DNA of 64,000 bases from Pseudomonas sp. P818 (GTDB lineage Bacteria; Pseudomonadota; Gammaproteobacteria; Pseudomonadales; Pseudomonadaceae). Position 1 is the stretch's first letter. Each line of letters starts with the position of its first letter. The stretch spans positions 1-64,000 of the forward strand of contig NZ_ATKM01000001.1 in the NCBI RefSeq assembly GCF_000418555.1, given 5' to 3'. A model generated the notes under the pieces. The model searched no databases, had not been told where the DNA came from, and saw nothing but the letters and a program-made list of their open reading frames with translations. A program made the position numbers and the translations under genes. Shown in pieces: positions 1-64,000 of the stretch.

Positions 1-3000
1 CCCCGGCGCCATAGGCCCCCGGCTTGGCGCCGAACACCCGCCAGCCGGCCTGACGCCGCGCCTCGGCTTCATCCAGGCCACCATCCTTGAGCGCCAGCGA
101 CTCGCGCCAGACCCGCGCCGACAGCGGGTTCATGTCTTCCGGCTCGTCCAGCTCGATCACCGCCTGCACGGCCTCGTCGAACAGGCGGATCAGGTTGCTG
201 AAGGCATCGCGGAAGAAGCCCGACACGCGCAGGGTGACATCCACCCGGGGGCGGCCCAACTGCTCCAGCGGCAACACCTCGAAACGCTCGACGCGCTGGC
301 TGCCCGGCTGCCATACCGGGCGCACGCCCATCAGCGCCAGGGCCTGGGCGATATCGTCGCCACCGGTGCGCATGGTCGCCGTGCCCCATACCGACAGGCC
401 GAGCTGGCGCAGGTGGTCGCCCTCGTCCTGCAGATGGCGTTCGAGCAGACGATCAGCCGCCTGCACGCCGAGGCGCCAGGCGGTCGGCGTGGGCAGATGG
501 CGTACGTCGACGGTGAAGAAGTTGCGCCCGGTGGGCAGCACATCGAGTCGCCCACGGCTCGGTGCGCCGCTCGGCCCGGCGGGCACGAAACGCCCTTCCA
601 GTGCCGCCAACAGGCCACCCATCTCGGCTTCGCCGCAGGCATCCAGCAACGGCGCGATATGCTCGGCCAGGCCGTCGAGAATCAGCGCCACCTCGGCGCC
701 AAAGGCTTCGCTGCACTCCCCTGCTAGGCGCTGTTCGATCAGCCTCAGCGCCAGCAGCTCCAGGCGCTCGCGGGTATCGCCGACGGTGCGCCACAGGCTG
801 TTATCCACAGTCATCAGCGCCTGTGGACGGGGCCCCGCCCAGGCCTGGCCCATATCGCAGTCCAGCGGATCTAGGCCCAGCTCCAGGCCGCGCGCCAGCG
901 CGCGCAGCAGGCTGGCATTGGCGCCCTGGCCATCGCCACGGGGGATGCGCAGCAACGCCAGCAGGGTGTCGCGGCGCAGTTGCCCGGCGGGCGACTCGCC
1001 GAACACATGCAGGCCGTCGCGGATCTGCGATTCCTTGAGGTCGCACAGGTAGGCATCGAGCTGCGGCAGCCAGCTGTCGGCATCGTCGTTGAGTTGCAGG
1101 CCCAGCTCGCGGTCGAGGCTGGCCTCGCGCACCTTGGCCAGGATCTCGCCGCGTAGCTCCACGGCGCGGCGCTGGTCGAGCTGGCTGGCGTCGTAGTACT
1201 CGTCGGCCAGGCGCTCCAGATCACGCAGCGGGCCATAGCTTTCGGCGCGGGTCAGCGGCGGCATCAGATGGTCGATGATCACCGCCTGGGTGCGGCGCTT
1301 GGCCTGCGCGCCCTCGCCCGGGTCGTTGACGATAAAGGGATAGATATTCGGCAGCGGGCCGATCAGCGCCTGCGGCCAGCAGCCCTCGGACAGGCCGACG
1401 CTCTTGCCCGGCAGCCATTCCAGATTGCCATGCTTGCCGACGTGGATCAGCGCATCGGCGGCGAAGGCCGTGCGCAGCCAGGCGTAGAAGGCGATATAGC
1501 CGTGCGGCGGCACCAGATCGGGGTCGTGATACACCGCCGCCGGGTCGAGCTGATAGCCGCGCGCCGGCTGGATGCCGACGAAGCACAGACCGAAGCGCAG
1601 GCCGGCGACCATCATCCGCCCGCTGCGGAACATGGGATCGTCCTGCGGCTCGCCCCAGCGCTCGCGCACTGCCTGCTGATTCTGCTCAGGCAGGCTGTGG
1701 AAAAACCGCAGATAGTCGTCCAGTGCCAGACTTTGCGCACAGGGCCGTGTATCCAGGCCATCCAGATCGTTGGTGACGCCGCCGAGCAGGCTGTGGACAA
1801 GTGCGGTGCCGCTGTCCGGCAGGTTATCCACCGGATAATCCTGGGCTTGCAGGGCGCGGAGGATATTCAGGGCGGCGGCGGGAGTATCCAGGCCCACGCC
1901 ATTGCCGATGCGACCATCACGGGTCGGGTAGTTGGCCAGGATCAGGCCGATTCGCTTTTGATCCTTTACTTTTATCGCCAGTTGGCACCAGTTACGTGCC
2001 AGTTCGGCGACGAAAGCCATGCCCGACTCATGGGCCTGATAGCACACCACATCGCTCTGGCTGCGTTCGCTGCGCCAGGCCAGGCCCTTGAAGCTGATGG
2101 CAGTGCCTATCAGCCGGCCATCCAGCTCCGGCAGCACCACATGCATGGCCAGGTCGCGCGAGCCCAGGCCCTGGGCGCTGGCCTGCCATTGCGCCTGATT
2201 GTCCAGCGAGCAGATGGCCTGCAGCACCGGGATCTCCCGGCGGAACACCCGCGCCTGCGGCGCCTCGGGGTTGGACAGGGCAAAGCCGGTGGTATTGATG
2301 ATCAGTGCGGCGTCAGTGTCATCCAGCCAGGCCTGCACCTGATCCAGACAGGCCGGCTCCTTCAGGCTGGCTACCGCAATCGGCAGCGGGTTGAGGCCCT
2401 GGTTGAACAGGTGCTGGCAGAAGGTATCGACGAAGGCGGTGTTCGCCGACTGCACATGGTTGCGGTAGAACAGCAGCGCCACCACAGGCGCGCCGGGTTG
2501 CCATTGCGCCTGCCAGTCGGCCAGCGCCGCCGGGCTGCGCCGCGGGTGATAGAGGCCGACGCGCGGCAGCGGTTGCGGCTCCTGCCAGCTGTCGTTGCGT
2601 CCCAGCCAGCGGTTGCCGATGCAGCGGAACAACTGGCGCGCGTTATCCAGCCCGCCCTGGCGCAAGTACTGCCAGAGGCGCTGGCTGTCCTCTTCGGCGA
2701 CGTTGCCGAGGGCGCTCAGCTGCGGGTCGGGCGCATCGTCGCCCGGCACCATGATCACCGTGGCGCCGCGCGCGCCCAGTTCCACCAGACGCTCGACCCC
2801 GTAGCGCCAGTAGCTGACCCCGCCATGCACCGAGATCAGGATGACCTTGGCATGCTGCAGCACCTGCTCGACGTAGTAGTCCACCGAGGCGTTGTTGCTC
2901 AATTGCGCCGGGCTGGCCAGGCGCAGGCTGGGGTAGTCGTCCGGCAGTTGCCGGGCGGCTTCGGCCAGCAGGGAAAGGTGCGAATCACCCGTGCACAGGA

Positions 3001-3085
3001 TCACCAGCTCGGCGGGCGTCTGACCGAGGTCGGCGATGCTGTCGGCCGGCAGTTGGGCGCCGGGCTGGGTGCGCAAAAGGTGCAT
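1..3085 (-). CDS. cobN: Cobaltochelatase subunit CobN (3' end beyond the window)
   Basis: This is the large subunit of the aerobic-pathway cobaltochelatase, which with CobS and CobT inserts cobalt into hydrogenobyrinate a,c-diamide using ATP. The frame is open from the ATG at 3085 to the left edge, giving about 1,028 residues. The family is usually near 1,250, so roughly the last 200 residues are missing. The protein begins MHLLRTQPG and carries typical CobN/magnesium-chelatase H stretches such as HVGKHGNLEWLPGK and SVHGGVSYWRYGVERL. It follows cobW on the same strand after a 92-bp gap holding a 23-bp inverted repeat. Both genes probably share the cobalamin riboswitch upstream of cobW. No strong ribosome site precedes the ATG. 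Confidence 0.95.
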   Translation of the reverse strand, partial: MHLLRTQPGAQLPADSIADLGQTPAELVILCTGDSHLSLLAEAARQLPDDYPSLRLASPAQLSNNASVDYYVEQVLQHAKVILISVHGGVSYWRYGVERLVELGARGATVIMVPGDDAPDPQLSALGNVAEEDSQRLWQYLRQGGLDNARQLFRCIGNRWLGRNDSWQEPQPLPRVGLYHPRRSPAALADWQAQWQPGAPVVALLFYRNHVQSANTAFVDTFCQHLFNQGLNPLPIAVASLKEPACLDQVQAWLDDTDAALIINTTGFALSNPEAPQARVFRREIPVLQAICSLDNQAQWQASAQGLGSRDLAMHVVLPELDGRLIGTAISFKGLAWRSERSQSDVVCYQAHESGMAFVAELARNWCQLAIKVKDQKRIGLILANYPTRDGRIGNGVGLDTPAAALNILRALQAQDYPVDNLPDSGTALVHSLLGGVTNDLDGLDTRPCAQSLALDDYLRFFHSLPEQNQQAVRERWGEPQDDPMFRSGRMMVAGLRFGLCFVGIQPARGYQLDPAAVYHDPDLVPPHGYIAFYAWLRTAFAADALIHVGKHGNLEWLPGKSVGLSEGCWPQALIGPLPNIYPFIVNDPGEGAQAKRRTQAVIIDHLMPPLTRAESYGPLRDLERLADEYYDASQLDQRRAVELRGEILAKVREASLDRELGLQLNDDADSWLPQLDAYLCDLKESQIRDGLHVFGESPAGQLRRDTLLALLRIPRGDGQGANASLLRALARGLELGLDPLDCDMGQAWAGPRPQALMTVDNSLWRTVGDTRERLELLALRLIEQRLAGECSEAFGAEVALILDGLAEHIAPLLDACGEAEMGGLLAALEGRFVPAGPSGAPSRGRLDVLPTGRNFFTVDVRHLPTPTAWRLGVQAADRLLERHLQDEGDHLRQLGLSVWGTATMRTGGDDIAQALALMGVRPVWQPGSQRVERFEVLPLEQLGRPRVDVTLRVSGFFRDAFSNLIRLFDEAVQAVIELDEPEDMNPLSARVWRESLALKDGGLDEAEARRQAGWRVFGAKPGAYGAG

Positions 3086-3111
3086 GTTCGTTCCGTGGGA
3101 GGGGCAAAATC

Positions 3112-3171
3112 GTGGGAGGGGCTTTAGCCGCGACGATCAGCAAACCCGGTCGCGGCTAAAGCCCCTCCCAC
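3112..3171. repeat. Perfect 23-bp inverted repeat between cobW and cobN
   Basis: Arms at 3112-3134 (starting GTGGGAGGGGCTTTAGCCGC) and 3149-3171 are exact reverse complements around a 14-nt loop. Another GTGGGAGGGGC copy sits just before it at 3095-3105. The form fits a pseudomonad REP-type extragenic palindrome. As RNA it would make a very stable hairpin that could lower expression of cobN relative to cobW. It lacks a T-run, so it is not a typical intrinsic terminator. Confidence 0.8.
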
Positions 3172-3177
3172 AATCAC

Positions 3178-4227
3178 TCAGGCCAACGCCGCCTTCAGCT
3201 CGGCCTCGATGGCCGCGCGGTCGAGCTGCTGGCCGATCAGCACCAGACGGCTGAGGCGCGGCTCGTCGGCCTGCCAGGCGCGGTCGAAGTGGCGGTCGAA
3301 GCGCTGGCCGACGCCCTGTACCAGCAGGCGCATCGGCTTGCCGGGAATGGCGGCGAAACCCTTGACCCGCAGGATGCCGTGTTTACCCACCGCGTCCTTC
3401 AATGCAGCCAGCAGGCGCGCCTCCTCGGCCTCCGGTAGTTCCACGTGGAACGAAGCGAATTCCTCGTGATCGTGATCCTCGTCTTCATCGTCATGATGGG
3501 TGCGACGGCCGTCGATATGCAGCTCGGTCTCGCTATTGAGGCCCAGCAGCACGTCCAGCGGCAGCTCGCCGCCGTGCGCCTCGATCACCTTGACCGCCGG
3601 CGGCAGTTCCTCGGCCACCTCGGCGCGCACCGCGGCCAGCGCCTCGGCATCGAGCAGGTCGGCCTTGTTGAGGATCACCAGGTCGGCGCTGGCCAGCTGG
3701 TCAGCGAACAGTTCATGCAGCGGCGACTCGTGGTCGAGGTTGGGGTCGAGCTGGCGCTGCGCGTCCACCTGATCGGGGAAGGCGGCGAAGGTGCCGGCGA
3801 GCACCGCCGGGCTGTCGACCACGGTGATCACCGCGTCGACCGTGCAGGCATTGCGGATTTCCGGCCAGTTGAAGGCCTGCACCAGCGGCTTGGGCAGGGC
3901 CAGGCCGGAGGTCTCGATCAGGATATGGTCGAGGTCGCCACGACGCGCCACCAGCTCGCGCATCACCGGGAAGAACTCTTCCTGCACGGTGCAGCACAGG
4001 CAGCCGTTGGCCAGCTCGAAGACCCGGCCGTTGGCCTCTTCCTCGCTGCAGCCGATGGAGCACTGCTTGAGAATCTCGCCGTCGATGCCCAACTCGCCGA
4101 ACTCGTTGACGATCACCGCGATACGGCGGCCTTCGGCATGGGCCAGCAGGTGGCGCAGCAGGGTGGTTTTACCGGCACCGAGGAAACCGGTGACGATGGT
4201 GACGGGCAGTTTGGCGAGGGTTTGCAT
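3178..4227 (-). CDS. cobW: CobW family GTP-binding cobalt-handling protein
   Basis: This is a COG0523 G3E GTPase of 349 residues, thought to deliver or insert cobalt for cobalamin synthesis. The P-loop is GFLGAGKTT (residues 14-22) and the metal-binding GCLCC motif is present. An acidic, histidine-rich linker (HHDDEDEDHDHEE) precedes the C-terminal CobW domain. The ATG at 4227 gives the standard N-terminus MQTLAKLPVT; the frame stays open upstream to 4323 but that part overlaps the riboswitch side and lacks family sequence. The gene lies between the cobalamin riboswitch and cobN on the same strand, so it should be repressed by adenosylcobalamin. A 14-bp parS-like palindrome lies inside it at 3438-3451. 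Confidence 0.95.
   Translation of the reverse strand: MQTLAKLPVTIVTGFLGAGKTTLLRHLLAHAEGRRIAVIVNEFGELGIDGEILKQCSIGCSEEEANGRVFELANGCLCCTVQEEFFPVMRELVARRGDLDHILIETSGLALPKPLVQAFNWPEIRNACTVDAVITVVDSPAVLAGTFAAFPDQVDAQRQLDPNLDHESPLHELFADQLASADLVILNKADLLDAEALAAVRAEVAEELPPAVKVIEAHGGELPLDVLLGLNSETELHIDGRRTHHDDEDEDHDHEEFASFHVELPEAEEARLLAALKDAVGKHGILRVKGFAAIPGKPMRLLVQGVGQRFDRHFDRAWQADEPRLSRLVLIGQQLDRAAIEAELKAALA
3438..3451. other. parS-like palindrome inside cobW
   Basis: GTTCCACGTGGAAC is the central 14 bp of the Pseudomonas parS sequence TGTTCCACGTGGAACA; both outer bases differ (A and G instead of T and A). It lies about 38 kb from the two perfect parS sites in recF. It may be a weak secondary ParB site. 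No ParB binding can be shown from sequence. Confidence 0.5.
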
Positions 4228-4335
4228 GAAAGGCCCCGTGGCGACGATGAGTTCGGCGGACGGGTACGGGCAGACAGGCACACCTGAGCGTGCTGGCCGC
4301 AGCGGAACACCCCGTCCGAGCAATTGGCTGACGAA

Positions 4336-4510
4336 ACGAGGCAGGTCTCCTGGCTCACGGCTCGCGCGGCGCGCATCCCTTCACCTTCCCGCCAGTTGGC
4401 AGTGGTCTAACGAAGGGCATAACCGTTCACAGTTGCGGGGGCAGCCAGGGCATCGACCCTGTTCCCTCTTAGCTTCGCCGCGCTTCGGCGGCGAAGAACC
4501 TCGAAAGCGA
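4336..4510 (-). ncRNA. Cobalamin (AdoCbl) riboswitch
   Basis: Read on the minus strand, this leader shows the conserved blocks of the cobalamin riboswitch in order: GGTTC near 4500, then AAGAGGGAAC, the GCTGCCCCCGCAACTGTGA block, the CCACTG...GCGGGAAGG B12-box segment, and the closing GAGCCAGGAGACCTGCC near 4339-4355. It ends about 110 nt before the cobW start. It should lower cobW and cobN expression when adenosylcobalamin is plentiful. The ends are approximate. Confidence 0.92.
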
Positions 4511-4604
4511 GAAGGCTACGCAGGCCGCGGCGGCCGGTCAATCGCGGTTGACCGCTGACAGGTGCCATGATGAGCTACGCCACCGCTCAGCCCGAATACC
4601 GCTC

Positions 4605-5042
4605 ATGTTGCCGACTGCCTCCGCCCCCCCATACGCCTCACCGATACAGGTCGTCGCCGGGCTGGGTTGCCGCCGCGGCTGCAGCCGGGACGAGCTCCTC
4701 GAACTGCTTATCCACAGCCTGGTTCGACATGAGCTGACGTTGAACAATCTGGCCGGCCTGGCCAGCATCGCCCACAAGCGCGAGGAAGCCGGCTTGCACG
4801 ACCTGGCCGAATATCTGGGCCTGGAGCTAGTGTTCTTTTCGCCTGAGCAACTGGCTGGCTATCAGACGCCGACAGTCGCCAGCGCCCTTAGCCAAGCCAC
4901 CACCGGCAGCCCCGCCGTAGCCGAGCCTTGCGCATTGGCCTTGGCAGCGCGCATGGGAGCCTTCGCCCACTTACTTGGCGAGAAAGACCGCAGCGCCAGC
5001 GCCACCTGTGCGCTGGCCACCTTCACCGATACGAGCATCTAG
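4605..5042 (+). CDS. cobE: CobE/CbiG C-terminal domain cobalamin biosynthesis protein
   Basis: The 145-residue protein matches CobE, equivalent to the CbiG C-terminal domain, with the N-terminal signature VAGLGCRRGCSRDELLELL, a KREEAGLHDLAEYLGLEL core and a C-terminal AEPCALALAA segment. Its exact role in the aerobic pathway is unclear; it is linked genetically to precorrin methylation. The ATG at 4605 was chosen because family sequence begins soon after. An upstream in-frame ATG at 4548 would add 19 residues that do not look like the family, and neither start has a clear ribosome site. It is divergent from the riboswitch-cobW-cobN unit. In P. aeruginosa cobM follows directly; here another gene intervenes. 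Confidence 0.88.
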   Translation: MLPTASAPPYASPIQVVAGLGCRRGCSRDELLELLIHSLVRHELTLNNLAGLASIAHKREEAGLHDLAEYLGLELVFFSPEQLAGYQTPTVASALSQATTGSPAVAEPCALALAARMGAFAHLLGEKDRSASATCALATFTDTSI

Positions 5043-5044
5043 CC

Positions 5045-5590
5045 ATGGATTACTTCGAGAACGTTATCAAGACTTTGCTTGAAGGCGAGGGATATTGGGT
5101 ACGCCAATCCTTCAAGGTCAATCTCACCAAGGAAGAGAAAAGGGAAGTTGGCAAACATTCTATCCCTCGTCCCGAAATCGACTTACTGGCTTACAAGCCT
5201 AATGAAAACAGGCTGCTGGCGTTTGAAGCAAAGTCGTTTCTAGACTCGCCCGGCGTCAGACTCTCATGCCTCAATGAGAACCACGAAATCCCTGAAGGCA
5301 AGTACAAGCTATTTACCTGCGAAAATTACCGAAAGATCGTTTTTAAACGACTCAAACAGGACCTGATCGACTGCGGGATGGGTAACGGCGGCACTGAGAT
5401 AGTTCTAGGGCTCGCTGCCGGCAAGGTCTACCAGTCTAAGAACTCCGAAATCAAAGAACTGTTTTCCCGGAACGGCTGGCTGTTCTGGTCGCCTGAGGAT
5501 ATCCGCAGCAAAGTGATTGATCTTGCTAAGCGTGGCTATGAGAACGAGCCAGCCATAATCACTGCGAAAATCCTGATGCGCCAACCGTGA
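5045..5590 (+). CDS. PD-(D/E)XK nuclease-like protein inserted between cobE and cobM
   Basis: I do not recognise this 181-residue protein as a named family. It contains RPEIDLLAYK followed by RLLAFEAKSF: an acidic residue at the end of one strand and an E-x-K on the next, which is the usual layout of a PD-(D/E)XK nuclease core. The base composition is visibly lower in GC and the codon use less biased than in cobE and cobM on either side, which suggests horizontal transfer. It starts 2 nt after the cobE stop and ends 28 nt before cobM, so it is probably co-transcribed with both. A link to cobalamin is unlikely; a DNA-processing or defence role is possible. Confidence 0.7.
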   Translation: MDYFENVIKTLLEGEGYWVRQSFKVNLTKEEKREVGKHSIPRPEIDLLAYKPNENRLLAFEAKSFLDSPGVRLSCLNENHEIPEGKYKLFTCENYRKIVFKRLKQDLIDCGMGNGGTEIVLGLAAGKVYQSKNSEIKELFSRNGWLFWSPEDIRSKVIDLAKRGYENEPAIITAKILMRQP

Positions 5591-5618
5591 AAAGCCGTGA
5601 ATTTGTCGAGCACATCAA

Positions 5619-6374
5619 ATGACCGTCTACTTTATCGGCGCCGGCCCCGGCGACCCCGAGCTGATCACCGTCAAGGGCCAGCGCCTGATCCGTTCGTGTC
5701 CGGTGATCCTCTATGCCGGCTCGCTGGTGCCCGAAGCGGTGCTGCAGGGCCACAAAGCCGAACAGGTGGTGAACACGGCCGAGCTGAATCTTGGGGAAAT
5801 CATCACCCTGCTGCATCAGGCCCATAAGCGCGGCCAGGACGTGGCCCGGGTGCATTCCGGTGACCCTTCGCTGTATGGCGCCATCGGCGAGCAGATTCGC
5901 GAACTGCGTACCCTGGGCATTCCGTTCGAGATCGTCCCGGGCGTCACCGCCACCGCCGCCTGCGCGGCGCTGCTGGAATCCGAGCTGACGCTGCCGGGTA
6001 TCGCCCAGACGGTGATCCTTACCCGCTATGGCACCACCTCGCCAATGCCCGAGGGCGAACAGCTGCATGACCTGGCCAGGCACCGCGCAACCATGGCCAT
6101 CCACCTTGGTGTGCGCCAACTGCCGGCTATCGTCAGCGAATTGCTGCCGCACTATGGCGCCGACTGCCCCATTGCAGTTATCCACAGGGCCAGTTGGCCG
6201 GATCAGGACTGGGTACTGGGCACCCTGGCCGATATCGAGGAGAGAGTGGCTGCCAAGGGCTTTCGTCGCACGGCATTGATCCTTGTTGGGCGGGTGCTCG
6301 ATCCCGGTGCGTTTGCAGAGTCGGCGCTATACGACGCCACTCATCGCCATCTTTTCCGTCCCGGCACTCATTGA
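5619..6374 (+). CDS. cobM: Precorrin-4 C11-methyltransferase
   Basis: This 251-residue SAM-dependent methyltransferase adds the C11 methyl group to precorrin-4 in the aerobic cobalamin pathway. It has the tetrapyrrole methylase N-terminal glycine motif (VYFIGAGPGDPELITVKG), the YAGSLVPEAVL segment typical of CobM/CbiF, a GDPSLYGA motif and the PGVTATAACAALL motif. The length is normal for the family. The ATG at 5619 follows a 28-nt gap after the nuclease-like insert. It completes a cobE-cobM pair that is adjacent in relatives. A perfect TTATCCACA DnaA box lies in the coding sequence at 6178-6186. Confidence 0.96.
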   Translation: MTVYFIGAGPGDPELITVKGQRLIRSCPVILYAGSLVPEAVLQGHKAEQVVNTAELNLGEIITLLHQAHKRGQDVARVHSGDPSLYGAIGEQIRELRTLGIPFEIVPGVTATAACAALLESELTLPGIAQTVILTRYGTTSPMPEGEQLHDLARHRATMAIHLGVRQLPAIVSELLPHYGADCPIAVIHRASWPDQDWVLGTLADIEERVAAKGFRRTALILVGRVLDPGAFAESALYDATHRHLFRPGTH

Positions 6375-6401
6375 GCCTGGCGAGAAACCGTACAGTTCGC
6401 T

Positions 6402-6426
6402 GAAAGCCTTACCAAATAAGGCTTTC
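6402..6426. terminator. Hairpin downstream of cobM
   Basis: GAAAGCCTTA (6402-6411) and TAAGGCTTTC (6417-6426) form a perfect 10-bp stem with a 5-nt loop, 28 nt after the cobM stop. There is no long T-run, so termination is possible but unproven. The stem matches a hairpin between fha1 and tssA (63351-63375). Confidence 0.5.
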
Positions 6427-6595
6427 AAAGACTTATCAACAAGATAGCCAAGCTGTTATCCAAGCGCTCTGTGGATAGCGGACATGTTAGCGAGCAGTTT
6501 CTGTACAAGTCGCTGAAAGCCCCTATTTACGAGGCCTACAGCGAGGTGTCACGAGGATATCCACATGTTGATCCACGGCAACTGTGAGCAACTGT
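6427..6595. other. Non-coding stretch with DnaA-box-like sequences
   Basis: I see no gene between cobM and the small convergent gene at 6596. The stretch holds several near matches to TTATCCACA: TTATCAACA near 6432, TGTGGATAG at 6470-6478 and ATATCCACA near 6556. It also repeats the TCGCTGAAAGCC string found before the cobM hairpin (6398 and again near 6512). Confidence 0.4.
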
Positions 6596-6826
6596 TCAGA
6601 GCTGCACTTCGACCCGCTTGATACCCAGAAGTCGCAGCTCCGGTATCACTTCATCCAGGCTGGCAAAGGTTTCTACCTGCTCGGTTTCATCCACCAGAAA
6701 GAAGCTGCGGCCGGCCTCTTTCTTGAAAAACACGATCCACTCGGCGGTGTTGGCCGGATTAGCCATGATCTGGGTATCGAATAGAACGCCCTCGGCCGTT
6801 CTGCGTTTTACATCTGCGCGCTTCAT
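6596..6826 (-). CDS. Small hypothetical protein
   Basis: I do not recognise this 76-residue protein (MKRADVKRRTAEGVLFDTQ...GIKRVEVQL). The start is well supported: AGGAG lies 6 nt upstream of the ATG at 6826. The N-terminus is basic, the middle has the aromatic patch AEWIVFFKKEAGRSFFLVDE, and the C-terminal half could form an alternating strand-helix fold. There is no signal peptide or membrane segment. It is convergent with cobM and divergent from the ParD-like gene. A DNA-binding or regulatory role is possible but not shown. Confidence 0.6.
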   Translation of the reverse strand: MKRADVKRRTAEGVLFDTQIMANPANTAEWIVFFKKEAGRSFFLVDETEQVETFASLDEVIPELRLLGIKRVEVQL

Positions 6827-6957
6827 CCGCTCTCCTGTTCAAGCCTTGCTCGGGCCCGCTTGCGCACTCCTGGCAGACGGGCAGCTCTAGTGTAAAGGAT
6901 GAGAGAGTCGCCTTTGTCCTGCTACTGATGCTGGTGGATCGAACCCGTCCGTGTTTA

Positions 6958-6972
6958 TATATGATTCATATA
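6958..6972. promoter_or_regulatory. 15-bp palindrome upstream of the ParD-like gene
   Basis: TATATGA-T-TCATATA is a perfect palindrome in an AT-rich patch 23 bp before the ATG at 6996. A related half (ACATATA) follows at 6978. Its position fits an operator for the DNA-binding ParD-like protein encoded next. Confidence 0.5.
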
Positions 6973-6995
6973 CGAAACATATAAAGGATACCAGT

Positions 6996-7208
6996 ATGGG
7001 CATCGTCAATATCGATGATGAGCTGCATGACCAAATCCGCCGTGCGAGCAGCGTCTCGGGCCGTTCCATCAATGCCCAGGCGGGCTTCTGGATTCGCATC
7101 GGCATGCTCTGCGAAATGAATCCGACGCTGAGCTTCAATGAGGTGATGGCCGCCGAGCTGCGCGCGGCCGGCGTGGCGGTACCGCCGCGTATGGCGGACG
7201 CGTCATGA
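6996..7208 (+). CDS. ParD-like family protein, coupled to map
   Basis: The 70-residue protein (MGIVNIDDELHDQIRRASSVSGRSINAQAGFWIRIGM...) resembles the ribbon-helix-helix ParD-like family: a short strand, then two helices with a conserved SRSINAQ-type turn. The ATG at 6996 has AAAGGA 7 nt upstream; an earlier in-frame start at 6951 lies within the palindromic region and is less likely. Its stop overlaps the map start by 4 nt (ATGA), so the two are translationally coupled. There is no ParE toxin gene, so classical toxin-antitoxin function is doubtful. It may regulate this map copy. Confidence 0.8.
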   Translation: MGIVNIDDELHDQIRRASSVSGRSINAQAGFWIRIGMLCEMNPTLSFNEVMAAELRAAGVAVPPRMADAS

Positions 7209-7984
7209 GCAAGACGCCCGAACAGATCGCTCTGATGGCGGAGTCCGGCAGATTGCTCGCGTCCGTGTTCGGCTATCTGGATCGCCTGGATTTGCTCGGC
7301 ATGTCCACTCTGCAAGTCAACGACCTTGTGGATAAGTACATCGTGGAGGAACTTAAGGCACGTCCGGCGAGCAAAGGGCAGTATGGTTTCGCCTACGCCA
7401 TGAACACGTCGCGCAACGAAGTGGTGTGCCATGGCGTACCCAGCGCCGACGATATCCTGCGCGACGGCGATCTGGTGAATTTCGATATCACCCTGGAAAA
7501 GAACGGCTACATCGCCGATTCGAGCAAGACCTACCCGATCGGCGAGGTGTCGGACCAGGCTCGTCAACTGGCCCGAGTGACCTATGAAGCGATGTGCGAG
7601 GGCATCGCAGCCGTGAGGCCAGGCGCCCGCCTCGGCGATATCGGCCATGCCATCGAACGGCACGCTCGTGCCCACGGCTATTCGGTGGTTCGCGACTACT
7701 GCGGCCACGGTATTGGCCGGGAAATGCACGAACCACCGGAAGTGCTGCACTGGGGCAAAGCCGGCACCGGCCTGACGCTGCGCGAAGGCATGACCTTCAC
7801 CATCGAGCCCATGCTCAACCAGGGCAAGGCGGATGTCCGTACCCTGCGCGACGGCTGGACGGTGGTGACCTGCGACGGCCAGCTCTCGGCGCAGTTCGAA
7901 CACACCGTGGCGGTCACCCGAGACGGCGTTCGCGTGCTTACGCTGCGCCCGGAAGAGCTGCACCTGAGCAGCGTTTCGGCGTGA
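7205..7984 (+). CDS. map: Type I methionine aminopeptidase
   Basis: This cytoplasmic dimetal enzyme of 259 residues removes the initiator methionine from new proteins. The metal ligands of the family are all visible: D in VNFDIT, D in IADSSK, H in CGHGIG, E in TIEPM and E in QFEHT. The substrate-pocket histidine in VVCHGVP is also present. Initiation overlaps the ParD-like gene by 4 nt. Pseudomonads usually carry another map next to rpsB, so this is probably an accessory copy; that part is inference. A bidirectional terminator follows immediately. Confidence 0.95.
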   Translation: MSKTPEQIALMAESGRLLASVFGYLDRLDLLGMSTLQVNDLVDKYIVEELKARPASKGQYGFAYAMNTSRNEVVCHGVPSADDILRDGDLVNFDITLEKNGYIADSSKTYPIGEVSDQARQLARVTYEAMCEGIAAVRPGARLGDIGHAIERHARAHGYSVVRDYCGHGIGREMHEPPEVLHWGKAGTGLTLREGMTFTIEPMLNQGKADVRTLRDGWTVVTCDGQLSAQFEHTVAVTRDGVRVLTLRPEELHLSSVSA

Positions 7985-7994
7985 TAGAAACGCA

Positions 7995-8020
7995 AAAGCC
8001 CGTCCATCTGGACGGGCTTT
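7995..8020. terminator. Bidirectional terminator between map and glmS
   Basis: AAAGCCCGTCC (7995-8005) and GGACGGGCTTT (8010-8020) form an 11-bp stem with a 4-nt loop. T-rich sequence follows on the plus strand and A-rich sequence precedes it, so it can serve both convergent genes. Confidence 0.9.
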
Positions 8021-8036
8021 TTCTTCCCGGGCGGCC

Positions 8037-9887
<1,851 letters not shown>

Positions 9888-9900
9888 GGGGCTCTCCTTT

Positions 9901-10671
9901 CTAGTTTTCCAGCGCCGCGAGGATCAGCTGAATGCCGCGCGCGCGTATCTGTTCGGCCGCCTGGGCATCCAGGCGCTCGTCGGTGATCAGGGTATGGACG
10001 CTGCCCCAGGGCAGTTCCAGGTTGGGGATGCGCCGGCCGATCTTGTCGCTCTCGACCATGACGATGACTTCACGGGCCACCTCGGCCATCACCCGCGACA
10101 GACCGAGCAGTTCGTTGAAGGTGGTGGTGCCACGCTCCAGGTCGATGCCATCGGCGCCGATGAACAGCTGGTCGAAGTCGTAAGAGCGCAGCACCTGCTC
10201 GGCCACCTGGCCCTGGAAGGACTCCGAATGCGGATCCCAGGTACCGCCGGTCATCAGCAGCACCGGCTCGTGCTCGATATCGCGCAGGGCGTTGGCCACG
10301 TTGAGCGAGTTGGTCATCACCACCAGACCAGGCTTGTAGCCAAGCTGCGGAATCATGGCCGCCGTGGTGGTGCCGCTGTCGATGATGATCCGCGCGTGCT
10401 CGCGGATGCGTGCCACGCCGGCACAGGCAATCGCCTGCTTGTAGGGAGAAATGGGCTGCGTCGGCTCACTGATCAGCTCCTGCGGCACCGGCACCGCGCC
10501 GCCATAGCGACGCAGCAGCAGGCCGTTCTTTTCCAGGGCAGCGAGATCCTTGCGAATGGTCACTTCGCTGGTGGCGAAGTGCTGAGCCAGAGCGTCCACG
10601 CTCACTTCGCCCTGCTCGGCGAGCAAGGCGAGGATGGTGTGGCGACGTTGAGGCGTGTTGCGCTTCGACAT
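9901..10671 (-). CDS. glmR: DeoR-family transcriptional regulator (GlmR)
   Basis: The 256-residue protein has an N-terminal DeoR winged helix-turn-helix ([42 protein letters not shown], about residues 9-51) and a C-terminal DeoR sensor domain with the DSGTTTAAM phosphosugar-binding motif. It sits directly upstream of glmS on the same strand, the position of GlmR in P. aeruginosa, so control of amino-sugar synthesis is likely. A TTTCGA-T-TCGAAA palindrome just upstream of its start could be its own operator. Confidence 0.9.
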
Positions 10672-10678
10672 GCTTAAG

Positions 10679-10691
10679 TTTCGATTCGAAA
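10679..10691. promoter_or_regulatory. Putative DeoR/GlmR operator
   Basis: TTTCGA-T-TCGAAA is a perfect 13-bp palindrome 8 nt upstream of the glmR start. Further CGAAT and ATCGAAAG half-sites occur up to about 10725. DeoR-family repressors often bind repeated TTCG-type half-sites, so an autoregulatory operator is reasonable. Confidence 0.5.
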
Positions 10692-10744
10692 GATAATGGC
10701 GCGAATCAAAACATATGATCGAAAGGCCCGCAAGCGTCCGTCGA

Positions 10745-11356
10745 TCAGTTCAACGTCAGTTTGACCCCGAAGCCGACCAGACACAGCCCTGCCAGTTTCT
10801 CCAGAGCCCTCGCGATACGTGGGTTGGCGCGCATGCGCTCGGCGAGAAAATAGGTCAGCAGCACGATCAGCAGGCCGTAGAGAAAGGTCAGCACCATGAT
10901 GGTCACGGCCATGAAACCGAAAGTAATCAGCCCCTGATGGCGCTGTGGGTCGATGAACAGCGGGAAGAAGGCCATGTAGAAAATGATGGCCTTGGGGTTG
11001 AAGACGGTGATCACCAGGGTTTGCCACAGGTATTGGCGCGGCTTGATGTCCAGCGTCGGCGCAGCGCCTGGCTTGGCCAGGATCATGCGCAGGCCAAGGT
11101 AGATCAGGTAGGCCGCACCGAGCCATTGCACCACATGGAAGGCCGCCGGATAAGCCTTGAGCAGCGCGGCGACCCCGGCCACCGCCAGCCACAGCAGCAC
11201 CTGGTCGCCGAAGATGATGCCGAAGGTCGAGGCCAGCCCACCGCGAATCCCGCCCTTGCCGGTGGACAGGATCAGCGCCAGGTTACCCGGCCCGGGAATG
11301 GCCAGCAGGATGATGAAGGCCACCACGAAGGCGGCGTAATCCGTCACACCGAACAT
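10745..11356 (-). CDS. LysE/RhtB family amino-acid exporter
   Basis: This is a 203-residue inner-membrane protein with about six hydrophobic segments. It shows the LysE/RhtB signature near the N-terminus (AIPGPGNLALILSTGKGGIRGGLASTFGIIFGD) and the FNPKAIIFYMAFFPLFI motif in the middle. The family exports amino acids or related metabolites; the substrate cannot be read from sequence. It lies between glmR and glmU on the same strand. A perfect DnaA box (TTATCCACA) lies just upstream at 11377-11385. Confidence 0.9.
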   Translation of the reverse strand: MFGVTDYAAFVVAFIILLAIPGPGNLALILSTGKGGIRGGLASTFGIIFGDQVLLWLAVAGVAALLKAYPAAFHVVQWLGAAYLIYLGLRMILAKPGAAPTLDIKPRQYLWQTLVITVFNPKAIIFYMAFFPLFIDPQRHQGLITFGFMAVTIMVLTFLYGLLIVLLTYFLAERMRANPRIARALEKLAGLCLVGFGVKLTLN

Positions 11357-11412
11357 ACAGGACTGCCTCCAGCGGGTTATCCACAGGCCTGATCACCCAG
11401 GCTAGGCCGCAC

Positions 11413-12771
11413 TCACTTCTTGGTCGGCCGCTTCCAGCCTTCGATATTGCGCTGCTTGGCCCGGCCGACTGCCAGCGTGTCCGCGGGCACGTCGCTGGTC
11501 ACCACCGAACCGGCGCCCGTGGTGGCGCGGTCGCCCAGCGTTACCGGTGCCACCAGCGCGCTGTTGGAGCCGATGAAGACGTCCTCGCCCATTACCGTAC
11601 GGAACTTGTTGGCACCGTCGTAGTTGCAGGTGATGGTGCCGGCACCGATATTGGTTCGCGCGCCGATTTCGGCATCGCCCAGGTAGCTCAGGTGCCCGGC
11701 CTTGGCGCCTTCGCCCAGCACGGCATTCTTCAGTTCGACGAAGTTACCCACATGGGCCTTGGCGCCCAGTTTGGTGCCGGGGCGCAGGCGCGCAAACGGG
11801 CCACAATCGGCGCCCTCACCCATCTCGGCGCCGTCCAGGTGGCTGTTGGCCTTGACGATGGCGCCCTTGCGCAGCACCGAGTCCTTGATCACGCAGTTCG
11901 GGCCGATCTGCACATCGTCTTCGATCACCACCTTGCCTTCGAGGATCACGTTGATGTCGATGGTCACGTCGCGGCCGACGTTCACCTCACCGCGTACGTC
12001 GAAACGATGCGGATCGCGCAGGGTAACGCCCTGAGCCATCAGGCGGCGGGCGATGCGGTGCTGGTAGTGGCATTCGAGCTGGGCCAGCTGGATGCGGTCG
12101 TTGGCGCCCAGCACTTCCATCTCGTCGGCGGCACGCTCGGTGGCCACGGTCAGGCCATCGGCCACGGCCATGGCGATCACGTCGGTCAGGTAGTACTCGC
12201 CCTGGGCGTTGCTGTTGGACAGGCGGCCCAGCCAGTCGGCCAGGCGCTTGCCCGGAACGGCGAGGATGCCGGTATTGCCCTCGCGGATCTGCCGCTGCGC
12301 TTCGCTGGCGTCCTTGTGCTCGACGATGGCCTGTACCACACCATCGGTGTCACGCACGATGCGGCCATAGCCGGTCGGGTCGGCCAGCTCGACGGTGAGC
12401 AGGCCCAGCTGGTTGTCGCTGACCAAGGCCAGCAGACGCTCGAGAGTCGCGGTCTCGATCAGCGGTACATCGCCGTAGAGCACCAGCACGGTATCGGCGC
12501 CGAGTTGCGGCAGGGCCTGGGCCACGGCGTGGCCGGTGCCGAGCTGCTCGGCCTGGATGACGAAATTCAGGTCATCAGCGGCCAGGCGCTCGCGCACCTT
12601 GTCGGCGCCGTGGCCGATCACTACCTGGATGCTGCTCGGCTGCAGGCGCCGCGCGGTGTCGATGACATGTCCCAGCATGGGCTTGTCGGCGACCGGATGC
12701 AGCACCTTGGGCAAAGCAGAACGCATCCGCGTGCCCTGACCGGCGGCGAGAATGACGATATCCAGACTCAT
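11413..12771 (-). CDS. glmU: Bifunctional GlcNAc-1-P uridyltransferase / glucosamine-1-P acetyltransferase
   Basis: GlmU carries out the last two steps of UDP-GlcNAc synthesis. The N-terminal pyrophosphorylase has the [19 protein letters not shown] nucleotide-binding motif and YGDVPLI. The C-terminal left-handed beta-helix acetyltransferase has hexapeptide repeats and [15 protein letters not shown]. The length is 452 residues from the ATG at 12771, which has AGGAG 8 nt upstream; a start seven codons earlier is less likely. It lies directly downstream of the atp operon but beyond a strong terminator, so it probably has its own promoter. Confidence 0.98.
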
Positions 12772-12847
12772 AGAAAGCTCCTTGCTGGGCAAGATGGGAC
12801 CGCGGCGATACAGGGCCGCGCGAAAAGAACGCTATTTTGCCAGAAAC

Positions 12848-12877
12848 GCAAAGGGGCGACCTAAGTCGCCCCTTTGC
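12848..12877. terminator. Terminator of the atp operon
   Basis: GCAAAGGGGCGAC (12848-12860) and GTCGCCCCTTTGC (12865-12877) form a perfect 13-bp stem with a CTAA loop, 20 nt after the atpC stop. It should end atp transcription before glmU. Confidence 0.88.
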
Positions 12878-12896
12878 GTGATACCGCGATACGCGA

Positions 12897-13331
12897 TCAG
12901 CGGCTGCGGCCGCCGAACTTCTTGCGCATCTCTTCGATGGTGCGCAGCTGGGCAGCAGCCTCGGCCAGGCGTGCCGAAGCACTGCCGTAGTCGAACTCGG
13001 TGCCCTTCTCGCTCAGCGCCTTCTCGGCGGCCTTGCGCGCTTCGATGGCAGCGGCTTCATCCAGGTCGCCGGCACGAACAGCGGTGTCGGCAAGAACCTT
13101 CACCATGCTCGGCTGAACTTCCAGGAAGCCACCGGAGATGTAGAACACCTCCTCGGTGCCACCCTGCTTGATCACTCGCACCGGACCCGGCTTGAGATCG
13201 GTCAGCAGCGGGGTGTGGCCCGGCAGGATACCCAGGTCACCGAGGTGACCGTGGGCGATGACCATTTCCACCAGCCCCGAGAACAGCTCTTCTTCCGCAC
13301 TGACGATATCGCAGTGGACTGACATAGCCAT
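12897..13331 (-). CDS. atpC: ATP synthase F1 epsilon subunit
   Basis: The epsilon subunit of the F1 central stalk couples rotation to catalysis and inhibits ATPase activity. The 144 residues include the N-terminal beta-barrel ([34 protein letters not shown]) and the C-terminal helical hairpin. A second in-frame ATG lies two codons after the one at 13331. It is the last gene of the atpIBEFHAGDC operon, with the terminator just beyond. Confidence 0.97.
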
Positions 13332-13410
13332 AACAATGCCTCGGTTGAGAGGCCGGATCGGGCAGCAGCCCTATCCGGCCCGGACGCCCCCTAAAGGGCG
13401 CACCCGTTAC

Positions 13411-14817
<1,407 letters not shown>

Positions 14818-15681
14818 TTAAACCGCGGCAGCGCCGCCGACGATTTCCGAAATTTCCTGGGTGATCGCTGCCTGACGAGCCTTGTTGTAAACCAGCTGCA
14901 GGTCCTTGATGAGTTCACCGGCATTGTCGGTTGCGTTCTTCATCGCGATCATCCGCGCAGCCTGTTCGCACGCGCTGTTCTCGACCACGGCCTGATAGAC
15001 CTGCGATTCAACGTAGCGCACCAGCAGCGCATCCAGCAGTTGCTGGGCGTCCGGCTCGTACACGTAGTCCCACAGACCCTTCTGCACACCTTGCTCTTCG
15101 CTCGCGGCCAGCGGCAGCAGCTGCTGCACTTCCGGCTTCTGCACCATGGTGTTCACGAACTTGTTCGAGACCAGGTAGAGGCGGTCGATACGGCCTTCGG
15201 CGTAGGCATCCAGCACGACCTTGACGCTACCGATCAGGTCGTTGATGGACGGCTCTTCACCCAGCTTGCTGATGGCGGCAACCACGTTGCCCCCGTTGCT
15301 GCGGAAGAAGCTCGCGCCCTTGCTGCCCACTACGCAGAAATCGGCATCGACCTTCTGGTCGCGCCAACCCTTCAGGCTTTTCAACAGCGCCTTGAACAGG
15401 TTGATGTTCAAGCCACCGCACAGACCACGATCCGAGGTCACCACGATATAACCGACGCGCTTTACATCACGCTCCACCATGAACGAGTGGCGGTATTCCG
15501 GGTTCGCCTTGGCCAGGTGACCGATCACCTGACGAATACGCTCGGCGTAGGGGCGACCGGCAGCCATGCGCTGTTGAGCCTTGCGCATTTTGCTGACCGC
15601 CACTTTTTCCATGGCGCTGGTGATCTTTTGCGTGCTTTTGATGCTCGCAATCTTGCTGCGAATCTCTTTTGCGCCTGCCAT
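14818..15681 (-). CDS. atpG: ATP synthase F1 gamma subunit
   Basis: The gamma subunit is the central rotor shaft of F1. The 287 residues start [20 protein letters not shown], the conserved N-terminal helix, and contain [10 protein letters not shown] and the C-terminal signature [22 protein letters not shown] followed by [12 protein letters not shown]. The length is normal. It lies between atpA and atpD. Confidence 0.99.
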
Positions 15682-15729
15682 TTCACACCTTTTGGTTCAA
15701 GCAGGCGGGGGCCGAAGCCCCCGCTGCGG

Positions 15730-17274
15730 TTACCAGGTTTGGGTGGCCTTGAACTTCTCGATACCGGCTTTCAGGCCAGCGTCGATTTCGTCGTTGAAGT
15801 CACCCTTCTCGTTGATCTTCGCCATCAGGTCGGCGTGATCACGCTTGAAGAAGGCGATCAGGGCCTGCTCGAAGCTGATGATCTTGGCGACTTCGACGTC
15901 CTGCAGGAAGCCACGCTCGGCTGCGTACAGGGACACCGACATTTCGGCAATGGACATCGGCGCATACTGCTTCTGCTTCATCAGCTCGGTTACGCGCTGA
16001 CCATGCTCGAGCTGCTTGCGGGTGGCTTCGTCCAGGTCAGAAGCGAACTGGGCGAATGCCGCCAGTTCACGGTACTGAGCCAGAGCGGTACGGATACCAC
16101 CGGAGAGCTTCTTGATGATCTTGGTCTGGGCCGCGCCACCGACACGGGATACCGAGATACCGGCGTTGACGGCCGGACGGATACCCGAGTTGAACATGGC
16201 CGATTCCAGGAAGATCTGACCGTCGGTGATCGAGATCACGTTGGTCGGAACGAACGCGGAAACGTCACCGGCCTGGGTTTCGATGATCGGCAGAGCGGTC
16301 AGCGAGCCAGTCTTGCCGGTTACGGCGCCATTGGTGAACTTCTCGACGTACTCTTCGGAAACGCGGGAAGCGCGCTCCAGCAGACGGCTGTGGAGATAGA
16401 ACACGTCGCCCGGGTAGGCTTCACGGCCTGGCGGACGGCGCAGCAGCAGGGAGATCTGACGGTAGGCAACGGCCTGCTTGGACAGGTCGTCGTACACGAT
16501 CAGGGCATCTTCACCGCGGTCGCGGAAGTATTCACCCATGGTGCAGCCGGCGTACGGAGCCAGGAACTGCAGCGCAGCGGATTCGGAAGCCGAAGCTGCT
16601 ACCACGATGGTGTTGGCCAGGGCGCCAGCTTCTTCCAGCTTGCGTACCACGTTGGCGATGGTCGATTGCTTCTGACCGATAGCCACGTAGACGCAGCGGA
16701 TGCCACTGTCTTTCTGGTTGATGATGGCGTCGACGGCCAGAGCAGTCTTACCGATCTGACGGTCACCGATGATCAGCTCGCGCTGGCCACGGCCGACCGG
16801 GATCATGGCATCGACCGACTTGTAACCGGTCTGCACCGGCTGGTCGACCGACTTACGCCAGATCACGCCCGGAGCCACTTTCTCGACAGCGTCGGTAGCG
16901 GTGGCATTGATCGGGCCCTTGCCATCGATCGGGTTACCCAGTGCGTCGACGACGCGACCCAGCAGTTCCGGACCAACCGGGACTTCCAGGATGCGGCCGG
17001 TGCACTTGGCGCTCATGCCTTCGGCGAGGGTCAGGTAGCTACCCAGTACCACGGCACCCACGGAGTCCTGCTCCAGGTTCAGGGCCATGCCATACACGCC
17101 ACCAGGGAATTCGATCATCTCACCGTACATGACGTCGGCGAGGCCGTAGATGCGCACGATACCGTCGGAAACGCTGACGATGGTGCCTTCATTACGGGCT
17201 TGAGCGGATACATCAAGCGACTCAATGCGCTGCTTGATGATTTCGCTAATTTCGGAAGGATTCAATTGCTGCAT
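15730..17274 (-). CDS. atpA: ATP synthase F1 alpha subunit
   Basis: This is the non-catalytic nucleotide-binding alpha subunit, 514 residues. It has the P-loop GDRQIGKT (residues 170-177), the [16 protein letters not shown] Walker B region and the family motif [14 protein letters not shown]. It starts [18 protein letters not shown] as in other pseudomonads. It lies 15 nt after atpH and before atpG. Confidence 0.99.
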
Positions 17275-17289
17275 GCCAGTTCCCTCAAA

Positions 17290-17826
17290 TCAGGATTTCA
17301 ACGCTTCGGCCAGCTTGTTCAGCTTGCCGCGGACCGAACCGTCGATGACCAGGTCACCTGCACGAATGACAACGCCGCCGATCAGGGCGGGATTGACCAC
17401 GGGCTTGGGCTGGACGGTGCGATCGAGCCGCTTGGAAAGGGCGGCAGCCAGAGTTTGCAATTGCTCGGTATTGAGCTCGAAAGCCGACTCGACCTCGACA
17501 TCGAGGGCGCGTTCGGCTTCAGCCTTCAGCACGGCGAACTGTTCGCGTACTACCGGCAGCAGCGACAGTCGGTCGTTGCTGCCCAGCGAGCGCAGGAAGT
17601 TGCTGAACGAAGCGTCGATGTGACCGGCACAGATCTGCGCCAGAACATTGACTTTCTGCTCATCGGTCAACGCCGGGTTGACCAACTGCTGAGCCATGGC
17701 CGGCGTTTGAACCGCAGCCGCGGACAGCGACAGCATGTTCAGCCAGGCATCGGCCTGCTGTGCAGCACTGGCAAACTCAAACGCGGCTTTCGCGTAGGGC
17801 CGAGCGAGCGTGTTGGTATTGATCAT
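17290..17826 (-). CDS. atpH: ATP synthase F1 delta subunit
   Basis: The delta subunit (OSCP equivalent) joins F1 to the peripheral stalk. The 178 residues begin MINTNTLARPYAKAAFEFA and include the C-terminal signature VVNPALIGGVVIRAGDLVIDGSV, both typical. It lies 12 nt after atpF and 15 nt before atpA. Confidence 0.98.
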   Translation of the reverse strand: MINTNTLARPYAKAAFEFASAAQQADAWLNMLSLSAAAVQTPAMAQQLVNPALTDEQKVNVLAQICAGHIDASFSNFLRSLGSNDRLSLLPVVREQFAVLKAEAERALDVEVESAFELNTEQLQTLAAALSKRLDRTVQPKPVVNPALIGGVVIRAGDLVIDGSVRGKLNKLAEALKS

Positions 17827-17838
17827 CGCGAGCCTCGC

Positions 17839-18309
17839 TTAGAGTTGAGAGGCCAGTTTTGCGACCAGATCGTTGTGCGCAGCGCCGTCCACGGAGGACT
17901 GCAGGATCTGCTCGGCGCCGGTGACAGCCAGAGCTGCTACCTGCGAACGCAGTTGATCCTTGGCACGGTTCACTTCCAGATCGATTTCGGCTTTGGCGCC
18001 AGCGATCAGCTTTTCACCTTCGGAGCGGGCCTGGGCCTTGGCTTCCTCGACGATTGCGTTGGCGGTCTTGTTCGCCCGATCGAGAATTTCGGCAGCTTGC
18101 TCTTTGGTTTCACGAAGCATCTGGGCAGCGCGTTCCTGGGCCAACTGCAGATCGCGCTCGGCGCGCCCGGCAGCATCCAGACCTTCTGCGATTTTCTTCT
18201 GGCGTTCCTGCATGGCCTGCGTCAGCGGCGGCCATACGAACTTCATGCAGAACCAGACGAAAATAGCGAAGGCAATCGTTTGACCGAACAGGGTCAGGTT
18301 AATGTTCAC
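17839..18309 (-). CDS. atpF: ATP synthase F0 b subunit
   Basis: The b subunit is the membrane-anchored peripheral stalk. The 156 residues start [29 protein letters not shown], a single N-terminal membrane helix, followed by a long charged, alanine-rich helix that dimerises. The length is the family standard. Confidence 0.98.
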
Positions 18310-18396
18310 AGCGATTTACCTCGTGCTATCTCGTGTTCCGGGGAAGAAAAGCCTGAAGAGGCAGCACACATCATGCTGCCTCGAACTCAGGAACTC

Positions 18397-18648
<252 letters not shown>

Positions 18649-18690
18649 TTAAGGTTACGAGTTAGGGGTTTTCGGGTTTTTCGATGTCGA

Positions 18691-19533
<843 letters not shown>

Positions 19534-19926
19534 TCAGAAAACTTTCATGAGCAGGGGGGCACAGGCTGCTGCCAGAAGGGCAAGCAGATACCCGATGAAC
19601 AGCTTCATCGGGTCCAGTGGTTCAACCCCTACGAACGCCAGTGCAAACAGCACTGCCGTGATAATCCATTTACCCATGGCCCCGGCCCAGATCGACTGGA
19701 CGATGGCCTTGGCCGAACGCGCGCCAAAGTAACGAAAGGCCTTGAATGCAAAATACGCGTTGGCCAGCAGGGCTATCAGCCCTCCCAGCAATGCCGAATA
19801 GGCCGCGACCCATCCGCCACTGACGGCAAAAAACACTGTGATCACAGCCGTCACGATGGCCTGAAAAATCAGGATCGGGAACCCTGGCTGACGATGAAAC
19901 TGTTGAAAAACTACCTGCGTTGCCAT
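19534..19926 (-). CDS. atpI: ATP synthase accessory protein AtpI, 5' end replaced by a repeat
   Basis: AtpI is a small membrane protein that helps assemble the c ring or take up magnesium. The body, from FHRQPGFPILIFQA to the C-terminal PLLMKVF, has four hydrophobic segments and the family motif GGLIALLANAYFAFKAFRYFGARSAKAIV. The first codons come from the repeat at 19902-20029: the ATG at 19926 lies inside it. A TTG at 20028 is also in frame and would add 34 residues. Neither has a ribosome site. Upstream of the repeat, TTG-TCG-GCC-ACG-GCA-GAC-C reads in frame into AGTTTCATCG if the repeat is removed, giving a plausible original N-terminus. Expression may be reduced, but AtpI is usually dispensable. 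Confidence 0.85.
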   Translation of the reverse strand: MATQVVFQQFHRQPGFPILIFQAIVTAVITVFFAVSGGWVAAYSALLGGLIALLANAYFAFKAFRYFGARSAKAIVQSIWAGAMGKWIITAVLFALAFVGVEPLDPMKLFIGYLLALLAAACAPLLMKVF

Positions 19927-20029
19927 TGCTGCGTTAAAAACAGGCTCGGACTGCTCATTTACAGCTTGTAAACTCCGCGTCCTCGCCTGTTTTTGCCTTG
20001 CACTGGCTGCCTCGCTTACGTTTTTCAAC
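19902..20029. mobile_element. 128-bp MITE-like inverted-repeat element in atpI
   Basis: The ends are GTTGAAAAAC (19902-19911) and GTTTTTCAAC (20020-20029), exact inverted repeats. Inside lie a second inverted pair, AAAAACAGGC near 19935 and GCCTGTTTTT near 19985, and a central TTTACAGCTTGTAAA palindrome. The whole element could fold into one long imperfect hairpin. It encodes no transposase, so it would be mobilised in trans. I see no clear target duplication. The structure and its location in a coding 5' end both support a mobile repeat. Confidence 0.8.
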
Positions 20030-20094
20030 GGTCTGCCGTGGCCGACAAAATTGCGCGGGGAGTATATGGGCCAGCCTGCGCCCGATCAACCGTG

Positions 20095-20122
20095 CTGTAG
20101 TAGGAGCGAAGTAGGACTACAG
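20095..20122. repeat. Small hairpin between parB and atpI
   Basis: CTGTAGT (20095-20101) and ACTACAG (20116-20122) are inverted repeats around AGGAGCGAAG-type sequence. The text resembles pseudomonad REP fragments (GTAGGAGCGA). It lies between the parB stop and the atpI region and could act as a weak parB terminator. Confidence 0.45.
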
Positions 20123-20133
20123 ACTGAATTGTT

Positions 20134-21003
20134 TCAACGAATGTGCGCCAGTACACCCTGCAATTCATCGAGGGAGCTGTAGCGAATCACCAGCTGACCT
20201 TTTCCCTTGCTGCCGTGCTTGATCTGCACAGGCGAGCCCAGACGCTCTGCTAGCTTCTGTTCCAGGCGACTGATATCCGGATCGGCCTTGGCCTTCACCG
20301 GCGCCGGTTTGGCACTCAGCCACTGACGCACCAGTGCCTCGGTCTGACGAACGGTAAGGCCGCGTGCGACAACATGTCGCGCCGCTTCAACCTGCTGTTC
20401 CAGGGGCAAACCGAGCAGTGCGCGGGCATGGCCCATCTCCAGATCGCCGTGGGCGAGCAGGGTCTTGATCTCCTCGGGCAGGGCGATCAGGCGCAGCAGG
20501 TTGGTGATGGTGACGCGCGACTTGCCGACGGCATCGGCGACCTGTTGCTGGGTCAGTTCGAACTCCTGCTGCAGGCGCTGCAGGGCCACGGCTTCCTCGA
20601 TCGGGTTGAGGTCCTCGCGCTGGATGTTCTCGATCAACGCCATGGCGATGGCGGCTTCATCGGGCAGCTCACGGACCATGGCCGGGATCTTGTCCTGACC
20701 GGCCAGCTGGCTGGCCCGCCAGCGCCGCTCACCCGCGACGATCTCGAAGCGGCCGTTGCCGATGGGGCGCAGCACGATGGGTTGCATCACGCCCTGGGCG
20801 CGGATCGAAGCGGCGAGTTCCTCCAGGGCGGTCTGGTCCATGTCACGACGCGGCTGGTACTTGCCGCGCTGGATCAGCTCCAGCGGCACGTATTGCAGTT
20901 CGCGCGTATCGACCTGGGCGGCCTCTTCCTGCAGTGCGCTGACGGTGTTGCCACCGAGCAGGGCGTCCAGACCTCGACCCAGACCTCGTTTCTTCGCAGC
21001 CAT
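20134..21003 (-). CDS. parB: Chromosome-partitioning protein ParB
   Basis: ParB is a CTP-dependent DNA clamp that loads at parS and spreads. The 289 residues start MAAKKRGLGRGLDALLGG, the ParA-interacting N-terminus, followed by the ParB/Srx domain with GERRWRASQLAG (GERRxR box) and ENIQREDLNPIEEA, then the helix-turn-helix (TQQQVADAVGKSRVTITNLLRL) and a C-terminal dimerisation domain. It lies 11 nt after parA. Perfect parS sites lie in recF of this window. Confidence 0.98.
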   Translation of the reverse strand: MAAKKRGLGRGLDALLGGNTVSALQEEAAQVDTRELQYVPLELIQRGKYQPRRDMDQTALEELAASIRAQGVMQPIVLRPIGNGRFEIVAGERRWRASQLAGQDKIPAMVRELPDEAAIAMALIENIQREDLNPIEEAVALQRLQQEFELTQQQVADAVGKSRVTITNLLRLIALPEEIKTLLAHGDLEMGHARALLGLPLEQQVEAARHVVARGLTVRQTEALVRQWLSAKPAPVKAKADPDISRLEQKLAERLGSPVQIKHGSKGKGQLVIRYSSLDELQGVLAHIR

Positions 21004-21014
21004 GCGGATGTTCC

Positions 21015-21803
21015 TTAAGCGGTAGCGGTTTTCGCGGCGGCGCGCTGACGGCGCACCAGCTCGCCGGCCAAGGCCAGATAGGCGATGGCACCACGGGATT
21101 GTTTGTCGTAGACCAGCGCCGGCATGCCGAAGCTCGGCGCCTCGGCCAGGCGCACGTTGCGCGGGATCACGGCGTCATACAGCTTGTCGCCGAAGTGCTG
21201 CTTGAGCTGGGCGCTGACATCGTTGGTCAGGCTGATGCGCGGGTCGTACATGGTACGCAGCAGACCTTCGATCTGCAGCTTGGGGTTGAGCAACTGGGCG
21301 ATGCGCTGAATGCTGTTGACCAGATCGGAGAGCCCTTCGAGTGCGTAGTACTCGCACTGCATGGGGATGATCACACCGTCGGCAGCGACCAGGGCGTTGA
21401 TGGTCAGCATGTTCAGCGACGGCGGGCAGTCGATGAGGATGTAGTCGTAGTTCTCGCGGATCGGCGCCAGGGCATAACGCAGGCGGCTTTCCTTCATCTT
21501 CATTTCGAGCAGGGCGACTTCGGCGGCGGTCAGGTCGCGGTTGGCCGGCAGCAGCTGATAGCCGCCATGCTCGGAGAACTGCATGGCCTGGCTCAGGTCG
21601 CACTCGCCGATCAGCACGTCGTAGATCGAATGCTCGAGGCCGTGCTTGTCCACACCGCTGCCCATGGTCGCGTTGCCCTGCGGGTCGAGGTCGATCAGCA
21701 GCACGCGGCGCTTGGTCGCCACCAGAGAAGCGGCCAGGTTGATGCACGTCGTGGTCTTGCCCACGCCGCCTTTCTGATTGGCGATCGCGAATACCTTGGC
21801 CAT
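21015..21803 (-). CDS. parA: Chromosome-partitioning ATPase ParA (Soj)
   Basis: This Walker-type ParA ATPase of 262 residues binds the nucleoid and moves ParB-parS complexes. The deviant Walker A is KGGVGKTTT (residues 11-19), with the LLIDLDPQGNAT switch and YILIDCPPSLNMLT Walker B. It lies between rsmG and parB in the usual gidA-gidB-parAB order. Confidence 0.98.
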   Translation of the reverse strand: MAKVFAIANQKGGVGKTTTCINLAASLVATKRRVLLIDLDPQGNATMGSGVDKHGLEHSIYDVLIGECDLSQAMQFSEHGGYQLLPANRDLTAAEVALLEMKMKESRLRYALAPIRENYDYILIDCPPSLNMLTINALVAADGVIIPMQCEYYALEGLSDLVNSIQRIAQLLNPKLQIEGLLRTMYDPRISLTNDVSAQLKQHFGDKLYDAVIPRNVRLAEAPSFGMPALVYDKQSRGAIAYLALAGELVRRQRAAAKTATA

Positions 21804-21815
21804 CTTCCTTCCCCC

Positions 21816-22459
21816 TTAGACCGAGCGACGCAGTATCAACAGATGGCGCTGGCCTTGGCAACCTGGAACCCGCAGCACGTGGGTGGCACTGAGACGGAAG
21901 TCCGCCGGCAGGGCCTGCAGCTCGTCATCCGGATGCACACCCTTCATGGCCAGCCAGTGCGTGTCGGCGTTACCCAGGTGGCGCGTCCAGTTGCTGAAGT
22001 CTTCAAGACTGCTGAAAGCCCGCGAGCTGATGCCGTCGAATGCCTGCTCGGGTCGATAGGCTTCGACGCGGTTGTGGACAACCTCGAGGTTGGCGAGTTT
22101 CAACTCGAGCTTCACCTGGACCAGAAAACGGGTCTTCTTGCCGTTGGAGTCGAGCAGGGTGAAACGGCGCTCGGGGAACATGATCGCCAGCGGAATACCG
22201 GGCATGCCGCCGCCGCTGCCGACGTCCAGCCAGTTATCCCCACGCTCGGCCACGAACGGCACCACCGACAGGCTGTCGAGCAGATGGCGCGAGACCATTT
22301 CGTCCGGGTCGCGCACGGCGGTGAGGTTGTAGGCCTTGTTCCACTTGATCAGCAGGCCCAGGTAGGCGAGCAGCTGTTCCTGCTGCCGCTCGCTGAGCGA
22401 GATGCGCAGTTCGCGAGCGCCCTGCAGCAGTTCTTCGGCGTGACGCTGAGTGACCGACA

Positions 22460-22460
<1 letters not shown>
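21816..22460 (-). CDS. rsmG: 16S rRNA (guanine-527-N7)-methyltransferase
   Basis: RsmG (GidB) methylates G527 of 16S rRNA with SAM; its loss gives low-level streptomycin resistance in several bacteria. The 214 residues show [17 protein letters not shown] (SAM motif I), [19 protein letters not shown] and [11 protein letters not shown], all typical. Its ATG overlaps the mnmG stop by one base (TGATG), so translation is coupled. Confidence 0.97.
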
Positions 22461-24355
<1,895 letters not shown>

Positions 24356-24862
24356 GCACCTCGTGCCTGTTGAGAAAGGGGGTTTTCAGAAAGGCGGCAA
24401 GTATAGGGACTTCAGCCTCTTGAATGAAGCCTTCTGCACAAAAAATAGCCAATTGGTTGGTCGCGTTTCTTTCAGCCTGCTCCTCGACCTGATCACCCTT
24501 GACCCTGGAAGAAATACGCTCAGGCTTATAAAGAATAGAAAGAGAGAATTTTTATAAAGCTTGTTCTTTATCTTTATGTATAGAGCCAGGCGCTTCTGTG
24601 GATAAGGTGCTACAGGCCTTGTCATATCTACCGTACAGAGAATGATAAAGCTGTGTCGTTCCTGCTCGGTTCCATTGAGAAAGCTGCTGAACCACTGTGG
24701 ATGGAACGACCTGTTATCCACAGATGTGGTTACACCCAGCTTTGTCATAGGCTTATGGGCAGGGTTCAGGGGCTGTTTTCCACAGGGTTTATTTGGGCCT
24801 GAATAACTCAAGGGGAATGAGCTGGCCAAGAGGATTGGTGGGGGCAATGTTCAGGGCACCGC
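24356..24862. other. AT-rich intergenic region with DnaA boxes upstream of mnmG
   Basis: No convincing gene lies here. The part from about 24400 to 24600 is markedly AT-rich. It is followed by two perfect DnaA boxes, TGTGGATAA at 24597-24605 and TTATCCACA at 24714-24722, and a one-mismatch box TTTTCCACA at 24776-24784. The layout resembles a replication-origin-like or DnaA-titrating region, and it must also hold the mnmG promoter. Confidence 0.6.
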
Positions 24863-25561
24863 TCAGAGAGGAAGCGCGTTCAGTTCCGCACGGGCCTCCC
24901 GCCAGGCGGGATAATGCTGATCCAGCAAGGCGACGAAGCGTTCACCGTGCGTCGGCTCGATCAGATGGATCATCTCGTGCACGATCACATACTCGAGAAG
25001 GTCACGAGGTTTCTTGATCAGCTCGGTATTGAGCCGGATATGAGCGCGATGGTGGTTGCAACTACCCCACTTGGTCTTCATGCGCTGCAGAAAATAGCCT
25101 TCCACACGCACGCCGATACGCCTTTCCCAATGCTCTATCAGGGGAGGTACCGCGGCATGCAGCAAGGCGCGTTGCCAAGCCTGATAGGTGGCTTCGCGCT
25201 TGTTCGCATCTGCTCCGGGGCGAACGCTCAGGGTGATGCGCCGATGATCCATCTTCACATCAGGAGGCGCCTCCCGCTCCACTACGGTGAGCAGATAGCG
25301 GCGTCCCCAGATGTAATGGCTTTCCCGGGTGACGAACTGACGAGTTGTTTCACGTGCCTGGGTTTGCAGTTGCGCCTGTTGCTGGCGAATCCAGCGTAAT
25401 TTTGAAACGGCGTAGGCGCGTGCGACTTCCAACCGTGTGCCGGTAGGCGCCACCAGCGTCACCTTGCCCTCGGGGGGATGCACGGAAAGGTGGACATTCT
25501 TCACCGTCTTGAACGTGACAGTGATGTCCAACTCCCCCAAACGTATATGTGTCTGTGCCAT
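24863..25561 (-). CDS. YgjP-like (DUF45) M48-type metallopeptidase
   Basis: The 232-residue protein belongs to the YgjP/DUF45 zinc-peptidase-like family. The zinc motif is HEMIH (residues 195-199) with a third ligand H205 in the THGERF segment; MKTKWGSCNHHRAHIRLN is the usual upstream family block. These genes are often found beside type I restriction genes; their role there is unknown. The ATG overlaps the hsdR stop by one base (TGATG), so it is translationally coupled and the last gene of the restriction operon. Confidence 0.9.
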   Translation of the reverse strand: MAQTHIRLGELDITVTFKTVKNVHLSVHPPEGKVTLVAPTGTRLEVARAYAVSKLRWIRQQQAQLQTQARETTRQFVTRESHYIWGRRYLLTVVEREAPPDVKMDHRRITLSVRPGADANKREATYQAWQRALLHAAVPPLIEHWERRIGVRVEGYFLQRMKTKWGSCNHHRAHIRLNTELIKKPRDLLEYVIVHEMIHLIEPTHGERFVALLDQHYPAWREARAELNALPL

Positions 25562-28500
25562 CAGTCGCCCGGCTGATTTTTCAGCAGTTCAAAGAGCTCG
25601 ATAGTGGCCTCACGATTGCGCCCGGTGAGGGGATACAGGAGGTTCTGCACGATGCGCTCCTTGGCTTCGTCGCCGCGCCAGCCTGCAGGAGCTTCATCGC
25701 GCATCACGCGGTCGATCCGCAGGGCCAGTAGAGCTAACGGGTCTCCGTAATTCGCACTTCCTTCCTGGGTTACGCCTTCTTTAAGGGGCGCATCGGAAAT
25801 GATGTCCGGCAGGTTGCGATATAACACCAGCGCACGGGCATTGCCGCGCAGGATGGCGGGTTCGTTGCCGTCATGCTGTTTCTCGTGCCACTTCTTCACC
25901 AGCGCTTCTGCATTGCGCAGGAATGCTTCATAGGCCTCTGTGCTTTCGCGGCTTTGCTGGATCAGGTCGTCGAGCAGTTTGGACATCTGCTCATAGAAGC
26001 GTGGATCGGTCAGGCGGTCGCGAATGATGGTCTTGCGGACGTTGTTGATGATGGTTTCGGCGATGGCATTCTTCGATAGTTTGCCCTTCTCATTGAGCTT
26101 CTTGGCGATGGCGTCGTGGATGCCGGTCTCGATGATCAGCTCGGTCAATGACAGTTCGGCCAACTCACCCAGGGCCTTCGCCGGCTCCGCCTGAATGTAG
26201 GTGTTGATGAGATGGCGCATGTCGGCTTCGTAGGGCTTGATGTCCAGCTCTTCGCCGCTGTAGTGCTTGATGGCCGAACGCACCTCGGCATAGAACTCGG
26301 TTTCCCGCCGCAAGGTATCGATCTCGCTATCGGAATAACCGGCCTCTTCCAGGTTCTGAGCGATGGCGGCAAAGGCGCGCAGGTAGGTCGCCACCGCCTT
26401 GTAGAAGGCGATACGTAGGGCCTCGCTTTCCAGCAGCGCCTCTGGATTGCCGGCATGGCCGCAGAAATAGTGAATGAACTGCTCCAGTTCGCGGGGGTGT
26501 TCCACCGGCTCACACAGGTAATGCAGCGCTTCACGCGCGTCGTCCAGCTGTTTACGGCCTTCGTCGAGCCAGTTCTTCAAGTGGATGTTGTTATCCCCGC
26601 CGTTACCCGCGTCGATGTCCAGCTCGTCGGAGCTGTACACCGCGATGGCCTGCTGCACGTCACCGAACAGCTCCTTGTAATCGACGATATGGCCATAGTC
26701 CTTGTCGTCACCATCGAGCCGGTTGGTGCGGCAGATGGCCTGGAACAGGTTGTGGTCGTGAAGTTCGTTGTCGAGATAGATATAGGTGCAACTCGGCGCA
26801 TCGAAGCCGGTGAGCAGTTTGCTGACCACGATCAGCAGCTTCATGCTGGCCGGCTCCTCGATGAAGCGGCGCTTGGTTTCGTCTTCGTACTGTTTGGTGC
26901 TCTGGCCTTCGCGCAGGACGTGCTTCTTGTAGGTGTCGTACTTGTAACGCTCGTCGCTGCCGGATGAAGCCTTCGAGATGGCCGCCGGGTTGGGTTCGAA
27001 CGAGGTGATGATGCCTACATGGGAGCCAAAAGGAGTGGGCTTGAACAGCTGGAAGTAATGGCAGGCATCGTAGATCGAGGCCGCCACCAGAATCGCCGTG
27101 CCGCGATCATTGTCCAGGCGGGGCTTGAGGCTGAAGTCCTCGATGATGTTGGCAACGATGCGCTCCTTGCGCTCCTTGGCACTCATCAACTCTTCCATCG
27201 TTGCCCAGCGTTTGCGCAGGATGGATTTCTGGAAGTTGTTCAGCCCGCGGGTCTTCTTCTCGAACCAGGCATCGATGGCTTCGCGTGAGGTCAGTCGCTG
27301 CGGCACATCGCGTGCTTCGTATTTCAGGTCCAGCACCACCTTGTCGGCCACCGCTTCGTGGAACTTGTAGGTGTGGATATAGGTGCCGAACGCATCGCGG
27401 GTGGTTTGCCTGTCCTTGCGCAGCAGCGGCGTGCCGGTGAAACCGAGGAAAAGGGCATCGGCCAGCCAGCGCTTCATCTGTTTGTTCATGTTGCCGCCCT
27501 GAGTGCGGTGGCACTCGTCCACGAACACATAGAAACGTCCGTGAATAGACGGTGGCTCGCCCTTGAGATCGGCCGCATCGAACTTGTGGATAAGTGCGCA
27601 CAACAGGCGTGGCGTGGTGGCTCCGAGCTTTTGCACGAAGTCCGCCCGCGAAATGATGCGCGGCGAGGCCGACTCCGCACCTATCACCCCAGCGTTGCGC
27701 ATCACGCCTTCGATCTGCTTGTCCAGCTCGTCACGATCGGTCACCACCAACACCCGTGCTTGCGGGTCATGTTCCAGCAGCCACTTGGCCAGCAGCACCA
27801 TCAGGATGCTCTTGCCGCTGCCCTGGGTATGCCAGATCACCCCGCCTTCTCGCTTGGCGAGGCGTTCCTGAGCTGCCTTGATGCCCTGGTACTGGTGCTG
27901 CCTTGGCACCTTCTTGAAGCCCGCGTCGAAGATGACGAAGTGGCGAAGCAGATCCAGCAAGCGCGCCTTGCCGCACATCTGTGCCAGCGGGCGATCCAGC
28001 AAGGCTCCTGCGATTACCGCGGCTTGCGGCTGTTCATCTTTCCACTGCACGAAAAACTGCTCCGGCGTACCGGTGGTGCCATAGCGCAGACCCTGCGCAT
28101 CGCTACCCGCCAGCAGCAACTGCACGGTGCTGAAGAAACCCTGGTTGAATACTTCCTCCTGGTTGCTGAGCAGTTGGCGAATACCGTCGCCGACATCCAC
28201 CGAGCTGCGCTTGAGCTCGAGCACCGCCACCGCCAGGCCGTTGATATAGAGCACGATATCCGGCCGGCGCGTGTTCACCCCCTTGAGCGTCACTTCCTCG
28301 GCCAGGGCGAAGTGGTTGCGTTCGGGCTGTGCCCAGTCGATCAACTGCACCGTGTCGTGGGACTGGCCTGCGGCGATCTGCACCGGCACGCCATAACGCA
28401 GCAACTGGTAGGTGCGCAGGTTGGCCTGATAGGAAGTGATGCCGGTGACGTCCACTGCGACTTCCAGCTTCTGCAAGGCGGCGCTGATATGGGCGGACGA

Positions 28501-28680
28501 ATACCCGCGTGCGCTCAGATTGGCGCGCAGCAGGTCGCTTTCGATGGCGCGGTTGTTGTCGCGCTTGCTCCAGTTGCCCAGGTGTTCGTAGCCCAGACCG
28601 CCGGCGTTCTCCGAGGTGGTGAACAGATTCGCCACGCGGTTCTGTGAGTTGCGCTCGGACCGCGGCAGGGATTGGCTCAT
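25561..28680 (-). CDS. hsdR: Type I restriction endonuclease subunit R
   Basis: HsdR is the ATP-driven translocase and nuclease of a type I restriction system. From the ATG at 28680 it has 1,039 residues. The N-terminal nuclease core is [20 protein letters not shown] (D141, E155, K157), followed by the SF2 motor with GSGKS (residues 287-291) and Walker [11 protein letters not shown], then [11 protein letters not shown] and a helical C-terminus. The start was chosen because AAGGA lies 8 nt upstream and because it falls 4 nt after the preceding gene; an ATG at 28704 would overlap that gene. All catalytic motifs look intact. Confidence 0.96.
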
Positions 28681-28684
28681 TGCA

Positions 28685-29740
28685 TCATTCCTTGGTGCTT
28701 TCATTCGGGGTGTTGGCCAGTTCCCGCTCGATCTGTTCGATGCTCGGCAGGCTGGTTTGCAGCTCTTGCGGCAGGGATTCCACCAGCTTGTATTCGGCGA
28801 TGCCCATTGGCTGCGACTTGTCGCCCAGGGCGTACTCGGCCACTACCTTGTTCTTGCTCTTGCACAGCAGCAGGCCGATGCTCGGGTTGTCCTGCGCGTG
28901 CTTCACCTGCCGATCCACCGCCGTCAGGTAAAAGCCCAGTTGCCCCAGGTGTTCGGGCTTGAACTTGCCCGCCTTCAGTTCTATCACCACATAACACCGC
29001 AGCTTGAGGTGATAGAACAGCAGGTCGATAAAGAACTCCTCGCCGCCCACGTCCAGCAGCACCTGCCGCCCGACGAAGGCGAAGCCCGCGCCCAGCTCCA
29101 GCAGAAAATCGGTGACGTGCTGTACCAGGGCGTGCTCGATTTCGCGTTCCTGGGCCTGTTCGCCAAGGCCGAGAAAATCGAAGCGGTAAGGGTCTTTCAG
29201 CGACTCGATGGCCAGATCGGACTGTGGCGCGGGCAAACGCTGGCCGAAGTTGGTAACGGCCTTGCCCGTGCGTTCCAGCAGGCGGGTTTCGATATGGATG
29301 TTCAGCACGTTGCGTGACCAGCCATGTTCGACGGCGGCCTTTGCATAAGCTAGGCGCTCCGCGGGCTCCTTCAGGCGTTCCAGCAACACCAGGTTATGGC
29401 CCCAGGGCAATTGTGCAGCAGCCTGTTGCACAATTTCGGCGTCCGGCCAGGCCTCGGCGAAGGCCCGCATGTATTTCAGATTGCGCGGCGAAAAACCCTT
29501 CATATCCGGGAAGGCGCTGCGCAGGTCATGGGCCAGCCGCTCGATCACCTTTGCGCCCCACCCTTGTTCGGCCTGGCGCGCCAGAATGTCGCGGCCGATC
29601 TGCCAGTACAGCCCCACCAGCTCCCGATTGACCGCTAGCGCCGCCCGTTGCTGTGCGCCGTGGATGCGCCCTTTGAGCTCGGCCAGCCAGTCGGCATAGC
29701 CCTGCGGAGTGGGAATCAGGGGACTGGGTTCGTCGGTCAT
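28685..29740 (-). CDS. DUF1016/YhcG-family PD-(D/E)XK nuclease
   Basis: This is a two-domain protein of 351 residues. The N-terminal DUF1016 winged-helix region includes [23 protein letters not shown] and [17 protein letters not shown]; the C-terminal nuclease domain has FFIDLLFYH followed by [23 protein letters not shown], with D near residue 238 and E-x-K near 253-255. The family is often found inside restriction or defence loci, but its function is not settled. It lies between hsdS and hsdR on the same strand. The start ATG at 29740 is preferred over an in-frame one at 29776 because of GATGGAA upstream. Confidence 0.9.
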
Positions 29741-29792
29741 TGGCGTTCCATCTTCTGCGTTATCCGTGGGCAGCATAGGGCGCGCGACCTAT

Positions 29793-31055
29793 TCAGACCA
29801 GCCGCGTCCTGCCCGTCAGCAGTTCCTGCATCATGGCCTGCTTAAGGGCGCGGGTCTTGGTGTGGCGAGCTTCTAGGGTGGTGATTTCGGTGTCCATGTC
29901 GGTGAGCAAAGCGGAAATCGCTCGCTGCTCATCAACTCCGGGAAGTCTTAGCTCGGCGCTGGCGATATGCGCTCGATTCGTCGCATATACCTTTGTCCCT
30001 GCTGCAAGCTGGCGAAGATGAGTGCGAAATTTTGGAATGAATTGAATATAAGCTTTGAAGCCATCAGCCAGCACGTTTTTGTCAAATCTGATAGCAATGG
30101 TATGCAGCCCGGCAACCAGCTCAACTCCTGATACGTTTTGAACTTCAACTGACTTGCCGATACCATCTATATCTTCAGAGGCATCGGCATAAATCAGATC
30201 ACCGTCTTGCAGACGATCCAAGTGGCTGGCCTTCGCACGTGGGAGACACGGCATTTCTATGCTGTTAGGATTGAGCATAACTCGTGAAGATCCATGGATA
30301 TCGCCGTAATGTAAATAGCGGACGTCTTCGCTGTAAGAAAGCTCTGCACGCGAATTCACACCGTTCTTCAGGAAAGACAAATGATCTCCTAAACGCTTCA
30401 CCTCCCACTCACCACTAAACCCCGGCAGGCGACTTTGGCCGGTAAGGAGTTGCTGCATGGTGGCTTGTTTGATGGCGCGCTTTTTGGCGATCAGACGATC
30501 CAGTCCGTCCAGTAGCGCATCCATATCGCTGAAGGCCGCTGCAATAGCGCCTTGTTCTTCAGGCTTGGGAACAGGTAATGGCACCTCCAAAAATTTCTCT
30601 CTGGGAAGATGAGCAATACTAGTTTGCGTAACGTAATTGGAGAACACACCACTGTTGCTCCAGTGATGGAGCAACGCCACCATCAGCCTGCAATCGAATC
30701 CCCGAGACGGGCGCAACCTGTGAAGCGCTTTTTGGTAGTAGCACTCCTCAATAAAGTTATTCCAAATTGCAGCACGCCCGACTTCACCACCTTCGCAAAC
30801 TAGCAAATCACCTCTTTTCAGCCGAAACCGCTCCATATCGGAACGGCTCATCCGCATTAAAGGTAGATCAGTGACTTCAATCCTTCCCCATTGAACATTA
30901 CGATTTCCCAAATATGGTTTAGGGTCACCAGTATTTTTGGAAGTATCTAGCATTTTTCCAAGCTGGACATCGAACTCATGACCGACCGTGGAAACATCCC
31001 AATCTTCTGGAATTACCCCCACTTCCGTCTGCTTATACCCCGGCCTTACTTCCAT
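29793..31055 (-). CDS. hsdS: Type I restriction specificity subunit S
   Basis: HsdS sets the DNA target of the type I complex. The 420 residues hold two target-recognition domains, each followed by a matching coiled-coil repeat: EEQGAIAAAFSDMDALLDGLDRLIAKKRAIKQATMQQLLTG in the middle and DEQRAISALLTDMDTEITTLEARHTKTRALKQAMMQELLTG at the end. The recognition domains are lower in GC than their neighbours, as expected for exchangeable modules. The ATG overlaps the hsdM stop by 10 nt. The recognised sequence should be bipartite but cannot be read from the protein. Confidence 0.95.
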   Translation of the reverse strand: MEVRPGYKQTEVGVIPEDWDVSTVGHEFDVQLGKMLDTSKNTGDPKPYLGNRNVQWGRIEVTDLPLMRMSRSDMERFRLKRGDLLVCEGGEVGRAAIWNNFIEECYYQKALHRLRPSRGFDCRLMVALLHHWSNSGVFSNYVTQTSIAHLPREKFLEVPLPVPKPEEQGAIAAAFSDMDALLDGLDRLIAKKRAIKQATMQQLLTGQSRLPGFSGEWEVKRLGDHLSFLKNGVNSRAELSYSEDVRYLHYGDIHGSSRVMLNPNSIEMPCLPRAKASHLDRLQDGDLIYADASEDIDGIGKSVEVQNVSGVELVAGLHTIAIRFDKNVLADGFKAYIQFIPKFRTHLRQLAAGTKVYATNRAHIASAELRLPGVDEQRAISALLTDMDTEITTLEARHTKTRALKQAMMQELLTGRTRLV

Positions 31056-33805
31056 ACCGCCCCCATCTTTTTCAGGTGCGCTTCCACCTTGGCGCTAAGA
31101 GCGGCCACTTCATCTTCCAACTCGGGCAATGGCGTATCGTATCGTTCGGCCAGCTCGCGTATACGTTGGGCCAGGGTTTGCGAGATGCGCTGCTGCTCCT
31201 GCTGCACCTCGGCTTGCAGATGGGCCAGCCATTTGTCTTCGACCACCAGGGTTTTGACTTCGGCTTCGCTTAGCTGGGCGTAGTGTTCGTAGGCTTGCTG
31301 GTCGAGTTTGGCGTCCAGCGCCTTGAGCGCTCGTTTCAGTGCGGCTTCGCTGTCCTTTAGCTCCAGCCATTTGCGCAGCAGCGGGATTTCATCGGGCTCG
31401 GCAACGTCGGCGCCGCCTTCTTCGGCGGCATTCAGGCGTTGGCTGACGCTCGCCTTGGTCAAGGCGCCTTTTTCATCCTGGGCTTCGAACAACAGCCCGT
31501 CCTCGCCGCCGTGCTCCTCTTCCAGCTCCGCGAGTTGGCTGACAAGGCTTTCCAACTCGGCCTGCGTTGCCTCCAGCGCAGCCTGTTCGGCGGCGAAGTA
31601 GCGGGCGACGATCAAGGGTTTGGGCAGCAGGTCGCAGACCCAGCCCTTGTCCCTGGTTTTGCCCTTCTTGTCGGTTTCGACGATGCGCCGCGGCTGGGCA
31701 ACCCAGCCGTCGGCGGCGATCAGGTAGGCGTCGTCCTGCATGGTCTCGGCCCAGTAGTCCATCAGGTGCTGGTAGACGTCGTAGGGATCGAGCAGCGGCG
31801 CGGCATGGAAGGTGGCGAGCAGCGTTTCGGAAACCTGGGTGATCAACACCTTGGGCTTGTCGCCGGGCTGGATGCCGGCAAGCAGCGGCATGACGGCCTG
31901 TTGCCATTTGCCGAACAGGGTTGCGACTTTGCTTTGAAAATGCAGGAACTGCGGGTGGGCCAGGATGATCGCGCGTAACTCGCTGATCGGCTGGCGCAGC
32001 CGTGCATAACCGGGGCGCAGTGGCTCGAACAGGGCCTGGCGCAGGGCGGGCATTTCCTGCCAATCGGCGGCGAAGGCATCGAGATCGCGCTCGGGGATGC
32101 CGCCGTTGAGATGGGCGTCGATATCCTGCAGGTCTTCCGGTTCGCTGCTGTCGATATAGCGCGGCAGGTTGAGGTTGTAGTCGTTCCTCTGGCTGGCGAT
32201 TTCATCCAGCGGCACCATGCGCGCATAGCGCGGCACATCCACACCGCGGCGGAAGGTGTCGACGATGCGGTGGATATCCTGCTCGCGCAGGCGGTTCTTG
32301 GGGCCGTCCTTGATGAAGCCCTTGCTGGCGTCGAGCATGAAGATGCCTTTGCGAGCGCTGGCGCTTTCCTTGTCCAGCACCAGGATGCAGGCGGGGATGC
32401 CGGTGCCGTAGAACAGGTTGGCTGGCAGACCGATGATGCCCTTGAGCATGCCGGAACGTACCAGTTGCCTGCGGATATGGGCTTCGGCATTGCCACGGAA
32501 CAGCACGCCGTGCGGCAGGATGACCGCACCCTTGCCGGTGGTGGCCTTCATGCTGCGGATCACGTGCAGCAGGTAGGCGTAGTCGCCCTGCTTGGCAGGC
32601 GGCTCGCCCCAGGCGAAGCGTTGGTAAGGGTCGTTGGCCGGGTTGAGGCCGGTGCCCCATCGCTTGTCGGAGAACGGCGGGTTGGCAACCACGTAATCGT
32701 AGGCGCGCAGTTGTTCGCCATCCTTGAATTTGGGGTTCACCAGGGTATCGCCGCTAAGGATGGTGGCGTCGGGAAAGCCGTGCAGGATCATGTTCATTCG
32801 CGCCAGGCCGGCGGTGGTCACGTCCTTTTCCTGCCCCTCCAGGGTGATATGCCGGCCAGCCTCGGCGGCGACCTTCAGCAGCAGCGATCCCGAGCCGCAT
32901 GTCGGGTCGTAGGCGGTGGTAGAGCCGCGAGCATTGGCCTGGGATATGCCGATCACCTGCGCAAGGATGCTGCTGACCTCGGAAGGCGTATAGAACTGGC
33001 CCTTGCTCTTGCCGGAATCCTGGGCGAAGTGACGCATCAGGTATTCGTAGGCATCGCCGAGCAGGTCATCGTTGTCGGCGCGGTTGTTGGCGAAGTTCAG
33101 TTCGGGCTTTTCGAAGATGGCGATGAGATTGCCCAGGCGCTCGACCATCGCTGGGCCTTCGCCGAGTTTGTTGGGGTCGTTGAAGTCGGGAAAGTCGCTG
33201 CGGGCCAGTTTGGTGTTGGCCTCGATCAGCTTCTGGATGACCCGGGTGTTGATCAGATTGCCGATATCCGGGTTGCCCTTGAGTGCCACCATGTCCTGGA
33301 ACGACGCGCCGGGCGGGATTTTCACAGGCGGGGCGAAGTCGTCGCTGTTGCCGTACTTGTCGCTGATGTACTTGATGAACAGCATGAACAGTACGTAGTC
33401 CTTGTACTGACTGGCGTCCATACCGCCGCGCAGCTCATCGCACGAGGCCCAGATGGAGCTGTAGAGGTCGGATTTCTTGACGACGCCGTTGCGTTGCCCG
33501 GGAGTTGCGTTCTTGGGTGAAGCTTCTTTCACTGCTTTTTTCTCATAGGGTGCGGATACTTCACGAACCGCCAAAGAGTTGATGATCCTTGCCTTCATTG
33601 CCTCGATGGATTCGAGTATGGCGACAGAGCCGCCGCGCCCACGGCCAGTGACAATGCGCTGTTCGGCGAGCAACTGCTGTTTGATGCTGTCGTAAGTGGT
33701 TTCTGACCATGCCAATGCTTCGCGCAGGCGCTGATTGCCTGCGGTGCCGCCCATTGCTTCGAGCGTGCCAATGAAACGTTCGATATCGTGCTCGGTGCTT
33801 GTCAC
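31046..33805 (-). CDS. hsdM: Type I DNA methyltransferase subunit M, long form
   Basis: HsdM methylates adenine in the target. Motif I is AYDPTCGSGSLLLKVA and the catalytic motif IV is NPPF (near residue 375). At 919 residues it is much longer than classical HsdM (about 500). About 60 extra N-terminal residues look like a winged helix (IERFIGTLEAMGGTAGNQRLREALAWSETTYDSIKQQL), and a long C-terminal part holds glutamate- and leucine-rich coiled coils. The start is GTG at 33805 with a weak ribosome site. It is the first gene of the island operon and lies only 46 bp after mnmE. Confidence 0.95.
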   Translation of the reverse strand: MTSTEHDIERFIGTLEAMGGTAGNQRLREALAWSETTYDSIKQQLLAEQRIVTGRGRGGSVAILESIEAMKARIINSLAVREVSAPYEKKAVKEASPKNATPGQRNGVVKKSDLYSSIWASCDELRGGMDASQYKDYVLFMLFIKYISDKYGNSDDFAPPVKIPPGASFQDMVALKGNPDIGNLINTRVIQKLIEANTKLARSDFPDFNDPNKLGEGPAMVERLGNLIAIFEKPELNFANNRADNDDLLGDAYEYLMRHFAQDSGKSKGQFYTPSEVSSILAQVIGISQANARGSTTAYDPTCGSGSLLLKVAAEAGRHITLEGQEKDVTTAGLARMNMILHGFPDATILSGDTLVNPKFKDGEQLRAYDYVVANPPFSDKRWGTGLNPANDPYQRFAWGEPPAKQGDYAYLLHVIRSMKATTGKGAVILPHGVLFRGNAEAHIRRQLVRSGMLKGIIGLPANLFYGTGIPACILVLDKESASARKGIFMLDASKGFIKDGPKNRLREQDIHRIVDTFRRGVDVPRYARMVPLDEIASQRNDYNLNLPRYIDSSEPEDLQDIDAHLNGGIPERDLDAFAADWQEMPALRQALFEPLRPGYARLRQPISELRAIILAHPQFLHFQSKVATLFGKWQQAVMPLLAGIQPGDKPKVLITQVSETLLATFHAAPLLDPYDVYQHLMDYWAETMQDDAYLIAADGWVAQPRRIVETDKKGKTRDKGWVCDLLPKPLIVARYFAAEQAALEATQAELESLVSQLAELEEEHGGEDGLLFEAQDEKGALTKASVSQRLNAAEEGGADVAEPDEIPLLRKWLELKDSEAALKRALKALDAKLDQQAYEHYAQLSEAEVKTLVVEDKWLAHLQAEVQQEQQRISQTLAQRIRELAERYDTPLPELEDEVAALSAKVEAHLKKMGAVWK

Positions 33806-33851
33806 TTAACTATCCATATTCGCGATGGGGTGGGCGCTTATCGACCTTGCT

Positions 33852-35219
33852 TCACTTGCCGATGCAGAAGCTGGAGAAGATCCGGCCCAGCAGATCGTCA
33901 CTGCTGAATGCGCCAGTGATCTCGCCCAGAGCCTGCTGGGCCATGCGCAGGTCCTCGGCCAGCAGCTCGCCGGCGCCCATCAGGGTGAGCTGGTTGCGGC
34001 CGTGTTCAAGGTAGTGTTCGGCCTGGTGCAGCGCTTCGAGGTGGCGGCGGCGAGCGCTGAAGCCGCTCTCGGCGGTCTGTTGATAACCCATGCAGGCTTT
34101 CAGATGTTCGCGCAGCAGTTCCAGGCCCTCGGCAGATTTGGCCGACAGGCAGAGGGTGACATGGCCATCGGCACTGGTTTCCAGCGCTACTGCTTCGCCG
34201 GACAGATCGGCCTTGTTGCGGATCAGGGTGACGCGCGCCGGGTCCGGGCGCTGTTCGAGGAACTCCGGCCAAAGGGCAAAGGGATCGGCCGCTTCCGGTG
34301 CGGTGGAGTCCACCACCAGCAACACCCGATCGGCCTCGCCGATGGCCTTGAGGGCGCGTTCCACGCCTATTCGTTCCACCTGGTCGTCGGTGTCGCGCAG
34401 GCCGGCGGTGTCGACCACATGCAGCGGCATACCGTCGATGTGGATATGTTCACGCAGCACATCGCGGGTGGTGCCGGCGATATCGGTGACGATGGCCGCT
34501 TCGCGCCCGGCCAGGGCGTTGAGCAGGCTGGATTTGCCGGCATTGGGCCGGCCGGCGATGACCACGGTCATGCCGTCCCGCAGCAGGGCGCCCTGGCCGG
34601 CTTCGCGCAGCACTGTGGATAAGTCGGCGCGCACGCCGTCGAGCTGGCTCAGCACGTGGCCGTCGGCGAGGAAGTCAATCTCCTCTTCGGGGAAGTCGAT
34701 GGCGGCCTCGACATAGATGCGCAGCTGGATCAGGGATTCGGTCAGCGCATGCACACGCTTGGAGAATTCGCCCTGCAACGAACGCAGCGCGTTGCGCGCA
34801 GCCTGTTCGGAGCTGGCTTCGATCAGGTCGGCGATGGCTTCGGCCTGGGCCAGGTCGAGTTTGTCGTTGAGAAAGGCGCGCTCGCTGAACTCACCGGGCC
34901 GAGCCGGACGCGCTCCCAGCTCCAGGCAACGGCGCAGCAGCAGGTCGAGCACCACCGGGCCGCCATGACCCTGCAGCTCAAGCACGTCCTCACCGGTGAA
35001 GGAATTCGGACCGGGGAAGTAGATCGCCAGGCCTTCGTCCAGCGGCAGTTCCTGCTCGCCATAGAACGGGCCGTGATGAGCGAAACGCGGTTTCAGCTCA
35101 CGTCGGCAGATGGCCTGGGCCAGCTGCCCGGCCAGCGGTCCGGACACACGCACGATGCCCACGCCACCGCGACCCTGGGCGGTGGCGACGGCGGCAATGG
35201 TGTCTCGGGCGTGGTTCAT
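33852..35219 (-). CDS. mnmE: tRNA modification GTPase MnmE
   Basis: MnmE (TrmE) is the GTPase partner of MnmG in wobble uridine modification. The 455 residues have the N-terminal folate-binding domain ([22 protein letters not shown]), the G domain with P-loop GRPNAGKS (223-230), DIAGTTRD and NKAD, and the C-terminal catalytic motif CIGK. It is followed within 46 bp by the restriction operon, so transcription may run into hsdM. Confidence 0.98.
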
Positions 35220-35282
35220 GGCGGCTTACTCGATGTGTACGGGTGGCTGTAGGAACGAGGGTGGATAGCTGTGAATAACAGC

Positions 35283-35310
35283 GATTCGCGAGCAGAGCTC
35301 GCTCCTACGA
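35283..35310. repeat. REP-type palindrome between mnmE and yidC
   Basis: The stretch read on the minus strand is GTAGGAGCGAGCTCTGCTCGC followed by GAAT, a sequence typical of extragenic palindromes in pseudomonads. GCGAGC and GCTCGC form the core inverted repeat. Confidence 0.7.
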
Positions 35311-35324
35311 CAAATGCTTGGATA

Positions 35325-35353
35325 GCAAAACGCCCCAATCATGGGGCGTTTGC
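35325..35353. terminator. Hairpin downstream of yidC
   Basis: GCAAAACGCCCC (35325-35336) pairs with GGGGCGTTTGC (35343-35353) with one bulged base, 25 nt after the yidC stop. Read leftwards it ends in a short A/T-rich tract and could terminate the rpmH-rnpA-yidD-yidC transcript. Confidence 0.75.
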
Positions 35354-35377
35354 TTGAGGCTTGGAAGCTCTGGCGAA

Positions 35378-37123
35378 TCAGGCGTTGGCCGGTTTCGCTG
35401 CCGCTTCGATCCTGCGGGTAATGTACCACTGCTGGGCGATGGACAGGCAGTTGTTGACCACCCAGTACAGCACCAGACCAGCCGGGAACCACAGGAAGAA
35501 GAAGGTGAAGATGATCGGCATCAGCTTCAGCACGCGGGCCTGCATAGGGTCCGGCGGCGTCGGGTTGAGCTGCTGCTGGATGAACATGGTAGCGCCCATG
35601 ATGATCGGCAGGATGAAGAACGGATCCTTGATCGACAGGTCGGTGATCCAGAACATCCATGGGGCCTGACGCATTTCGACCGATTCCAGCAGCACCCAGT
35701 ACAGGGCGAGGAATACCGGCATCTGCACCAGGATCGGCAGGCAGCCGCCCAGCGGGTTGATCTTCTCTTTCTTGTACAGCTCCATCATCGCCTGGGACAT
35801 CTTCTGGCGATCGTCACCGTACTGCTCCTTCAGCGCCTGTAGTTTCGGCGATACGGCACGCATGCGCGCCATCGAACGGTAGCTGGCAGCCGACAGTGGG
35901 AAGAAGATCAGCTTGATGATGATGGTCAGGACGATGATCGACCAGCCCCAGTTGCCGAGTACGCCGTGAATCACTTCCAGCAGCCAGAAGATCGGCTGTG
36001 CCAGGAACCACAGGAAGCCGTAGTCGACGGTCAGCTCCAGACCCGGGGACAGGGTGCCCAGGTGCTCCTGCAGCTTGGGACCGGCATAGAGGATCGCGCC
36101 GGTTTCGCCCTGCGCGCCGGCAGCAACCTGCACGGACGGGCCGGTGAAGCCTACGATGTAGTTGCCCTGGCTGTCCTTGCGGGTCTGTACCAGGTTGGTG
36201 CTGTCCTTGTTCGGCACCCAGGCGGTGACGAAGTAGTGCTGCAGCCAGGCGACCCAGCCGCCTTGCACGGTTTCCTTGAAGGACTGCTTGTCGATGTCTT
36301 TCATCGACACCTTTTTGTAAGGCTCTTCGCTGGTCCACAGCGCGGCACCCAGGTAGGTGGCAGTGCCGGTGGCGGTGGTCGAGGACGGGTCACCGCTGTT
36401 GTCACGCTTGAGTTGAGCGAACAGGTTGCCGCTCCAGGCCTGATCGCTCTGGTTGTCGATCAGGTAACGCACGTCGACCTGGTAGGCGGACGGATCGATG
36501 CAGCCAGGCTTCTTCAGCTGTTGCTCACGTGCCGAGCACTGCGGGTTGAGGCCGCGCTTGAAGCTGTAGCGCTTGATGTAGCTGACGCCGTTCTCGCTGT
36601 AGGTCAGGTCGACCACCAGGCTGTCCTGACCTTCGGCCAGTTCGTAGCTCTGCTTCTCGCTGGACCACAGGGCACGGCCGCTGGATTTGTCCGGTGCGTT
36701 CTGACCGATGAGGCCGCTTTGCGCCAGGTAGGTACGCTCGTTGCCGTTATCGAACAGTTGGAACGGTACGTCCGGGCGGTCCTGACGACGCGGGTACTGC
36801 GGCAGACGCAGCTGCACGATATCGCCACCACGCGGGTCGATGGCCAGGTCGAGCACATCGGTCTTGACGCGAATCAGCTCATCACTGGCGGCAGCAGTAG
36901 GTGCAACGGCAGCTGCAGTGGGCTCGGCCACGGCAGTTGGGATGTCATCGCTGCCAGTGCTGGCGGTAGCCGCAGGCGTATCGGGCAGGGAAGGCGTCGC
37001 AGCGGTCGAGGTGCTAACCTCGGCTGGCAGGGCAGCCTGGCCATAGTCCTCGTTCCATTGCAGGACCATGAGGTAGGACACGACTGCCAGGGCGACGATC
37101 AGGATCGAACGTTGGATATCCAT
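35378..37123 (-). CDS. yidC: Membrane protein insertase YidC
   Basis: YidC inserts proteins into the inner membrane, alone or with Sec. From the ATG at 37123 it has 581 residues: MDIQRSILIVALAVVSYLMV is the first membrane helix, followed by a Ser/Thr/Ala-rich linker, the large periplasmic domain and the conserved C-terminal five-helix core (GWSIIVLTIIIKLIFFPL; GGCLPILVQMPVFLALYWVL; NNCLSIAQQWYI). An open frame extends upstream to 37303 but overlaps yidD and is not family sequence. Confidence 0.98.
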   Translation of the reverse strand: MDIQRSILIVALAVVSYLMVLQWNEDYGQAALPAEVSTSTAATPSLPDTPAATASTGSDDIPTAVAEPTAAAVAPTAAASDELIRVKTDVLDLAIDPRGGDIVQLRLPQYPRRQDRPDVPFQLFDNGNERTYLAQSGLIGQNAPDKSSGRALWSSEKQSYELAEGQDSLVVDLTYSENGVSYIKRYSFKRGLNPQCSAREQQLKKPGCIDPSAYQVDVRYLIDNQSDQAWSGNLFAQLKRDNSGDPSSTTATGTATYLGAALWTSEEPYKKVSMKDIDKQSFKETVQGGWVAWLQHYFVTAWVPNKDSTNLVQTRKDSQGNYIVGFTGPSVQVAAGAQGETGAILYAGPKLQEHLGTLSPGLELTVDYGFLWFLAQPIFWLLEVIHGVLGNWGWSIIVLTIIIKLIFFPLSAASYRSMARMRAVSPKLQALKEQYGDDRQKMSQAMMELYKKEKINPLGGCLPILVQMPVFLALYWVLLESVEMRQAPWMFWITDLSIKDPFFILPIIMGATMFIQQQLNPTPPDPMQARVLKLMPIIFTFFFLWFPAGLVLYWVVNNCLSIAQQWYITRRIEAAAKPANA

Positions 37124-37125
37124 GA

Positions 37126-37371
37126 TTATTCGGCCATCGAAGGGGAACGGGATGTTTTTGCGGGTGGAACCGGATCGTAACCGCCGGCATTCCAGGGGTG
37201 GCAGCGACCGAGACGGCGCGCTGTCAGCCAGCCACCACGCAGGAAGCCATGTTGTTCGATGGCTTCGTAGGCGTAGCAGGAACAGCTGGGATAGAAGCGA
37301 CAATGACTGGCCATCAGCGGACTGATGGCGTAGCGATAAACCTGGATACAGGCTAGAGCCGCTTTACGCAT
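37126..37371 (-). CDS. yidD: Membrane protein insertion efficiency factor YidD
   Basis: YidD is a small protein linked to YidC-dependent insertion. The 81 residues show the family pattern [30 protein letters not shown] and [15 protein letters not shown]. It overlaps rnpA by 8 nt and ends 2 nt before the yidC start. Confidence 0.96.
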
Positions 37372-37768
37372 GGGGGTTGTCGCTTGTCCCAGGGGAGAAG
37401 TCTGCGTCGCGACTGGGCCGGCTTCGGGCCAGGCGTTTCCAGAGTTTGCCGAACTGCTGAGCGAGTTCGCCGTTCTCCAGATCGCCTAACCCTTTGCGGG
37501 CGACCACCACGATATCCCAGCCTGTCAGGTTGTCCTGATTGAGGCGAAAGGATTCGCGGATTTGACGCTTGATGCGGTTGCGCTCGACGGCGAGCTTGAC
37601 GCTCTTTTTGCCGATCACCAGACCTAGGCGGGGATGATCAAGCTGGTTATCGCGCGCTAGCAACAGGACACTTTTGCCCGGAGCCTTGCCGCTAGGGGAG
37701 TCGAAGACTGCCTTGAATTGCCGGGGAGTCAGCAGTCGCTTTTCCCGGCCGAAGCCTCGACTCACCAC
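37364..37768 (-). CDS. rnpA: Ribonuclease P protein component
   Basis: RnpA binds the RNase P RNA and aids 5' processing of tRNA. The 134 residues include [15 protein letters not shown], the RNR motif [15 protein letters not shown] and DIVVVARKG. The start is one of two adjacent GTG codons (37768 or 37765). It lies between rpmH and yidD in the usual order. Confidence 0.97.
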
Positions 37769-37781
37769 CTGTCTGGATGAA

Positions 37782-37916
37782 TTAGACAGTCAGACGCTTG
37801 CGGCCCTTGGCGCGACGACGCGACAGGACGGCACGGCCGTTCTTGGTGGCCATGCGGGCACGGAAACCGTGGGTACGAGCGCGCTTGATGGTGCTGGGTT
37901 GGAAAGTGCGTTTCAT
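37782..37916 (-). CDS. rpmH: 50S ribosomal protein L34
   Basis: The 44-residue basic protein starts [20 protein letters not shown] and ends GRKRLTV, the standard L34 sequence. It is the first gene of the rpmH-rnpA-yidD-yidC group and borders oriC, as in other pseudomonads. Confidence 0.98.
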
Positions 37917-38437
37917 GGTGCGTTACCTGGGTGATCGACTAGGGTCGGAATGACCCTGGTTTAAAGAGACCGGCAATTCTAGAGAAAGCCGCGCGGTAGG
38001 TCAATTTCCAACCAACCTTATTCTCCAGATAGAAATAGAAAGAAGGAAAAGGGTTTAAAGCTCTTTTTCTATGTTTTTGTTGATTGGTGCTGCCGAGTGC
38101 TGTGGACAACCCGTTCAGCCGCGCGTTGGCAGTGGCGCGGCGCAGATGATAAGCCTGTCCAAAAGAGGTGTTTCGACTGTGTGCGGCCTGCCGACAAGCT
38201 GAGGATGGAATGGCAGTTTACCCACAGGTCGGTTTTGCCCTGGTTCGTCCCCAGGGTTTTACAGAAGCTTGTCGGGCGCTTATCCACAAGGTTCAGGTGG
38301 TGTGCTGATAAGCCTGATGAATGAAACTAAGGCTTTGATTTTACTTGGCCATCTAGTCCCAGTGGTGTGGATAACTCTGCCGTGGATCGTTACAATGGCG
38401 GCTGTTTTTGCATCGCCGCCTGGATAGGGGATAGTCA
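37917..38437. other. oriC: Replication origin oriC between rpmH and dnaA
   Basis: Perfect DnaA boxes occur at 38280-38288 (TTATCCACA) and 38366-38374 (TGTGGATAA). One-mismatch boxes lie at 38101-38109 (TGTGGACAA) and 38218-38226 (TTACCCACA). The stretch from about 38010 to 38090 is AT-rich (TAGAAATAGAAAGAAGG and a TCTTTTTCTATGTTTTTGTT run) and would serve as the unwinding element. The rpmH-dnaA position is the established oriC place in Pseudomonas. The dnaA promoter must lie in the right part. Confidence 0.9.
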
Positions 38438-39925
38438 GTGTCAGTGGAACTATGGCAGCAATGCGTCGAGCTTCTGCGCGATGAGTTGCCGGCCCAGCAA
38501 TTCAACACCTGGATCCGTCCTCTGCAGGTCGAAGCCGAAGGCGACGAGCTGCGCGTTTATGCACCCAATCGTTTCGTGCTCGATTGGGTCAACGAGAAGT
38601 ACCTGAGTCGTTTGCTCGAGCTGCTCGGTGAGCGTGCAGGCGGTCTGGTTCCAGCGCTTTCCTTATTAATAGGCAGCAAACGTGCCGCCACCGCGCGTGT
38701 CGCGCCCACCGCGCCGCTACCCGCCGCTGCGCGAGCCGCTCAGGTTCAGGCTGCCGCGGTTAGCAAGCCGGTACCGCCGCCCGCGCAGGAGGAACCTTCG
38801 CGCGCCAGCTTCGACTCCATGGCGGGCGCTGCGCCGCAGCCGCCGACTCCTGCCGTCGCACCTCGTGCCGAGCGCACCGTTCAGGTCGAGGGCGGTCTCA
38901 AGCACACCAGCTACCTCAATCGCACCTTCACCTTCGACAACTTCGTCGAGGGCAAGTCGAACCAGTTGGCGCGTGCAGCGGCCTGGCAGGTGGCTGACAA
39001 CCCCAAGCACGGGTATAACCCGCTGTTCCTCTATGGCGGCGTCGGCCTGGGCAAGACTCACCTGATGCATGCCGTTGGCAACCACCTGCTGGCGAAGAAT
39101 CCCAATGCCAAGGTGGTGTACCTGCATTCCGAGCGCTTCGTCGCCGACATGGTCAAGGCACTGCAGCTCAATGCCATCAACGAATTCAAGCGCTTCTATC
39201 GTTCGGTGGATGCGCTGCTGATCGATGACATTCAGTTCTTCGCCAAGAAGGAGCGCTCCCAGGAGGAGTTCTTCCATACCTTCAACGCGTTGCTTGAAGG
39301 TGGTCAGCAGGTGATTCTCACCAGCGACCGTTACCCGAAGGAAATCGAAGGTCTGGAAGAGCGGCTGAAATCGCGCTTCGGCTGGGGCCTGACCGTGGCG
39401 GTGGAACCGCCGGAGCTGGAAACGCGCGTGGCGATCCTGATGAAGAAGGCCGACCAGGCCAAGGTCGATCTGCCGCACGATGCAGCCTTCTTCATCGCCC
39501 AGCGTATTCGCTCCAATGTGCGTGAGCTGGAAGGTGCGCTGAAACGGGTGATCGCCCACTCGCACTTCATGGGGCGCGACATCACCATCGAACTGATCCG
39601 CGAGTCGCTCAAGGATCTGTTGGCCCTGCAGGACAAACTGGTCAGCATCGACAATATCCAGCGCACCACGGCCGAGTACTACAAGATCAAGATTACCGAT
39701 CTGCTCTCCAAGCGTCGCTCACGCTCGATCGCCCGACCGCGCCAAGTAGCCATGGCACTGTCGAAGGAACTGACCAATCACAGCCTGCCGGAAATCGGTG
39801 TGGCCTTCGGCGGTCGTGATCACACCACGGTGTTGCACGCTTGCCGTAAGATTGCTGAACTTAGGGGATCCGACGCGGATATCCGCGAGGACTACAAGAA
39901 CCTGCTGCGTACGCTTACAACCTGA
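38438..39925 (+). CDS. dnaA: Chromosomal replication initiator DnaA
   Basis: DnaA binds TTATCCACA boxes and opens oriC. The 495 residues comprise the N-terminal DnaB-interaction domain ([27 protein letters not shown]), a long proline/alanine-rich linker, the AAA+ domain with GGVGLGKTH (about residue 200) and LLIDDIQFF, and the C-terminal DNA-binding domain with the signature [15 protein letters not shown]. The start is GTG at 38438 with AGGGG upstream. Confidence 0.99.
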
Positions 39926-39956
39926 TTCGCAGCTCCACGAGGCAAGGGACTAGACC

Positions 39957-41060
39957 ATGCATTTCACCATTCAACGCGAAGCCCTGTTGAAACCTCTGCA
40001 ACTGGTCGCCGGTGTCGTGGAACGACGCCAGACGCTGCCGGTATTGTCCAACGTGTTGCTGGTGGTCGAAGGCCAGCAGTTGTCATTGACCGGTACCGAC
40101 CTCGAGGTCGAGCTGGTTGGCCGCGTCACGCTGGAAGATGCTGCCGAGCCAGGCGAGATCACTGTGCCGGCGCGCAAACTGATGGATATCTGCAAGAGCC
40201 TGCCGTCCGATGCGCTGATCGACATCCGCGTCGATGATCAGAAGCTGCTGGTCAAGGCCGGTCGTAGCCGTTTCACCCTGTCGACGCTGCCGGCCAACGA
40301 CTTCCCCACCGTGGAAGAAGGTCCGGGCTCGCTGACCTTCAACCTGCCGCAAGCCAAGCTGCGTCGTTTGATCGAGCGCACCAGTTTCGCCATGGCTCAG
40401 CAGGACGTGCGTTATTACCTCAACGGCATGTTGCTCGAAGTGCAGAGCGGCATGCTGCGTGCCGTAGCCACTGACGGCCATCGCCTGGCGATGTGCTCGA
40501 TGGAAGCGATCATCCAGCAGGAAGGCAAGCATCAGGTCATCGTGCCGCGCAAAGGTATTCTCGAACTGGCCCGCCTGCTCACCGAGCAGGATGCGGAAGT
40601 TGCGATCGTGCTGGGCCAACACCACATTCGCGCCAACACCGGCGAGTTCACCTTCACCTCCAAGCTGGTGGATGGCAAATTCCCGGATTACGAGCGTGTA
40701 TTGCCGCGCGGTGGCGACAAGCTGGTGCTGGCTGATCGTCAGGGCCTGCGCGAGGCCTTCAGTCGTACTGCGATTCTCTCCAACGAGAAATATCGCGGTA
40801 TTCGCCTGACCCTGGCTGCCGGTCTGCTGAAAATCCAGGCCAACAACCCGGAGCAGGAAGAGGCCGAGGAAGAGATCGTGGTCGACTATAACGGCGGCGG
40901 TCTGGAGATCGGCTTCAACGTCAGCTACCTGCTGGATGTGCTGGGCGTGATGGGCACCGAACAGGTTCGCCTGATCCTCTCCGATTCCAACAGCAGTGCT
41001 CTGTTGCAGGAAGCCGATAACGACGATTCGGCTTACGTCGTCATGCCGATGAGGCTCTAA
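39957..41060 (+). CDS. dnaN: DNA polymerase III beta sliding clamp
   Basis: DnaN is the ring-shaped processivity clamp. The 367 residues have the three-domain clamp pattern, starting [34 protein letters not shown] and ending YVVMPMRL, as in the family. It lies 31 nt after dnaA and 7 nt before recF. Confidence 0.99.
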
Positions 41061-41067
41061 GCCTTTA

Positions 41068-44596
<3,529 letters not shown>

Positions 44597-44622
44597 TGTA
44601 AACCGCCAGTTGGCGTGAAATG

Positions 44623-44658
44623 AAAAGCCCCTGCCGATGTAAATCGGCAGGGGCTTTT
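44623..44658. terminator. Bidirectional terminator after gyrB
   Basis: AAAAGCCCCTGCCGAT (44623-44638) and ATCGGCAGGGGCTTTT (44643-44658) form a 16-bp stem with a GTAA loop. T-runs on both strands suit gyrB and the convergent leftward unit ending at 44696. Confidence 0.93.
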
Positions 44659-44695
44659 TAATTTGAGCGGGCTATGGAGCTAAGGTTTGGCGCTC

Positions 44696-45133
44696 TTACT
44701 TGTAGCGCTTACGCCACGCCGCGCGCTGCCCTCGGACTTCCACCATGGCCGCTAGCATGGCGCGGTAGCGCTTGCTGTTGAGGGTCAGCAGGGTACTTAG
44801 CGGCAGCAGCAGGCCAATGGAATACAGCAGGTCAGGTGCTCGTCTGCCCCAGTGCCCCACGATCACCAGTATGCAGAACACCATGGCTGCCACGATCAGC
44901 CATAACGCCCAGGGACGGCCGCGAATCACCAGAAAATTGGCCAGACACAGGTAAATCGACATACCCATGTTGGTCATCACCATATAGAAACCGAAATCGG
45001 CCTGTGGAGGCAGATAAAGCTCAAGCAGCAGGTAAAGACTTATCGCGAGAGCAAAAAGGGCGAGGTAGAAGGCGCTGATGAATATTGGGAAATGTCGACG
45101 CAATATCGTGAGGAAATCGAGCCCCTGGTTCAC
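44696..45133 (-). CDS. Four-helix membrane protein, candidate immunity protein
   Basis: I do not recognise the family. The 145-residue protein has about four hydrophobic helices (near 15-38, 48-70, 76-93 and 102-118) and a basic C-terminal tail (RGQRAAWRKRYK). It starts at GTG 45133, overlapping the stop of the upstream gene by 4 nt (GTGA), so the two are translationally coupled. A small polytopic membrane protein directly after a protein with membrane-inserting segments is the usual form of immunity to pore-forming toxins. Its place at the end of a T6SS regulatory operon fits that idea, but this is inference. Confidence 0.6.
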   Translation of the reverse strand: MNQGLDFLTILRRHFPIFISAFYLALFALAISLYLLLELYLPPQADFGFYMVMTNMGMSIYLCLANFLVIRGRPWALWLIVAAMVFCILVIVGHWGRRAPDLLYSIGLLLPLSTLLTLNSKRYRAMLAAMVEVRGQRAAWRKRYK

Positions 45134-46035
45134 TCCGCTAGCTCCTCGTATAGGCCTATGGCGTAGGTCTGTACCATGCCGCTGCCGAGCAGGCCGGTTC
45201 CGACGCTCAGCGCGTCTCTGATGTTGATTGCCAGCGCAGAAGAAATCTCGCTGGTACTGAAACGCTTGGGCAGCTCGCCGCTGCGCTGCAGTGCTTTGCG
45301 CAGGGCGGGAGTAAGTGCCGGATTACGGTTCTCCAGGATCTCGCTGGTCAAACGGCGTCGTTCCTGACGGCTCAGCCCTCTCAGGCTCTGGTACCAGCTA
45401 CGCCCGGTCATGGCCTTGCGCATGTTCATTACACGTAGGATGGTGGCTCCTGTCGATGCCACTCCGGCCAGCGAAACGACGTCCAAGGCTCTGGACATGT
45501 TCTGGTACCACTCTTCGCTGTCCAGTTCGTCGTTGCGCGTCGGGTCGTTGATTTCGTTGATGACGCGCATCGTTCCGATACCGCACTGTGCGGTCGAAGC
45601 AGCAGCTGCGCTCACGCCAATAGCAGTGATCACCAGACTCGCTCCACCGGTGAACGGTACGATGGCAGTACCGCCGATGATCGCGATCCAGCCGAGCACC
45701 GCGCCGGCACAAGCCAGGCTGGTGTTGACGCTTTCTGCCACCAGCCGCGACTCGCGCGGGTTGGACTGCACTTGTTGGACGAATTGCTGCGGTGACACGT
45801 TGCGCTGAGCTTCACGAATGATGATGCGCTTGGGTCTGATGCTGCAGATCGGGGTGAACTCGCGCAGGGTCACCACGTTGAATTTTGCATCGATGTATAC
45901 CACCCCGGCGCCGGAGATGGCGGGGTCGGCGTCGATGGCGGCATAGAGCTTGCGCAAGTCGATCATGGCTTCGATGCGCTGCCGTGCCAGCATTTGCGAT
46001 GGGGTGTTGCGCAACCCTATCAGGTAGTCGGACAT
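45130..46035 (-). CDS. Candidate T6SS effector with glycine-rich hydrophobic segments
   Basis: I do not recognise the family. The 301-residue protein has no signal peptide. A soluble N-terminal part (residues 1-100) is followed by a glycine- and alanine-rich hydrophobic stretch (about 105-155, with GAVLG and IGG motifs), a shorter one (183-200), a basic region (RKAMTGRSWYQSLRGLSRQERRR) and a third hydrophobic patch (264-297). A strong ribosome site (AAGGAGG) precedes the ATG at 46035. It lies 88 bp after tagQ and is coupled to a four-helix membrane protein. The pattern suggests a pore-forming effector, recalling Tse4-Tsi4 of P. aeruginosa; homology is not shown. Confidence 0.6.
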   Translation of the reverse strand: MSDYLIGLRNTPSQMLARQRIEAMIDLRKLYAAIDADPAISGAGVVYIDAKFNVVTLREFTPICSIRPKRIIIREAQRNVSPQQFVQQVQSNPRESRLVAESVNTSLACAGAVLGWIAIIGGTAIVPFTGGASLVITAIGVSAAAASTAQCGIGTMRVINEINDPTRNDELDSEEWYQNMSRALDVVSLAGVASTGATILRVMNMRKAMTGRSWYQSLRGLSRQERRRLTSEILENRNPALTPALRKALQRSGELPKRFSTSEISSALAINIRDALSVGTGLLGSGMVQTYAIGLYEELAE

Positions 46036-46123
46036 TGGCCCTCCTTGGTAAGAACTCCGATTGCCGCCGGCTCCGCCCAGAGGGGGAACCAGCGGATTGG
46101 CTGTCAGCTACTTTGTCGCCGAC

Positions 46124-47014
46124 TCAGACGTTGGGGCAGGGAATCGGCGCCCAGTCGCCCATGTCCGGGTTGTTGCACATGCTGTTGACCTGGTTGGTGC
46201 CCGCTACGGCCACCTGCTGGCTCTTGGCCCGCTTGGCTTCGGCCTGTTGCAGAACCTGTTCGGTCTTGACCGCTTCGGTGGGAACCTTGGCCGGCGTCTT
46301 GGCGGGAGTCTTGGCTGCCGTGGTCACTTCGGCGCGCTCGACGCCAACGTTTTTCAGGTCAGCCTCGTAAGCCTGGGTGTAGTTGCTCAGGTTCTCGCCA
46401 GCCTTGCCGTTGACGGCGGTGATCAGGCTGTTGGACTCGCTCAGGCCGGCGATGATTTCCGCCAGACGCTTGCGCCCTTCCGCATCGTCGATCGCACCAG
46501 ACTTGCGCTTCTCCAGCAGGCTGGTGAATTCCTTCTGGTAGCAGCTTTGCGACGCTTCGGCGTAGGCGATGCTGCGGTCGAAGGTGCTGGCACTGGCGTT
46601 GATGTCGGTGGAATAGGAGCTGATGCGCTGGCGGTCGTCGCTGATCTGCTGTTGCTTGGAGGTGTAGTAGGCCGCTGCACCGCCGACCAGGGCGCCACCG
46701 GCAGCGCCGATGGCTGCGTTGCGTTTACGATCTTCCTTGTCGGCGGTCAGGGCGCCGGTCAGGGCGCCGCCGACGGCACCGAGCACAGCACCGGTGGCGA
46801 TCGAACGGGTGATGTTGGAGTCGGTATCGCGCAGGTGTTGAACCGGCTGATAGCAGCTCGGGTAGTAGTTGACCTCGGTGGATTTGCCAACACGATTTAC
46901 GGCGGACGTGGAGCAGCCGCTGATCAGCATGGTCATCGAGGTGAAACCGATAGCAGCGAGGGTCAGAATGCGGCTACGGGGTTGCGAGGTGTGGTGCGAT
47001 TTGGATGGACGCAT
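46124..47014 (-). CDS. tagQ: T6SS outer-membrane lipoprotein TagQ with glycine zipper
   Basis: TagQ is the outer-membrane lipoprotein of the TagQRST sensory module, which tethers TagR and feeds the PpkA pathway. From the ATG at 47014 it has 296 residues. A signal peptide ends in the lipobox LISGC, and two glycine-zipper blocks follow (GAVLGAVGGALTGAL and AAIGAAGGALVGGAAA). The C-terminal half is helical and charged. An earlier ATG at 47071 overlaps the tagR stop by 4 nt and would add 19 residues before the signal peptide. Position and size match TagQ. Confidence 0.85.
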   Translation of the reverse strand: MRPSKSHHTSQPRSRILTLAAIGFTSMTMLISGCSTSAVNRVGKSTEVNYYPSCYQPVQHLRDTDSNITRSIATGAVLGAVGGALTGALTADKEDRKRNAAIGAAGGALVGGAAAYYTSKQQQISDDRQRISSYSTDINASASTFDRSIAYAEASQSCYQKEFTSLLEKRKSGAIDDAEGRKRLAEIIAGLSESNSLITAVNGKAGENLSNYTQAYEADLKNVGVERAEVTTAAKTPAKTPAKVPTEAVKTEQVLQQAEAKRAKSQQVAVAGTNQVNSMCNNPDMGDWAPIPCPNV

Positions 47015-47067
47015 AGCTAGGTTCTCTGCTGATGGTGGATTGATGTGTGTGAAACGGCTGTTCACGC

Positions 47068-48870
47068 TCATGGCTGTTGCACCGCTTGCGTTTCCAGCAA
47101 CTGCTTGAGGATCTCGGCCGGGTCGGCGCGTCGTTGGGCGCGGTACAGGGCCACGTGGTTGACGAACAGGGTGGCGCGGTTGACCAGGCTGTTGCCGATA
47201 ACCGGTTTGCGCGCGAGCTCTTCCTTGATGCGCTGGAACTGCGCCTGGATCACCGCGTTGGTGTAACGGGTACCGCTGGCCATGTTGTCGATGTAGATGG
47301 CCACCGCGCCGTTTAGCGCCTTCGTGCCGTTCTCGATGGCTCCAGCGAATATCTGTGCCGAGGCGGCGTCGTTGTTCTGCTGCGCCTGACGCTGGCTCTG
47401 CCGCAGGTTGGTCAGGCGGATGTTGTAGTTGTTGATGGTCTCGGCTACCAGAGCAGCGGACTGGATCAGGTTGCCGGCCGCCTCTTCGCGCTGGCGGGCG
47501 ATCAACGAGACGTTGCGCTTGAGCTCCTCGTTGACCAATCCGAGCTCGGCCTGCAGGCGCGGGTCGGTGGCGCTGGCGATGATGCTGTCCAGGCGTTGGG
47601 TCGGGTCCTCGGCATCGCCGATATCGTCGGTCAGGCCGGCCAGGCGTCCCTGCTTCTGCCATTGGGCGAACAGCTCGTCGTAGCGCGAGCGGGGAGCGGA
47701 CAACGCGCCGATAGCCACGCGAAAGCCGGTGGTTTCGTTGCGTTGCTCGCTGCCGTCAGCACCGAACAGCGGGTACTCGCGGCGCATGCCGGTGAACAGC
47801 GTGCCCTCGCCTTCCAGATAGTTGCCGCCCTTGACCACGAAGCCGCCATAGGTGCCCTGGCGGCGCCCGGCACTGACCAGCTGGAAGGACTCCTGAACCA
47901 TCTCGGCGGCGTTGCCGATCACGTCGAACAAACCCAAAGGGTTGGCTTTCCTGGTGCCGATGGGCATCAGTCGAGGTGCCTGGCCGGTACCACCTGCGAC
48001 CTGGTTGAACACGGCCCATTCGCCCAGCGGGCCATCGTCGTCGCTGCCTTCGACCGGGCGCGGGAATAGCCGCGCCTCCAGCTCCTGGCGGCTGACTTCC
48101 GAGCCGCCGCGGGCGGCGAACTCCCATTCCACTTCGGTGGGCAGGCGCACGAACGCAGCACCGCCCTCTTCTGCCTTGCTGCCCCGGCCGCTGACAGGCA
48201 GCAAATCACGGTGATTGGCCAGCAGCCAGGCGCTATAGACCGCTGCAAAACGCTCGGCCTCGAAACGTGACAGCTTCACTTGCGGCAGGCGCCCGGCCGC
48301 GCTGGTGACGGGCGCGCAGTCCGGTGCCGGTTCGCCGCTGGCCAGCGCCTGAGCCTGGGCCATGACCTGAGCGTACTGGCGCGCGGTGACCTCGTACTTG
48401 CCGATGAAATACATCATCGGCTTCAACGGGCTGCCGGTATCGATCTTGGGCAGGCGTTCAGCGATCTGCTTCTGCCACTGTGGGGCCAGATCCTTCAGGC
48501 TGAACTGGCCGTTGATGAAGTCGCGGCGATACCCGGAGATGAAGGACTGCTTGTAGCCGGCCTCGCCCTCGCTGAACGGATAGCCCAGGCTGACTTCGCG
48601 ATCATCCAGGCTGCCCTGGGTCAGCACATAGACGTGGCGGAAGACCATTTCACCGCCACAGGGTAGCGGCAGGCTGACGTCACCCGCCAAGGGTTTGGGG
48701 TTGTCCAGCTTGGCCAGTTGTTCCGCATCCAGCTCGCGCGGAGCCTCGGTTTCCGCCTGCGCGGGTGTGGCAGCGTTATTTGTCGCTGGTGGCTCGTCGC
48801 CAGGCGAACAGGCCGCCAGAGCCAGTGTGGCGAACACCAGGGCGGAAGCAGCGAAACGACAGTCAGACAT
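47068..48870 (-). CDS. tagR: T6SS periplasmic sensor TagR, sulfatase-modifying-factor fold
   Basis: TagR acts in the periplasm to promote PpkA activation. The 600 residues contain a formylglycine-generating-enzyme-like domain (KYEVTARQYAQVMAQ; RLPTEVEWEFAARGG; NPLGLFDVIGNAAEMV; TGFRVAIGA), followed by a helical C-terminal region. FGE-type catalytic cysteines are not evident. The N-terminus MSDCRFAASALVFATLALAAC looks like a lipoprotein signal with lipobox LAAC and serine at +2. The ATG at 48870 overlaps the tagS stop by 8 nt. Confidence 0.9.
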   Translation of the reverse strand: MSDCRFAASALVFATLALAACSPGDEPPATNNAATPAQAETEAPRELDAEQLAKLDNPKPLAGDVSLPLPCGGEMVFRHVYVLTQGSLDDREVSLGYPFSEGEAGYKQSFISGYRRDFINGQFSLKDLAPQWQKQIAERLPKIDTGSPLKPMMYFIGKYEVTARQYAQVMAQAQALASGEPAPDCAPVTSAAGRLPQVKLSRFEAERFAAVYSAWLLANHRDLLPVSGRGSKAEEGGAAFVRLPTEVEWEFAARGGSEVSRQELEARLFPRPVEGSDDDGPLGEWAVFNQVAGGTGQAPRLMPIGTRKANPLGLFDVIGNAAEMVQESFQLVSAGRRQGTYGGFVVKGGNYLEGEGTLFTGMRREYPLFGADGSEQRNETTGFRVAIGALSAPRSRYDELFAQWQKQGRLAGLTDDIGDAEDPTQRLDSIIASATDPRLQAELGLVNEELKRNVSLIARQREEAAGNLIQSAALVAETINNYNIRLTNLRQSQRQAQQNNDAASAQIFAGAIENGTKALNGAVAIYIDNMASGTRYTNAVIQAQFQRIKEELARKPVIGNSLVNRATLFVNHVALYRAQRRADPAEILKQLLETQAVQQP

Positions 48871-50062
48871 CGCGAATTCCTTGAGAGGCGTCGATCCGGG
48901 CCACACGCCGGCCTCCCAGCGCAGCGGCGAGGGCGCTGGCCAGCAGGACGGCACCGAGGGCCACCAGATAGTGCACGGGCAGCAGGCGACTGGCGTGATC
49001 GCCCGGCGCCTGCACGAAAAGATGGTTGATACCGCCCTCTGCCAGTCGGTACAGCAGGGCTGACAGGACGCTGGCGAACAGGCCGCTGTACAGCGCCTGA
49101 ATGATCAGAAACAGCAGCAGCGCGCCGCTGCCGAAGCCCAGCAGGCGCAGCACCGCCAGTTCACGCTGTTTGCGCTCGACCGCGGCCAGGGCGCCGGCAC
49201 TGGTGGCAGCCACGGCGCCACCCAGCGCCAGGGCGGTGATCAGCCAGAACAACAGATCGAGGTTGCGGCTCAGGGCCTGAACCTGGGCGATCTGCGCTGC
49301 CTGAGTGACTACCTGTATATGCTGTGCGGCGAGGTACTGGCGCAGCGGCTCGACGTCCTCGAGCGTACGCGCATACAGACGAAACCCCGGGTAGATACGT
49401 GGCGCCTGGGTCGCTGCCGCGCCGGGCCAGTCCAATACAGGCACAGCCAGACCATCGCGGTAATCCTCGACAGCCTCAAGCAGGGCCATCGGCGCGAACA
49501 GCGCATCGCGCTCGAAGGCGGACAATGGCAGTACCGCCAGCACCTGCAGGGTGGTCTGCTGCCACTGCAGATCGCTGCCGCGCTGGCGTCCGAAGCGGGC
49601 CTGCAGCTGGCTGCCGGGTGTGACACCCAGCTTTTCGGCAGCGGTGTGGCTGAGCACCACCTGTTGCAGCATCTGCGGCACCGGCAGGCCTTGCAGCAGC
49701 GGATCGCCGGGCGCCGTCGGCAGCATCTCCACGCTGACCCTCGCCTCCCCTGGCGCAACCTGCAATTCGCTGGTGGCCGCGATCTGCCGGGTACGTGCAA
49801 TGGCGAAGGCGACGTCCTCGCGTTGGCTCAGCGCCTCGATGAACTCTGCCTGCAGGCGGGTACCGCCCAGTGGGATGATCTCGCGCACCGCAGGATCGCG
49901 TTGCAAGCGCTCGGTCAGGCTGCCGACCAGGCCGTACTTCAGGCCGAACAACACCAGCAGCGGTGCGATCACCGCCACCAGAGCCAGCACGGCGCAGGCC
50001 GATAGGCGTGCTTCGCGGCGGTAGTCCTGCCAGGCCAGGCCGGCGATCAGCAGCGGGCGCAT
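48863..50062 (-). CDS. tagS: T6SS-associated ABC permease TagS
   Basis: TagS is the membrane part of the TagST ABC complex that works with TagQR upstream of PpkA. The 399 residues have an N-terminal helix (LSACAVLALVAVIAPLLVLFGL), a large periplasmic domain and three C-terminal helices (LLFWLITALALGGAVAATSAGALAAV; LLLFLIIQALYSGLFAS; LVALGAVLLASALAAALG), the MacB/FtsX layout. The ATG at 50062 overlaps the tagT stop by one base (TGATG). Confidence 0.92.
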   Translation of the reverse strand: MRPLLIAGLAWQDYRREARLSACAVLALVAVIAPLLVLFGLKYGLVGSLTERLQRDPAVREIIPLGGTRLQAEFIEALSQREDVAFAIARTRQIAATSELQVAPGEARVSVEMLPTAPGDPLLQGLPVPQMLQQVVLSHTAAEKLGVTPGSQLQARFGRQRGSDLQWQQTTLQVLAVLPLSAFERDALFAPMALLEAVEDYRDGLAVPVLDWPGAAATQAPRIYPGFRLYARTLEDVEPLRQYLAAQHIQVVTQAAQIAQVQALSRNLDLLFWLITALALGGAVAATSAGALAAVERKQRELAVLRLLGFGSGALLLFLIIQALYSGLFASVLSALLYRLAEGGINHLFVQAPGDHASRLLPVHYLVALGAVLLASALAAALGGRRVARIDASQGIRDV

Positions 50063-50781
50063 CAGGCAGCGTGCTCCAGATGGGCGCTGACACCGCCGTC
50101 GGCGTCGCGCCGGCAACTCATGCGCAGGATGTGCAGGCCGGCGCGCTGCGCCAGCGCTTCGTCGTGCGTCGCCACCACGCAGGTCGCACCGGTCTCTGCG
50201 GCCTGAGTGAGCAGCAGCTGCATGACGCGTTCAGCGTTGAGCGGGTCCAGCGCCGCAGTGGGTTCGTCAGCCAGCAACAACTGCGGCCCGTGTGCCAGCG
50301 CTCGCGCGCAGCTGACTCGTTGCCGTTGGCCGATCGATAACTGCGCCGGATACTTGGCAAGCTGCTCCTGCACATCCAGCGCCTGTGCCAGACGCTGTAC
50401 CTGGCCGTTGTCCGGCATGCCGAGCAGTTGCCGGGGCAGTGCGATATTGCCGCGCACGTCGAGAAAGCCGAGCAGCCCGCCGGCCTGCAGCACGTAACCC
50501 AGATGCCGGCTGCGTAGCTGCGCCAGCTGGCTTTGCCGGCCCTGCCGCCACAGCTCGGAGATATCGCTGACAGTGCCGGCCAGCTCCAGATCGAAAGCCT
50601 CGGCGGAATCCGGAGCCAGCACCAAGGCCAGCAGATCGAGCAGCGTGCTCTTGCCGCAGCCGCTGGGACCGACCAGCGCCACCTGCGCGCCTGCCTGCAG
50701 CTGCAACCGCTCGATGGCCAGGCTGTAGCGCTGTGCGCCCTGGCCACGTTGCTTGAGGACCTGCTGCAGGCGAATCATCAT
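50062..50781 (-). CDS. tagT: T6SS-associated ABC ATPase TagT
   Basis: TagT is the ATPase partner of TagS. The 239 residues include Walker A GPSGCGKST (38-46), Walker B LLLADEP (168-174) and the H-loop in VVATHDEAL. The ABC signature reads LSIGQRQ (148-152 onwards) instead of LSGGQ. It overlaps ppkA by 4 nt, so the module is translationally coupled. Confidence 0.93.
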   Translation of the reverse strand: MMIRLQQVLKQRGQGAQRYSLAIERLQLQAGAQVALVGPSGCGKSTLLDLLALVLAPDSAEAFDLELAGTVSDISELWRQGRQSQLAQLRSRHLGYVLQAGGLLGFLDVRGNIALPRQLLGMPDNGQVQRLAQALDVQEQLAKYPAQLSIGQRQRVSCARALAHGPQLLLADEPTAALDPLNAERVMQLLLTQAAETGATCVVATHDEALAQRAGLHILRMSCRRDADGGVSAHLEHAA

Positions 50782-53700
50782 GGCAGCGTCGACAGCGGTA
50801 CACGGTACAGGGCGTCGCCTGGCTCGGCGTTGCCGAAGCGCACCCAGTTGGCCATGTCGTTGTGGAAGGTTTCGTAGAGGCGAATCTTCGACTCCAGCTC
50901 GTCGATGAAGTCCTCCTGCTCGGCCACCGACAGCGACAGCCAGAGATCCTGGGTCATGCTCAGCGCCTTGCTGCGATACGGCAGGCCGTCGAGGTATTCG
51001 CCGAGCACGCCGCTCTGCGCCAGGTTGGCGCCCTGGCGCAACGCCGACGGATCGCGACTCATGTAGGCGCTGGCGCTGGCGATCTCGCTGAAGAAGTCGG
51101 CCGGCGAGGTCTTGGTCTTGCGCGCGGCGTCGACGATCAGTTTGAGCGACTGCTGCAGGTCGTTGAGCTGCAGTTTGGTCAGCATCACGCAGACCTGCAG
51201 TGTCGGCAGGTTGGGATTGCTCAGGTCGCGGTCGGCGGTCCAGGCGCTGACCAGCTGCGGCGCCTGACTGGCGCTGCGGCGGCCGAGAAAATCCATGTGC
51301 ATGGCGTAGCCGATGGCCTGCGACTTGGCCGCCAGGTTGGCGCCGCCGGCCAGTTGTGGCATCACGGGCGCCTGCTGTGCGCGGATCTGCTGCGCCAGTT
51401 CGGCGAAGGTCGAGCCGATCTCGCGTACGCGCTCGCCGAAGGCTTCGACGTCACCGCCTGGTACCGAGACGTAGAGGTCGCCGATCTGCGGGTTGCTGTC
51501 GGCCGTCAGCACCCGATACTGCTGCTCGGCCGAGGCGTGGTTGGCCTTGCCGGCCGGCGTGCGCAGGTGCAGGGCGAAGATCTTGATCTGCTTGCTCAGT
51601 GCGGCCTGGCGCACCTCGGCTTCGTTCATCCGGGTGCTGCTGTACGGGTCGTTCTTGCGCAGTGCGCCCGCATCGCTGACCAGCAGGATCAGACGCCCGC
51701 CATAACTCGACCAGTCCATGCCCTCGACGGCCTGCATGATGCCGGCGAAGGCATCCTCGTTGAAGGAATGGCTGGACACGCTGGTCGCCTGCACCTGTTC
51801 GGCGGCGCGCAGGAAACGCTGCGGGTCGCTGCCCTCCTGCAGGCTGACCAGGGTCTTGCTCAGGTATTGCAAACCCGGAGTGCGCTCGGTGCTGTTGCGA
51901 TAGCCGACCAGGCCGAAGCTGACGTTGTCCAGTTCGCCACGTGCCTGTAGCTGGCTCTGCAGCTCGCTGACCACCTGGCGCACGCGGTCGATGTAGGGCT
52001 GCATCGACACCGAGGTGTCGACCACTAGCACGATGCCGGTGCGGAAGCCTGAATCGGCGGCTGCCGCCGGTTTGCCGGCAGCCGACTGGGACTGCGCAGC
52101 GTTGCCGGGATCGATGGAGGCGATGTTGAGCAGCTGCACCGGCCGGCCCTCGGCATCGAAGGCCTCACGGAAGTCGAAGATCGGCATCAGGTAGAACTGA
52201 TCCTGCGGCACCGCGCTGGCGGTGGGCTCCAGCGCCACCACCTGCGGTACCTGCTCGGGGTCGTTCTGCGCCTTGAGCAGCAGTTCGCGAGCCTGGCTGG
52301 TGCGATCGATCAGGCGCTCCACGTCCGCCGCCTGTTGCATGAACAGCACAGGTGCTCGCCCCGAACGTTCGGTGAACTTCAGTACCAGGCTCTGCTTCCA
52401 GTCGGCAGCCTGGTCGGCGGCGATCCAGCCCTGCACCCGGCCATCGCTGGCCGCACCGACCTGCAGCCAGGTCTGGCCGTCCTGGCTGCGCTTGGCGTAC
52501 ACGTAGAGCACCGAGAAGGCCGGCAGCGCCTCGCCGCTGGCGGCGCCGGGAGTGTTCAGCAGTTGCGCGCCGGGCTTGGCCAGGATGCGTTGGTAGAGAG
52601 TCTTCTTGCCCGGCATGAGCAGCGGATGCTCGCCAGCTTCACCCGTGTCGGCTACTTGCTGTGTGTCTGCGACTGGCTGTTCGTTGCGCTGCGGTGGGGT
52701 GTCCGAGGCCACCACCGGAGACGGCTGGGCGAGCCACCAATAGGCGCCGCCACCCAGACCCAGCGCGGCGGCTACGGCCACCGCCAGCAGCGCCATACGA
52801 GGGCTTTTGCTACCAGCAGTGGACGACCGCCCCGCTACGCTGGCTGCCGTGGCAGTCGGTGCGGGTGCCACGGTCGGCGCTGGTGCCGGTGCGCTGCGTG
52901 GAATCTCGATGGATACCGGTTGCAGCTCCCCCAGCTCGCTAGTCGAGGGCGCGCCCAGAGTGGTCTGCTGAGTGAGCGCTGGACGGATCACGGTCGCATC
53001 CGAGTCGGGTGCTGGCTGGGCATCGAGCGCGGCCAGCAGTTCCCCGGCATCGTTGAAGCGCTCATCCGGGTTCTTCGCCAGCAGGCGTTGCAGCAGGGTC
53101 TGATAACGACTGTGCTGCAGCGGCAGTTCCGGCAACGGCTGAGTCAGGTGTGCCAGCGCCGTGGACAGTGCATCGGTGCCCATGTACGGCAGCTCGCCGA
53201 CCAGTATTTCGTAGAGCACCACGCCGAGAGCATAGAGGTCGGCGCGGCCGTCGATATCCAGACCGCGTGCCTGTTCGGGGCTCATGTAGTTGGGCGTGCC
53301 GACGGCAAAGCCGACCTGGGTGAACTGGGTACTGTCATCGAGTGACTTGGCGATGCCGAAGTCCGACAGCACCGCCGTGCCGTCGGCGCGAAAGAGGATG
53401 TTGGCCGGTTTCACGTCGCGGTGGATCAGCCCCTGGCTGTGGGCATAACCCAGCGCCGAGGCGATCTGGCGGATGTACTGCAAGCCCTGCTCGGGGCTCA
53501 GGCCGGCGGCGATACGCTCGCTCAGGGTACCGTTGGGCAGGTACTCCATGGCCATGTAGTAGTGCTCGCCGGCATTGCCGATGTCGTGCACGGTGACGAT
53601 ATGCGGATGCGCCAGGCGCGCCAGGGTCTTGCCCTCACGCAGGAAGCGCTCGCAGAACGAGGCGTCGGCGGCCAGCGCCGGGGCCATGATCTTCAAGGCT

Positions 53701-53801
53701 ACCTTGCGCTCAAGTGAACGTTGCAGCGCCAGGTAGACGGTGGCCATGGCGCCTTCGCCAATCATCCTGTCGATGTCGAAACCGGGAATGTTCAGGTCCA
53801 T
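50778..53801 (-). CDS. ppkA: T6SS serine/threonine kinase PpkA with VWA domain
   Basis: PpkA phosphorylates Fha1 and switches on the H1-type T6SS. The 1,007-residue protein begins with a Hanks-type kinase: glycine loop IGEGAMATV, lysine K37 in VALK, catalytic HRDVKPAN (127-134) and DFG (147-149), then GTPNYMSPEQARG. A membrane helix lies at about 335-355 (RMALLAVAVAAALGLGG), followed by a periplasmic region and a von Willebrand A domain from about 585 with the MIDAS motif DTSVS. The ATG at 53801 overlaps the pppA stop by 10 nt. Confidence 0.96.
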   Translation of the reverse strand: MDLNIPGFDIDRMIGEGAMATVYLALQRSLERKVALKIMAPALAADASFCERFLREGKTLARLAHPHIVTVHDIGNAGEHYYMAMEYLPNGTLSERIAAGLSPEQGLQYIRQIASALGYAHSQGLIHRDVKPANILFRADGTAVLSDFGIAKSLDDSTQFTQVGFAVGTPNYMSPEQARGLDIDGRADLYALGVVLYEILVGELPYMGTDALSTALAHLTQPLPELPLQHSRYQTLLQRLLAKNPDERFNDAGELLAALDAQPAPDSDATVIRPALTQQTTLGAPSTSELGELQPVSIEIPRSAPAPAPTVAPAPTATAASVAGRSSTAGSKSPRMALLAVAVAAALGLGGGAYWWLAQPSPVVASDTPPQRNEQPVADTQQVADTGEAGEHPLLMPGKKTLYQRILAKPGAQLLNTPGAASGEALPAFSVLYVYAKRSQDGQTWLQVGAASDGRVQGWIAADQAADWKQSLVLKFTERSGRAPVLFMQQAADVERLIDRTSQARELLLKAQNDPEQVPQVVALEPTASAVPQDQFYLMPIFDFREAFDAEGRPVQLLNIASIDPGNAAQSQSAAGKPAAAADSGFRTGIVLVVDTSVSMQPYIDRVRQVVSELQSQLQARGELDNVSFGLVGYRNSTERTPGLQYLSKTLVSLQEGSDPQRFLRAAEQVQATSVSSHSFNEDAFAGIMQAVEGMDWSSYGGRLILLVSDAGALRKNDPYSSTRMNEAEVRQAALSKQIKIFALHLRTPAGKANHASAEQQYRVLTADSNPQIGDLYVSVPGGDVEAFGERVREIGSTFAELAQQIRAQQAPVMPQLAGGANLAAKSQAIGYAMHMDFLGRRSASQAPQLVSAWTADRDLSNPNLPTLQVCVMLTKLQLNDLQQSLKLIVDAARKTKTSPADFFSEIASASAYMSRDPSALRQGANLAQSGVLGEYLDGLPYRSKALSMTQDLWLSLSVAEQEDFIDELESKIRLYETFHNDMANWVRFGNAEPGDALYRVPLSTLP

Positions 53802-54529
53802 GAGACGGGCTCGCTCGCCTTGATGACGATGGCGGTGATGTTGTCGGGTGCGCCACGGGTCAGGCCCAGATGGACAAGGCTGCGCACCACCTGATAGGGG
53901 TCGCTGTGCGTCAGCACATCGCGGATCTCGTGGTCTTCGGCGGTGCGGGTAAGGCCGTCGCTGCACAGCAGCCAGCTGTCGCCGGGCTGGATGTCGAAGA
54001 CGCTGCAGGCGAGCTCCAGTTGGTCTTGCACGCCCACCGCGCGAGTGACGATGTTGGCGCGCGGATGCAGGCGTGCTTCGGCCTCGCTGAGCAGGCCGCT
54101 GTCCTGCAGGTCCTGCACATAGCTGTGGTCACGAGACACTGCCTGCAGCTCACCCGCCCTCAGCCGGTACAGGCGGCTGTCACCGGCCCACAGGCACAAA
54201 CCTTGGTCGCCGCGGGTAACCAGCAGCACCACGGTGCTGCCCATCATGGTCACGCCGCGTAGGTGGGTTTGCTCGCGCACGGCGCTGTTGACCTGGCTCA
54301 GGGTGAGCCGCAGAACATGTTCGTAGTCACTCAGGTTGTCGCTCGCCTTGATGTTGCGCAGGCTGTCGACGATCAGGCTGCTGACGTAATCGCCGGCCGC
54401 GTGCCCGCCCATGCCATCGGCCACGACCCAGAGGCCCGCTTCGGGACGCTCCAGATAGGCGTCTTCGTTGATCTGACGAACTAGGCCGACATGACTGTAG
54501 GCCGCCGACTGGTAATGCAGTGCAGTCAT
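53792..54529 (-). CDS. pppA: T6SS PP2C phosphatase PppA
   Basis: PppA removes the phosphate that PpkA puts on Fha1 and so opposes T6SS activation. The 245 residues carry the PP2C metal motifs NEDAY (21-25), VADGMGGHAAGD (37-48), WAGDSRLYR, LCSDGLTR and DNITAIVI. The ATG at 54529 overlaps the tagF stop (ATGA). Confidence 0.97.
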   Translation of the reverse strand: MTALHYQSAAYSHVGLVRQINEDAYLERPEAGLWVVADGMGGHAAGDYVSSLIVDSLRNIKASDNLSDYEHVLRLTLSQVNSAVREQTHLRGVTMMGSTVVLLVTRGDQGLCLWAGDSRLYRLRAGELQAVSRDHSYVQDLQDSGLLSEAEARLHPRANIVTRAVGVQDQLELACSVFDIQPGDSWLLCSDGLTRTAEDHEIRDVLTHSDPYQVVRSLVHLGLTRGAPDNITAIVIKASEPVSWT

Positions 54530-55173
54530 TGCGCGACGACCTCCGGCCCCAGCAGATAAGCCGCGAAGGATTCGGTCGGTGGCAGCCCCTGGCAACGGCG
54601 CAGGCCAGCCGCGATGCGTTGCGAGCCACGCCCCCACCACAGACTGGCGCCGCTGCAGGCTTGGGCGGCAAGTGCGGCCAGACGCCCCGGGGCATCGACC
54701 ACCGGCCAGTGCTGCAGACCATACGCCTCGTCATGCGCAGGCGTCGCCGTGTCCGGCAGGGGTTCCAGGCGCTGTACCTCGCTCTCGAAGTCTTCGAAGC
54801 GGGCGCCCTCTTCCAGGGTGCTGAGCAGCAGATCCTCGATCCGCTCGAACCACGTTTCGCTTGCCTGCAAGGCTTGCAGCGGCTGCCCACCGGGGATACG
54901 GCAGGCAACCGTCAGCGGGAAGTAGCGGCCGACGCGGTCGATGCTCGGCATCAGCACCCCGGCCATGGCCTCGCTACCGCACACGCCTGGTGCCAGAGCG
55001 AAGCGCCACAGCGGGCTGGTCAGGTAGGCGTCCAGCCAGCTTTCGCCGAGCTGGCCCTGGCTGGTCTGCAGGCCAGCCGACAGCCAGGTGTCCCAGCTGC
55101 GCTGGAAGTCCTTCGGCAGGTTGCGTTCGATGAAGTCGCCGCGACTGGCGACCTTGCCGTAGAAACCCATCAT
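54526..55173 (-). CDS. tagF: T6SS post-translational repressor TagF
   Basis: TagF represses the H1-type T6SS post-translationally, independently of PpkA. The 215 residues start MMGFYGKVASRGDFIERNLPKDFQRSWDTWL, the family signature, and contain GRYFPLTVACRI and SLWWGRGSQ. Two adjacent ATG codons (55173, 55170) are possible. It lies 2 nt after the tssM stop, between the structural and switch genes. Confidence 0.95.
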   Translation of the reverse strand: MMGFYGKVASRGDFIERNLPKDFQRSWDTWLSAGLQTSQGQLGESWLDAYLTSPLWRFALAPGVCGSEAMAGVLMPSIDRVGRYFPLTVACRIPGGQPLQALQASETWFERIEDLLLSTLEEGARFEDFESEVQRLEPLPDTATPAHDEAYGLQHWPVVDAPGRLAALAAQACSGASLWWGRGSQRIAAGLRRCQGLPPTESFAAYLLGPEVVAQ

Positions 55174-55175
55174 CG

Positions 55176-58100
55176 TCACAGCCGCTCCGGTAGGGTGAAG
55201 CCGGCTACTGCACGACTCTTGAAAGGATTGAAGGCACTGCTGGCGCGCAGTTCGTAGGCAACGCTGGAGCGATCCAGGCGTACGCGCAGGTTGAAACGAT
55301 CCGGCGAGGCGCCGCCAATCAGTTCGGACTGATCGAGCAGGCGGAACCAGGCCCAGGGGCCCTCCAGGGTCAAGGCCGAGCGTCCGCCTTCGACCGGGGG
55401 CGACACCGTGAGGCGTACCACGCCGACGCTGCCGGGGTTCGGCCATTGCACCGCCACCGGCCGGCTCGGGCCGTGGTCGAAGCCGATCAGCTGACCGTCG
55501 AGATCCAGCTGCGACTGGCTGATGGTGGCATCCATGCTCACCGGCTTGAGGTCGAAGCGCACGCTGGGCTGCAGGCCGCCGCTGCGGAAATACTCGTCGC
55601 GGATCAGCGCTGCGCGCTGGAAGGTCTGCAGCACGCCGGCGGAAATACCCAACTTCTGCGCCGCGCCTGGCTGCCAGCGCCAGGTGCGTGCCGAGGTGTC
55701 GACGTAAGGCTGCAGGTACTTGCGAAAGTAGTTGTCCATCACCCCGCCAACACCGAAGAACTGGCCGAAATCATCCAGCGTGGCGTCGCGCTGGCTGCCC
55801 GGCACCATGGGGTAACGGCCGCTCAGCGACTGCCGCCAGACGTTGACCACGTCGCTCTGCCAGGCAGCGTTGAGCTGGTTGCGCACCCCGCCCATCATGC
55901 TGTTGGTGCTGGCAGCGACGACCGAACCCACCAGCCCCTGAACCAGTTTCGGCTGACGCGCGGCGGTCAGGTTGACCCTTGCCGCTGCGGCGCTGGCCTG
56001 ATTCTTCGCTTCGCCGAGCAGCGCCTCGCCGCTGGCACCGACCATGCTGCTGAGTTGTACGTAGAGCTCGTTGAGGTCCGCCAGCAGACCATCGATGGCC
56101 ATCGGCGCGGACGGGTCCTGGCTGACCAGGCTGTTGAGTTCGGCGAAGTGCGCGCTGACCGGATCGATCTGCGTAACCGCCGCCACGGCATTGCCGGCTG
56201 GGGTCTGGCCGAGCAGCGAGCCGAGCTTCTGCTTGAGCTGGTCGACACCCTCGTCGGTCGCCTTGGCCGCGCCTTCTGATTCGGGTGCTTGCTGCAGATC
56301 GGTTTCCCGCGCCACGGCGATCAGCAACTGCTTTAGCGGCGAGGACGGCCCCGAGAGTATCCGCAGCACGTCCGCCGCCTGGCCAACGCTGGTGATCGGC
56401 ACGAAATCGAGGTCGGCCAGCAGCGCATCCCACTGCTGCACGTAATCGCGCAGGTAAAGCTGGCGCACGTCGGCGGCCAGGTTTACGGCATCCTGGGTAC
56501 TGTCGAGCTGACGGCCCAGCACCCATTGTTCCTCGGCTACCACGCTGGCCTGGCCGACGCTGGCGCGGAGGAAGGCTTCGCGGTAGCCACGGCGAGTGTA
56601 GAAACCGCTCAGCGGGTCACTCAGCGCCTTGCCACTCTTGCGCGTGAAGACCAGTGCGGCGTCGCGCCCGGCGGCCTCGCTGAGGCGGAAGTCACTGACC
56701 CCGGCCGGCAGCTTCTGCCGCTTGACCCGGTCATACACGCGCTGCGCCAGCGGCAGGCGCTGCAACTGCATGCGCAGCTCGTCGACCAGGCGCTGATCCA
56801 GGCGCGCATCCGGCGGGCGCCGCTCGAACAGCGCCTGCAGGTGCTCATCGAGAGCCTGGCGCTGCTCGCCCGACAGATCGCGTGGCAGGCTCTGATCCCA
56901 GTCCAGGGCAATCCAGGCCTTGATGAACTCGGCGTCGTAATGCTCGCCGCCACCGAACATCAGGTAGGCCTTGAGCCCTTCGTAGAGGTAGTCGGAGCCA
57001 CCGCCAGTGCGCAGCTGTTCCTCGATTCGGCTGACCAGGCGCGGGGCGAAGGTGGCCACCAGTAGGCGGCGATAGACGCTGGCGGCCTGCTCTTCGAGCA
57101 TGTCGCCCTGGTACAGGCCCAGACCTTTGGCCCAATCCGGCGGATTGCCGGCCAGGTTGCGAACGGCGCTGAGCAATGGCAGCACCGCCAGCACATCGCG
57201 TTGCGCCGGGCTGAGGCTGCGTACCTGCTGCTCCAGAGGTGCAGTACGCGCGCCGACCTGGGCGATATGCTCGCGGTTGGCGCTGAAACTGAGTAGCCAC
57301 AGTGTGCTTACCACCACTACCAGCGCCACGCTGGCGGCCAGCGAGCCGATGGCCAGCCACCTGCGGCGGCGCTCGACCTTCTGGTCGACGCCGACCAGGC
57401 CGCGCTCGGCGAATGCGACGCGGCTGAACAGGTGCTGGAGGAAATAGCTGCGACCACTGCCGCTCTGCCGCGCCAGGTGCTGGCGGTCGAGGTTCATGCT
57501 CTGCGCCATGGCACCGATCAGGCGGTCGATCGGGCTGCCTTCCTGGGTGCCGCTGGTGAAGTACACACCGCGCAGCAGGGTGCGCTCCTCGTAGGCATTG
57601 GGCTTGAACACGCCATTGAGGAATTCGCTGAGCAGGCTCTTGATCGCCGCGAACTGCTGCGGGAAACCGTAGATCAGGTCGCGTCGGGCCGGGTCGCGTT
57701 CGCGCTGCAGGCGCTCGACCAGACGTTGATTCAGGCGTTGCTCGAGGGCGACGAACTCGCTGTCGAAACTCTCCAGCGGGCCGCCGATGCTCTTGCCGTC
57801 ATCCAGGGCGAAGGTAAAGCCCCAGACCTGGGCGCGCTCCTCACGGCTGAGGTCGTCGAAGAACTCCATGAAGCCTGGCACCAGGTCGCACTTGGTGAGC
57901 ATCACGTAGACCGGGAAGCGCACGCCGAGCTGGATGTACAGCTCCTGCACCCGCGAGCGGATCGCCGCCACGTGTGCGGCGCGCTCGCTGTCGCTGCTCT
58001 GCAGCAGATCGGAAAGGCTGATGGCGATGAAGGCACCATCGATCGGGCGACGCACGCGCTGGCTCTTGAGCAGGTCGAGAAAGCCGAGCCAGGCGGCCTT

Positions 58101-58676
58101 GTCCACCTGGGCGTGGCTGTCCTGGGTTGTATAGCGCCCGGCGGTGTCGAGCAGCACAGCCTCGTCGGTGAACCACCAGTCGCAATTGCGCGTGCCGCCC
58201 ACACCACGAATGGCGCCGGCGCCCAGTTGGGCCGCGAGGGGGAAATTAAGCCCCGAGTTGACCAGCGCGGTGGTCTTGCCGGAGCCCGGCGGGCCGATGA
58301 TCACGTACCACGGCAGCTGATACAGGTTGCGCCGCTCATCGCCGCCCAGGCGCGCCTTCTTCAGCAGCGCCAGGGCTTCGTCCATGCGCTGGCGCAGGGT
58401 CGCCAGCTCCTCGGCGGTGGCTACGCTGGCGGCGTCCGGCGGCGTTTGCGCGGCCAGGCTGTCGAGCACCTTGCGCTCCTGCTGGCGTTCGCGCAGCAGA
58501 CAGAACAGACGCCAGCCGAGCCACAGGGCGAACAGCAGGACGATCAGGGTCCAGCGGATCCAGGCCGGCTGCAGCGCGTTGAGCAGCGGGCCGATGAACC
58601 AGATGATCAGGCTCAGGGCGATCAGCCCGAGCACGGGGATGACCCAGCGGGTGATGAATCCGAACAGCGCCTTCAC
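55176..58676 (-). CDS. tssM: T6SS membrane complex protein TssM (IcmF)
   Basis: TssM spans the inner membrane and forms the trans-envelope complex with TssL and TssJ. The 1,166 residues have two N-terminal helices (about 11-32 and 39-61), a cytoplasmic domain with P-loop GPPGSGKTT (128-136), a third helix at about 441-465, and the large periplasmic IcmF domains. The start is GTG at 58676, overlapping tssL by 4 nt. Confidence 0.97.
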   Translation of the reverse strand: MKALFGFITRWVIPVLGLIALSLIIWFIGPLLNALQPAWIRWTLIVLLFALWLGWRLFCLLRERQQERKVLDSLAAQTPPDAASVATAEELATLRQRMDEALALLKKARLGGDERRNLYQLPWYVIIGPPGSGKTTALVNSGLNFPLAAQLGAGAIRGVGGTRNCDWWFTDEAVLLDTAGRYTTQDSHAQVDKAAWLGFLDLLKSQRVRRPIDGAFIAISLSDLLQSSDSERAAHVAAIRSRVQELYIQLGVRFPVYVMLTKCDLVPGFMEFFDDLSREERAQVWGFTFALDDGKSIGGPLESFDSEFVALEQRLNQRLVERLQRERDPARRDLIYGFPQQFAAIKSLLSEFLNGVFKPNAYEERTLLRGVYFTSGTQEGSPIDRLIGAMAQSMNLDRQHLARQSGSGRSYFLQHLFSRVAFAERGLVGVDQKVERRRRWLAIGSLAASVALVVVVSTLWLLSFSANREHIAQVGARTAPLEQQVRSLSPAQRDVLAVLPLLSAVRNLAGNPPDWAKGLGLYQGDMLEEQAASVYRRLLVATFAPRLVSRIEEQLRTGGGSDYLYEGLKAYLMFGGGEHYDAEFIKAWIALDWDQSLPRDLSGEQRQALDEHLQALFERRPPDARLDQRLVDELRMQLQRLPLAQRVYDRVKRQKLPAGVSDFRLSEAAGRDAALVFTRKSGKALSDPLSGFYTRRGYREAFLRASVGQASVVAEEQWVLGRQLDSTQDAVNLAADVRQLYLRDYVQQWDALLADLDFVPITSVGQAADVLRILSGPSSPLKQLLIAVARETDLQQAPESEGAAKATDEGVDQLKQKLGSLLGQTPAGNAVAAVTQIDPVSAHFAELNSLVSQDPSAPMAIDGLLADLNELYVQLSSMVGASGEALLGEAKNQASAAAARVNLTAARQPKLVQGLVGSVVAASTNSMMGGVRNQLNAAWQSDVVNVWRQSLSGRYPMVPGSQRDATLDDFGQFFGVGGVMDNYFRKYLQPYVDTSARTWRWQPGAAQKLGISAGVLQTFQRAALIRDEYFRSGGLQPSVRFDLKPVSMDATISQSQLDLDGQLIGFDHGPSRPVAVQWPNPGSVGVVRLTVSPPVEGGRSALTLEGPWAWFRLLDQSELIGGASPDRFNLRVRLDRSSVAYELRASSAFNPFKSRAVAGFTLPERL

Positions 58677-60004
58677 TCCACACCCTCCGCCAGTACGGTG
58701 ATCTCTACCCGGCGATTTCTCGCCCGTCCTTCGGCCGTGGCATTGGAAGCCAACGGTTCGGTATCGCTCAGACCCTCGGCGCTGAAGCGCTCGGCCTGGC
58801 CGGTACGTGCCGCGAGAATCTGCAGCACCTCCTCGGCACGGGCGCGCGACAGCGCCCAGTTGGAGGGGAAGCGCAACGTGGCGATCGGCTGGTTGTCACT
58901 GTGCCCAGTGATGCGTACCTGGCCCTTGACCTTGGCGACCGCCTCGGCGATGCGCAGCAGCAATGGCTGGAAGTCATCACGGATGCTGGCGCTGCCGGAG
59001 CTGAACAGCTCGTCGCCGCGGATGGTCACCACCGAACGGTCGACGCCGTCCTCGACCGCCACGCGGTTGGCGCGGATGTCGTCGGCGAGGAAGGTGGCCA
59101 GGCGTGGTCGCTCGACCACGCGCGGCTTGACCACGGCGGGTTCGATGCTCTGCACCGGCACCTCGCCCAGAGCGTGAATCTGGCGGAACACCGGCTCGGC
59201 ATCGGCCGCCAGCATCATCCGCAGCACCATCAGCAGCATCAGCAACAGAGCCAGCGCTACGGCCAGCCCGACCCAGGGCGGCAGCAGCCGCGACAAGCGA
59301 TCCGGCGCCACGCTGACCCCGCGCCAGTGTGGCGACAGCTCGTGTTCGCGTTCGCCACGCATGCTGCGCAGGGTCGCGGCAGTGCGCTCGCGCAGCGCCT
59401 CCAGCTGGCTGCGGCCATCGTGCATGACCCGATAGCGGCCCTCGAAGCCGAGGCTGGTGCACAGGTACAGCAGCTCGAGCAAATCGAGTCGCTCGCGCGG
59501 GCTTTGCAGGCAGTGTTCGAGCAGCTGGAACACCTTCTCGCCGCCCCAGGCCTCGTTATGCACGGTGATCAGCAGGCTCTGCTTACCCCATTCGCTGGTG
59601 CTGCCCCAGGGCGTGCTCAGCACTGCCTCGTCGAGGGCGGTACACAGCGCATAGCGCGCCAGCAACACATCGTTGCGCGGCACGCCGGCGGCCTCGGCGC
59701 GTTGTTCGAACTGGCGCAGGTAACCCAGCAGCTGTGCACGCAGGCTGGCCGGTGCGGGATGGGCCAGGGTGCTGCGCAGGCGGGTGAGCATGCTCAACAG
59801 CGGGCCGGCGGCCTGCTCCAGTGGGTTCATGCCACGGGCCTGGCCTGCCGGCAGCGGTGCGGCCGGCATCTGCAGTGGGGCAGCCGGAGCCTCGGCGGCG
59901 GGCTGCGGACCACGACCACCCGGGCGCGGCATGAACTGGGTGCGATCGTTGTTCTGCGGTTGTGCTGCCGGCGGCTTGTTCAGCCAGTCGTCTTGATCTG
60001 TCAT
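58673..60004 (-). CDS. tssL: T6SS membrane complex protein TssL with OmpA domain
   Basis: TssL is the DotU-type partner of TssM. The 443 residues comprise a proline-rich N-terminus, the cytoplasmic DotU domain (ARYALCTALDEAVLSTPWG), one membrane helix at about 244-264 and a periplasmic OmpA-like peptidoglycan-binding domain (about 325-437) with TGHSDNQPI and NWALSRARAEEV. This is a fused form that anchors itself to the cell wall. It lies 3 nt after tssK. Confidence 0.97.
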   Translation of the reverse strand: MTDQDDWLNKPPAAQPQNNDRTQFMPRPGGRGPQPAAEAPAAPLQMPAAPLPAGQARGMNPLEQAAGPLLSMLTRLRSTLAHPAPASLRAQLLGYLRQFEQRAEAAGVPRNDVLLARYALCTALDEAVLSTPWGSTSEWGKQSLLITVHNEAWGGEKVFQLLEHCLQSPRERLDLLELLYLCTSLGFEGRYRVMHDGRSQLEALRERTAATLRSMRGEREHELSPHWRGVSVAPDRLSRLLPPWVGLAVALALLLMLLMVLRMMLAADAEPVFRQIHALGEVPVQSIEPAVVKPRVVERPRLATFLADDIRANRVAVEDGVDRSVVTIRGDELFSSGSASIRDDFQPLLLRIAEAVAKVKGQVRITGHSDNQPIATLRFPSNWALSRARAEEVLQILAARTGQAERFSAEGLSDTEPLASNATAEGRARNRRVEITVLAEGVE

Positions 60005-60007
60005 GGA

Positions 60008-61342
60008 TTAACCCCGTATCGCCCAGAAGGCCAGGTTCAGGCCGGGGTATTCACCCGCCACGTGGAAAGCGAAGCCGCCGGAATGTGCCAGTTGCTTCCA
60101 GTGCTCGCTGCCGCGATCCAGCTCGTAATAGGTCGAGCCGGCGTGGAACGGAATCTGCCTTGGCGCCACCGGCAGCGGCAGCAGGTTGATGCCCGGCAGC
60201 TGCAGGTTGACCAGGTCGCGGATGTGCTCCACCGAGCCGATCTTGCTCTGCTGGCCGAAACGCCCGCGCAGGGTCTCGGCGGGCATGTCGGCGCGGACCA
60301 CGAGGATGAAGCTGGCGCTGTCCAGCAGGCTGCGGTCGGCCAGCATCGCCACGTGGACGCCATAGGCCTTCTCGACGATGGGAATCGGTACGGCCTTGCT
60401 GTCGATCAGCATCGACAGCGCTTCGCGCAGTGCCTGCATCACCGGGGTGAAGCTGGTCTGCAAGTCGTCGTGCAGGTAGGTCGGGAACTCCGACGGGCGC
60501 CGGCCGGAGCTGGAGAAGGTGGCGAACTCACCGGCCAGGGCCAGCAATTCGCTGTACAGGCGCTCCGGGTGCAGCGGTTGCAGCTGGGCCAGGTGGGCGA
60601 ACAGCGGCTGGGCGCGGTTGACCAGTTGCAGCAGCATGAAGTCGGCGATCTCCGAGGCGCCGCCGGCGCTGGAGGCCACCACGCGCCCGGCCAGGGCTTC
60701 GCCACGCTGATGCAGCAAGCCCAGCAGCTCGCCACGAAAGGCAGCCAGTGGTGCGCTGGCCGCCACGTCGAGCAGCGGTGGGATGTACTGTTCGTCCAGC
60801 ACCAGGGCGCGGTCGGCGCGTTTTTCCCGCACGCGCGCCACGCCCAGTACGGCGTATTCCTGCAGGCCATCGGCGGCGGTCAACAGGCGCAGGGCGCGTT
60901 CGCCAACCATCACCGGCACACGGCTTTCGAAGGCCGCATTGTCGTCGCGCACTTCGCGGACCTGGCCGCGATAGCGCGCGCCGCCCAGTGCTTCGCCCGC
61001 TTCGACGGTGTCTCGCACACCCGCCCGGCGCAGCGGCAGGGCCAGATAGATCACGCCGTCGCGCAGGTCGTCGGGAATCTCCAGGGGCTCCGGCGCCACG
61101 TCATCCTGGGGAATGTTGAACGGCGTGCCGTCAGGCAACAGGCCACGGGCGCTGACGATGGCCAGCTTGCCCTGTGCCAGCAGGCCGATATCCAGCTGCA
61201 GCTCGGCGAAACCCCAGCCGGCGGCTGACAGCGGGCGGCTGCGGGCATCGATCAGTGCCTCCAGGTAGCGGTCATGCTGCTGGAAATGCTGGGTGCCGAT
61301 GAACATGCCTTCGGACCAGATCACACGGTTGTTCCAGGACAT
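60008..61342 (-). CDS. tssK: T6SS baseplate protein TssK
   Basis: TssK connects the baseplate with the TssJLM membrane complex. The 444 residues begin MSWNNRVIWSEGMFIGTQHFQQHDRYLEAL, the family signature, and end with the C-terminal TssL/M-binding segment (GSTYYELDRGSEHWKQL; FHVAGEYPGLNLAFWAIRG). Size and neighbours match TssK1. Confidence 0.97.
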   Translation of the reverse strand: MSWNNRVIWSEGMFIGTQHFQQHDRYLEALIDARSRPLSAAGWGFAELQLDIGLLAQGKLAIVSARGLLPDGTPFNIPQDDVAPEPLEIPDDLRDGVIYLALPLRRAGVRDTVEAGEALGGARYRGQVREVRDDNAAFESRVPVMVGERALRLLTAADGLQEYAVLGVARVREKRADRALVLDEQYIPPLLDVAASAPLAAFRGELLGLLHQRGEALAGRVVASSAGGASEIADFMLLQLVNRAQPLFAHLAQLQPLHPERLYSELLALAGEFATFSSSGRRPSEFPTYLHDDLQTSFTPVMQALREALSMLIDSKAVPIPIVEKAYGVHVAMLADRSLLDSASFILVVRADMPAETLRGRFGQQSKIGSVEHIRDLVNLQLPGINLLPLPVAPRQIPFHAGSTYYELDRGSEHWKQLAHSGGFAFHVAGEYPGLNLAFWAIRG

Positions 61343-61353
61343 ACAGGCTCCTG

Positions 61354-61869
61354 TTAGCGAGAGTCGAGGCGGGACGGCGCGGCGAGCTCAGCGGCGCTGG
61401 CGGCGTGGGTCCCGAGGTCGATGCGGTAATGGCTGCGGATGCCCTGCTCTGGCTCCAGGACCACGCGCCACTGCGCCCGGTCAATTTCGCGGTAGCCGAC
61501 CAGCAGGCCGAGATGACGTGTTTCCGGGTCGAGCGTGCGTTTCAGTTCCCGGGTCTGACCGGGATGGACCAGCCATTCGTCCTCAGCCACCAGCTCGCCG
61601 CCCAGGGTCGCTGCCGCGCGCTCGGCGAGGCTGAAGTAATCGGTCCGGCTGAATGCGGCGGCGCTGCGCAGCTCCAGCAGGCGCACACGCACCGGGGCGC
61701 TGTAGCCTTCGACGGTAGGGTTCAGTTCGTCGCCGGCCTGCAGTTGCAGCACGACGCTGGTTGGCCCTTGTGCGGCAGCGCTGTCGTCCATCGCGTCCTT
61801 GCTGCAGCCGCTGCCAAGCCCTGCCAGCACCAGGCCCAGCAGAGCGGGCCGAAGTAGTCGTTGTCGCAC
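61354..61869 (-). CDS. tssJ: T6SS outer-membrane lipoprotein TssJ
   Basis: TssJ anchors TssM to the outer membrane. The 171 residues have a lipoprotein signal ending LGSGC, then a small beta-rich domain with VVLQLQAGDELNPT and PVRVRLLEL, the TssJ pattern. The start is GTG at 61869 with AAGGA about 8 nt upstream. It lies between fha1 and tssK. Confidence 0.95.
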   Translation of the reverse strand: MRQRLLRPALLGLVLAGLGSGCSKDAMDDSAAAQGPTSVVLQLQAGDELNPTVEGYSAPVRVRLLELRSAAAFSRTDYFSLAERAAATLGGELVAEDEWLVHPGQTRELKRTLDPETRHLGLLVGYREIDRAQWRVVLEPEQGIRSHYRIDLGTHAASAAELAAPSRLDSR

Positions 61870-61892
61870 GTTGTCATCCTTGCCCGGGCCCG

Positions 61893-63308
61893 TCAGGGGC
61901 GTCGTTGACGGGCGATATGTTGCTCATAGGCCCGGCCGAACTCGCGGCCGAACAGGTCCTGAAAATCGTCTTCGGCTTCGCGCGACAAGGTCGCGTAGAG
62001 CTCCACGAACTGCTGCCAGCACTGCGCCTGGCGCGAGCCCGGCAGCAGGCTGGCCAGCCCGCCTCCCTTGCCCATGCGTGCTTCCAGTGTCTGCGGTTCG
62101 AAACGCGCCAGCAGGTGACGGATGGCGGCCTGTACACCGGCCATGACGGCCAGTTGATGGGCGCGCAGGTCCTCGAAACCGTCCTGTACGGCCTGGTCGG
62201 CCGGCATGAATGCCGAGTTGCCGCCACGCAGCAACAGCAGCAGGGCTTCTTCGGCGTTGGGCGCGAACTTCAGCGGGTTGTTTTCCACCGGCTGAACCAT
62301 GGTCTGCTGCAGGCGGAACTCGCCCTTGAGGCTGCTGCGCGCCCGCAGTACATCGATCAGGCCCTCGACCATCAGGCGGTAGCTGCGTCCGATGCTTTCC
62401 ATCTGCGCGGCGGCCTGCTGGCCATCCAGACGCAGCTGATCCAGCCCGGCACCGCGCAGGAAGGCCTGTAGCAGTGCATCGTCCGGCTGTGCAGTCTGCG
62501 GCTGGGTGGCTGGAGCCTGAGTGACCGGCGCCGCGACGGGTGCAGGTGTGGGGCTCGTTACCGGCGGGGTTGGTTCCGGTCGCGGGGCATGTTCCGGCAA
62601 GGGGGCAGCTGGGGCGGCTGCCGGCGCGATGTCATCGAACAGGTTCCAGTCATCCGGGATCAGTCCCGGAGCACTTGGGGTGGGTTGGGGTTCGATGGGA
62701 GCGGCAGGCGCCTTGAATTCCGGCGGTCGGAAATCATGCTGCTGCGCTGGCACATGGTCGGCAACGGGGGCCGGTGCGGCGGCTGTGCTCGGGCCAAGAA
62801 AATCGAACAGATCGGGCAGCGTCTCGTGCGGAGCGACGCGTTGCAGGTGGGCGCTGGCCGAGGCATCGAAGGGGTTGGCCGGTGCATCGAAAGGGCTGCT
62901 CGGAGCGACCTGTTGGTTGGCCATCAGGGCTTCGAAACTGTTTGCGGACGCGGCACTGGAAAACGGCGCGGAGCCTTCTGCAATGGAACTTTCCAGCGTC
63001 ACTTCAATTTCGTATTCACCGATTCGAATAACTTCGCCGTGCTGCAGAAGTTCGCTGTTGCCGCGTTGCATGCGAATACCGGCCTTGACCAGCTCGACGC
63101 CGTTGGTGCTGTTGTCGGTGATGTAGTAGCGACCATCCTTGTTTTGCACAAGGCAATGTTTCGAGGAAACCAGGCGCGCCGGGTCAGGTAATACCCAGTC
63201 ATTATCCGGGCCGCGGCCAATTGCCATCACGCCATATTCCAAGGTTTTCTCGGGACATTGGCCGGGGGTGATCTTGTGATAGCTGGTGATGGTCAAGCGC
63301 AGCGCCAT
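61893..63308 (-). CDS. fha1: T6SS FHA-domain protein Fha1 (TagH)
   Basis: Fha1 is the phosphorylated switch protein of the H1-type T6SS. The 471 residues start with an FHA domain (G31-R32, SSKH at 48-51, N66 and NG at 69-70), then a proline- and alanine-rich linker (about 150-260), and end with the TagH/ImpI C-terminal domain. AGGGAGG lies 6 nt before the ATG at 63308. It is the first gene of the leftward T6SS operon, divergent from tssA. Confidence 0.95.
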   Translation of the reverse strand: MALRLTITSYHKITPGQCPEKTLEYGVMAIGRGPDNDWVLPDPARLVSSKHCLVQNKDGRYYITDNSTNGVELVKAGIRMQRGNSELLQHGEVIRIGEYEIEVTLESSIAEGSAPFSSAASANSFEALMANQQVAPSSPFDAPANPFDASASAHLQRVAPHETLPDLFDFLGPSTAAAPAPVADHVPAQQHDFRPPEFKAPAAPIEPQPTPSAPGLIPDDWNLFDDIAPAAAPAAPLPEHAPRPEPTPPVTSPTPAPVAAPVTQAPATQPQTAQPDDALLQAFLRGAGLDQLRLDGQQAAAQMESIGRSYRLMVEGLIDVLRARSSLKGEFRLQQTMVQPVENNPLKFAPNAEEALLLLLRGGNSAFMPADQAVQDGFEDLRAHQLAVMAGVQAAIRHLLARFEPQTLEARMGKGGGLASLLPGSRQAQCWQQFVELYATLSREAEDDFQDLFGREFGRAYEQHIARQRRP

Positions 63309-63350
63309 GTGGCCTCCCTGCCCGGCTCCTGGTAACACCTTGAAAGCCGT

Positions 63351-63375
63351 GAAAGCCTTTATTCATGAGGCTTTC
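63351..63375. repeat. GAAAGCCT hairpin upstream of fha1
   Basis: GAAAGCCT (63351-63358) and AGGCTTTC (63368-63375) form an 8-bp stem with a 9-nt loop, in the fha1 5' leader region. The stem shares its sequence with the hairpin after cobM (6402-6426). Confidence 0.5.
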
Positions 63376-63593
63376 AGGCCGATGTGAGCCCTGGTGAAAC
63401 GTCCGTCAACGGTGCTCTGCAGCGCGGAAGCACGCGATCTTACCTATTGTTCCCAGATTCCAGTACGTGTTCAAGCTCGCAACTTGGCGAAACTTTGCCC
63501 AAGTTCACAAAGGCCTTGGGCGGTCGCCATAGTACCTTGACTTTGTATATTTTTAAGTTAAAAAATGCGCGACACAATCGACATTGCGTAGTG

Positions 63594-63620
63594 GCCAATT
63601 AACATCGATCGTTAATTGGC
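63594..63620. promoter_or_regulatory. Inverted repeat upstream of tssA
   Basis: GCCAATTAAC (63594-63603) and GTTAATTGGC (63611-63620) are exact inverted repeats with a 7-nt ATCGATC spacer, 70 bp before the tssA start. The size and symmetry fit a dimeric regulator's operator or an mRNA hairpin in the tssA leader. Confidence 0.55.
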
Positions 63621-63689
63621 GAAGTGCCATCCAGGATGAAGTTATGGCATTTATGTGACGCAGTTCAAATCGATAAGGAGATCGAATCC

Positions 63690-64000
63690 GTGGAGACTTC
63701 GCTGTTGCTCGCCGCCGTTTCGGATACTTCGCCCTGTGGTGAAGATCTGGAATACGACAGCGACTTTCTCCAGCTCGAGCGCGATGCGCTGGGGCGTCCC
63801 GAGCGCAGCATGGGCGATGCCATTCAGGCCGCTGAGCCACCGCAATGGCGCCAGTTGGAACAGGCCTGTCACGCCCTTCTGCAGCGCAGCAAGGATTTGC
63901 GCATCACTCATTACCTACTGCAGAGCCGCCTGGCTTTGCACGGTGTCGAAGGCCTGGCCGACAGCCTGGAATTGATCCTCGAACTGCTCACGCGCTACTG
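63690..64000 (+). CDS. tssA: T6SS protein TssA (5' end only)
   Basis: TssA caps or primes the T6SS tail and sheath. Only the first 103 codons lie in the window; the rest runs off the right edge. The protein begins (V/M)ETSLLLAAVSDTSPCGEDLEYDSDFLQLE, followed by SMGDAIQAAEPPQWRQLEQACHALL, the ImpA N-terminal domain. The start is GTG at 63690 with AAGGAG 9 nt upstream. In P. aeruginosa tssA1 is likewise divergent from fha1 and heads the sheath and tube operon. Confidence 0.93.
   Translation, partial: METSLLLAAVSDTSPCGEDLEYDSDFLQLERDALGRPERSMGDAIQAAEPPQWRQLEQACHALLQRSKDLRITHYLLQSRLALHGVEGLADSLELILELLTRY

Follow-up and report, generated by a model that had tools for sequence, protein, structure and literature searches.

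The Interval between parB and atpB

We analysed a stretch of 64,000 nucleotides from Pseudomonas sp. P818, hereafter the window, in which atpI lies on the reverse strand between two genes that, from their sequences, we take to be parB and atpB. The features of the interval are collected in Table 1. A promoter scan of positions 19400-20250 returned a single sigma-70-type promoter, against 0.3 expected in shuffled sequences, and its TTGATC and TATACT boxes are conserved in all 13 other aligned sequences. The atpI body, which was detected by tblastn in 20 of 20 relatives, shows few changes between the window and P. yangonensis. The frame in which it now lies is a fusion with upstream sequence, and the only Pfam match of this fused frame is ATP-synt_I (residues 52-148), in the atpI part. 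The Rfam 15 covariance models gave no matches at E<=1 in positions 19700-20300.

Table 1. Features between parB and atpB, listed in the reading direction of atpI (window positions)
Feature	Position	Strand	Basis
parB, upstream neighbour	20134..21003	-	ORF; same neighbour in 20 relatives by tblastn
Sigma-70-type promoter TTGATC-17-TATACT, 5' of atpI	20061..20089	-	consensus match only
Target duplication, left copy ACGG, 4 bp	20036..20039	-	flank reading and length arithmetic
MITE remnant, 135 of 140 bp, right end gone	19901..20035	-	P. guguanensis identity and own-genome copies
Left terminal inverted repeat CAGACCGTTGAAAAAC	20020..20035	-	copy alignment; consensus end CAGGCCGTTGAAAAA also on IS5-family IS
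In-frame TTG, left end of the element	20026..20028	-	
Conserved hairpin core, 73 nt	19928..20000	-	covariance model R1, 100.5 bits (this core is one of the 31 copies from which R1 was built); covariation; fold
In-frame ATG within the element, would yield MATQVVFQQ-FHRQPGF...	19924..19926	-	
Right terminal inverted repeat GTTTTTCAACA, truncated, terminal GCCTG deleted	19901..19911	-	
Deletion junction, 64 bp of P. guguanensis missing, one G ambiguous	19900..19901	-	
Native atpI body, FHRQPGF to stop	19534..19899	-	Pfam ATP-synt_I, 61.1 bits
Weak candidate GTG start, inside the native atpI sequence	19852..19854	-	
atpB, downstream, with its own start	18691..19509	-	ORF list; tblastn in relatives

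A 140-bp Element Repeated across the Genome

A preliminary, sequence-only reading of the locus had described a MITE-like repeat of 128 bp at the 5' end of atpI; this repeat is genuine, and mobile. The exact 10-bp inverted repeat GTTGAAAAAC/GTTTTTCAAC on which the reading relied does enclose 128 bp (positions 19902-20029) and, given the copies elsewhere in the genome, is not a chance match; its arms fall within a 13-nt pair that is 92% complementary. The 128 bp are, however, less than the full element, since the complete form measures 140 bp, with CAG at its start and CTG at its end. In an alignment of 30 own-genome copies, those with the window's end type begin with CAGGCCGTTGAAAAAC and end with GTTTTTCAAC(A/G)GCCTG; the ends take the form CAGGCC(T)GTTGAAAAAC, and 140 bp is the commonest length (7 of 18 measured copies). 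At least 41 stretches of the genome, the window's included, match the element at E<=0.001, with 40 of the 85 candidates scored, and the pattern of its centre (up to three mismatches) occurs in 54 copies, compared with none for the reversed pattern. Within the window, no second copy of at least 40 nt was found.

The copies are frequently flanked by CTAG, TTAG, CTAA or GTAA. Among the 18 of 54 copies with both ends recognisable, 4-bp duplications of the CTAG/YTAR type are perfect in seven and agree at three or more of the four positions in 15; shuffling of the right flanks gave P=0.010 for the perfect count and P=0.003 for the summed matches. An empty site was compared with a filled one at atpI alone, where the duplication reads ACGG/ACAG (the right copy being taken from P. 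guguanensis, see below) and the length difference of 305-161=144 equals 140+4. As a target, this sequence fits CTAG poorly, and one base distinguishes the left copy from the right. The TA found beside the ends had suggested an IS630-type target, which we rejected because the 4-bp duplication and the IS5-type transposase described below speak against it.

A canonical insertion adds 144 bp, a length divisible by three, and one frame of the element is open in the window copy; insertions within genes could be tolerated in frame. Over the 54 own-genome copies, there are 24 cases, including the window's, in which a frame of the element continues into a long frame, and 3 of 10 tested frames running through copies contain a Pfam domain. 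At three loci (L010, L019 and L029), the open frame that crosses the element reaches a gene, in one case with an acyl-transferase domain, in another for an alpha/beta-hydrolase and in the third for alginate export; these frames are probably due to chance. We rejected through-running frames as evidence of fusion, since open frames are abundant in GC-rich genomes.

An IS5-Family Element with the Same Ends

The 15-bp end CAGGCCGTTGAAAAA is common to the element and to IS5-family insertion sequences of relatives; in a relative, the same ends, about 1.34 kb apart, enclose an insertion sequence carrying a transposase. Seventeen copies of the latter were found and 16 examined, of which 15 have CAGGCCGTTGAAAAA at both ends together with CTAG-like flanks, the sixteenth showing a different, longer repeat. 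The transposase occupies a 388-aa open frame in six copies in genome G012 and in eight of the nine in G276 (826 aa in the ninth). In both G099 copies (L117 and L118), it is split into the same two frames of 133 and 266 aa, which reflects either a frameshift common to both copies or programmed frameshifting. The larger piece of L117 scores 193.7 bits with NF033581 (IS5), against a cut-off of 140, and 97 bits with the IS1182 model, whose cut-off is 270; the smaller piece stays below both cut-offs and scores higher with IS1182 (57.3) than with IS5 (32). A related insertion sequence with a transposase about 51% identical ends in CAGCCTGTTGAAATTCGCC in three of the four copies examined, out of six found.

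In their CAGGCCGTTGAAAAA ends and CTAG-like flanks, the insertion sequences of relatives (about 1.34 kb; L117, L118, L151 and others) thus resemble the class A copies of the element (end classes are given below). They differ from it in carrying a transposase, in giving no match to the hairpin-core model at the four loci searched (L117, L118, L151 and L153), and in being undetected in the element's own genome, where none of 14 candidates proved to be the partner transposase at E<=1e-20. A transposase search of 12 genomes of other genera returned two fragment hits in a single genome; a DDE_Tnp_1 search gave 14 matches in five of seven genomes, and end finding around them gave no clear match to the local end type. 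We postulate that the element was moved by an IS5-family transposase.

Filled and Empty Sites in Relatives

Scanning named genomes with the atpI body yielded 12 close relatives, several of them named species of the P. mendocina/chengduensis group. In 11 of these 12 the site is empty: atpI starts with ATG GGC ATC and runs through to TTT CAT CGT, preceded by a ribosome site of the GGGAGAGG or GGGAGAAG type. The twelfth, P. guguanensis JCM 18416, carries the insertion at the same base and with a complete right end; there it occupies the 5' untranslated leader, downstream of the promoter and ahead of the ribosome site, with both that site and the native ATG intact. A genus sample of 398 genomes contained a close atpI in 15, our own included. 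The insertion is present in our own and in G324, whose leader reads like that of P. guguanensis, nine sites are empty, three are divergent and lack the element, and one was not read. In a further set of 20 relatives (of which G012 and G014 also fall within the genus-sample count), the element is absent from the site in all 20.

Compared with P. guguanensis, the window lacks 64 bp, a difference that was read directly, with one ambiguous G. The missing stretch starts with the element's last 5 bp (GCCTG), continues over ACAG, the leader and GGGAGAGG, and takes in eight codons of atpI beginning with the ATG, as far as CCCC|GTTTCATCG. The deletion hence took one copy of the target duplication, the ribosome site and the native ATG, and element sequence now runs in frame directly into the atpI body. 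The sequences themselves show that the element was inserted and at which site, that a relative carries it whole, that 64 bp were deleted and that the native start went with them; the order and mechanism of the deletion are our reconstruction.

These comparisons change the earlier description of the locus, which had the element splitting the first codons of atpI, such that its removal would rejoin TTG-TCG-GCC to AGTTTCATCG in frame. The frame statements are correct, both for this joining and for the uninterrupted reading TTG-TCG-GCC-ACG-GCA-GAC-CGT-TGA with the element in place. The joining is nevertheless a coincidence because the 64-bp deletion removed the native start: the TTG in question is not that start, and lies about 3 nt into the mRNA if transcription is assumed to begin 7 nt after the -10 box. 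Since in P. guguanensis the insertion lies in the leader and leaves the ATG untouched, and the native start was taken by the deletion, removal of the element would not restore atpI, and we reject an insertion into the atpI codons that simple removal would undo.

History of the Insertion

The element of the window and that of P. guguanensis are identical at 134 of 135 bases, compared with at most 93% identity for the other full-length copies in our genome, and for this reason a single insertion event behind both copies appears likeliest. The flanking sequence gives a more complex picture. On the 3' side of the element, the window agrees at 99-100% with P. yangonensis, which has the empty site, and the differing sites in the approximately 100 bp directly 5' of the element also follow P. 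yangonensis. Farther upstream, for about 1.5 kb, the similarity of the window to P. guguanensis equals that to P. yangonensis or exceeds it by up to 2%, and beyond that P. yangonensis is again the closer of the two. Because P. yangonensis, the closest relative on the atp side, is without the element, simple descent would require a loss in its lineage, lineage sorting or gene conversion. In a comparison of window positions ~17400-22200 with L091 and L097, the atp side shows 99-100% identity to P. yangonensis and the parAB side about 91-98%, which suggests a recombination breakpoint near the parB end.

Possibly, the window did not inherit the insertion together with P. guguanensis and received it through a short gene-conversion tract or an independent hit at the same base. 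The match of both flanks to the empty-site P. yangonensis speaks for such an origin, as does the fact that the elements differ at only 1 of 135 bases, while their flanks differ more. We nevertheless regard it as unlikely: the two insertions share base, orientation and an identity that the other full-length own-genome copies do not reach, an independent insertion at so poor a target is improbable, and a conversion tract would need to be very short. Hence, under the reading that we prefer, the insertion most likely occurred in an ancestor common to the window lineage and P. guguanensis.

Expected Effect on AtpI

The frame is open from TTG 20028 through ATG 19926 into atpI. The sequence-only reading had pointed out that the starts upstream of the conserved body lie within the element and have no good ribosome site, and the pairing energies bear this out. 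The calculated anti-SD pairing of the native ATG is -7.4 to -8.9 kcal/mol in three relatives, compared in the window with +1.5 for ATG 19926, -2.8 for TTG 20028 and -2.5 for the internal GTG. The element strand is predicted to form a single long hairpin (-54.7 kcal/mol, z -6.9) in which both element starts lie; this hairpin was not among the results of a terminator scan. With no good ribosome site for the element starts, AtpI is probably diminished or absent, although the predicted accessibility (0.40 unpaired for ATG 19926, 0.36-0.43 for native starts, 0.27 for TTG 20028) makes the window ATG resemble native starts and thus counts against a strong claim of AtpI loss; some AtpI may be produced.

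The element may instead have been co-opted as the start of atpI, with ATG 19926 initiating efficiently and providing nine new N-terminal residues without a Shine-Dalgarno site. Besides the accessibility of this ATG, such a co-option has in its favour that the frame is open and in phase, that the new N-terminus is only one residue longer than the native MGIPSKAP, and that the atpI body is undamaged, containing neither a stop nor a frameshift. Against it stand the absent anti-SD pairing and the position of the ATG inside the folded element; moreover, a frame can stay open by chance, and so little time may have passed since the deletion that the intact body, with its few changes between the window and P. 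yangonensis, would not reveal selection. We therefore consider an efficient new start improbable, though worth keeping beside the loss of AtpI.

An assembly fault behind the deletion or the fusion is very unlikely. It could be suspected from the draft state of the genome (33 contigs) and from the repetition of the element; however, the element is only 135 bp long, both flanks stand in the correct order, the junction is well within a contig of 220 kb, at 19.9 kb, and the copy of the element is specific to the atpI site. Finally, the idea that atpI in this lineage natively begins with the element sequence, which the frame open from TTG 20028 to the stop might suggest, is refuted by the absence of that sequence from the site in all 20 relatives of one set and 11 of the 12 named ones, and by its repetition across the genome. 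The same findings remove both objections that the sequence-only reading had raised against itself, namely presence of the sequence in all relatives and a lack of further copies.

Collectively, we consider it probable that an IS5-type element inserted into the leader, that a 64-bp deletion then removed the atpI start, and that AtpI is in consequence low or absent. In this sequence of events, a 140-bp non-autonomous, CTAG-targeting element of the IS5 type would have entered the 5' untranslated leader of the atp operon, behind the promoter and in front of the atpI ribosome site. The deletion would have followed later, in the window lineage, reaching from the right end of the element to codon 9 of atpI, and was probably illegitimate, with one base of microhomology. 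The starts left for initiation would all be poor, namely ATG 19926, TTG 20028 and candidates farther downstream, for example GTG 19854. AtpI output would probably be low or nil, and atpB would retain its own start.

A Hairpin Core with Changing Ends

MITEs are usually defined by their ends. The 54 own-genome copies (L001-L030, L081-L090, L120-L149, L170-L185) have a common centre and differing ends, with at least five kinds of end repeat. When assigned by eye to end classes A-E, 23 copies have the window's type, 13 AGAACCTGTTCACGATCT or similar, six GGGCGCCTCTAAAAAC, five CAGACCGTGTGAAAAC and two AGGCTCTGTACGAAAAGT, five being unclassified. Covariation was analysed in 31 of the 54 copies, after 12 had been dropped as mosaic or nested and then 11 with indels or inserts. 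In these 31, 97.5% of the cells pair in the core hairpin, compared with at most 47% when the pairing is slid; in the outer helix, 13 of 16 pairs change on both sides, and none of 500 shuffles reaches any of five measures. Among 59 matches, including those from other genomes and with related sequences treated as independent, G-U pairs and A-C mismatches in the outer helix stand at 20:3, as expected for RNA of the core strand. An Rfam search of seven core loci gave three weak matches below the cut-off, all at L186 and away from the core.

Some copies contain nested inserts at fixed places (L007, L016, L174, L176, L179 and L184, with variants L175 and L185; also L145, L175 and L179), namely TACCGATGGCGGCCCCGC near a CAAGGC motif and a palindrome, TTCGCTTCGCTCACCC..., near the loop. 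They look as though the core itself were a target or a recombination partner.

Searches with the core model found it in 55 of 145 genomes sampled from the order (E<=1e-4), in 93 of 274 from the class (E<=1e-5) and in 57 of 299 from the phylum (E<=1e-6); these samples overlap and include our own genome, and the E-values of model R1 are rough, coming from a short calibration. Many genomes hold several copies, and the core is spread across many families (L186-L254). At 60 loci outside our own genome, the end repeats were compared with a null of 3540 mismatched left-right pairs: they exceed the 95th percentile in 40 and the 99th in 18, and 20 fail. This scoring omitted L251 (for its length), L207, L211, L230, L239 and L243 (contig ends near the core), and L214 and L215. 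In 32 of the 40 passing loci, the repeats begin 34-40 nt to the left and 31-38 nt to the right of the core; from one genome to another, the repeats have different sequences. A weaker version of the comparison, with shuffled letters, placed 14 of 28 loci (our own L187 included) above the shuffle maximum. Since the spacing of the repeats is nearly fixed while the sequences of the ends vary, the architecture appears to be largely constant and the ends to change.

Three origins are conceivable for the compensatory changes: selection may act on an RNA or on a DNA hairpin, or palindromes may correct themselves during replication; the wobble bias and the near-invariant apical stem weakly favour selection on RNA. 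We tentatively put forward, as a possibility about which we remain somewhat doubtful, that the atpI element belongs to a Pseudomonadota-wide family of non-autonomous elements of about 140 bp, in which the hairpin core is kept, probably as a one-strand RNA, and the ends are exchanged to suit IS5-type transposases. The core would then be the inherited identity of the family, useful to the element or to the host.

Comparison with Known Elements

In its outer shell, the element behaves like an ordinary IS5-type MITE, close in kind to MITEPsy1 of P. syringae pv. phaseolicola, which is likewise short and non-autonomous and interrupts loci (PMC3189936). According to that report, MITEPsy1 has 18-nt terminal repeats, duplicates a CTAG or YTAA target and is probably moved by the IS5-family ISPsy2 (PMC3189936). 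It differs in its length (100 nt, against 140 bp) and in its terminal repeats, GGAAGGTCTGAAAAAGCC, so that by its ends and length the atpI element falls outside MITEPsy1; moreover, a MITEPsy1 insertion adds 104 nt and shifts the frame, whereas the 140+4=144 found here keeps it (PMC3189936).

The R0, R2 and R178 elements of P. fluorescens are also repeated intergenic hairpin elements, of which R0 and R2 have ends in common with insertion sequences (PMC2718517). R178 is 101 bp long, with an internal 11-bp inverted repeat and 18, 28 and 9 copies in three strains (PMC2718517). It is tabulated there with the internal repeat only (PMC2718517), and by this description it may or may not be the same as the hairpin core. 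QMITE1 of Coxiella burnetii resembles our family in having variable ends round a conserved core, about 50 copies and overlaps with reading frames; compared by its description, it differs in its length of 300-400 bp and in being called species-unique by its authors (PMC5896051). The palindromic elements of Rickettsia are likewise mobile palindromic repeats found in frame in protein genes; they sit in frame within coding genes (PMC10969869), while here the insertion was in a leader and the fusion was made by a deletion. An account of the core family itself was not recognised in the literature searched by sequence words and description, where the matches were mostly at the level of titles.

Implications

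The atpI event itself is ordinary, and we find the core family more interesting. AtpI helps in the assembly of the c-ring; many species do without it, and doubts have been raised about whether it is essential (PMC4154653). In Acetobacterium woodii, c-ring assembly is reported to need AtpI (PMC8904574). Given this absence from many species and the doubt about essentiality, the window locus offers a natural test of AtpI dispensability in Pseudomonas. It is also a two-step case, leader insertion followed by an adjacent deletion, in which a tolerated repeat led to the loss of a start codon in a core operon, with the intermediate still visible in a named species, P. guguanensis. If our proposal on the core is true, a family defined by a covarying core with changing ends would let one ask which part of a non-autonomous element is selected, and would raise the question of whether such elements switch transposases.
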